Virus record (IMG/VR): IMGVR_UViG_3300043398_000271
Span: 1 to 33,046 of that record
Source of the DNA: a virus
DNA: 33,046 nucleotides
Strand: one strand, 5' to 3'
In this document: positions 1-33,046 of the stretch, in pieces
Numbering within the stretch: the stretch's first letter is position 1
Layout of the letters: every line of letters starts with the position of its first letter
The notes under the pieces: generated by a model
Databases searched by the model: none
What the model saw: the letters and a program-made list of their open reading frames with translations, nothing else
Told to the model about the DNA's origin: nothing
Program-made: the position numbers and the translations under genes

Positions 1-1
1 C

Positions 2-219
<218 letters not shown>

Positions 220-223
<4 letters not shown>

Positions 224-408
224 CCCCCAACGCGCGCAGACGTGCGGTCCGTCCAACGCCTTCGCCCCTCGACGAGCACCCCGATCCGATCCCGCTCGAG
301 ATCGCGGAGCCGGACGACGACGATCCGGATCTCGTTTCGGAGCGCCTCGAGCGCGTCGATCGGTTCTCGAGCGCCGGATCGTACGCCTGGATCGGACCGG
401 AGGACTAG
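220..408 (+). CDS. Small acidic protein of unknown function
   Basis: This encodes 62 aa from ATG 220 to TAG 406-408. The N-terminus is basic and Pro-rich (T-P-N-A-R-R-R-A). The middle is acidic, with a D-D-D-D-P-D-L stretch, and the protein ends in Y-A-W-I-G-P-E-D. There are no membrane segments or recognisable motifs. The start overlaps the previous stop and the stop overlaps the GTG start of the nuclease at 408, so the gene sits in a translationally coupled chain. Its GC-rich third positions match its neighbours. It may be a small accessory factor of the following nuclease and helicase pair, but this is only inferred from position. Confidence 0.6.
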
Positions 409-2039
409 TGCGGATCTCCCCCAGCATGATCGGGCGCCTGAAAACGTGCGCCCGGATCCCGTCGTGGATTCTCGTGAAAAACCTCCGGTTCGGGGACGAG
501 ACCCAGAAGGGCGCGAACGCCCTCGGGGCCCGGTGTCATTCCCTCGTCGAAGCGTACCTCCGGACGGGAGCGCTTCCGAGCCTCGAGGAGACTCTCGAGG
601 TGCAGCGCGGAGAGACCACGGAGATCGCCTACCCAGGCGCGATCGTCGCGGAGGCCCTGCACACGCTCCCTGCTCCGGGCTCCGCGGAGATCGAGGTCGG
701 AGCCCAGATCGCGCGCGAAGGCCTGGTCTTCTTCTCGAAAGCGGACTACCGGATCCGGACCGAGACCGCGTCCAAGATCGGCGATCACAAATTCGTCCGG
801 GACCTCGGCTCCGCGCTTTCGGCGAACCCCGGCTCCGTCAACAGCTACGGGGAGCCCAACTACCTCGCCGACAACGTCCAGGCCTTGATCCTCGCAGCCT
901 GCGAGCTCGACGCGCGCCCCGAGATCGCCGCGGTCGATCTCGCCTGGCACTACACGCAAACCCGCGCGAGTCGCGGGCGCTACCCCACGCGCGTGGTATC
1001 GCTCCGGCTCGATCGCGAGACCGTCGAGCAGGGGATCGCGGCTCACGTCCTGACCCCCGGGAGACAGATCCTCGAGATCAAGCGCTTGCGCGTGCTGCCG
1101 GAAGTGCTACCTATCCGCGCGGAGTCGTGCCGGACATTCGGCCGGCCTTGCGAGTATCTCAATCACTGCGCCTTGACCGACGAAGAGAGAGGAATCCAAG
1201 CCATGACAGCACCCGATCGCACCCCCGCCGCGCTCGCCTCCACGCTCGACCGGCTCCGCGCGCTGGCCGCCTCGCAGACCTTGGGCGCGGCTCCGCCCCC
1301 GGCTCCGCCCCCGGCTCCGCCCCCGGCTCCGCCCCCGGCTCCGCCCCCGGCTCCGCCCCCGGCTCCGCCCCCGGCTCCGCCCCCGGCTCCGCCCCCGGCT
1401 CCGCCCCCGGCTCCCGTCGATCCCCGGTTCTCGGTCGGAGCGCGCTGGACGTGCCACGGTAGCGCGTTCGAGATCCTCTCCGTCGACGGCGACGCGGTCC
1501 GCGGTCGCTTCCTGGCAGATCTCTCGAGCCTCGACACGACGGTCCGGAGCCTCGATGCGTACCGGGAGGCCTTCGCGTTCGTCTCGGGGCCGACCGTCGC
1601 CCTTGAGGGCCCCGACCCGATCAACCCCCCGGAGGCCGCCCGCGCGCCCGATGACGGCACCCAGGGCCCTCCGGCGCCGGAGAAGCGGGACGACACCCCG
1701 CCCTCGTCCGGGCGCTACGCAGCCTTCACGCGCGACGAGGCGAAGGCGGAGGCGGTCCGGCGCGGGCTCCTGACCGCGTCCTCGCGCCACGGGCTCCCGG
1801 CGATCGTCGCGATGCTCGAGAAGCACGATCACGAGCACCCGGTCGCGGTCGTCGCGACGTCGGACATTCCGGCCGGAGCGATCGTGGTCATGCCGGCCGT
1901 CACCGCGGACTACATCGGCCCTGCGGATCGCCGCGAGGTCGACGCAGCCGCGATCCGTCAGGCGCTTGATCGTCTCGGGCGCGCGGTCGAGGAGATCCAC
2001 CTCGCCGGCGACGCCCTCCGCGCCTTGATCGGCGCGTAG
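408..2039 (+). CDS. PD-(D/E)XK superfamily nuclease, Cas4/AddB-like, with repeat linker and C-terminal module
   Basis: This encodes 543 aa. The GTG start at 408 overlaps the previous TAG; ATG 426 is an alternative. The N-terminus (I-S-P-S-M-I-G-R-L-K-T-C) is typical of RecB/Cas4-type nucleases. D126-H-K128 within IGDHKF fits the D-x-K catalytic motif. C14 together with C241, C248 and C254 (C-x6-C-x5-C) matches the split four-cysteine Fe-S arrangement of Cas4 and AddB nucleases. Residues about 294-334 are a perfect Pro/Ala repeat. A small beta-rich module around residues 340-395 and an unknown tail follow. It lies directly before an SNF2-like helicase, which suggests joint DNA processing in phage replication or recombination. 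An in-frame ATG at 1203 with a purine-rich upstream sequence may give a separate C-terminal product. Confidence 0.8.
   Translation: MRISPSMIGRLKTCARIPSWILVKNLRFGDETQKGANALGARCHSLVEAYLRTGALPSLEETLEVQRGETTEIAYPGAIVAEALHTLPAPGSAEIEVGAQIAREGLVFFSKADYRIRTETASKIGDHKFVRDLGSALSANPGSVNSYGEPNYLADNVQALILAACELDARPEIAAVDLAWHYTQTRASRGRYPTRVVSLRLDRETVEQGIAAHVLTPGRQILEIKRLRVLPEVLPIRAESCRTFGRPCEYLNHCALTDEERGIQAMTAPDRTPAALASTLDRLRALAASQTLGAAPPPAPPPAPPPAPPPAPPPAPPPAPPPAPPPAPPPAPPPAPVDPRFSVGARWTCHGSAFEILSVDGDAVRGRFLADLSSLDTTVRSLDAYREAFAFVSGPTVALEGPDPINPPEAARAPDDGTQGPPAPEKRDDTPPSSGRYAAFTRDEAKAEAVRRGLLTASSRHGLPAIVAMLEKHDHEHPVAVVATSDIPAGAIVVMPAVTADYIGPADRREVDAAAIRQALDRLGRAVEEIHLAGDALRALIGA
1289..1414 (+). repeat. 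12-bp tandem repeat, 10 perfect copies
   Basis: The unit ggctccgccccc is repeated ten times without a mismatch (1289-1408), followed by a six-base partial copy. It encodes Ala-Pro-Pro-Pro ten times and forms the linker between the nuclease and C-terminal parts of the protein. Perfect identity at the DNA level suggests recent expansion. Confidence 0.95.
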
Positions 2040-2040
2040 C

Positions 2041-3774
2041 GTGTCGGAGGGAGTCCAACCCTCCGCCGATCTCGAGCGTATCCTCGCGGTCCCGCGTCGT
2101 TCGTGGGGCCTCGAGGACGCGCGCGGAGTCGCGCGAGATCTGACGGCTGCACTACGCACGCCGCACGGAACGCAGACCCTTCTTGAGCATCAGGCCCTCG
2201 CGCTGCTCGAGATCGGGATCTACGGGGGGGCCTATCTCCCGCTCCCGGTCGGCGCCGGAAAGACCCTGATCTCTCTCCTCGCGTCCCGGATGCGTCCGGA
2301 GATCGCGCGCCCTCTGATCTTGACTCGCGCGAGCTTGGTCGAGAAGACGAAGATCGAGGAGATCGGGTATCGCCGGAATTGGGTCCTGCCTTCGTTCTTT
2401 CGGGTCGAGTCGTTCGAGCGTATGTCTCGCGTCGGAGCCGCTGGATTCCTCGAGTCCTACGCGCCGGATCTGATCATCGTCGACGAAGCGCACGCGTTGA
2501 AAAACAAGTCCGCCGCCGTCACCAGGCGCGTGTTTCGGTACCTCCGACAGAACCCGCGCGTTCTCCTCGTCGCGATGACGGGATCCTCGATCGGGACATC
2601 GATCCGTGACGTGGCCCATATCCTGGGCCGGTGTCTCGGAGCCCGGTCCCCGCTCCCCCACCATCACCACGACGTCGAAGAATGGGCCGCAGCGTTGGAC
2701 GTAGGCGGGCGTGCCCGCAAGCTCGCGCCCGGCGCCCTTCGCCGGCTCGCGTCGAGCCCCGAGGAGGATACGCGCGCGGCTGTGTGTCGTCGGATCCTCG
2801 AAACGCCCGGCGTCGTCGCGATGCGCGGGACGACGATCGACACCCCGATCCAGATCCGATCCCACGTCGCAGATCACGACGACGCGCAAACGGAAGCGCT
2901 CCGCGCGCTCCGGACGACCGGAGAGACTCCGGACGGCGAGCTAGCGGAGGACGCGATCGCAATCTGGCGCCACGCGCGGGAGATCTCGCTCGGCTTTTAT
3001 TCGGTCTGGGACCCACCCGCGCCGCTCCCGTGGAAGCACGCGCGCCGCGAATGGCACGCGTGGTGTAGGGACATCCTCGAGAGCAATCGCCGCGATCTCG
3101 ACTCCGCCGAGCAACTAGCCCGGCACCTCCGCGCGCACCCGGAGCACTACCCGGAGGCGGCGGCTGCGCTCGAGCGCTGGCGCGCGATCGAGCCCTCGTT
3201 CAAGCCTAACCCGCGCGCGCGATGGATCTCCGGATCCGCGATCGACTGGATCGCTCGGCACCTCGCGAAAGACAGGCGCCCCGCGATCGTTTGGACCGAT
3301 CGCCCCGTCGTCGGCGAGGCCCTCCGCGCCCTTCTCGGGATCCCGTACTACGGAGAAGAGGGCGTCGACGCCGCGACCGGCGCCTACATCGGACACGCGC
3401 GGGGGCAGACGATTGCGACGTCGAGCCGCGCCGGCGCGACCGGGCACAATCTCCAGGCTTTCTCGCGGAATCTATGCCTGGACATCCCACGATCCCCGAT
3501 CGCCTGGGAGCAACGGATCGGGCGCACGCACCGGCCCGGACAGACTGCGGATCTGATCTCGGTCGATCTGCTTTTCGGCGTTCGCGAGGACGTTTCGGCC
3601 TTCGCGTCCGCGCAGGAATTCGCCGCGAACGTAGAAGCCTTGACAGGCGCCCCGCAAAAGCTATGCTCCGCCGACTGTACCGAAGTCCTGGCCCCCGACG
3701 AGATCGAAGGAAAGAAGGAACCGCGATGGCAGAAACCGAAATTCAGTCTTTCACGTTCCCCGGATGGTTCGTGA
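2041..3774 (+). CDS. SNF2/DEAH-type superfamily 2 helicase
   Basis: This encodes 577 aa from GTG 2041, one base after the previous stop. Walker A is G71-A-G-K-T75, with a Q-motif-like L-L-E-H-Q upstream. Motif II is D148-E-A-H151. A motif III-like T-G-S-S follows near residue 180. Motif VI is Q491-R-I-G-R-T-H-R-P-G-Q501, a form typical of SNF2-family ATPases and phage SF2 helicases. It should act as an ATP-driven DNA translocase or helicase in replication or recombination, probably with the nuclease encoded just upstream. The last 49 bases overlap the next gene, which starts at 3726. No accessory domain was recognised between the two RecA-like lobes; that region (about residues 215-380) is long and unassigned. 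Confidence 0.88.
   Translation: MSEGVQPSADLERILAVPRRSWGLEDARGVARDLTAALRTPHGTQTLLEHQALALLEIGIYGGAYLPLPVGAGKTLISLLASRMRPEIARPLILTRASLVEKTKIEEIGYRRNWVLPSFFRVESFERMSRVGAAGFLESYAPDLIIVDEAHALKNKSAAVTRRVFRYLRQNPRVLLVAMTGSSIGTSIRDVAHILGRCLGARSPLPHHHHDVEEWAAALDVGGRARKLAPGALRRLASSPEEDTRAAVCRRILETPGVVAMRGTTIDTPIQIRSHVADHDDAQTEALRALRTTGETPDGELAEDAIAIWRHAREISLGFYSVWDPPAPLPWKHARREWHAWCRDILESNRRDLDSAEQLARHLRAHPEHYPEAAAALERWRAIEPSFKPNPRARWISGSAIDWIARHLAKDRRPAIVWTDRPVVGEALRALLGIPYYGEEGVDAATGAYIGHARGQTIATSSRAGATGHNLQAFSRNLCLDIPRSPIAWEQRIGRTHRPGQTADLISVDLLFGVREDVSAFASAQEFAANVEALTGAPQKLCSADCTEVLAPDEIEGKKEPRWQKPKFSLSRSPDGS
3640..3667 (+). promoter_or_regulatory. Sigma70-like promoter
   Basis: TTGACA (3640-3645) and TATGCT (3662-3667) are separated by 16 bases. 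The element lies inside the 3' end of the helicase gene, 59 bases before the ATG at 3726. It would drive the 128-aa gene and the replication block downstream. Confidence 0.65.
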
Positions 3775-4112
3775 TCGCAGGACCCCTCGGGACCATGACG
3801 GTCCGAGCCCAGATCCCGGGCCGGCTCCGAGACGGGATCGAGATCCAGATCCCGACCCCACGCCGGACGATGATCCGGACGCGCGTTTCGACGCGCGCGT
3901 TCGCGAACAACGCGCGCCAGGCCACGCACCTCGAGGCCGTGGTCGCTGTCGCGTCGCTGCTCGAGCCTGCCGCGATCGAGGGGGCGCTTGCGCTCGTCCT
4001 CGAGACGTGCGATGATGCAGCGGAGGCCTTCGACACGCCCGAGACCGTCGATCGCTCCGACGCCCTGACCTTTCTCGCCGCGGCCGTCCGGGGCGAGATC
4101 GACCCCTCCTGA
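3726..4112 (+). CDS. Hypothetical phage protein
   Basis: This encodes 128 aa from ATG 3726, preceded by a strong purine-rich Shine-Dalgarno region (gaaggaaagaagga). It overlaps the 3' end of the helicase by 49 bases in another frame. The N-terminal half alternates hydrophobic and polar residues (F-P-G-W-F-V-I-A-G-P-L-G) and is probably beta-rich. The C-terminal half is probably helical, with V-V-A-V-A-S-L-L-E-P-A-A-I. No signal, membrane segment or catalytic motif is visible, and I do not recognise the family. A good promoter sits just upstream, so it may be the first gene of a transcript that also carries the polymerase. Confidence 0.7.
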   Translation: MAETEIQSFTFPGWFVIAGPLGTMTVRAQIPGRLRDGIEIQIPTPRRTMIRTRVSTRAFANNARQATHLEAVVAVASLLEPAAIEGALALVLETCDDAAEAFDTPETVDRSDALTFLAAAVRGEIDPS

Positions 4113-4159
4113 TCAACCCTCAACCGCAACGACAGACACAGAAGAAAGATCACACCACC

Positions 4160-4795
4160 ATGACCGACACCTCGCTCCCCCAGATCCCCGGCCTGGACGA
4201 CAACACCGGCCTCGACACCCGGCTCCCCACCCTCGACCTCGGCCCCCAGGACGTCCGGGTCGACTCGATCCGCTACCACCGCTCGTCGTTCGGCAACCCG
4301 GACGGGATCATGGTCGAGGTGACGGACCACGAGCAGAACGCCCGCGCCTGGCGGATCAATCTCGGGGGCAGGTTCCCGAAGTTCGGCGCGACCGAGTGCA
4401 AGCGCCTCGCCGCTGCCGTGCGCGGGCTCGCCTTCGACGACCCGCGCGCCGCGTCCCTGGCCCCGGCGGAGGTCGCGTCGATGTACGCGCCCGCGAACCC
4501 CCACAAGGGCGCGCGGATCCGCGTCGAGGCGTTCGAGAACGAGAAGATCAACCCGAAGACGGGCCGGCGCTACGTCAACGTCCGCGTGCTCGGCCCCGCG
4601 ACCGGCGCCCCCGCCGCGACGCACGCCCCCACGGCGCCCGCCGCGGCCTCGCCCGCCCCCGCCGCACCTCCGCCCCCGCCGGCGCCCGCTCCGGTGCCCC
4701 AGGGCCCGCCGCCCGGCTGGTACGCGTTCCCGGCCGGCGATCCGCGCCAGGGGACGCACTACTACAACGCGGCCGGAGAGATCCGGCCCGTCTGA
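4160..4795 (+). CDS. Putative ssDNA-binding-like protein with Pro/Ala-rich tail
   Basis: This encodes 211 aa from ATG 4160, 47 bases after the previous gene. Residues about 35-150 look like a compact mixed fold, with V-E-V-T-D-H-E-Q and a strand-like segment K-T-G-R-R-Y-V-N-V-R-V. Residues about 152-185 are a low-complexity Ala/Pro linker. The last 26 residues form an aromatic tail (P-P-G-W-Y-A-F-P-A-G ... H-Y-Y-N-A-A-G-E-I). A core plus a flexible linker and a short conserved tip recalls single-stranded DNA-binding proteins, and the position before DNA polymerase fits. The sequence gives no direct match to an SSB motif, so the role is inference. It could equally be another replication accessory protein. 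Confidence 0.55.
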   Translation: MTDTSLPQIPGLDDNTGLDTRLPTLDLGPQDVRVDSIRYHRSSFGNPDGIMVEVTDHEQNARAWRINLGGRFPKFGATECKRLAAAVRGLAFDDPRAASLAPAEVASMYAPANPHKGARIRVEAFENEKINPKTGRRYVNVRVLGPATGAPAATHAPTAPAAASPAPAAPPPPPAPAPVPQGPPPGWYAFPAGDPRQGTHYYNAAGEIRPV

Positions 4796-4874
4796 TCGAT
4801 CGGGTGGGGGACCGGCGTTCGCCCCCGGGGCGGGCGCCGATCTGACACCCGCGAGGCCCCAGAAGGGGAGGGAG

Positions 4875-4893
4875 CCCCGCTTCGCAGGCGGGG
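4875..4893 (+). terminator. Possible hairpin between genes
   Basis: ccccgc (4875-4880) can pair with gcgggg (4888-4893) around a 7-base loop in the 157-base gap before 4953. There is no T-run, so it may be a weak terminator, an mRNA structure or chance in GC-rich DNA. Nothing else was recognised in this gap. Confidence 0.25.
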
Positions 4894-4952
4894 AAGATCC
4901 GGGACGCGCTAGGCAGGGGCGGGCCCGGAGCCATTTCACGGAGGATCGATCG

Positions 4953-5243
4953 ATGTCCGAAAAGCGCCACGACTGGATCGACGGGCCGCGCTGGTCTCAG
5001 TGCTCGCGGTGCAGCACGCGCGCGCACTGGATCGAGGCGTCGAAAGACTGCACCGGCGCTCCGAAGAAAGACGACGAGATCGGGATCGAGATCGCGATCT
5101 CCCGGATCCGATCGGACCTCGAGACGTTCCGATTCTGGTGGATCGGCCGTTCGGACCTCGGAACGACGCGCCCGAGCCTCGCGGAGTGGCGCGCGGAATT
5201 TCTCGAATGGAGCCGCGCGAACGGCGCGAGCGCGGCTCCATGA
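4953..5243 (+). CDS. Small protein with N-terminal CxxC, unknown function
   Basis: This encodes 96 aa from ATG 4953, with ggagg about 9 bases upstream. The N-terminus has W-S-Q-C-S-R-C-S-T-R, a single C-x-x-C pair, and another Cys 13 residues later, so a small metal-binding site is possible but incomplete. The rest is rich in Trp and Glu (F-R-F-W-W-I-G; W-R-A-E-F-L-E-W). It overlaps the next start by ATGA. The family is not recognised. Its position at the head of the polymerase chain suggests an early-expressed accessory protein. Confidence 0.65.
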   Translation: MSEKRHDWIDGPRWSQCSRCSTRAHWIEASKDCTGAPKKDDEIGIEIAISRIRSDLETFRFWWIGRSDLGTTRPSLAEWRAEFLEWSRANGASAAP

Positions 5244-5590
5244 CGAGGACGATCTACCTACTCCGAGCCACGACCGGATCCTACTCGGATCGCTCCGAGT
5301 GGACGGTCCGCGCGTACGCCTCCGAGGAGAGCGCGAACGCCGCCCGAGCGGAGGCGGAGGCCTGCACCCTCGAGGCGTCGAGGGCCCACCGCGCCGAGAT
5401 CGCGAAGGCCAAGGCTTTCGGCGGCGCCCTCTGGCACAGCACCTTCGTCAGTCGCCTGGATCCGGATCTGGCCGCCCGGTGCCTCGCGGCGGATCCGGCG
5501 CTCGTGTCCGAGCGGGACGGCGGATTTGCCTGGGGGTTCCCTTACGATTCTCCGGACTACTCGGTCGAACCGGTGGAGCTTGTCGGGTGA
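5240..5590 (+). CDS. Hypothetical phage protein
   Basis: This encodes 116 aa from ATG 5240, coupled to the gene before it (ATGA) and to the polymerase after it (the polymerase GTG overlaps its TGA). The start, T-I-Y-L-L-R-A-T-T-G-S-Y-S-D, and the helical stretch rich in Ala and Glu are reminiscent of small phage proteins that begin with an I-Y-L-L strand and a Y-S-D motif. There is no catalytic residue pattern or membrane segment. The C-terminus is acidic and aromatic (G-F-P-Y-D-S-P-D-Y). The function is unknown. Confidence 0.65.
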   Translation: MTRTIYLLRATTGSYSDRSEWTVRAYASEESANAARAEAEACTLEASRAHRAEIAKAKAFGGALWHSTFVSRLDPDLAARCLAADPALVSERDGGFAWGFPYDSPDYSVEPVELVG

Positions 5591-7689
5591 AGATCCTGGG
5601 CCTGGATACGGAGACCTTTCCGATCAAGCCCGCTCGCCAGGCCCCGCGCGTGGTCTGTGTCCAGACCCGCGACGCGAGCGGGTCCCGTGTCGATCTTCGC
5701 GATCCGGGTCTCGACAGCCTCGAGGTCGCGCTCCGCGATCCTTCGATCTTGATCGTGGGCCACGACGTGGCTTACGACGCCCTCGCGTCGATCGCGACGC
5801 GCCCGCGCTTGCTCCTGCCGTGGCTCGACGCGTACGAGGCCGATCGCGTGGTCTGCACGCACGTCCGGGAGAGCCTTGCGCGGATCGCGGAAGGAACGAG
5901 CGATCGGCACCAGGATCGATCGCTGCTTGGGTGCGTCGAGCGCTACAAGATCCCGCACTCGTTCGAGGAAGGAGACAAGTCCAGCGGTTCGGTCCGGCTC
6001 CGGTTCCACGAGGTTGACGGGATCCCCGTCTCCGCCTGGCCCGGAGGGTTCGAGCGTTACGCGCTGGCGGACCTCGTTGCGGTCGACGTGTACGAGGCCC
6101 AGGCCGCGGCGTTCTCGCCCGCGTGGTTCCAGGATCAGTATCGACGCTCGCGCGCGGATTTCTGGCTTCGCGCGACCTCCGCCCATGGGATGCGCGTCGA
6201 CGCTCGAGCGGTCGCGCGGTTCTCAGCCCTTGTCGAGGAGGAGCACCGGACGTGCCTTGCGATCCTCACTGACGCGGACGAGACCGCGCTCGAGCGCTTC
6301 GCGACGGATCACGATCTCGAGCGGCTCGACGCGGTCCCGCCCGTGCGCGGTCTCGTTCGGTACGAGGGGACGCGAGACCTCAAAGCCGCTCGGGCTCGCA
6401 TGGAGTCCGTGTGCCTCGCGCGCGCGCTCCCGGTGCCCGTGACGGCGACGGGGAGAGAGAAGGGGCTGGACGCCGGGGCCGGCGCTTACGTGGCCCTGGA
6501 CGCGGACGCGTGCGCCGCGTCGGGTGATCTCCAGCTTCGCGCCTACGCGCGGTTCACGTCGATCGGGACGCTCCGGAGCCGGGCCGATCGTCTCGCCCTC
6601 GCGGCGCGCCTCGAGGTGCCTGTGCAGCCGCGGTTCGATCCACTGAAAAAGACGGGCCGGACGTCGTGTTCCAAGGGCGAGTCGACCCCGGGCGAGCCGC
6701 TAAACGCGGTCGGCGATCAGACCCAGAACCTCAATCGCGAACCCGGGCTCCGGGAGTGCTACGTCGCGCGTCCGGGGTGCGTGATCCTCTCCGCCGATTG
6801 GAAGGCCGCGGAGCTTCACACCCTCGCCCAGACCTGCGCCGACTGGGGCCTTGACTCCGCGCTGGCGCGGGTTCTCCGGGAGCGCGACGCGCACGTTTGG
6901 TTCGGCGCGATCTCTCAGGGCTGGACGTACGAATGGACGATCGAAGCCCTCCGCGGGGACCACGGACCGGAGGCGAAAAAGAAGGCGAAAGCCGCGCGTC
7001 AGGGCGCGAAAGCCTGTAATTTCGGCTTCCCCGGAGGTCTGGGGATCGCGAAGTTTCGCGCCTGGGCCGCGAAAACGTACGGGGTGATCTGGAGCGAGGC
7101 GGAGGCCTCGAGGCGGAAGGCCCAGTGGCTCGACGCCTTCCCGGAGATGTTCGGCTACTTCCGGATCGTCGATCGGATCGTCAACTCCGGCGCGCCGCTC
7201 GAGCACCCGCGCTCCGGCCGGTTCCGCGGAGACCTGACGTTCACGAGCGCCGCGAATTCGCCTTTTCAGGGCCGGTGCGCCGACATGCTCGTCGACGCGG
7301 GCTGGCGCGCGATGGCCCGGATCTACCGCGAGGGGATCCCAGCGCGGACGTGGAACGAAGCGCACGACGAGATCCTTTTCGAGATCCGCGAGGACCAAGC
7401 CCACGAGATCGCGACGTCGATCACGAAGATCATGGACGACGTCGGGCGCGAATGGTGCCCGATCGCTCCGTGCCGGGCGGAGCCTGCGCTGCAACGCCAC
7501 TGGCGGAAGGGCGCGGAGCCTGCCTACCGGGACGGGCGCCTGATCCCGCACGAAGACCGCGACCTCGGGGCGGAGGATCTCGAGTCGATCTGCGAGGCGC
7601 TCTCGTCCGGCGAAGACGCCTTGCGCGTCTCGTGGACCTACGGTATAGAGGAGTCGCGAGTAGTCGCGATCGGAAAGGGCGGACGATGA
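5587..7689 (+). CDS. Family A DNA polymerase with 3'-5' exonuclease domain
   Basis: This encodes 700 aa from GTG 5587, overlapping the previous TGA. The proofreading domain is intact: Exo I D7-T-E9, Exo II G58-H-D-V-A-Y-D64 and Exo III Y158-A-L-A-D162. Polymerase motif A is S402-A-D404-W-K-A-A-E409-L. Motif B is R471-Q-G-A-K475-A-C-N-F479-G-F-P-G-G, in which the usual NFGxxYG is replaced by NFGFPGG. Motif C is H593-D-E595. There is no 5'-nuclease domain, as is usual for phage replicases. It is coupled to the RNA-ligase gene after it. The set of polymerase, HD hydrolase and MazZ-type domain recalls, but does not prove, Z-genome (2-aminoadenine) phages. Confidence 0.95.
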   Translation: MKILGLDTETFPIKPARQAPRVVCVQTRDASGSRVDLRDPGLDSLEVALRDPSILIVGHDVAYDALASIATRPRLLLPWLDAYEADRVVCTHVRESLARIAEGTSDRHQDRSLLGCVERYKIPHSFEEGDKSSGSVRLRFHEVDGIPVSAWPGGFERYALADLVAVDVYEAQAAAFSPAWFQDQYRRSRADFWLRATSAHGMRVDARAVARFSALVEEEHRTCLAILTDADETALERFATDHDLERLDAVPPVRGLVRYEGTRDLKAARARMESVCLARALPVPVTATGREKGLDAGAGAYVALDADACAASGDLQLRAYARFTSIGTLRSRADRLALAARLEVPVQPRFDPLKKTGRTSCSKGESTPGEPLNAVGDQTQNLNREPGLRECYVARPGCVILSADWKAAELHTLAQTCADWGLDSALARVLRERDAHVWFGAISQGWTYEWTIEALRGDHGPEAKKKAKAARQGAKACNFGFPGGLGIAKFRAWAAKTYGVIWSEAEASRRKAQWLDAFPEMFGYFRIVDRIVNSGAPLEHPRSGRFRGDLTFTSAANSPFQGRCADMLVDAGWRAMARIYREGIPARTWNEAHDEILFEIREDQAHEIATSITKIMDDVGREWCPIAPCRAEPALQRHWRKGAEPAYRDGRLIPHEDRDLGAEDLESICEALSSGEDALRVSWTYGIEESRVVAIGKGGR

Positions 7690-8234
7690 CAGACGACGAC
7701 AAGTTCCCCGCGTTCCGGAAGATCCCGCGCCTCCGTCGGCGCGTGGTCGTCACGGAGAAGATCGACGGAACCAACGCGCTGGTCTCCGTCTCGGAGGACG
7801 GTACGATCCGCGCCGGCTCGCGCTCGCGCTGGATCACGCCGGAGGCGGATAACTTCGGCTTCGCGCGATGGGTCTCGGAGAACGCCGAGGATCTCGCGAA
7901 GCTCGGCCCCGGCCTTCATTACGGCGAGTGGTACGGGGCCGGGATCCAGCGCCGCTACGGGCTCGATCACAAGCGCTTCGCGCTGTTCAATTCGGAGCGC
8001 TGGTCCGATCCGGAATCGCGCCCCGCGTGCTGCGGGTGCGTTCCGATCCTGGCGGACGGGATCGGGGAGGCCGTGATCGAGGGCGCGCTCGAGCGCCTCC
8101 GCGTGGAGGGCTCGATCGCCGTTCCCGGGTTCATGCGCCCGGAGGGGGTCGTGGTCTGGCACTCGGCCTCGGGATCGCTCTACAAGGTGCTCCTCGAGGG
8201 CGACGAGGCCCCGAAGGGGGAGGGCGGACGATGA
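7686..8234 (+). CDS. RNA ligase (Rnl2-like nucleotidyltransferase)
   Basis: This encodes 182 aa from ATG 7686 (ATGA overlap with the polymerase). The nucleotidyl-acceptor motif is E24-K25-I-D-G28-T-N, with K25 as the predicted AMP-accepting lysine. A motif III-like stretch G-E-W-Y-G-A-G-I-Q follows near residue 82. Motif IV-like P-E-G-V-V-V-W and motif V-like S-L-Y-K lie near residues 155-170. The protein is short and consists of only the adenylyltransferase core, without a clear C-terminal domain. Members of this family seal RNA breaks, and phages often use them against host tRNA cleavage. No polynucleotide kinase is seen beside it, so the substrate is uncertain. DNA ligase activity cannot be excluded. 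Confidence 0.85.
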   Translation: MTDDDKFPAFRKIPRLRRRVVVTEKIDGTNALVSVSEDGTIRAGSRSRWITPEADNFGFARWVSENAEDLAKLGPGLHYGEWYGAGIQRRYGLDHKRFALFNSERWSDPESRPACCGCVPILADGIGEAVIEGALERLRVEGSIAVPGFMRPEGVVVWHSASGSLYKVLLEGDEAPKGEGGR

Positions 8235-8791
8235 CGAACGAGACGGACGGAACACGGTGGCTCCAGACGGTGAACGCGCGCGCGTACGACCTCGATCGGG
8301 ATCCGGATCCGGAGTCGATCGACATCCGCGACATTGCCTACGCGCTGGCGCACCTCAACCGCTACAACGGGCACGCGGGGGGCTACTCGGTCGCCCAGCA
8401 TTCGGTCCTCGCGCTGACGGCCGCGGAGCGTATGGGGCTCCAGCGCGTGACGTGCGCGTCGGCCCTCATGCACGACGCGCACGAGGCATACGTCGGGGAC
8501 GTCCCGAGCCCGATCAAGCGCGTCCTGGGGCCCACGTGGCGCGCGTTCGAGCGCCAGCACGAGATCGCGGTCCGGCGCCGGTTCCGGCTCCCGATCGACC
8601 TCGCGCCGATCGTCAAGTCGATCGATCTCCGGATGCTCGTCACGGAGCGTCGGGATCTCTTCTCCGGCCGCGAGGTTCGCCCCTGGGGGATCGACGCGGA
8701 GCCTTTCGAAGATCTCCGGATCACGCGCTGGTCTCCGGAGATATCGCGCCGGATGTTCCTCGCCGCGTGCGAAGCGTACGGGATCGAATGA
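8231..8791 (+). CDS. HD-domain phosphohydrolase (YfbR/DatZ-like)
   Basis: This encodes 186 aa from ATG 8231, coupled to the ligase. Metal ligands of the HD fold are visible: H57 in Y-S-V-A-Q-H, H81-D82 in L-M-H-D-A-H-E-A-Y, and D132 in K-S-I-D-L. The N-terminal D-I-R-D-I-A-Y-A-L-A-H-L-N-R-Y-N-G-H pattern is standard for the phage branch of YfbR-like nucleotidases. That branch includes DatZ, which removes dATP in 2-aminoadenine phages. It probably dephosphorylates a deoxynucleotide. Which base it prefers cannot be read from the sequence alone. It lies between the ligase and the resolvase in the coupled chain. Confidence 0.88.
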   Translation: MTNETDGTRWLQTVNARAYDLDRDPDPESIDIRDIAYALAHLNRYNGHAGGYSVAQHSVLALTAAERMGLQRVTCASALMHDAHEAYVGDVPSPIKRVLGPTWRAFERQHEIAVRRRFRLPIDLAPIVKSIDLRMLVTERRDLFSGREVRPWGIDAEPFEDLRITRWSPEISRRMFLAACEAYGIE

Positions 8792-9285
8792 ACCTCGCGA
8801 TCGATCCCGGTACGCGCGCGCTCGGGTTCGCGATCTGGATCCCTGACGGGCCCCGGATCGTCGGGTGCGGGGTCTCCCGATCGGAGACCGCGAGCCCGAC
8901 CGAGCACGGGGAGACGATTCTCCGCGCCGTACAGCAGCATCCGATCGCGCGCGCGGACGTAGAGTCCATGCGATGGCGCCCGCGTGACGCTCGGAGCCAA
9001 CCCAACGATCTGATCGACGTGCAGACGGTCGGGATCCTGACGGCCCACTACTCCGGAGCCCGCGCGATCGTCATGCGGGAGCCCCAGGAATGGAAGCGGA
9101 ACCTACCGAAAGCGATCCACCACGCGCGGATCTTCGCCGCGCTCCGCGCGGACCTCGGGGAGCCTCTCATCGTTTCGCGCGCCTGCGACGACGCTGGAGC
9201 GAACGCGAAAGAAGTCCTTGACGCGGTCGGGATTGCGTTGTATGTCTCGGGACGGATCGACGAATCCGGGAGGGTGAGAGCATGA
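8788..9285 (+). CDS. RuvC-like Holliday junction resolvase
   Basis: This encodes 165 aa from ATG 8788 (ATGA overlap). It has the RNase H-like start N-L-A-I-D6-P-G-T-R-A-L-G-F-A, an acidic residue E59 in A-D-V-E-S-M, and a C-terminal D-D-A-G-A-N-A-K-E-V-L-D-A-V-G-I-A-L. The last segment supplies the remaining carboxylates and the helix typical of RuvC-type resolvases. It is expected to cut branched recombination or replication intermediates before packaging. Its length matches RuvC (about 160-175 aa). No RuvA or RuvB is nearby, which is normal for phages. Confidence 0.85.
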   Translation: MNLAIDPGTRALGFAIWIPDGPRIVGCGVSRSETASPTEHGETILRAVQQHPIARADVESMRWRPRDARSQPNDLIDVQTVGILTAHYSGARAIVMREPQEWKRNLPKAIHHARIFAALRADLGEPLIVSRACDDAGANAKEVLDAVGIALYVSGRIDESGRVRA

Positions 9286-10139
9286 CGAACAAGAAGATTG
9301 AGATCGGGGCGTGCTACCGGGATCCGGACGACGGCGAGATCGTCCGAGCCCTCGAGGCGGGGCCGGCGTTCGCTGCGGTGTCCGCGTCCGTGCTGGTACG
9401 GGGTAGCGGATGCGCCGCCAGGTCGGGGCACGAGGTTTTCCGCATTCTCGAGGGCTGGGAGCGCGTCGCTGATCCGACCCCCGCGATCGTCGAGCCCGCC
9501 CCCGCCTCGACCCCCTCCGAAGATGACCGGGTCTGGGTCGGGCAGCGGAGGATCGACTCCGGCCCCAGCGCTCTGGTCTACGAAGTCACGGAGATCGACA
9601 CGGACGAGGAGCGCGCGCGTATCCGGTTCGCAGATGGCGGGGGCGGGTGGTTCCCGCTGGTGTCGATCTACGCCAATCCGATCGTCCCGCCCGCCGCAGA
9701 AGAGGACCGGAAGCCGCGCGGGATCAAGCCCCCGATGGCCCTGATCCCGTGGGAGGTCGTGCCGGACCTCTGGCGCCCCGAGGTCTTGGATCTCGCGTTC
9801 GGTGACGGAGAGCCCTCCCCCGAGGGTCCGGAGTCGTTCGCCGCGCGCGTGATCCGGATCCTGCTCGAGACCGAGGGCGACGATCTCATGTACGAGATCG
9901 CGCGCGTAATGGGACACGGCGCGGAGAAGTACGGGATCGGCAACTGGCAGACCGCCGCGTGGGATGACCGGGCGCGCCTGGAGTACGAGTCCGCGATGCT
10001 GCGGCACCTGTACGCGGACGCGATCGGGGAGCCCACGGATCCCGACTCCGGCCTCCCCCACAAGGCCCACGCCGCGGCCTCCGCGATGATCCTGGAATGG
10101 CGCGATCGCCGCGCCGCGCGCGCCGCTTCGGAGGACTGA
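9282..10139 (+). CDS. Multidomain protein with C-terminal MazZ-type dATP/dGTP diphosphohydrolase domain (DUF5664)
   Basis: This encodes 285 aa from ATG 9282, with ggagg-like purines upstream and ATGA overlap. Residues about 1-60 and 83-140 look like two small beta-barrel modules (I-E-I-G-A-C-Y-R-D; V-W-V-G-Q-R ... Y-E-V-T-E-I-D). The second resembles the C-terminal module of the PD-(D/E)XK protein at 408. From K149 the protein has K-P-P-M-A-L-I-P-W, then R-V-M-G-H-G-A-E-K-Y-G (M210 to G218) with N-W-Q and L-R-H-L-Y-A ... P-H-K-A-H-A-A-A. This is the hallmark of the DUF5664/MazZ family. MazZ hydrolyses dATP and dGTP to monophosphates in Z-genome phages. The N-terminal fusion is unusual. It is probably a nucleotide-pool enzyme. 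Confidence 0.8.
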   Translation: MTNKKIEIGACYRDPDDGEIVRALEAGPAFAAVSASVLVRGSGCAARSGHEVFRILEGWERVADPTPAIVEPAPASTPSEDDRVWVGQRRIDSGPSALVYEVTEIDTDEERARIRFADGGGGWFPLVSIYANPIVPPAAEEDRKPRGIKPPMALIPWEVVPDLWRPEVLDLAFGDGEPSPEGPESFAARVIRILLETEGDDLMYEIARVMGHGAEKYGIGNWQTAAWDDRARLEYESAMLRHLYADAIGEPTDPDSGLPHKAHAAASAMILEWRDRRAARAASED

Positions 10140-10140
10140 A

Positions 10141-10350
10141 ATGCGACTCGCCCCCCTTCTCGCGTTCATGGCGTCCCTGGGCTTGACGGCGCCGGACCCT
10201 CTCGCTGCTCCGGAGCCGGAGCCGCGCCGCCCGCCCGCGCCCCCGCCGCGTCGTCCCGCGGAGATGTCTCCGACCCTCTCCGCCTCCGATCGCGCCGCGC
10301 TCGAGCGGGCCGAAGCGAAGCGCGCGCGCCGCGCCGCGCGGGGGTGGTGA
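10141..10350 (+). CDS. Small Pro/Ala-rich protein with signal-like N-terminus
   Basis: This encodes 69 aa from ATG 10141, one base after the previous stop. The first 20 residues (M-R-L-A-P-L-L-A-F-M-A-S-L-G-L-T-A) form a short hydrophobic segment after one Arg, like a weak signal peptide. A Pro-rich middle and a highly basic Ala/Arg C-terminus (A-K-R-A-R-R-A-A-R-G-W) follow. The gene is coupled to its successor by TGATG. No family is recognised. Low-complexity composition lowers confidence, but the packing with its neighbours supports a real gene. Confidence 0.5.
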   Translation: MRLAPLLAFMASLGLTAPDPLAAPEPEPRRPPAPPPRRPAEMSPTLSASDRAALERAEAKRARRAARGW

Positions 10351-10970
10351 TGTCCTCCGCCCTCGCACTGCGCCCGGCCTCCGTCGCCGTCCTGGACCAC
10401 GCTCGCGAGGTCGCCGCGGCCCTCGTTGACGTCGTCGATCTCCGCTTCGACGGCGCTCAGGCGGAGATCCAGGCCGGCGAGATCCTCCGCGTGATCGAGA
10501 CCGCCTCGCGCGATCTCGAGCGCGAGCGCAAGGCGGAGAAGGCCCCGCACCTCGAGGCCGGGCGCGAGATCGATCGCCGGTTCGCGGAGGCCGGCGACCC
10601 CCTCGCGCGCGTCGCCGGAGTGATCCGCGCGCGCCTCGCCGAAGCGGCGCGGGCGCGGGAGGAAGCTCGGCGCCTCGCCGTCGCGACCGCGTCCCGCGCC
10701 GCGCTGGCGGGCGATCTGGCGACCGCGAACGAGGCGATCGTCCTCGCGGCGGACCCGGTCTTCGCGCCCGTCGTCGCGGAGGGGCTCTCGGAGGTGTACG
10801 CCTGGGAGGCGGTCGCGTTCGATGTCGCGACGATGCCGCCGGAGTACCTCGTCCCGGACATGACGAAGATCCGCGCCGTGCTCCGTGCGACCCCCGCCGG
10901 CGTCGTCCCGAAGATCTCCGGAGTCACGATCGAGCGCAAGATCACTCACGTCGTCCGGTCGGTGCGATGA
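10350..10970 (+). CDS. Coiled-coil phage protein, possibly recombination-associated
   Basis: This encodes 206 aa from ATG 10350, sharing one base with the previous TGA. GTG codons at 10344 and 10347 are alternatives. Residues about 45-120 are a long charged helix (D-L-E-R-E-R-K-A-E-K-A-P-H-L-E-A). The C-terminal part has M-P-P-E-Y-L-V-P-D-M-T-K-I-R and ends in a K-I-S-G-V-T-I-E-R strand. This matches a familiar phage architecture: a coiled coil followed by a PxEYLVPD segment and a final xPGVxIxE-like strand. That family is often encoded near recombination or ssDNA-annealing genes, but its biochemical role is unknown. It overlaps the methyltransferase start (ATGA). Confidence 0.7.
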   Translation: MSSALALRPASVAVLDHAREVAAALVDVVDLRFDGAQAEIQAGEILRVIETASRDLERERKAEKAPHLEAGREIDRRFAEAGDPLARVAGVIRARLAEAARAREEARRLAVATASRAALAGDLATANEAIVLAADPVFAPVVAEGLSEVYAWEAVAFDVATMPPEYLVPDMTKIRAVLRATPAGVVPKISGVTIERKITHVVRSVR

Positions 10971-11479
10971 CGAAGCGCGCGAAACACCCGATGCTCAACA
11001 CCGGCGAAATCGATCAGGAGATCCGGACGCCAGGCGAGATCATCGCACGCGTGGTCATGGCGTTCGGGGGTCGTGAGATCGCGCTAGACCCGTGCGCCCC
11101 GACCCGATCGGATCCTTCGTTCTACGCGGAGCGCTACGTCCGCGAAGCCGAGAACGGGCTCGCGGTTCCGTGGGTCGATCGAACCTTCGTGAATCCGCCC
11201 TTCGATCCGCTCGAGCCGTGGCTCGAGAAGGCGCAGGCGGAGGCGAAGCGCGGGATCCGGATCGTCGTTCTCGCCCCGTGGCGGACGCATCGCCCGTGGT
11301 TCCGTACCGCGCTCGCATCCGCAGACTCCGTCACGATCGAGCCGCTCGTCCGGTTCTGCGGATTCAGGGCCGGATTCCCGGCCCCGATCGCGCTCCTGTC
11401 CTGGAGGTGCGTCGTCCCTCCCGCTCCCGGCGGTATCGTCGGGGCCTTCCTACCCCCCAACCCGGAGATCCAGACATGA
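10967..11479 (+). CDS. DNA N6-adenine methyltransferase (phage Dam-like)
   Basis: This encodes 170 aa from ATG 10967. It shows I-R-T-P-G-E-I-I-A-R-V at the start, a segment I-A-L-D-P-C-A-P-T near residue 40, E-N-G-L-A-V-P-W near 63, and the catalytic N76-P-P-F79 followed by D-P-L-E-P-W-L. This is the pattern of small phage adenine-N6 methyltransferases (Dam-type, PF05869-like). The enzyme would methylate adenine in phage DNA, possibly for protection from restriction. The recognition sequence cannot be deduced. It is the penultimate gene of the + strand block and overlaps the following gene by ATGA. Confidence 0.85.
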   Translation: MTKRAKHPMLNTGEIDQEIRTPGEIIARVVMAFGGREIALDPCAPTRSDPSFYAERYVREAENGLAVPWVDRTFVNPPFDPLEPWLEKAQAEAKRGIRIVVLAPWRTHRPWFRTALASADSVTIEPLVRFCGFRAGFPAPIALLSWRCVVPPAPGGIVGAFLPPNPEIQT

Positions 11480-11727
11480 GCCGAATCGGAGCCAAGATCC
11501 AGCGCGAGCGAGCCCAGGAGGCCCGCGCGGCGCGTCGCCTGATCCGAGAGCTACTACCCCCGCCGCCCCCTTCGCCGGAGCCCGCTCCTGAGCGCCTCGG
11601 AGGCGCGGAGCCCCTCCCGGCGCCGGACCCTGCCTTCGCGCATCCGTTCGAGCCGGCGATCGCCGTGCTTCTCGTCCTGATCCTCGTCGCCCTTTTCGGG
11701 GCGGTGTCCGCGCTCGGAAGCTGCTAG
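11476..11727 (+). CDS. Small single-pass membrane protein
   Basis: This encodes 83 aa from ATG 11476, coupled to the methyltransferase. The N-terminal third is basic and helical (R-I-G-A-K-I-Q-R-E-R-A-Q-E-A-R-A-A-R-R), and the middle is Pro-rich. A clear transmembrane segment lies near the C-terminus (A-I-A-V-L-L-V-L-I-L-V-A-L-F-G-A-V), and the protein ends S-C. Topology is probably N-terminus inside. The stop TAG (11725-11727) overlaps the stop of the convergent gene in a CTAG. It could be a lysis-related or membrane-targeting protein, but nothing specific is visible. Confidence 0.65.
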   Translation: MSRIGAKIQRERAQEARAARRLIRELLPPPPPSPEPAPERLGGAEPLPAPDPAFAHPFEPAIAVLLVLILVALFGAVSALGSC

Positions 11728-12392
11728 CCCTCTCGGACCGCCCAGCGACGTAGCGCGGCGCCTTCGGCCGCGCTCGTCGTCGCGAGCGCCCAGACCCCGA
11801 TCGTCGTTTTCGAGACGCGTTCCGCGTTCGCGAGATCGCTCGAGGTGCGCCCGTCGTCCTGATAGGTCCCGATGCACGGGATGATCTCCCGGCCCGGAAA
11901 CAGCGCGACCGCGCGCGCAAGCTCCTCCGCGTCACGGACGCGCTCGTACACCTGGAGAAACATCGGCCCAGGCGGGAAGCGCATGGCACCCCACCGGCGC
12001 CGGTAGAAGGTCGAGAACGCGACGTCGATGTTCGCGCCGCGGATGATCGAGGCCGCGCTCGAGATCCCATGCTGCGTCCAGTCGTCTCCGCGGAATGGCT
12101 CGATGTCGAGGATCACGCGCTGGACCCGTGCCGCGCTTGTGGCCTCGCAGGCGTAGCGCGCCGCCGCGTCGCCCGCGTGCGGCGCCGGGAAGGTGTAGAG
12201 GACTGGCGCGACATCCTTCGCGCGGAGCGCCTCGCAGGCCGCCGCCACGCGCTCGAGCGTCTGTCGGCGCCCGTCGACACTCTCAACCAGGACCGCACAC
12301 CACGAAGCGCCGAAGCCCGCCGCGCGCGTCGCAGACTTCTCCGCGTCGAGCATGTCCCGCGAGGTGTAGAAGAATCCGAGTCCGTCACGCAT
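11724..12392 (-). CDS. TIM-barrel-like glycosidase candidate, possible lysin
   Basis: This encodes 222 aa, the last gene of the - strand late operon. Alternating beta-strand and helix segments suggest a TIM barrel. G-L-G-F-F-Y-T-S is near the N-terminus, and V-A-P-V-L-Y-T-F-P-A-P is in the first half. V-I-L-D-I-E-P-F has adjacent acidic residues suited to glycoside hydrolysis. F-S-T-F-Y-R-R-R-W-G and I-I-P-C-I-G-T-Y-Q come near the end. Position after two small membrane proteins fits a lysis cassette. No standard lysozyme or amidase motif is present, and no signal peptide is seen. It may instead be a tail-associated carbohydrate enzyme. Confidence 0.6.
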   Translation of the reverse strand: MRDGLGFFYTSRDMLDAEKSATRAAGFGASWCAVLVESVDGRRQTLERVAAACEALRAKDVAPVLYTFPAPHAGDAAARYACEATSAARVQRVILDIEPFRGDDWTQHGISSAASIIRGANIDVAFSTFYRRRWGAMRFPPGPMFLQVYERVRDAEELARAVALFPGREIIPCIGTYQDDGRTSSDLANAERVSKTTIGVWALATTSAAEGAALRRWAVREG

Positions 12393-13110
12393 TCCGAGGC
12401 CCCCCGTCCGTGAAGGTGATCCGGAGCGCGACGAGCGCGTCCGTCGCCCCGAGGGATCCGGTAGGCGCCGTGACCTCGACGTGGGCCGTGTACTCGTTGA
12501 CGATGATCCACGGGGTGAGGGACCCCACCGTGATCTTGCTGTAGCCCGAGGAAAGCCCGCCCTCGGTGCTAGAGCCTTGCTGCGTCGTGGTCGGAGCCGC
12601 GGGGGTCGTCCAATTCTCGGACTGCTCGAACGCTTTGACGATCCACCCGTTCGGGGTCGATCGCCCGGTGCTCGATCGGACGATCGCCTCGACCGCGGAG
12701 ATCGTGCACCCGCTCGGGAGATCGATTGGGATCCAGACCTTCGCGCCGTTGACGAGCGGGAGCAGGACCGGCGAGTTCCCGATCGTCGACGGGAACCATT
12801 CGGAGGCAGCGCCGGCGGTCGTGAACGTGCCGGCGAACGTCGGGAGGATCGTCCGCTTCCGCGTCTTCGTCGATGGGTAGACGAATTCCTCCGTGGACGT
12901 GTTCAAATAGGTTTTGAGGTAGTTGATCCAGGCCGTGATCGCGTTGAGAACGAAGTTGAGCCACGGCGCCGGGAGGAGATCCGGCTCGAAGCCCTCCGCG
13001 ATCCTCGAGGATCCGGGGTCGGCCTTGGTAGCATCGCCGGACCACGGATCGCCGTCTGCGGCGAACGTCGCGTCCGTGGCGATCGTGGCGATCGCGGTCG
13101 GGGCCGGCAC
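12385..13110 (-). CDS. Tail or fibre-associated structural protein
   Basis: This encodes 241 aa from GTG 13110, directly after the preceding gene. The N-terminus has D-G-D-P-W-S-G-D-A-T-K, a R-I-A-E-G-F-E-P-D-L-L-P-A-P-W-L-N-F segment and an aromatic helix W-I-N-Y-L-K. This layout is seen at the start of phage tail-fibre-like proteins of high-GC bacteria. The remainder is Ser/Thr/Gly-rich and beta-strand-like, without charge clusters. It ends 8 bases inside the lysin candidate. It is probably a virion surface protein, and the receptor is unknown. Confidence 0.6.
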   Translation of the reverse strand: MPAPTAIATIATDATFAADGDPWSGDATKADPGSSRIAEGFEPDLLPAPWLNFVLNAITAWINYLKTYLNTSTEEFVYPSTKTRKRTILPTFAGTFTTAGAASEWFPSTIGNSPVLLPLVNGAKVWIPIDLPSGCTISAVEAIVRSSTGRSTPNGWIVKAFEQSENWTTPAAPTTTQQGSSTEGGLSSGYSKITVGSLTPWIIVNEYTAHVEVTAPTGSLGATDALVALRITFTDGGPRNA

Positions 13111-13308
13111 TTACGCCCTCCCCGAGAAGCGAGCGATCGCTGGGAGCGCGGAGAGGATCAGGGCCCCTACGGCGCCGATGATCGCGAGGGCCTCCGCCTG
13201 ATCTCGCGCCTGGACGAAGCCCAGCGTTGCGACGAGGGCCGCGAGGACGAGCGCGAGCGCCGCGATCGACGTCGCGCGGATCTGGATCTGGGGCTTACGG
13301 GTTTCCAT
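13111..13308 (-). CDS. Two-segment membrane protein, holin candidate
   Basis: This encodes 65 aa from ATG 13308. Two hydrophobic segments are visible: about residues 15-33 (I-A-A-L-A-L-V-L-A-A-L-V-A-T-L) and 41-58 (A-L-A-I-I-G-A-V-G-A-L-I-L-S-A). A short linker R-D-Q separates them and the ends are basic. Size and topology fit a class II holin. It lies next to a second small membrane protein and close to a lysin candidate, which supports a lysis role. A plain small membrane protein cannot be excluded. Confidence 0.6.
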   Translation of the reverse strand: METRKPQIQIRATSIAALALVLAALVATLGFVQARDQAEALAIIGAVGALILSALPAIARFSGRA

Positions 13309-13525
13309 GGCCGTTCCGGATTGCGGAGAGCACCGCGTCGAGCTTGCCCTCGATCCGCGCGAAGTCCTCGCGCGTCGCGAATTTGCCGGCGAGAAGGATT
13401 CGCTCCTTCTCGATCGCGCTGTTGACCATGTCGGCGATCTCCGCCGCCATGATCCGCCGAATCGCCCAGCCCGCGAGGGCTGCGCCGCTACCGCCAGACA
13501 GGAGGGCCACGAACGCGGGATCCAT
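13295..13525 (-). CDS. Small membrane-anchored helical protein, holin-associated candidate
   Basis: This encodes 76 aa from ATG 13525, which shares one base with the stop of the gene upstream (TGATG). The N-terminal third is hydrophobic (A-F-V-A-L-L-S-G-G-S-G-A-A-L-A-G-W-A-I). The rest is a long charged helix (E-K-E-R-I-L-L-A-G-K-F; F-A-R-I-E-G-K-L-D-A-V-L). This resembles XhlA-like or other holin-partner proteins, with membrane anchor and coil in reversed order. A GCTATCCT element lies 7 bases before the start. It overlaps the holin candidate by 14 bases. Confidence 0.55.
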   Translation of the reverse strand: MDPAFVALLSGGSGAALAGWAIRRIMAAEIADMVNSAIEKERILLAGKFATREDFARIEGKLDAVLSAIRNGHGNP

Positions 13526-14226
13526 CACGTCGAGGATAGCACGGAGGACAGGGCGCCCCCGCGGGACAGGGCGACATCCGCCAGCCCGATCAGAGACTTC
13601 GCGCCAGCCTCCGCCACGTCGCAGAGGCGGAACGCGTCGGCGCGATCGACCCCCAGGGGGATCGTCACGGTCTGAAGCCGTACGCCCGCCGCCACGGCCT
13701 CGGAGAGGTAGCCGTGCGGCCACCCAGGAAGGCCCGCCGCTGTCCCGTCGATGTAGACCACGACGCTCCCGGGGCCGTCGCGCCGTACGCGAACGACCGC
13801 CTCCGGATCCGAATCTAGCTCCTCGTGCAGCCGCGCGATCCGCGCAAGCTCCGCCGCCGTCCCGCTCGAGCGGTTCACCAAGACCCGGACGCGAAGCCCG
13901 CGCCGGTGCTCGTAATCGCCGCGCCCGCGACGAGGCTCCCCGAGAATGCGCCCGAGATTGTCGAGCCATACGCCCGGGGCCCGTTCGATGTCTAGCGCGT
14001 CCTCGTACGCGTCGACGATCGACGAGTCGAGCGCCGTCCCGCGATCGAGGTACGCGCCGAGCCACGAGAGCAGGAGCGGGCTCTCGAGGTACTGGGAGAG
14101 GATCAGATCCCGAGCCTCCGCGCGCGACTCTACCGCCGGCACGAGAGAGCCCGGGATTCTCGCCGGCGCGCCGTCCTCGGGGGATCCCGGGAGGACGGTC
14201 GGGAGCGTGTAGGGCAGGCCGCTCAT
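13525..14226 (-). CDS. Baseplate/tail protein, DUF2612-like (P2 gpI region)
   Basis: This encodes 233 aa from ATG 14226, overlapping the previous stop (ATGA). The central part reads A-P-G-V-W-L-D-N-L-G-R-I-L-G-E-P-R-R-G-R, then D-Y-E-H-R-R-G-L-R-V-R-V-L-V-N-R-S-S-G-T-A. This is the DUF2612 pattern of a W-L-D-N-L-G helix followed by D-x-x-Y/H-R and N-x-S-x-G-T. Beta-rich V-V-V-Y-I-D follows. These proteins connect baseplate wedge J to tail fibres in small contractile tails. Here a fibre-like gene separates it from J. Confidence 0.7.
   Translation of the reverse strand: MSGLPYTLPTVLPGSPEDGAPARIPGSLVPAVESRAEARDLILSQYLESPLLLSWLGAYLDRGTALDSSIVDAYEDALDIERAPGVWLDNLGRILGEPRRGRGDYEHRRGLRVRVLVNRSSGTAAELARIARLHEELDSDPEAVVRVRRDGPGSVVVYIDGTAAGLPGWPHGYLSEAVAAGVRLQTVTIPLGVDRADAFRLCDVAEAGAKSLIGLADVALSRGGALSSVLSST
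13533..13540 (-). promoter_or_regulatory. GCTATCCT element, 7 nt before ATG 13525
   Basis: It is identical to the sheath element and lies in the last codons of the DUF2612-like gene. It would give a separate lysis transcript. Confidence 0.4.
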
Positions 14227-15698
14227 GTCGGGATTGCGGATCCGAGTTCGTAGATCCGAAGGTGCGAGATATCCAGCGTTCCGCCCTCGGCGGACGTACA
14301 CCACGCCCCGACGCCGAGGCGATCCATCGTCGCGCCGGCCAAGTCGAGAGACGTCGACCATCCCGTCGCTGGATAGGTCGCGCCTGAGTAGACCTGGCTC
14401 GTGATGCCCCCCGCAGTGCCGTAGAGCGTGACGCGCATCGTCCACCGCTCGGGGTCGCTCGCATCCGTCTTCCTAAACTCGATCGCGGCGCGGTGAGGGC
14501 CGCGGTCGAAGTTCGCGAGCGATGCCGGCCACGAGTCGGCAGCCATCCACGTCAGTGGTGAGGTGTTGATCGCGGGCGCATCCACGCCGTCGTCAGCGAA
14601 GCCGATCATCCCGAGTTGCGCGGCTCCGGGCGTGAGCCCGATGCCGAGCCCGCGCGCGTCGGCGCCGGCGCGCTGCTCATAGAGCGCGATCACCAACTGC
14701 GTGTTGAGCAGGCCGCTGTCGAGCCCGCCGATCCCGACGTCCACGATGAAGCCCGCGGTCGGGAGCACGAGCGAGCTCGCGACCCGCCGGAGGCCGAGGC
14801 CCACCATCGCACCCGATGTCGTGAGCCGGAGGAGCTTCTCGTCGCTGTTCCACGGGCTCGCCACGTCCGCCGTCGGCGTTACCGTCCCGGCGAAGACGGT
14901 CCCGCTCGGAGCGGTCTTGCCTTCGACCTCCGTCGTCGCAGAGAGGCCCGTCGTGACCGTGGTGTCGAGTTCGTAGAGGAGCCCGGGCGCATCGACGCGA
15001 CGCCAGCGCGAGTCGCCGGCGTCGTTGCCAGTCTGGATGTACAGCCTGCCTGGCGTCGAGGACCCGTCATGCCACGTCGATCCGGGGATGTAATCGTAGC
15101 CGGCCACCGTATCGACGGAATCGACCGGCGGCCCCGATCTCATCCACACGGCCCGTGTCTCTGGCGCGGCCTGGAAAGTACGCCAATTCGTTCCGTTGCA
15201 GTAGACGATCCAAACGGCGTTCGGGGTTGAGTGTCCGGTCGCGTCGACGAGGTTGTCCGATCCCGGGAGAAGGCGACTCGCTGCTACTCCATCGATCTCC
15301 TCGCTCGCCGCGCGGACGAGCGTGATCGTCTCGTTCGCCGCGCCGTCGATCTTGCGGACGAGGTAGATCCGTCCAGCGACCGCGGCGGGGAGGGTCAACT
15401 CGAGCGTGTCTGGCGCTGTGAGCCCCGACGTGTCGACGTCGACGATCGCGTTCCCGCCTGGGAGCGTCGCGTCGGCGGTGACCGCGACGTACGAGAAGCC
15501 CCCCGCACCGAGCGCCGCCTCCCAGAGGGATCCGCCGCTCGAGCCATCCGGATTGCCGATCTCCGTCGCGAGATCGATGATCCAATCCTTCATGCTTTCG
15601 ACGTGGACCGCCGAAAGCTCGTTCGCGATTGGCGCGCGAACGTTCGTGAGGGCCGGCCCGAGGTCGAGCGCGCCGCGCGTGGGGAGGGGGTTCGGCAT
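14223..15698 (-). CDS. Tail fibre or receptor-binding-like protein
   Basis: This encodes 491 aa from ATG 15698, with gagg about 11 bases upstream. The first 60 residues contain a helix (V-E-S-M-K-D-W-I-I-D-L-A) that may attach to the baseplate. Residues about 60-190 are a Gly/Thr-rich beta region. From about 250 onward there is a jelly-roll-like lectin region (L-R-L-T-T-S-G-A-M-V-G-L-G; H-R-A-A-I-E-F-R-K; W-T-M-R-V-T-L-Y-G), which ends in L-D-I-S-H-L-R-I-Y-E-L-G. The last feature is common in concanavalin-like domains. It probably binds host surface carbohydrate. It lies between J and the DUF2612-like gene, a slightly unusual order. Confidence 0.65.
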   Translation of the reverse strand: MPNPLPTRGALDLGPALTNVRAPIANELSAVHVESMKDWIIDLATEIGNPDGSSGGSLWEAALGAGGFSYVAVTADATLPGGNAIVDVDTSGLTAPDTLELTLPAAVAGRIYLVRKIDGAANETITLVRAASEEIDGVAASRLLPGSDNLVDATGHSTPNAVWIVYCNGTNWRTFQAAPETRAVWMRSGPPVDSVDTVAGYDYIPGSTWHDGSSTPGRLYIQTGNDAGDSRWRRVDAPGLLYELDTTVTTGLSATTEVEGKTAPSGTVFAGTVTPTADVASPWNSDEKLLRLTTSGAMVGLGLRRVASSLVLPTAGFIVDVGIGGLDSGLLNTQLVIALYEQRAGADARGLGIGLTPGAAQLGMIGFADDGVDAPAINTSPLTWMAADSWPASLANFDRGPHRAAIEFRKTDASDPERWTMRVTLYGTAGGITSQVYSGATYPATGWSTSLDLAGATMDRLGVGAWCTSAEGGTLDISHLRIYELGSAIPT

Positions 15699-15715
15699 GG
15701 TCTCGGATCCTCAGA

Positions 15716-16879
15716 TCAGGGGGTAGCGATCGCGCTCGTGACGGTGGTCGTTCCGGTCTCGAAAACCGCGATCTGTCGGGTCGTGATCGCCACGTCCGTG
15801 AAGGCTCCGGCCCCGAGGTTGACCGTCGAGACGCGGAGCACGCCTGGAACGGACTGTGCGGCGGCGACAACCGCAGACCAGGACGCGTCGAGCCCGGGGC
15901 GCACGCGCGAGAGGGCTGCGATCGCCTCCTTGACCGCGTCGTCGCCGGCGTACCCGGAGGCGGATCGGGTGAGAGTGATCGAGACCGTGATCGGGACGTC
16001 GGACGGGCGCGTGAAAGAGATCGAGTGCGCGATCCCCTCGACGTCGTACACGGTTCGGGTCGTGTTTCCGTAGGTTCCGATCCCCGCCGCGACGCTCGAG
16101 AAGATCGACGCCGCGACCGCGTCGTTGTCCGCCGCTGTCGGGCTCGCGGGCCCGTAGACGATCGCCTCGACCGAATGCGGGGGGATGCTGTCCACAGTCG
16201 CGTCGGTCGCGTTCGCCACGATCTGCACGGTCTCGATCGCCGCGATCGATCGCGTGAGATCCGCCGCGATCCCGTTCACGGACGCGGAGCCTGGCGAGGC
16301 GACCTCTTCCGCGCGCCGGATCCGGAGCGCCGCTTCGGTCTCGATCGCGGAGCCGGGGGTTGCGTCCGGATGCGATACGATCGCGTTGAACCCCGCGGAG
16401 GCGACGAGGACGAGTGTATCCGCGTTCGCGACGATCGGGCCGGTCTCCTCCGCGTCGAAGATCACCTCGTCGGCGCCTCCGCCGGCGGACACGACCTCTT
16501 CCGCGTTGGTGAAGCGATCCTCCGGACGCCCGGCGGGGTAGCAGGCGAGCGAACCCGCCGCGTAGGTTCCCGTGTCGAGGTCGCACGTCACGACGACGCG
16601 CGAAGCCGTCGCCGGCTCCCGGTAGGTCCCCGTCAGGGCGCAGAGGCGGAGGAGCGCGTCCCCGGTCGCCGTGTCCGGATCGATGCCCGCGAAAAGCGCC
16701 GCAAGGGCCTCTTCGAGGAGCCGGAGCCGGCGCGCGACAATCCGATTGATTTGGCCGATCGGGCTGGACGTCGAAAGGTCGAGACCGGCGTCGATCTCCG
16801 CGATCTCCGCCGCCTCGATCTCCGCGAGGATCTCCGCCTGCGTAGAGATCGCGAGTCCGCTTGCGTCGAAGGTCGCCAC
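15716..16879 (-). CDS. Baseplate assembly protein J-like
   Basis: This encodes 387 aa from GTG 16879. The N-terminus has Q-A-E-I-L-A-E-I-E-A-A-E and S-S-P-I-G-Q-I-N-R-I-V-A, then T-G-D-A-L-L-R-L-C-A-L-T-G-T-Y-R, the standard start of the baseplate J family. The middle has an A-G-S-L motif after a strand and V-I-F-D-A-E-E-T-G-P-I-V-A-N-A. It also has I-R-R-A-E-E-V-A-S-P-G-S-A, all typical of Mu/P2-type J proteins. J forms the wedge periphery of contractile baseplates. A GCTACCCT element lies 7 bases before the start, and no Shine-Dalgarno is evident. A divergent + strand gene starts 19 bases away. Confidence 0.88.
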   Translation of the reverse strand: MATFDASGLAISTQAEILAEIEAAEIAEIDAGLDLSTSSPIGQINRIVARRLRLLEEALAALFAGIDPDTATGDALLRLCALTGTYREPATASRVVVTCDLDTGTYAAGSLACYPAGRPEDRFTNAEEVVSAGGGADEVIFDAEETGPIVANADTLVLVASAGFNAIVSHPDATPGSAIETEAALRIRRAEEVASPGSASVNGIAADLTRSIAAIETVQIVANATDATVDSIPPHSVEAIVYGPASPTAADNDAVAASIFSSVAAGIGTYGNTTRTVYDVEGIAHSISFTRPSDVPITVSITLTRSASGYAGDDAVKEAIAALSRVRPGLDASWSAVVAAAQSVPGVLRVSTVNLGAGAFTDVAITTRQIAVFETGTTTVTSAIATP

Positions 16880-16889
16880 GCGCTACAGG
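16861..16889 (+). promoter_or_regulatory. Possible moron promoter before 16898
   Basis: TTGCGT (16861-16866), a 17-base spacer and TACAGG (16884-16889) lie 8 bases before the ATG. The -35 matches consensus at only three positions, so this is the weakest of the + strand promoters. The -10 overlaps the opposite-strand element for the J gene. Confidence 0.35.
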
Positions 16890-16894
16890 GTAGC
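16887..16894 (-). promoter_or_regulatory. GCTACCCT element, 7 nt before the J gene GTG
   Basis: This is an extended -10-like element (TGC-TACCCT) read on the - strand. The predicted transcription start would fall at or next to the start codon, giving a leaderless mRNA. Confidence 0.45.
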
Positions 16895-16897
16895 ACG

Positions 16898-17557
16898 ATG
16901 ACGATCACGCTCCGGAGCCTGCGCGCGGCCCTGAATGCGGCCGATCCCTACGAAAAACACCCGCACGCGCGAGTCGCGAAGGCCCGGGATGGGCTCGCTC
17001 GGGCCGAGGTGTCCGGCGGGGATCTGAGATACTGGGGCGAGCGCATTGCCTCCGCGGAGCGAAAGGCGATCGGCATCCAGGCCGGGCGCGTCCTGGCCTG
17101 GGCCCTGCTCGAGGGGGGCATGGGCGAGATCGCCGCGCTTTTCGACACGGACGCCGCGACGATGGTCCGGAAGATCGAGGGCCTCGAATACGCGGAAGGC
17201 GCCGACGAGGCGGAGGTCCAGCGCACGATCCTCGCCGCGCTTCTCGCGTCGGTCGAGAAACGGCTCGAGGCGTCGACCCCCGCGCCTCCGACGATCGGGG
17301 ACGCGCTGATCGTCGCGCGCGCGTTCCTCGAGGCTCCAGGTGTCGAGACGCTCCGGATCCTGGCGGAGACCGCGCACGCCGCTGGAGCGCCCGGCGCCGC
17401 GTGGGGCCGGATCCGGGATCTGCTCACGCGGATCCCCCGGAAGTCCGGGCCCGTCCTCGTGAGCATCCCGCCGAGCGCGATCGAGATCGCCTGGCCCGGG
17501 GCCCGCTACCGCTTCGGGGCGGGACATCGGGACGACACCCTAGGGATCGGCGCCTAG
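16898..17557 (+). CDS. Moron-like + strand gene, unknown function
   Basis: This encodes 219 aa from ATG 16898, on the strand opposite to the surrounding late genes. The protein is mostly helical and Ala/Glu-rich. Segments include L-R-A-A-L-N-A-A-D-P-Y, A-L-L-E-G-G-M-G-E-I-A-A-L-F and V-E-K-R-L-E-A-S. A Gly/Pro linker then leads to a beta-strand tail V-L-V-S-I-P-P-S-A-I-E-I-A-W. No catalytic motif or membrane segment was seen. It begins 19 bases from the divergent J gene and ends by sharing CTAG with the gp25-like gene. It is probably an accessory cargo gene, perhaps expressed in a prophage. Confidence 0.6.
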   Translation: MTITLRSLRAALNAADPYEKHPHARVAKARDGLARAEVSGGDLRYWGERIASAERKAIGIQAGRVLAWALLEGGMGEIAALFDTDAATMVRKIEGLEYAEGADEAEVQRTILAALLASVEKRLEASTPAPPTIGDALIVARAFLEAPGVETLRILAETAHAAGAPGAAWGRIRDLLTRIPRKSGPVLVSIPPSAIEIAWPGARYRFGAGHRDDTLGIGA

Positions 17558-17937
17558 GCCGCCGGGATTGTCAGGGGAGGGAAGTCCGACGACGAGATCC
17601 GCCGGCCTGTGTTCGTGCGGGCCTCCCAGGTGATCGTCCCGGTGCGCGTCGTCCGGTCGATCTCTACCTCGACCAGAGGCACGTCGACGACTGCGGGCAC
17701 CGACGCGATCGCCGCACGGATAATCGCGCGGACGCGTCCGACGTCGCCGCCCTTGACGAGGATCTCCTGATACCACGGAATCCCCTCCGTCTGATCCGTG
17801 AACGACTCGGACCGAAAGAAGAGGAGCCGCGTCCGGATCTCCTGCGCTGTCGCTTCGTCGCCGTCGATGGTCTCGAGCCTCCCAGCCGCGTCGAGCGCCA
17901 AGTCATGGGTCAGAGGATCGAGCTTGACTCCGCGCAT
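17554..17937 (-). CDS. Baseplate wedge protein, gp25/DUF2634-like
   Basis: This encodes 127 aa from ATG 17937, two bases after the spike gene. The pattern is D-L-A-L-D-A-A-G-R-L-E-T-I-D-G-D-E-A-T-A-Q-E-I. F-R-S-E-S-F-T-D-Q-T-E-G-I-P-W-Y-Q-E-I-L and a final set of strands follow (V-V-D-V-P-L-V-E-V-E-I-D). This matches gp25-type wedge proteins of small contractile tails (XkdS, DUF2634). It connects the hub and sheath with the J wedge. The stop shares CTAG with the convergent + strand gene. Confidence 0.85.
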   Translation of the reverse strand: MRGVKLDPLTHDLALDAAGRLETIDGDEATAQEIRTRLLFFRSESFTDQTEGIPWYQEILVKGGDVGRVRAIIRAAIASVPAVVDVPLVEVEIDRTTRTGTITWEARTNTGRRISSSDFPPLTIPAA

Positions 17938-17939
17938 TG

Positions 17940-18593
17940 CTAGGTACCCTTCGTGATCGTCGTCGCGATCGGGTTCGTCCCGAGTGTCGTTGCGTAGACA
18001 TAGCCGGGCGTCGTGCTCGTCGCGGTCGCGAGTGTGGCGATCGCCGTGGAGATCGCCGCGAGGTGCGCCTTGACGTCGTCCGCTTCCGCCAGCGCGAGCC
18101 CGCCCCCGGCGCGGACCTCGGAGCCCGTGATCTTGATCTCCGGCCCGCCATCCTTTCCGACGACGAGCCCGTCCGTGGGCGCGCTCGAGATCCTCCCGCC
18201 GCGGAACCCGAGCCCGGGGATCGCGATCGCGCCGTCGATCCCGTGTCGCGTCGGGAGCGCCGGATCCGCCGCGTCGCCGGAGTCGAGCCAGCGGTCGATC
18301 GATGCCTCCGGGAAGATCACCAGGACGCCATCCCCGGCCGCGAGGGGGGCATGGAGCCGGTACCCTCCGCCACGGGGCCAGACTACGGGGACCGCGACGA
18401 GGACGGGGAGATCCTCAGCGGTGTCTTCGTCGGTGTCCTCGTCCGCCGCCGGAACGACGCGCCGAGCCCCGAGGGTCACGTCCGCGGTTTGCGTCGCCGC
18501 GTCGTACGACCGGACGCGCCCGGGAAGCGCCGTATGGACGTCGAGTAGGGCCGCGTCGATCGTGCGGCGGAGGACGTCGGGTTGACGGGTCAC
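17940..18593 (-). CDS. Gp138-type baseplate spike protein
   Basis: This encodes 217 aa from GTG 18593. The N-terminal part has helices R-R-T-I-D-A-A-L-L-D-V-H-T-A-L-P-G-R-V and D-A-A-T-Q-T-A-D-V. An OB-fold-like region follows (L-V-A-V-P-V-V-W-P; L-A-A-G-D-G-V-L-V-I-F). This is the layout of the Gp138 N-terminal/gpV spike family. The C-terminus is Gly-rich and likely forms the beta-helical needle (G-G-P-E-I-K-I-T-G-S-E-V-R-A-G-G). It caps the tail tube tip below the hub. GCTATACT lies 9 bases upstream, without a Shine-Dalgarno. Confidence 0.8.
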   Translation of the reverse strand: MTRQPDVLRRTIDAALLDVHTALPGRVRSYDAATQTADVTLGARRVVPAADEDTDEDTAEDLPVLVAVPVVWPRGGGYRLHAPLAAGDGVLVIFPEASIDRWLDSGDAADPALPTRHGIDGAIAIPGLGFRGGRISSAPTDGLVVGKDGGPEIKITGSEVRAGGGLALAEADDVKAHLAAISTAIATLATATSTTPGYVYATTLGTNPIATTITKGT

Positions 18594-18610
18594 GGCCGAG
18601 TGAGTATAGC
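18582..18610 (+). promoter_or_regulatory. Sigma70-like promoter before the 61-aa gene
   Basis: TTGACG (18582-18587), 17 bases, then TATAGC (18605-18610), which ends 6 bases before ATG 18617. The -35 lies in the first codons of the divergent spike gene. Confidence 0.65.
18603..18610 (-). promoter_or_regulatory. GCTATACT element, 9 nt before the spike GTG
   Basis: Read on the - strand this gives -10 TATACT, a near-consensus match. It overlaps the + strand -10 (TATAGC), so the site may be a bidirectional promoter core. Confidence 0.5.
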
Positions 18611-18616
18611 GCGGGG

Positions 18617-18802
18617 ATGTACGTCGACGATCGCGAACCCGAGGATCCGTGCCAAGACACCGGAGGTCCGTGCGATTGGATCCTGTGCTGCGATACCTGC
18701 GGCGTTCTCTACTGCGCCCGGTGCTGTCGAGAGCACGACGAGGATCGGCGTATGTGGGGCGACGAGATCGGCCCGGAGGAGCCCGCGCCTCCGGGCCGCT
18801 AG
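18617..18802 (+). CDS. Small Cys-rich zinc-ribbon-like moron protein
   Basis: This encodes 61 aa from ATG 18617, on the + strand inside the late operon. Eight cysteines lie within the first 37 residues, several paired or spaced as C-x-x-C (L-C-C-D-T-C; Y-C-A-R-C-C-R-E-H). They are followed by His and acidic residues, so Zn binding is likely. The C-terminus is acidic and Pro-rich. It has its own promoter, starts 24 bases from a divergent gene, and its TAG stop is shared with the convergent hub gene in CTAG. The family is not recognised. A small regulator or inhibitor role is possible. Confidence 0.7.
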   Translation: MYVDDREPEDPCQDTGGPCDWILCCDTCGVLYCARCCREHDEDRRMWGDEIGPEEPAPPGR

Positions 18803-19623
18803 AGCGGGCGCAGAGTAGCAACCGCGAACCAATCCTGCCCCGCAGTGTCGCCGGTCCACGTCACGGATCGGATCTCGAAATCCCCGACGACGTCCGCCGA
18901 CTCGATCCGGACGCGCCCGCCCGGATCCATCCCCGGACGGATCAGGGCCTTGACCGTGAGGGACGCGCGCCGCTCGTCCCACGTCGGGACCTCGAGGAGC
19001 CCGGTCTCGGGGGAGAGAAGCTCTCCGCGACCCTCGAGCGGGCGTCCGCGCCGGAGGACCTGGAGAGCCCCGTGCTGGACGGACCAGCGATACCCCGCGC
19101 CGGCCAGGACGTCGGACAGGACGCGCCGCGCCGGCGCGTGCGCGGCGTATCCGGAGGCGAAGGTCGACGCGCCGTTTCGGAGCCGGAGCGGGAGCGCGTC
19201 CCGTAGATTACCCTCCCCGACTCCGAGGGCCGCCGCAGCGTCGCGCGCGATCGTGTCGACCGACGTCCCCGGCGCGTAGGACCGCGAGAGGACCGCGCGA
19301 TCGAGGTACGCCCCGCCGCCGTCCCGGCCCGTGATCGTGAGGGTGCGAGAGTCGCCCTCGCGGCCCCCGCGCGCGTCCCGGATCGTTCCAGAGAAGAGGA
19401 GCGCTAGCGTCTCGCCGTGGCCTGCGGAGAGCCGGACCTGGGCCCCCGCGACCGCCGCCGCGCGCGTCGCAGGCGCGGGGTTGCGAACGACGATCGACGC
19501 GACTCCCGGAGCGCCGCGGGTCTTTCGCTCTACCGAGAACGACAGATCGAGCGCGGAGAGATCGCGGTTTCCGATCGTCAAGCGCCACGCGCGCGGAAAG
19601 AGTCGCACGGGGTAGTTTGACAC
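18799..19623 (-). CDS. Baseplate hub protein (gpD/gp27-like)
   Basis: This encodes 274 aa from GTG 19623; ATG 19653 is an alternative that would add 10 residues. The start V-S-N-Y-P-V-R-L-F-P-R-A-W-R-L-T-I fits hub proteins. The sequence has A-P-G-V-A-S-I-V-V-R-N-P-A-P, L-A-L-L-F-S-G-T-I-R-D-A-R and T-I-T-G-R-D-G-G-G-A-Y-L-D. A V-L-A-G-A-G-Y-R-W region is followed by L-L-E-V-P-T-W-D. These match the late-control gpD/hub family of small contractile tails. It forms the central hub that joins tube and spike. Its stop codon shares CTAG with the 61-aa gene. Confidence 0.75.
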   Translation of the reverse strand: MSNYPVRLFPRAWRLTIGNRDLSALDLSFSVERKTRGAPGVASIVVRNPAPATRAAAVAGAQVRLSAGHGETLALLFSGTIRDARGGREGDSRTLTITGRDGGGAYLDRAVLSRSYAPGTSVDTIARDAAAALGVGEGNLRDALPLRLRNGASTFASGYAAHAPARRVLSDVLAGAGYRWSVQHGALQVLRRGRPLEGRGELLSPETGLLEVPTWDERRASLTVKALIRPGMDPGGRVRIESADVVGDFEIRSVTWTGDTAGQDWFAVATLRPL

Positions 19624-19644
19624 GGGGCCGCGGAGTGCTATCCC
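19617..19644 (+). promoter_or_regulatory. Sigma70-like promoter before the 98-aa moron gene
   Basis: TTGACA (19617-19622), a 16-base spacer and TATCCC (19639-19644) with an extended TGC. The -10 ends 7 bases before the ATG at 19652. This is one of the best promoter matches in the window. Confidence 0.7.
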
Positions 19645-19651
19645 ACGGAGC

Positions 19652-19948
19652 ATGACCGACAAAAAGAGTGAGTCCGCCGCCGAGAACGAGGCCCGAGCGG
19701 CTTACGACGCGACCCGCGTGCGCCTCGAGGCCTACATGGAAACGCTCGAGACACCCGCAGAAAAGGTGCGGGCGATCGACGAATTGCGCCGGTGCGGCGA
19801 GGCGTTCGCGGCCTGGGAGCGGGCGGAGATCGCAGCCGGCGTGCCGCCGGAGTCGCTCCGGCCCCTGAATGTGGCGTTCTGGCGCTGGGCCTTCGTGTGT
19901 CTCGGGGCGATTCGGGCCGGCGCGAGCATCCCACGGGACGATCTATGA
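19652..19948 (+). CDS. Moron-like helical protein, unknown
   Basis: This encodes 98 aa from ATG 19652. It is highly charged and helical (A-A-Y-D-A-T-R-V-R-L-E-A-Y; E-K-V-R-A-I-D-E-L-R-R-C). It has an aromatic patch V-A-F-W-R-W-A-F-V-C-L-G near the C-terminus that is amphipathic rather than a clear membrane span. It overlaps the next gene by ATGA, and both lie opposite to the late operon with their own promoter. The family is not recognised. It may act with the DNA-binding-like gene that follows. Confidence 0.65.
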   Translation: MTDKKSESAAENEARAAYDATRVRLEAYMETLETPAEKVRAIDELRRCGEAFAAWERAEIAAGVPPESLRPLNVAFWRWAFVCLGAIRAGASIPRDDL

Positions 19949-20247
19949 TCCCGACCCCGATCGCGCTCCCGGACGGGAGATCCTGGCCCTCCCTCCGCGC
20001 GCTGGCGCGAGAGGCGGGGATCTCCCCCGAGGGGATGCGCCGGCGCCTCCGGGCGGGCCGGGATCCGTTCGGACCGCGGAAGGTCTCGGGCGGGACGCGG
20101 AAGCGCTACACGGACCCCCAGGGGCGATCGTGGGCCTCGCTCCGCGCGATGGCGGACGCCTACGGGCTAGGCGTCGAAACGGTTCGACTCCGCCTCGCTA
20201 CGGGATCGAACCTCCGCGTTGCGCTGGCGCCGGTTAGGCGCTCGTGA
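19945..20247 (+). CDS. Protein with two NUMOD1/HTH-like repeats
   Basis: This encodes 100 aa from ATG 19945, coupled to the gene before it. Two similar units are visible: D-G-R-S-W-P-S-L-R-A-L-A-R-E-A-G-I-S ... R-R-R-L-R-A-G, and Q-G-R-S-W-A-S-L-R-A-M-A-D-A-Y-G-L-G ... R-L-R-L-A-T-G. Each resembles the NUMOD1 or HTH-type DNA-binding motif found in homing-endonuclease accessory domains and phage regulators. There is no nuclease domain. It could be a stand-alone DNA-binding regulator of the adjacent genes. Its 3' end overlaps the convergent plug gene by 14 bases. Confidence 0.7.
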   Translation: MIPTPIALPDGRSWPSLRALAREAGISPEGMRRRLRAGRDPFGPRKVSGGTRKRYTDPQGRSWASLRAMADAYGLGVETVRLRLATGSNLRVALAPVRRS

Positions 20248-20566
20248 GGTAGACCAGCGCGTGTCCGTCCGGGCGCCCGAGCGTCTCGAGGTCCGGCTCG
20301 CGATCGAGCCCGGCGAGGTCGATGCACGCGAGGACGCCCGGCGGGACGTCGTCCCGGTGCCGGTGCTGTCGGAGAAGGTCCGCGCGCGTCGCGAGGATGC
20401 GCGATCCCCAGACCGCGGATCCGCCGTCGAGCGCGAACGAGATCGACCAACGACGAATCCGCCCGAGCCAATCGAGATCGACGAGGTAGCGCCGGCCCTC
20501 GAGGATGACCGAGAAGCGCTGGGCCGCGACGCCTACGCGCACGGGGAGCGTGAGGATCTCCGTCAT
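20234..20566 (-). CDS. Baseplate plug protein (Pam3 gp18-like)
   Basis: This encodes 110 aa from ATG 20566, overlapping the previous stop (ATGA). It has I-L-T-L-P-V-R-V-G-V-A-A-Q-R-F-S-V-I-L-E-G and Y-L-V-D-L-D-W-L-G-R-I-R-R-W. L-A-C-I-D-L-A-G-L-D-R-E-P and L-G-R-P-D-G-H-A-L-V-Y-L follow. This fits the baseplate plug family (Pam3 gp18, DUF6983), which plugs the tube at the hub of small contractile tails. Position between the Dit-like and hub genes agrees with that role. Confidence 0.78.
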   Translation of the reverse strand: MTEILTLPVRVGVAAQRFSVILEGRRYLVDLDWLGRIRRWSISFALDGGSAVWGSRILATRADLLRQHRHRDDVPPGVLACIDLAGLDREPDLETLGRPDGHALVYLTSA

Positions 20567-21231
20567 AGACCGAGGTACTCCCGGGCCCCTGAAATGCCCT
20601 GCGCCAGAACCGACTCCGGCACCGCCTCGCTCTCCGCGGTCGCCTGCGTCCCCGCGCTCGCGCGGTCCTGACCCCGAGGCTCGCGCGGGCGCGGGACGTC
20701 GACGCGGAGCGCCTCCGCGATCCGGACCTGGCGAGCCTCGATCGTGAAGCGGAGGGAGTCCCCGTCTTCGCTCGAGCGCGGCGCGGAGACGGAGACGATC
20801 TGGCAGGCTTCGTACGTGCGAACGCGCGTGGAGATCGTCACCGTGATCGCCGTCGTCGCGAGGAGATCGAGCGTGTCGAGCGCGTCCGCCATGCGATCGA
20901 AACGCGCCGTGAAAACGCGGACCGTCGCGCCCGCGGTCTCGCTCTTTCGCTCCGCGAAATCGACCGGGGAGGGGCCGAATCCGGACAGAGGCGGAGTCCC
21001 GATCGGGGTGTTCGTTACGACCGCCTCGATCATGATCTTGCGTTGGTTCGGGCGCTTGTGATCCGAGATCGGCGCTCCGCTCTCGACCGCGTGCTCCGTG
21101 AGCGTCGATCCGGTCTCGTGCGTCTCGGACGTGACCGCGTCGAAGGCGAGGACGTGCTCCACCGACGTGGTCGTGATCTCCTCGCCCGCCGCGGTCTCCT
21201 CCGCGCTGTTCCACGAGATCGCGAGTGTCAT
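20563..21231 (-). CDS. Baseplate distal-tail (Dit-like) protein
   Basis: This encodes 222 aa from ATG 21231, coupled to the tape measure (ATGA). It is beta-rich, with T-S-E-T-H-E-T-G-S-T-L-T-E-H-A-V-E-S-G-A-P-I-S-D-H and I-M-I-E-A-V-V-T-N-T-P-I-G. V-T-I-S-T-R-V-R-T-Y-E and L-R-F-T-I-E-A-R-Q-V-R-I follow. The motif of a strand followed by A-P-I-S-D-H-x-x is typical of the DUF6046/Dit-like protein next to the tape measure in Mu-like and Pam3-like tails. The C-terminus is a Gln/Ala/Ser-rich tail. Confidence 0.7.
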   Translation of the reverse strand: MTLAISWNSAEETAAGEEITTTSVEHVLAFDAVTSETHETGSTLTEHAVESGAPISDHKRPNQRKIMIEAVVTNTPIGTPPLSGFGPSPVDFAERKSETAGATVRVFTARFDRMADALDTLDLLATTAITVTISTRVRTYEACQIVSVSAPRSSEDGDSLRFTIEARQVRIAEALRVDVPRPREPRGQDRASAGTQATAESEAVPESVLAQGISGAREYLGL

Positions 21232-22661
21232 TCGACCGCCCCGCGCGCCAGGGTGTCGAGCGAGTCCGAGGCCTGACGGTCAAGCTCCGCGCGTACCGCC
21301 GTCTGCACCACGCGCGTCGCCTGGGCCTCCGTGAGCCCGGACGCGTCGATCCGCTGGATCGTCACGGACCGATCGATCGTCGTGGTCGTCGGGGCGCTCG
21401 AGCGCCCACCCTGCGCGGGGACGAGAGACGCGAGGCGCGCCTGCACGATCGCCGCGCGTTGCTCGGGGGTCTGCGAGAAGGCGAGATCCCCCGTCTGCCA
21501 CAGGTCGCGCTCGACGTCCCCTGCCGCGGTCCGCGTAGGTCCGCTCCGATCGAGTCCGCGCGTTGCCTGGCGAACCTCTCCGCCCGCGGTCGTTCCGCCC
21601 TCCGCGGTCTCCCCGAGCCCGAAGGTGTCGCGCCAGAATTCGCCTGCCTCGCGGAGGTGCCGCGTCAGGCGCTCCCAACCCTCGGTCATCGCTTCGACGA
21701 ATTCGATCTGCGTCCCGTCGCCGGCGAGGAGATCCATGGTGTCGCCGATCACGGAGTGCCCGCCGCGAAAGAGGACGATCAGATCGTCGACGATCAGGGC
21801 GACCGCGATCAGAGGGAGAAGGGCTCGAGCGGCGCCCAGCGCGAGCGGGCCCCACGTTGCCGCGGTCGAGACCGCAAGCTGGGCCGACGCAACTCCGAGG
21901 GCGACGAGGACGCCCTCGAGGATGTTGCTATTCGCGGTCATCGCCTGGATCCCGCGCGACGCCCATTCGAGCGCCGGTAGGAGCAAGGTCGCGAGGCGCG
22001 ATCGGAACGACAACGAGATCACGTCGAGCCGCACCCACGCGTCGGCCAGATCTGCGGACGCTTGGACCGCCTCTTCCGACATCCCGCCCCCGAGGGCGGA
22101 AAGCTCCGCGCGAACTTCGGCGATCCCCGCGCTGCCCCGAGAGAATAGGGGCCCGAGGCGTGCGCCGGAGCGACCGAGAAGGTCTACTAGGACCCCGGTC
22201 CGTTCCGTATCGGAGCCGATCGCGGCGATGGGGTCGGCCAGTTCGGAGAGGACGTCGGAGGCGTTCCGTAGATCCCCGTTCGCGTCTCGGATGTCGACCC
22301 CGAGCCTGCGGAACACCGCCGCTCCGGCCCCGCCCTGCGCCATGCGGTTCTGAAGCCGCGCGAACGATGACGTGAACTCCCCGACCTCTGCGCCGGAGAG
22401 CCGCGCGACGTGCTGCCACTCCTGTAGCTCACGCGCCGAGATCCCGAGCATCGCGCTCGTGTCGTCCAGCGCGTCGCCCAGCGCCACGGTCTCCCGGATG
22501 AAGTCCCGGGCTTGCTGGTAGGCAAAAGCGCTCGTGACCGTTCGGGCCATCCCGCGGAGTGAGTCGATCACCGACTCGACCTGAGCGTTCCCGCGCACGA
22601 GGGCTCCCTCGCGATCGAAGTCGATCCCGAAGCTGGCGAAGACTTCGCGAAGCGCCGTCAC
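21228..22661 (-). CDS. Tail tape measure protein
   Basis: This encodes 477 aa from GTG 22661. The first 150 residues are helical with repeats of aromatic and charged residues (S-F-G-I-D-F-D-R-E-G-A-L-V). A segment A-M-L-G-I-S-A-R-E-L-Q-E-W-Q is typical of tape measures. A hydrophobic stretch (about residues 255-305) may contact the membrane at genome injection. It is short for a tape measure, so the tail should be short. It begins 10 bases after the stop of the frameshifted chaperone product, and the coupled gene after it is the Dit-like protein. GCTAGACT lies 7 bases upstream of the GTG, and no Shine-Dalgarno is present. Confidence 0.85.
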   Translation of the reverse strand: MTALREVFASFGIDFDREGALVRGNAQVESVIDSLRGMARTVTSAFAYQQARDFIRETVALGDALDDTSAMLGISARELQEWQHVARLSGAEVGEFTSSFARLQNRMAQGGAGAAVFRRLGVDIRDANGDLRNASDVLSELADPIAAIGSDTERTGVLVDLLGRSGARLGPLFSRGSAGIAEVRAELSALGGGMSEEAVQASADLADAWVRLDVISLSFRSRLATLLLPALEWASRGIQAMTANSNILEGVLVALGVASAQLAVSTAATWGPLALGAARALLPLIAVALIVDDLIVLFRGGHSVIGDTMDLLAGDGTQIEFVEAMTEGWERLTRHLREAGEFWRDTFGLGETAEGGTTAGGEVRQATRGLDRSGPTRTAAGDVERDLWQTGDLAFSQTPEQRAAIVQARLASLVPAQGGRSSAPTTTTIDRSVTIQRIDASGLTEAQATRVVQTAVRAELDRQASDSLDTLARGAVE

Positions 22662-22668
22662 GGAGGAC

Positions 22669-22676
22669 AGTCTAGC
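22669..22676 (-). promoter_or_regulatory. GCTAGACT element, 7 nt before the tape measure GTG
   Basis: The element contains the TAG stop of the frameshifted chaperone. It matches the leaderless-type -10 pattern (TAGACT). Confidence 0.4.
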
Positions 22677-23321
22677 GCGCTTCGGAGAGGGCCGCGGAGA
22701 TCGTGATCTCGACGTCCTCCGCGACGTCGAGCGCAAGGTGCGCCGCCGCGACGTCCGCCATGGTCCATTCGGTCTGGATCTCGATCAGGCCCGACGAGAT
22801 CCGAGGCGAGAGGACGAGCCTCCAGAGCATCGTGTCGATCTCCGGCAGATCGAGCGCCTCGAGGGCGCGCCTTACCCGGCCGGAGTCTCGTCCCTGCGGG
22901 CGGGCGCGATCAGCGCGCCCAGCGATGCGAAAAAAGGGCCGTAGTTGACCTCCACGCACGCGCGAAGCCAGAGGAAAAACCGCGCGAAGTGTGGCCCGGC
23001 GAAGGCCTCCTCTCGGGCCGATGCCTCGGAGAGGAAGGGCGCCCGCTTCGGTGCGAACATGGCCCGGCTCGACTCCCCGAAAGCCTCTGTCAGGGCCTCG
23101 AGGGTCGCGTCGTCGAGGCGCTCGATCGCCGCGAGGGCCGCGCGCCGGAGCGCGTCAGGGGATCCGAGGCTCTCGAGCGATTTCGCTCCCGCGAGCATTT
23201 CGACGAGCGCTGGCCCGAGGGCGCGCGCCAGGACGACGAACGTCCGACGCTGGGCCTCGAATCCGAGGGGGGTGATCTCGATCGCGAGTCCGGCGATCTC
23301 GCGCCGTTCGGGGGTTCTCAT
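22672..23321 (-). CDS. Tail assembly chaperone, -1 frameshift fusion (G-T type)
   Basis: If ribosomes slip -1 at 22929-22938, the first 131 residues of the short chaperone are joined to 85 new residues (R-I-A-G-R-A-D ... L-W-R-L-V-L-S-P-R ... W-T-M-A-D-V-A-A-A-H-L-A-L). This gives 216 aa in total. The fused frame ends at 22672, ten bases before the tape measure start, and fills a gap that would otherwise be non-coding. A GT fusion made by programmed slippage is conserved in tail assembly of many phages (lambda G/GT is the model). Confidence 0.7.
22872..23321 (-). CDS. Tail assembly chaperone, short product
   Basis: This encodes 149 aa from ATG 23321. It has I-A-G-L-A-I-E-I-T-P-L-G-F-E-A-Q-R-R-T-F-V-V-L. 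A helical Ala/Leu-rich region and a C-terminal F-L-W-L-R-A-C-V-E-V-N-Y-G-P-F-F follow. This matches Mu-like tail assembly chaperones, which bind the tape measure before tube assembly. The frame stops at 22872. A slippery site sits about 55 bases upstream of that stop. A GCTACGCT element lies 7 bases before the start codon, which is coupled to the gene upstream by ATGA. Confidence 0.75.
   Translation of the reverse strand: MRTPERREIAGLAIEITPLGFEAQRRTFVVLARALGPALVEMLAGAKSLESLGSPDALRRAALAAIERLDDATLEALTEAFGESSRAMFAPKRAPFLSEASAREEAFAGPHFARFFLWLRACVEVNYGPFFASLGALIAPARRDETPAG
22929..22938 (-). other. Programmed -1 frameshift site
   Basis: The - strand reads CCC-TTTTTT-C. In the short-chaperone frame the codons are GGC-CCT-TTT-TTC. 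Both C-CCT-TTT and T-TTT-TTC fit the canonical X-XXY-YYZ heptamer. No downstream pseudoknot was sought. Confidence 0.7.
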
Positions 23322-23647
23322 TCGGTCGAGCGTAGCAGGATCGCGACGTACTCCCGGAGAACGTGCCCGTGCGACGTCTCGATCTCCACGATCACGACAT
23401 CGTCCGCGCCGTCGACGGCTCCGTCCCCGCGCGCGTCGACCCACGCAACGGTTCGGGTGTCGTCGTACACGACCGGCGCCGGGCTCGCCGCGATCTCGAC
23501 CTCGGCGCCGTCTGTCCAGGTCGCCGTGTTGATCGTCACGGTCCCAGGGTCGAGCCCCAGATCCCGATCGAGCCCGGCGAGAACCCGTCGCCAGTCGATC
23601 GAGATCGTCGAAAGCTCACCCGGCCGGAACGTGAACGACGACGCCAC
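23318..23647 (-). CDS. Small phage tail-adaptor-like protein, unknown role
   Basis: This encodes 109 aa from GTG 23647; there is no ATG. It is beta-rich: I-S-I-D-W-R-R-V-L-A-G-L-D, I-N-T-A-T-W-T-D-G-A and V-A-W-V-D-A-R-G-D-G-A. It ends I-V-E-I-E-T-S-H-G-H-V-L-R-E-Y-V-A-I-L-L. The D-W strand and a final E/T-S-x-G-x-x-x-x-Y pattern resemble a small phage fibre- or tail-linked fold, but I do not recognise an exact family. It overlaps the chaperone start (ATGA). Confidence 0.6.
   Translation of the reverse strand: MASSFTFRPGELSTISIDWRRVLAGLDRDLGLDPGTVTINTATWTDGAEVEIAASPAPVVYDDTRTVAWVDARGDGAVDGADDVVIVEIETSHGHVLREYVAILLRSTE
23329..23336 (-). promoter_or_regulatory. GCTACGCT element, 7 nt before the chaperone ATG
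   Basis: This is an extended -10-like element in the 3' end of the preceding gene, positioned for a leaderless start. Confidence 0.4.
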
Positions 23648-23780
23648 CCCCGGAGTCTAGCACCGCGGCGCTCGCTCGCGCTTCCAGGACGCCCGCGGAG
23701 ACCCGGGCCGCCAGGTCCGCCCGGCCGCGCGCCTCGGGGGGCGTAGCGGGCCAGCGGGGCGCCGCGTCGACGGATCTCAC
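23616..23780 (-). CDS. Small ORF, 54 aa, overlapping
   Basis: The GTG at 23780 overlaps the TGA of the SGNH hydrolase (GTGA), so it would be coupled. The encoded protein is basic then Ala/Val/Gly-rich (M-R-S-V-D-A-A-P-R-W; V-H-V-P-A-G). Its third codon positions are GC-rich like real genes here. It overlaps the next gene by 32 bases. The family is not recognised. A non-coding spacer cannot be excluded. Confidence 0.45.
   Translation of the reverse strand: MRSVDAAPRWPATPPEARGRADLAARVSAGVLEARASAAVLDSGGGVVVHVPAG
23654..23661 (-). promoter_or_regulatory. GCTAGACT element, 6 nt before GTG 23647
   Basis: TGC-TAGACT as an extended -10, with 6 nt to the start. It lies inside the small upstream frame 23616-23780. 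Confidence 0.45.
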
Positions 23781-24484
23781 GGCCCTCCCGGGAGCGCCGC
23801 GAGCACCGCGCTGGCGATCGTGGACGCCATCGCCGAGTACCCGGGCGCGTCCGGGTGCATCCCGTCTGTCGACGTCGGAGCGCCCACGTCAATCAGATGC
23901 GCGCCGGCGGATAGCGCGAGCGCCGGCAGGAGCCCGTTCAGATCCTCGAAGATTTCGCGGCGGGCCCAGTGCGACGCGATCGTCGGGTTCTGCGGGACGA
24001 TCACGGTCCGAAGGAAGATCAGCGCCTGGGGGGCCCCGGCGCGCACCCACCCGATGACATCCGAGAGCGCCTCGATCGCCTGGGTCGCCGTGCGCCCCTG
24101 CGCGCCGTCCGGGAGCCCGCCGACGTCGTTGTGGCCGTAGCCGATCAGAACGAGGCGAGGATCGTAGGTCTCGCAGTCGGTCTGTACCGCGGAGGTTTGC
24201 TGGTACGCGCTGATCGCGTTGACTGCGCGATGCGCGCCGTACGCGTCCGAATAGGGACCAACGTACGTATGACCAACGCCCGCGGCGGTGAGCGCGGCAG
24301 AGAGCCCCGGGCGCCAGCCGCCGACGAATCCCTGCGCTCCGACCCCGGTCGAGTCGTCCGCGATCAGGATGCGGCCCGCGTATCGTACCCATGTCGCCAC
24401 GTCGTCACCGCCTCTTACGGTCGGAGATGCGCACCCTAATGCGCACGCCGCGAGACCGCCAACCAGCCGCCGCCTCGTGATCAT
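23777..24484 (-). CDS. SGNH/GDSL hydrolase with Tat-like and lipobox-like signal
   Basis: This encodes 235 aa from ATG 24484, sharing one base with the previous stop (TGATG). The first 20 residues combine a twin-arginine pattern (T-R-R-R-L-V) with a hydrophobic stretch ending A-L-G-C18, a possible lipoprotein site. SGNH blocks are visible: D43-D-S45-T-G, I-G-Y-G-H-N-D-V-G (block III, with G-H-N-D) and D207-G-M-H210-P. S45, D207 and H210 would form the triad. It is probably an esterase or deacetylase acting on a surface polymer outside the cytoplasm. A secreted hydrolase inside a tail operon is unusual. Confidence 0.75.
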   Translation of the reverse strand: MITRRRLVGGLAACALGCASPTVRGGDDVATWVRYAGRILIADDSTGVGAQGFVGGWRPGLSAALTAAGVGHTYVGPYSDAYGAHRAVNAISAYQQTSAVQTDCETYDPRLVLIGYGHNDVGGLPDGAQGRTATQAIEALSDVIGWVRAGAPQALIFLRTVIVPQNPTIASHWARREIFEDLNGLLPALALSAGAHLIDVGAPTSTDGMHPDAPGYSAMASTIASAVLAALPGGP

Positions 24485-25242
24485 CACGGAACCTGCGTCA
24501 CCGCGACCGCGCCCGTCTCCGTGAGCGTCGCGGAACCGAGGCGCGGAACCCACGGTCCGTCTGCGGCGTCACGTGCGACGTAGCGCGTATCCTCGCCAGG
24601 CAGCGGCGGGAGCACGAGCCTCGACCCGCTCAACATGATCGCCGCCGCATCGGCCGCGACCTGTGGGAGCGTGATCGCGGTCGGCGACGTGCACAGGGAC
24701 ACGATCCCAACGTGCTGATTCGAGAATCCACCCGCGTGCGGGTAGCGACCGAGCGTGATCTTCTCCGCCGGGTTTCCCAGCGTCCCGGCGAAGGCGGTCC
24801 CCGTCCCCACCTCGGCGCCCCCGATCGCGAGGTGTACCAAAGACCCGTCCGCCCACGCATGGAGCACGAAAAGATCCCCGACGTCACCCGCCGTGAATAC
24901 GTGGCGCGGCGTCTCGACCCAGCCTGCGTTGCCCACGATCACGGAGATTGAATCGGTGGTGCCGTTGCCGGTCTGGATCCGCCAACCGCTTTGGGTGGCG
25001 GCGATATGCGCGGCGCAGATCCGCTGCGACGAGGCTGGAAGCGAGAGCAGCCGAGCGACGAGGCGGATCGTCGCGCGCGCGCTCGGCGCAGCCGCGGCGG
25101 GGCCCTGGTAGTAGTTGGCGTCGGACCAGCCCGACGCGTAGTAGAGCCGCTCGCGCATGTCCCTGCCGGGCTCCTCCGCGAGCCCCGGGACGTGGGCCGG
25201 CGCGAGCGGGGAGGGTAGGCTGCGGTGAAGGGTGGGCGGCAT
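24484..25242 (-). CDS. LamG/concanavalin-like structural protein
   Basis: This encodes 252 aa from ATG 25242. After a Pro-rich start comes a Gly-rich jelly-roll-like core: A-R-A-T-I-R-L-V-A-R-L-L-S-L, H-V-F-T-A-G-D-V-G-D-L-F-V and V-H-L-A-I-G-G-A-E-V-G-T-G. I-T-L-G-R-Y-P-H-A-G-G-F-S-N-Q-H-V-G and a helix A-A-D-A-A-A-I-M-L-S follow. This fits a LamG-type carbohydrate-binding fold. It probably decorates the virion. It is followed by the SGNH hydrolase, whose start shares the T/A of its stop. Confidence 0.6.
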   Translation of the reverse strand: MPPTLHRSLPSPLAPAHVPGLAEEPGRDMRERLYYASGWSDANYYQGPAAAAPSARATIRLVARLLSLPASSQRICAAHIAATQSGWRIQTGNGTTDSISVIVGNAGWVETPRHVFTAGDVGDLFVLHAWADGSLVHLAIGGAEVGTGTAFAGTLGNPAEKITLGRYPHAGGFSNQHVGIVSLCTSPTAITLPQVAADAAAIMLSGSRLVLPPLPGEDTRYVARDAADGPWVPRLGSATLTETGAVAVTQVP

Positions 25243-25257
25243 CGTAGCGCCCGCGGG

Positions 25258-25761
25258 CTAGGCCGCCGTGGCGGTCACGAGGAGCGAGCCGGGCGTGCCG
25301 GTCTCTCCGACCTCCGCGACGATGAACTGGAACCAGCGCGCGCCGGGGGCGCCCGCGAGCGACACGCCGACCGCCTGGCGGATCTCGTCACTCGCCGCGG
25401 TCGCCTCCCCCATCGGCTGCACGGCCAGCGCGCGCGTCAGCATGACGCCGGCCTGCGGGACGAGCGTGTAGTCCGCGCCGCTGGGGGCCGCGCCGGCGAT
25501 CGTGGTGGCCGTGACTACGCCGTCGATCGCGGGCAGGAAGTACCACGAATCGTCATCGGCCGCGGGCGTCTCCTCGGAGAACGACACCATGGGGAAGATC
25601 AGGGGGTAGCACCCCGCCGCGGCGGCGTCGTACGCCAGATGGAGACAGACCGCGCGCTTTTCGGCGACGGAAATGATGGCGTCGGAGCGGGAGTAGGCTC
25701 CGGAGGCCGCCAGCGCCTTTTCGGCGCCGGCGGTGTGAAACATCGGGGTGGGCGCAGCCAT
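25258..25761 (-). CDS. Hypothetical structural protein
   Basis: This encodes 167 aa from ATG 25761, three bases after the tube gene. It is Ala/Val-rich and beta-like, with A-I-D-G-V-V-T-A-T-T-I and a C-terminus W-F-Q-F-I-V-A-E-V-G-E-T-G-T-P-G. There are no charged catalytic clusters or signals. The family is not recognised. It lies between the tube and the LamG-like gene, so it may be a tail or decoration protein. Confidence 0.6.
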   Translation of the reverse strand: MAAPTPMFHTAGAEKALAASGAYSRSDAIISVAEKRAVCLHLAYDAAAAGCYPLIFPMVSFSEETPAADDDSWYFLPAIDGVVTATTIAGAAPSGADYTLVPQAGVMLTRALAVQPMGEATAASDEIRQAVGVSLAGAPGARWFQFIVAEVGETGTPGSLLVTATAA

Positions 25762-25764
25762 GGG

Positions 25765-26208
25765 CTACACCGCCGCCGCGGAGTCCGCGTTGGATCCGTG
25801 CGTCGCGTCGCCGTCGACGATCTCGAGCTTCCAGGTCCGCGTCCCGGCTTCGACGCCAAGCTCCAGATCGGGCTCCTGCGTGATGTAGGCGACGCCCTCG
25901 ACCACCGTGGTTCCGTTGCGGTCCTGGAGAAGGAACGAGCCGACGCCCTCCCCCGCCTCCGCCGCGACGTCCGCCGCGAGGATCGCGGAGAGCCGGTCGT
26001 TGACCTCGCTCGTCTGCATCGTCGAAAACTCGACCATGCGGCGCGAGTCGTGACGGCGCGTGCGGACGACCTCGCCGTCGACGCCGGCCTTGCTCGAGAA
26101 CCGCGGAGCGGCGGGAGTGACCTTGATCCAGGTGCCGTCCGCCAGCCCCCGGTTGAGGTTCACGCCCGCGAAGACCGCGGTGTACTTCCTGGGATCGTAG
26201 GTCTTCAA
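25765..26208 (-). CDS. Tail tube protein (DUF3277 family)
   Basis: This encodes 147 aa from TTG 26208, with a ggag Shine-Dalgarno about 9 bases upstream. The start Y-D-P-R-K-Y-T-A-V-F-A-G-V, the D-G-T-W-I-K-V-T strand and V-D-G-E-V-V-R-T-R-R-H-D-S match. So do T-M-Q-T-S-E-V-N-D-R-L and the late F-L-L-Q-D-R-N-G-T-T-V-V-E. Together they match DUF3277 tube proteins of Pam3/Mu-like contractile tails. It polymerises as the inner tube under the sheath encoded just before it. Confidence 0.85.
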   Translation of the reverse strand: MKTYDPRKYTAVFAGVNLNRGLADGTWIKVTPAAPRFSSKAGVDGEVVRTRRHDSRRMVEFSTMQTSEVNDRLSAILAADVAAEAGEGVGSFLLQDRNGTTVVEGVAYITQEPDLELGVEAGTRTWKLEIVDGDATHGSNADSAAAV

Positions 26209-26223
26209 GATGAACGCTCCGGA

Positions 26224-27543
26224 TCAGACGGTGACGGTACCCACGAGGTTGACCTGATGGATCGCGCCTGCGAGGCGCGCAGCGAATTCGAGCCCGCGAA
26301 GGATTCGGGCCGCGCGATCCGCGGTCTCCTGATCTGCGACGGCCGTGTGCGTGATCGTCCAGCCCGCGTCGATGATCCCGCGCTTCTGGGCCTCGCGAAG
26401 CACGCCCCGGAGGACCGCCTCGATCTGTCCGACGCCCGCCTCCGTGTAGGGGACCTTCGGCTCGTTCGCGAGAAGGGCGAAGATTGCCTCCGCCGCGCGC
26501 GCCTCGATCCAGGCGATCCCGAGGACGACGTCGATCCACTCTCCGCCGAAGGTCCTGCCCGGGCGCGTGATCGCAACCCGGGCCTCTTCCGTGTAGTGAT
26601 TCCCGTGGCTCGTCGTCGCGATGAACGATCGCTGCGTCGAGGTCAGGACATCGGCCCCGACGCCCTCGAGAGTCTTGAAGGCCCACGTCGCCGATCCCGG
26701 GTCGCGGGGGGCCATGTAGCCGACCCAGGCCGCCTCGAGGGCGCTCGAGCGCGCCTGGAGCGAGAAGAGGCCCGCGGCCGCGTCGTTCGCGAGGAGCGCG
26801 GTGTAGTCCGCACCCGCGCTGAATTCGCCGGAGACGAAGTCGGTCGGATCCCCGTAGCTCGGACCCGCGACATAGAAGCGCGCGTTTGCCGCGGCCCAGC
26901 GCGCGATCTTGTCCATGTTTTTCGGGCTCGCGGTGTCCGTGAGGACGAAGTAGAACTCCGGATCGATCACGAGCGCCGCGTCGAGCGCGTCGTCATAGCC
27001 CTGATCCGCCGTGGTCTCCCGAGCGTAGGCGGTAGGGAATTCGAAGTGCGCGACGCCGTTGCCGGAGGTCGGGACCGTGACCGTCAGGACCGGAGAAGCC
27101 GTCGCGACGCTGGACGCGCCGATCGCCGCCTCGATCGCGGTGTCGACCGCCGCGAGCGTCGTGGCGATGTTCGTGTTCCAGGCGACGTCGATCGCGGTCT
27201 CGGTTCCGTCCGGGGCCGTGACGGTGCCGGTAACGGCCTCGCCGGTCGGATGGGCGGCGAAGTCCAGGACGACGATCTGCGGGATCCCGGTCGGGGTTGG
27301 GAGCTTGCCGATCTTGATCGTGGTCGGGCGGATCTTCTGCGAGAACATCGCCGCCGCCGCAAGATACGGCCATTCGTGCGAGTCGAAGTCCTCCGCGACC
27401 TCCGAGAACGAGGTGTAGGACCGCACCTCGGAGCCGGCCCAGGCCGCGTGGTAGGCCATGATCAGCGGAACGCCGAAACCGCGCCGGGCTGGGTTGACCG
27501 TGCCGGCCTGGATCTGGACGTTGACGATCTCGGAAAGTGCCAT
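26224..27543 (-). CDS. Contractile tail sheath protein (DUF3383 family)
   Basis: This encodes 439 aa from ATG 27543. It has L-S-E-I-V-N-V-Q-I-Q-A-G-T-V-N-P-A-R-R-G-F-G-V-P, the conserved DUF3383 opening, and Y-T-S-F-S-E-V-A-E-D-F at residue 40. The centre has A-R-F-Y-V-A-G-P-S-Y-G-D-P. The C-terminal domain has W-A-F-K-T-L-E-G-V and the conserved helices A-E-A-I-F-A-L-L-A-N-E. It forms the outer contractile sheath. GCTATCCT lies 6 bases upstream of the ATG, without a good Shine-Dalgarno. Confidence 0.9.
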   Translation of the reverse strand: MALSEIVNVQIQAGTVNPARRGFGVPLIMAYHAAWAGSEVRSYTSFSEVAEDFDSHEWPYLAAAAMFSQKIRPTTIKIGKLPTPTGIPQIVVLDFAAHPTGEAVTGTVTAPDGTETAIDVAWNTNIATTLAAVDTAIEAAIGASSVATASPVLTVTVPTSGNGVAHFEFPTAYARETTADQGYDDALDAALVIDPEFYFVLTDTASPKNMDKIARWAAANARFYVAGPSYGDPTDFVSGEFSAGADYTALLANDAAAGLFSLQARSSALEAAWVGYMAPRDPGSATWAFKTLEGVGADVLTSTQRSFIATTSHGNHYTEEARVAITRPGRTFGGEWIDVVLGIAWIEARAAEAIFALLANEPKVPYTEAGVGQIEAVLRGVLREAQKRGIIDAGWTITHTAVADQETADRAARILRGLEFAARLAGAIHQVNLVGTVTV

Positions 27544-27547
27544 GGGG

Positions 27548-28063
27548 CTAGGATAGCACGCTTGACAGCGGGGCCGTCTCGATCCACGGGACCAGATCAC
27601 CGCGGACCTCGCGCGACGTGTTGAACGCGAGATCGAAGACCGCGACCGAGCGCGTATCGCCCGCGTCGCCGCGCGCCGGGGTCGTCAGTACCGGCCCGCA
27701 CGTCGCCGCGGATAGGTTCTCCTCCTCGAGGAGCGCGCGCACGTCGGAGCGCTCGAACCCGGCGACGATATCGTCCGCTAAATCCTCGCTCGCGAGTCCG
27801 AGATCGTGGGTATCTCCGTCGACGACGATCTGTAGTCTCACGACGCGAACGCCGTGGATCGTCTCCCGCAGATCCCCGGAGGGATCGCCGTCGTCGCGGA
27901 CGCGCGGTTCGTCCACCCCAAGGCGCCGGATCCCGAGCGCGCGGATCGAGACATTCGCGACGTCCGAGACCCAGCGCGATGTCCGATCGGCGATCCGGAC
28001 GTCGAGCGACGGGTTGGAGACCGCGAGGCGTACCGCCGCGATCAGTGTGCTGGACAGACTCAC
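27548..28063 (-). CDS. Neck terminator-like protein (gp12-like)
   Basis: This encodes 171 aa from GTG 28063, overlapping the previous TGA (GTGA). It has S-S-T-L-I-A-A-V-R-L-A-V-S-N and V-R-L-Q-I-V-V-D-G-D-T-H-D-L-G. A segment R-A-L-L-E-E-E-N-L-S-A-A-T-C-G-P-V-L follows, and it ends in V-A-V-F-D-L-A-F-N. This resembles the neck terminator family next to sheath genes, which caps the head-proximal tail. The order is exactly as in related phages, and the stop is at 27548, just before the sheath element. Confidence 0.65.
   Translation of the reverse strand: MSLSSTLIAAVRLAVSNPSLDVRIADRTSRWVSDVANVSIRALGIRRLGVDEPRVRDDGDPSGDLRETIHGVRVVRLQIVVDGDTHDLGLASEDLADDIVAGFERSDVRALLEEENLSAATCGPVLTTPARGDAGDTRSVAVFDLAFNTSREVRGDLVPWIETAPLSSVLS
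27550..27557 (-). promoter_or_regulatory. GCTATCCT element, 6 nt before the sheath ATG
   Basis: TGC-TATCCT as an extended -10, with 6 nt to the ATG. It lies at the 3' end of the neck terminator gene, whose stop TAG overlaps its last base. Confidence 0.5.
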
Positions 28064-28659
28064 GACACACCCCGCGACGCGATCGAGGGGTGCCGAAGCT
28101 CCGGCGCGTGGTTGTCGAGCCACTGGATCGCGACGCGCCCAGCGTGCGTCACGTAGCCCGAGCGCCGCACGGTCGGCGCGTGCGCGCGGAGGTGCCGCTC
28201 GCAGACCGCCAGATCGACGTCCTTGACATGGTAGGCGCCGAGCGCCGACGCGCGCGCCGCGAACCACCATCGCGCGATCTCGCCTCGGCGCCAGTGCTCC
28301 AATTCCATTTCCGCCGAAAGACATTCGGTCTCGGTCTCGGTCCTCCGCGCAGTCGATCCCGCGTAGTCGATCGCGCGCTCGAGAAGCGAGCGCCCCGCCC
28401 CCTGTAGCGCATGCTGGACCTCGTGCGTGAGGGCGACGATCTGTGCCCACCCGGACCACCCCGGAAGCGTCGGGCCGAGGGGCCTCGAGGTGTAGATCGT
28501 CCGACCGATCGTCACGCCGGACGGAGACATCCCGACGATCGAGAAGTAGGCGGAGAGCCACGCCGGGAACGGAGTCACGAAGCGGACGCCTATCTCCGCC
28601 TCGAGGTGCTCGGCGAACGCGCGGACGGTCTCCGCGGGGACGTCTCGATCTTCGATCAT
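28060..28659 (-). CDS. HExxH putative metallopeptidase-like protein
   Basis: This encodes 199 aa from ATG 28659, overlapping the lipoprotein stop (ATGA). Residues H79-E-V-Q-H83 in L-T-H-E-V-Q-H-A-L-Q are the zinc-peptidase motif. A possible third ligand lies in T-E-T-E-T-E-C-L-S-A-E-M-E-L-E. No signal peptide or membrane segment is present. It is placed between neck-region genes, so it may be a virion-associated or maturation protease, or a phage-encoded effector. Peptidase activity is not proven. It could also be a degenerate structural protein. Confidence 0.65.
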   Translation of the reverse strand: MIEDRDVPAETVRAFAEHLEAEIGVRFVTPFPAWLSAYFSIVGMSPSGVTIGRTIYTSRPLGPTLPGWSGWAQIVALTHEVQHALQGAGRSLLERAIDYAGSTARRTETETECLSAEMELEHWRRGEIARWWFAARASALGAYHVKDVDLAVCERHLRAHAPTVRRSGYVTHAGRVAIQWLDNHAPELRHPSIASRGVS

Positions 28660-28904
28660 CGCGCGATCTCCGCCGCGGGGAGACATGCGTTGATCTGCTC
28701 GCCGTCCTCGCGCGTCTCGCCGCACGTCCACTCGCCTCCGCTCGAGCGCGCGACATCCGCGCAGTCGAGCGCCACGAACCAACGACCCGACGAGTCGCAC
28801 AACTCGACGCGATCTCCCGAGCAACGCGTCGCGAGGACCGAGCACTCCGGCGCGCCGGCGGCGCCGCACCCGGAAAGGGCAAGCGCGAGGAGAAGGGCCC
28901 TCAC
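28656..28904 (-). CDS. Cys-rich lipoprotein
   Basis: This encodes 82 aa from GTG 28904, overlapping the neck gene stop (GTGA). The N-terminus is a lipoprotein signal, V-R-A-L-L-L-A-L-A-L-S-G-C13. Six further cysteines follow: C-S-V-L-A-T-R-C-S-G-D, V-E-L-C-D-S-S-G-R-W and A-L-D-C near the middle, then W-T-C-G and I-N-A-C near the end. Spacing resembles small Cys-rich secreted domains common in Myxococcota. It could be a superinfection-exclusion protein, an o-spanin or a surface-modification protein. A lipoprotein inside a neck-gene block is unusual. Confidence 0.7.
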   Translation of the reverse strand: MRALLLALALSGCGAAGAPECSVLATRCSGDRVELCDSSGRWFVALDCADVARSSGGEWTCGETREDGEQINACLPAAEIAR

Positions 28905-29353
28905 GAGACCACCCGCGTAGCGATCGAGGATCGGAATTGTCCCTTGTCGATCAGGGGCGTCGACGATCCCTTTTTCCGGATCGTCGACTCCGCATTTTCC
29001 GGATCGATCCCGTCCGCGATCCGTTGCTGGATCTGGCCCTGGATCCAGAGTCCGAGCCGGCCGAGGGCCTCCGCCTTCGTACGCTCGCCCGCGATCACCG
29101 CGCGCGACTCGATCCGCGTCCGCTCCGCCAGCGCGGGTCCGTTCGCCTCGATCCATTCGACAAGCCACGACCGCCGAGGCTGACCGATCCCGAATTCCGC
29201 CCAGGCCGCGACGTCTGCGACCGTGACGCCGTCGCCCTCCCCGCGCCTCGCCGCAATCCCGAGGATCCCGACCTCGACAGCGCGCGCGCGCTCCCGAAGG
29301 CGCGAGAGAAGCGCCGCAGCGCCCCTATCTACCGTCCGCACGCTCGTCGTCAT
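28901..29353 (-). CDS. Neck/tail completion protein (HK97 gp10-like)
   Basis: This encodes 150 aa from ATG 29353, overlapping the DUF4054 stop. It has V-G-I-L-G-I-A-A-R-R-G-E, A-W-A-E-F-G-I-G-Q-P-R-R-S-W-L and K-A-E-A-L-G-R-L-G-L-W-I-Q-G-Q-I. It ends S-T-P-L-I-D-K-G-Q-F-R-S-S-I. The E-F-G and T-P-L-I-D-x-G-x-x-x-x-S-I features mark the HK97 gp10-type neck family that joins head and tail. Confidence 0.75.
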   Translation of the reverse strand: MTTSVRTVDRGAAALLSRLRERARAVEVGILGIAARRGEGDGVTVADVAAWAEFGIGQPRRSWLVEWIEANGPALAERTRIESRAVIAGERTKAEALGRLGLWIQGQIQQRIADGIDPENAESTIRKKGSSTPLIDKGQFRSSIATRVVS

Positions 29354-29685
29354 GCGTCTCCGTACTCTGCGAGATCGGGGGCGTACGGGGCCGCTCCGGC
29401 GGTCCGGAAGCCCGACGCGACGATCGCCTCGAGGGTGCGACGCTCGCGCGAGTAGGGGCTCTCGCCTGGAGGCTCTCCCTTTCTCATCGCGCGCGCCGGA
29501 GACTCGAGCGCGAGAAGGTGCGCCGCGAGGTAGTAGACCCCCGCGTCTCGCGTCGTCTCGTCGGTCCAAACCTCCGCCGGCGTCCGAGCCTCCGCGATCG
29601 CGAGACGCGCGGAGATCATCGGCTCCGGCGTCCGGGCGAAGGTGTCCCCGAAAAACGAGCGGAACGCGGAGACCGTGATCGCCAT
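29350..29685 (-). CDS. DUF4054 head-tail connector protein
   Basis: This encodes 111 aa from ATG 29685. The start V-S-A-F-R-S-F-F-G-D-T-F, the E-P-M-I-S-A-R-L-A-I-A-E-A helix and D-A-G-V-Y-Y-L-A-A-H-L-L-A-L-E-S match DUF4054, a head-completion protein. It lies next after the capsid gene and its hairpin. GCTACCCT lies 8 bases upstream of the ATG, with no Shine-Dalgarno, so this gene may start a new transcript. Confidence 0.82.
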   Translation of the reverse strand: MAITVSAFRSFFGDTFARTPEPMISARLAIAEARTPAEVWTDETTRDAGVYYLAAHLLALESPARAMRKGEPPGESPYSRERRTLEAIVASGFRTAGAAPYAPDLAEYGDA

Positions 29686-29693
29686 AGATGATC

Positions 29694-29701
29694 AGGGTAG
29701 C
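29694..29701 (-). promoter_or_regulatory. GCTACCCT element, 8 nt before the DUF4054 ATG
   Basis: TGC-TACCCT immediately after the capsid hairpin. A terminator followed by a new promoter would separate head and neck/tail transcripts. Confidence 0.5.
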
Positions 29702-29713
29702 AGACGGAAAGGC

Positions 29714-29743
29714 GAAGCCCGCGCGATCGCTCGCGCGGGCTTC
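29714..29743 (-). terminator. Strong hairpin after the capsid gene
   Basis: This is a perfect 13-bp inverted repeat (gaagcccgcgcga) around a 4-base loop, 22 bases after the capsid stop in the direction of transcription. The following - strand bases include a short TTT but no long T-run. It is probably a terminator or an mRNA-stabilising 3' end for the abundant capsid message. Confidence 0.65.
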
Positions 29744-29765
29744 GGTGCCGGGCGCCGATCGCCGA

Positions 29766-30812
29766 TCAGGCGTTCGGGAGGCCCGTCAGGTAGCGCATGG
29801 AGAGGGGCTGGTAGATCACGAAGCCCGCGATCCGACCGATCGCCATGATCCGCACACCGAGCCCGACCTCCTGGGGAGGGCGGAGGGTGAAGGGCTGCGG
29901 GACGACGATCTCGAAATTCAGGTTCGAGGTCGCCATCAGCAGGCCGCGGCTCTGATTCGAGGAGGTGCCGTCCGCCTCCTTGAGGCGGTTGAGATCGATC
30001 ACGCGCTTGACCGAGCCGTTGACGCGGAGGAAGCGCTCGAGCACCGACTCCGGACGACCGTCCGTGAACATGGTGTGAGCGAGGCGGAGGCGCGCGTACA
30101 TGGGGAGCGCGAGCGTGTCGGGAGCGAACGTTCCGTCGCTGTCCGAGACCATCGCAGAGACGGCCGTGAGGAGATCCTCGAGCATCCCCGCAGCGGATGC
30201 CGTGCTGGCGACCCAGTCCGCCGACGTAAGGGCCGTCGATCGGACCTGGCTCGAGCCGGTACCCACAGCCCAGTTGGTCATGCCGTACGTGATCCCGCGC
30301 GCGGTGTCGCCGCGCGACGCGACGCGGTCCACGAGACGATCGAAGGCCTCGCGGGCCGCTGCGAGCTTGCGCGCCTGGAGGGGCTTGCCCGCGCGCGCCG
30401 CGCGCCGCATGTCCGAGAGGGTGTAGTTGACCGCGACGCCGGCCGTGAAGATCGCGCGCGTCTGCTTGGCGCCCTTGATCTCGACGGTGCGGAGATCATC
30501 GCCGAGCGAGTCGTCCGCGATGAACGCGGCCTCGCCGACTCGATCGATCTCCTCCCAGGCGAAGCTCTCCGCGTCCGCGTCGACGTCGCTCGACATCGGG
30601 GCTGCCGTGAGCGCCTGTAGCTGGGAGTACGGGGCTTCGTACACGCGCGCGCGCAGCTGCTCCAGCTGGAGCGCGAGCATGGCGGTCTCGTCCGCGTCGA
30701 GACGTCGAGCGCGGTAGTCGCGATCGGTCTCGTCGTCCTCGTTGTAGCGGTTCGCGATCTCGGAGAGTCGCCGCGCAGCGCGGAGGCTCTCGTCGGAGGG
30801 CTTGATCTTCAT
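29766..30812 (-). CDS. Major capsid protein (DUF2184 family)
   Basis: This encodes 348 aa from ATG 30812, preceded by aaggat about 9 bases upstream. A helical N-terminus (about 1-70) is followed by the capsid core with F-A-W-E-E-I-D-R-V-G-E-A-A-F and V-E-I-K-G-A-K. It also has V-N-Y-T-L-S-D-M-R-R-A-A-R-A-G. Q-A-R-K-L-A-A-A-R-E-A-F and the C-terminal strand V-G-L-G-V-R-I-M-A-I-G follow. This matches DUF2184 capsid proteins. It should be the most abundant product of the operon, and the strong hairpin follows it. Confidence 0.85.
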   Translation of the reverse strand: MKIKPSDESLRAARRLSEIANRYNEDDETDRDYRARRLDADETAMLALQLEQLRARVYEAPYSQLQALTAAPMSSDVDADAESFAWEEIDRVGEAAFIADDSLGDDLRTVEIKGAKQTRAIFTAGVAVNYTLSDMRRAARAGKPLQARKLAAAREAFDRLVDRVASRGDTARGITYGMTNWAVGTGSSQVRSTALTSADWVASTASAAGMLEDLLTAVSAMVSDSDGTFAPDTLALPMYARLRLAHTMFTDGRPESVLERFLRVNGSVKRVIDLNRLKEADGTSSNQSRGLLMATSNLNFEIVVPQPFTLRPPQEVGLGVRIMAIGRIAGFVIYQPLSMRYLTGLPNA

Positions 30813-30862
30813 GGTATCGGGGATCCTTGTGAGAGGGTGACTGGGGAGGGTTCAGGCGCCGA

Positions 30863-31393
30863 TCACGCGGAGCCGATGGTCGCCGCGTCCTGGAGGCCGA
30901 AGAGGTTGACCTCGACGATCGCGCAGCCTGCGGCGGCGGTCGTCTGTGCGATCCGCAGCCCGGGGACGATGACCTCGCCCGTGGGGATCGAGCCCGCCGC
31001 CGTGCCGGCCGCGTAGCCCTTGAACGTGCCGTCCGCCAGGACGATCGCGACGTCCTCGCCGGCCGTCACCGCCTCGGCGAATGCGAGGTACACCGAGCCG
31101 AGCCGGAGCACCGACGCGCTGTTGCCCGCCTCGATGCCCGAGCCCCCGTCCGTCTGCTCGTACGGGCGCGAGGTGGAGAGAAGCACGATCCCCGCGAGGT
31201 TCGCCGGGATGACGGTGTCGCCCGTGGTGACGGGCGAGATCTGATCGTCCTTGTCGGTGCCGCGCTTCGCGAGACGCCCGGCCTTGATCGCCGTCTCCAC
31301 GACGACGGAGCGGGCGAACTTCGGAGCGAGGGGCTCCGCCAGCTGGCCGGGGTAGGCGTTCACGAGATCGGACACGACCGAATTGAAGGGCAT
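30863..31393 (-). CDS. Capsid cement/decoration protein
   Basis: This encodes 176 aa from ATG 31393, with a ggag upstream. N-terminal S-V-V-S-D-L-V-N-A-Y-P-G-Q-L-A-E and a beta-rich core are present. G-D-T-V-I-P-A-N-L-A-G-I-V-L, L-G-S-V-Y-L-A-F-A-E-A-V and G-Y-A-A-G-T-A-A-G-S-I-P-T follow. These match structural-cement-type proteins that sit on the capsid surface. Its position between the protease-scaffold and capsid genes fits. Confidence 0.75.
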   Translation of the reverse strand: MPFNSVVSDLVNAYPGQLAEPLAPKFARSVVVETAIKAGRLAKRGTDKDDQISPVTTGDTVIPANLAGIVLLSTSRPYEQTDGGSGIEAGNSASVLRLGSVYLAFAEAVTAGEDVAIVLADGTFKGYAAGTAAGSIPTGEVIVPGLRIAQTTAAAGCAIVEVNLFGLQDAATIGSA

Positions 31394-31438
31394 TTTTAGA
31401 CTCCGGAGAGGGTGATCTGGGGTTGCGGGGTGTGCGGA

Positions 31439-31948
31439 TCAGAGGCCCGCGAAGGCCTGCTTGCGCTGGGCTGCGATCACGCGATCGCGGATGTCGTCGG
31501 CGGTCACCGCCTCGGCGGTCTCCGCGCGATCGGCGCGGAGCTTCGCGAAGGCCGCGTCGATCGCGTCCGCGCGAGCGCCCGCAGCGCCCGCCGCCGGTGC
31601 GTCCGGGGTTCCGGGCTGCGTGGGCTTCGGCTTCTCGGCGGTCTCGCCGAGAGCCTTCATTGCGATCGCGATCGCGACCGCGAAGGCGCCCGCGACGTAG
31701 TCCGGGGACGCGCTCGCGAGATCGACGTCCGGCGCGATCCGCTTGACGACGTCGACCATGACGGCGTTGTCGTCCGCGTCGGCGCGGGTCTCGATCTTCG
31801 CGGCGCGGACCCGCTCTCGCAGGGCGCGCGAGCGCGCGGTCTTCGCCTCCGCCTCCGCCGCGTCGGCGCGCGCGGAGAGGGCCGCGATCGCGGCCTCGGC
31901 CTCGGGGGATCCGGCGTCGTACTCGCGGCCGGCGATCTTGATCTTCAT
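31439..31948 (-). CDS. Nested scaffold protein, internal start
   Basis: An in-frame ATG (residue 195 of the protease fusion) is preceded by agaagga about 10 bases upstream. The codons after it (ATG-AAG-ATC-AAG) are the same as at the capsid gene start, where the upstream aaggatcccc is also shared. This would give a 169-aa scaffold, as lambda Nu3 is made within gene C. Confidence 0.55.
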   Translation of the reverse strand: MKIKIAGREYDAGSPEAEAAIAALSARADAAEAEAKTARSRALRERVRAAKIETRADADDNAVMVDVVKRIAPDVDLASASPDYVAGAFAVAIAIAMKALGETAEKPKPTQPGTPDAPAAGAAGARADAIDAAFAKLRADRAETAEAVTADDIRDRVIAAQRKQAFAGL

Positions 31949-32530
31949 GGGGTCGGGATCCTTCTGGGGGAGGGGGTCGGGGATTTCGTCGCCCGCCGAA
32001 TCGAGGCGGAGGGTGACATCGGAGCCCGCGCGACCGCGCGGGACGAGGGCGACGTGGTTCGGCCGGATCCGACGCTGGATCGCGTCGTACGGCTCTCCCT
32101 CGGGCGAGACGCCCGCGGTCATTTCGAGATCGACATCGTAGCCGACCGAGACCTCGCGGAGCGCGCCGGAGTCGACGCGCGAGATCGCGCGCGCATCCGA
32201 GATCACGACCGAGCCCTCGACGAAGCGCCGATCGGAGTCCGCGCGGACGTCGTCGCCGACGTGCCCCACGGCGACACCTTGCCACGTCTCCGCCGTCACG
32301 CGTCGCGCGCCGGCGGTAGGATGCTCCACCGTCACCGGAGCGGCGCGGAGCGCCTCGAGGGCGCTCGGCGCGAAGACTTCGTCCGCCGGCCGGTACTCGC
32401 GCCGCGTCGAGCCGTCCGCCTGGCGGTACGCGAAAACGCCGGTCCGCGTCAAGCGCGCCGGAACGCGAATCGCGCCGGAGTCAAGGCGCGTCGCCTTCGA
32501 TAGGGGAGATCGGTCGAGCCGAAGGGCCAC
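31439..32530 (-). CDS. Prohead protease fused to scaffold (DUF2213)
   Basis: This encodes 363 aa from GTG 32530. Residues 1-180 are the DUF2213-type protease region: R-L-T-R-T-G-V-F-A-Y-R, Y-R-P-A-D-E-V-F-A-P-S-A-L and P-V-T-V-E-H-P. V-G-H-V-G-D-D-V, A-L-R-E-V-S-V-G-Y and I-R-P-N-H-V-A-L-V-P-R-G-R follow. From about 215 a charged coiled coil (A-E-A-E-A-K-T-A-R) is the scaffold part. An internal ATG at 31948 with its own Shine-Dalgarno may make the scaffold alone. GCTACAGT lies 6 bases before the GTG. Confidence 0.82.
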   Translation of the reverse strand: MALRLDRSPLSKATRLDSGAIRVPARLTRTGVFAYRQADGSTRREYRPADEVFAPSALEALRAAPVTVEHPTAGARRVTAETWQGVAVGHVGDDVRADSDRRFVEGSVVISDARAISRVDSGALREVSVGYDVDLEMTAGVSPEGEPYDAIQRRIRPNHVALVPRGRAGSDVTLRLDSAGDEIPDPLPQKDPDPMKIKIAGREYDAGSPEAEAAIAALSARADAAEAEAKTARSRALRERVRAAKIETRADADDNAVMVDVVKRIAPDVDLASASPDYVAGAFAVAIAIAMKALGETAEKPKPTQPGTPDAPAAGAAGARADAIDAAFAKLRADRAETAEAVTADDIRDRVIAAQRKQAFAGL

Positions 32531-32533
32531 GGC

Positions 32534-32561
32534 TTGACTGTAGCACGGAACGTGATAAGCC
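32534..32561 (+). promoter_or_regulatory. Sigma70-like promoter of the MazG gene
   Basis: TTGACT (32534-32539), 16 bases, then TAAGCC (32556-32561) preceded by TGA (extended -10). The ATG at 32580 follows with a ggagg Shine-Dalgarno in between, so this transcript has a short leader. Confidence 0.5.
32537..32544 (-). promoter_or_regulatory. GCTACAGT element, 6 nt before the protease GTG
   Basis: TGC-TACAGT read on the - strand. It overlaps the -35 of the divergent MazG gene. It would start the first late transcript in the window. Confidence 0.45.
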
Positions 32562-32579
32562 CTCCGCCGGAGGTTCCCC

Positions 32580-33014
32580 ATGACGTTCGACGAGTACCAG
32601 AAGACCAGCGAGAGGACGCTCAAAAAGCGCCAGGTGACGATCGAGGGCCACGACATCCCGACCGAGGAGGGCGCCGATCTGTCGACGGAGGCCCTCGTGC
32701 TCGGAGCCCTCGGGCTCGCCGGCGAGGCGGGCGAAGCGATCGAGCACGTCAAAAAGCACGTGTTCCACGGCCACGCGCTGGATCGCGAGGCGCTGATGAA
32801 GGAGATCGGGGACGTCCTCTGGTACCTCGCGGCCCTCGCGACCGGCGCGGATCTCAACCTCGGGCAGTGCGCGATCGCCAACGTCGAGAAGCTCGCGAAG
32901 CGCTACCCAGAAGGGTTCACCCGAGCCGCGTCGATCGCGCGGGCGGACGAGCACGCGGACGGCCGATCGAACGCGTGGGCGGACCGCTCGCGCGACGCGC
33001 TGGCGAAGGGCTAG
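32580..33014 (+). CDS. MazG-type nucleotide pyrophosphohydrolase
   Basis: This encodes 144 aa from ATG 32580, with ggagg 7 bases upstream. The MazG helices are visible: L-G-L-A-G-E-A-G-E-A-I-E-H-V-K-K and a second K-E-I-G-D-V-L-W-Y-L-A-A-L-A. Together they give the E-x-x-E ... E-x-x-D metal set. It is expected to hydrolyse (d)NTPs to monophosphates and may complement the MazZ-like protein. The C-terminus is charged (A-D-E-H-A-D-G-R-S-N). The last 32 bases of the window hold nothing I can name. Confidence 0.82.
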   Translation: MTFDEYQKTSERTLKKRQVTIEGHDIPTEEGADLSTEALVLGALGLAGEAGEAIEHVKKHVFHGHALDREALMKEIGDVLWYLAALATGADLNLGQCAIANVEKLAKRYPEGFTRAASIARADEHADGRSNAWADRSRDALAKG

Positions 33015-33046
33015 TCTCCGAGGATCGGGATCGCGACGCACCGGCA

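Follow-up and report, generated by a model that had tools for sequence, protein, structure and literature searches.

A putative −1 ribosomal frameshift in the tail assembly chaperone gene of a contractile-tailed phage known from metagenomes

The linear virus record IMGVR_UViG_3300043398_000271 (33,046 nt, 70% G+C; hereafter the window, i.e., the whole stretch of DNA that was analyzed) carries a contractile-tail gene cluster on its minus strand. The tail sheath ORF (DUF3383; 27600-26224; phrog_205, E = 1e-84; PF11863, E = 2e-33), whose start codon is not fixed, served as the anchor for finding relatives and is followed by the gene for a tube-like protein (26208-25765; phrog_280, KPP10_Orf10). 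Several small ORFs lie between the tube and chaperone genes. There, a GDSL-type lipase/acylhydrolase gene (23777-24493, minus strand; PF13472, E = 4.6e-12) occupies a place at which related phages have no inserted gene, and its minus-strand neighbors at 24484-25242 and 25258-25761 matched no family among the phrog and Pfam profiles. The G-like tail assembly chaperone ORF, taken as frame 0, runs from ATG 23321 to TAA at 22874-22872 and encodes 149 aa. The tail tape measure gene (22661-21228; phrog_8125, E = 7.1e-29), whose most likely start codon is GTG 22661, is located directly downstream of the chaperone locus and precedes the gene for a Dit-like tail protein (21231-20563; PF21821, E = 1.4e-27).

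Assignment of the 23321-22872 ORF to the tail assembly chaperones, already made in the first-pass annotation, is borne out by family and fold. The ORF matches phrog_1613 (tail assembly chaperone; E = 2.6e-9), its sequence profile retrieves PDB 5IR0 (E = 5.9e-8), and its location agrees, with the tape measure gene directly downstream and the tube and sheath genes upstream. PF21822 (Phage_TAC_15) scores 20.5 bits (E = 7.5e-4), below its curated cutoff of 22, and the protein was therefore placed by phrog_1613 and the fold instead. An AlphaFold model of the chaperone reached a pLDDT of 85 with 37 homologues in the alignment; with two sequences only, the model was poor (pLDDT 57). 5IR0 is also the top Foldseek match of the model in the PDB, at a probability of 0.96 and an E value of only 0.098, and matching predicted viral structures include the tail assembly chaperone of LIET2 and the “tape measure chaperone” of Moogle. 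5IR0 is a satellite protein, the chaperone ORF19 of PLE1, which has been reported to be structurally similar to the HK97 chaperone 2OB9 (PMC12987554). Its likeness to the window chaperone is one of profile and predicted fold.

In the frame of ATG 23321, the minus strand reads GGC CCT TTT TTC at 22940-22929. This stretch holds the slippery site CCCTTTTTTC (22938-22929), composed of the overlapping X XXY YYZ heptamers C CCT TTT (22938-22932) and T TTT TTC (22935-22929), both of which are phased for a −1 slip and specify an identical product (Gly-Pro-Phe-Phe-Arg). The −1 frame extension, a putative T domain (22929-22672), comprises 85 codons and a TAG stop (22674-22672), ends 10 bases before the likely tape measure start, and would bring the fusion protein to 216 aa. 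The two heptamers and the open frame had been described in the first-pass annotation, and their sequence, frame, and coordinates all proved correct. The slip site is more than a chance occurrence by run and codon rarity: TTTTTT is the sole A/T run of at least 6 in the 33-kb window, CCT and TTT are rare codons there (8.6% of Pro and 8.3% of Phe codons, respectively), and these two are the only X XXT TTZ heptamers in the 17 minus-strand ORFs of the structural region. Openness of the −1 frame is by itself weak evidence because, at 70% G+C, chance alone often yields long open frames; the window contains 203 ORFs of 60 aa or more, and chance frames of 80 to 100 open codons are frequent. The −1 frame was therefore tested against relatives.

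A tblastn search with the chaperone against known phages gave no match; relatives were instead obtained via the sheath and Dit-like proteins. Relatives of the tape measure among viral contigs were mostly other phage types, unusable for the slip site, and scanning genome contigs for sheaths with the window protein alone retrieved no relative. For scanning, an alignment of four phage sheaths worked, whereas one of seven was too divergent. Phages were retrieved on the basis of a related sheath, chaperone, or Dit-like protein, and every one of them has a chaperone with a T-rich site at homologous codons and a −1 frame that stays open as far as, or almost as far as, the tape measure gene. At these codons, the sequence is CCCTTTTTTC in Meifeng, phiEt88, and LIET2, CCCTTTTTTT in MII_001, CCCTTTTA in DIBBI, TTTTTTC in MiCath, TTTTTTA in ctsHD2, and GTTTTT in Pseudomonas phages. 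The sheath-relative scan yielded 90 loci, 84 of them with a complete chaperone locus, and a nonredundant set of 35. Overlap windows were set by a mechanical rule, each beginning at the last −1 stop and ending at the 0-frame stop, and chance rates were taken from matched windows in other genes of the same loci. On this basis, an in-frame X XXY YYZ heptamer lies in the overlap of 33 of the 35 nonredundant relatives, compared with 13.7% expected by chance, and XXXTTTZ in 30 of the 35, compared with 2.6%; nearly all of the relatives’ heptamers fall at the same Asn-Phe/Tyr-x-Pro-Phe-Phe position. Nonconservation in relatives had been named at the outset as one observation that would speak against a frameshift; instead, the slip site is identical in the closest relative and persists as a heptamer in 33 of the 35 distant ones.

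The two nonredundant relatives whose overlap lacks a canonical X XXY YYZ heptamer are L102 and L116. L102/L119 (Acetobacteraceae) and L116 (Anaerovibrio) have a T domain in the −1 frame without that heptamer, and their slip sequence, if any, is different. A Leminorella prophage (L114/L069, one locus in two records) has an intact CCCTTTT and a −1 stop before the recognizable T domain (ELWIWRPIM...); it is perhaps a decayed prophage, or its fusion is perhaps made another way.

Homology of the extension was addressed by aligning it with known T domains, as proposed in the first-pass annotation, and the outcome is positive. A profile built from 14 T extensions, with the window left out, ranked the window −1 ORF first of 486 ORF segments (E = 0.0047), and a second profile from eight DIBBI-like extensions matched it with an E value of 6.9e-4, the next best being 1.1. 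An hhalign comparison of the window extension with T domains gave a P value of 1.9e-4 at a probability of only 48%.

Which frame is constrained can be read from the one close relative found, L002 (IMGVR_UViG_3300042539_000771), which comes from another metagenome and is 88 to 90% identical in the chaperone. On this contig (L002/L015), the chaperone is near one end and the sheath near the other, as though a circular map had been opened to make the record. The contig also has a repeated peptide unit (~GARPEVATAPEGGARAARSA in one frame; L002:1-220), not seen in the window, a few hundred bases before the chaperone. L002 keeps CCCTTTTTTCGCATCGCTGGGCGCG unchanged, whereas synonymous changes have broken the gene’s other T run, a T5 some 40 nt upstream (CGG TTT TTC in the window, CGG TTC TTT in L002). 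Before the slip site, changes by codon position number 14/5/41 in frame 0. Within the overlap, frame 0 has 0/5/1 versus 1/0/5 for the −1 frame, with five amino acid changes in the former and one in the latter, and after the 0-frame stop the −1 frame has 7/3/14. Of the 30 changes in the −1 extension, 19 are at third positions (p = 7e-4), and together they cause 10 amino acid changes, compared with a mean of 20.3 under random placement; 10 or fewer were obtained in 0 of 5,000 simulations. As judged from 30 substitutions relative to one close relative, purifying selection acts on the −1 extension as a protein. Because the codon-position pattern moves from frame 0 to frame −1, the constrained frame switches near the slip site, upstream of ATG 22830.

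The position of this switch bears on the proposal that no fusion is made and that the T domain is instead translated as a small gene of its own, from a start codon within the −1 frame, e.g., ATG 22830. Such an in-frame ATG with a preceding GGAG does exist, both are kept in L002, and several phages have the −1 ORF annotated as a separate hypothetical gene. A separate gene is nonetheless very improbable, given that the −1 frame is selected already before ATG 22830, directly after the slip site, that no Met is retained there in homologues, and that slip-site conservation across the relatives would be left without reason. We consider it equally improbable that a fusion arises from transcriptional rather than ribosomal slippage, i.e., from an extra U in some mRNAs at the T6 run. 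Uniqueness of this run in the window and the identical product expected from one inserted U would fit polymerase slippage, but DIBBI has only four T (CCCTTTTA), and L077 (CCCTTTG), L072 (CCCTTTA), and L106 (CCCTTTC) have only three. These short sites argue against it because polymerase slippage is unexpected there, whereas tandem tRNA slippage is expected; the CCC preceding the T run is also retained in many relatives. That the open −1 frame and the T run are chance products of high G+C, with no functional frameshift, has a negligible probability despite the abundance of long spurious frames in the window, since purifying selection on the −1 frame, homology of the extension to T domains, and conservation of the slip site all contradict it.

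Two elements flanking the site might stimulate slippage. Downstream, a 7-bp hairpin, GGGCGCG-CTGAT-CGCGCCC (22920-22902, minus strand), begins 8 nt past the slip site. Both the window and L002 are predicted to form it and differ there only in the loop, and about 1% of window positions have a comparable stem at such a distance. Its role is a guess because it is no more stable than shuffles matched in composition and the wider family does not share it; a search there for common RNA structure downstream of the slip site found none, and the hairpin has no counterpart at the same place. Upstream, a Shine-Dalgarno-like GGAGGT (22953-22948, minus strand) precedes the slip decamer by 9 nt. L002 retains only GAGGT, and the spacing is similar in L108 and L110 and irregular in the other relatives; since it is irregular among those having the element, a stimulatory role for GGAGGU stays possible on weak grounds, again as a guess. 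An Rfam search returned no match.

Taken together, the sequence evidence makes it very probable that this locus specifies a short and a long form of its tail assembly chaperone through −1 ribosomal frameshifting, like lambda G/GT. The first-pass annotation had presented the G-GT arrangement as seen directly. The arrangement stands, by frame, selection, homology, and conservation, whereas “directly” does not, because the evidence is sequence rather than a demonstrated fusion protein; we therefore infer the −1 slippage itself, as well as its rate, the roles of stimulators, and the protein contacts. The majority of ribosomes would stay in frame 0 and produce the 149-aa short form. A minority would move one base backward at CCC-UUU-UUU-C, where a Pro/Phe or Phe/Phe tRNA pair would re-pair in the −1 frame, perhaps aided by the hairpin 8 nt downstream and the upstream GGAGGU, and would then pass the 0-frame stop to yield the 216-aa form with its C-terminal T domain. 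By analogy with lambda, many short copies may coat the tape measure, and few long copies may recruit the tail tube subunit. In a more elaborate and rather doubtful scheme, the overlapping heptamers would act as one tandem slippery decamer, with a GC hairpin at an unusually short distance tuning it to set the short-to-long ratio, and L102/L119 and L116 would make their fusions via a different, undescribed slip sequence.

For this phage, the gene model is corrected to one gene with two products. From the survey, a −1 frameshift of this kind, left unannotated, seems to extend broadly through phages and prophages with DUF3383 sheaths, in which the T part is omitted from the annotation or named hypothetical. 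The principle is a well-known phage trick, to which this high-G+C metagenomic phage adds only a further instance.

Lambda slips at G GGA AAG, whereas the window phage bears a sheath, i.e., has a contractile tail, and would slip at C CCU UUU UUC; the likeness to lambda G/GT is in the arrangement. The gpG/gpGT tail assembly chaperone frameshift of lambda has been reviewed (PMC5009743). The same arrangement has been inferred computationally in related Vandenendeviridae and Andersonviridae phages, with a conserved frameshift site GTTTTT (PMC12846349). The window shares with them the phrog_1613 family, the codon position after Asn-Phe/Tyr-Gly, and an aligned T domain, and differs in its canonical double heptamer CCCTTTTTTC. 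The record of Pseudomonas phage M5.1 has the chaperone annotated as a joined coding sequence (CDS). A joined frameshift CDS is present in no record of the DIBBI/phiEt88-type myophages (Xanthomonas phage DIBBI, Erwinia phage phiEt88, Pantoea phage LIET2, and Hafnia phage Meifeng). In the records of phiEt88, ctfzr933, LIET2, DIBBI, MII_001, and MiCath (L022-L026, L031), the T part is either unlisted or a separate hypothetical gene, and none is joined. Within the literature collection searched, no paper dealt with a DIBBI frameshift or with CCCTTTT in a tail assembly chaperone. The chaperones of the DIBBI/phiEt88-type phages are about 14 to 20% identical to that of the window, which differs from these phages in having several ORFs, one of them the GDSL hydrolase, between tube and chaperone. 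Their gene order (sheath, tube, chaperone, T, tape measure, Dit-like) is that of the window, and so is their slip site, CCCTTTTTTC or CCCTTTT.
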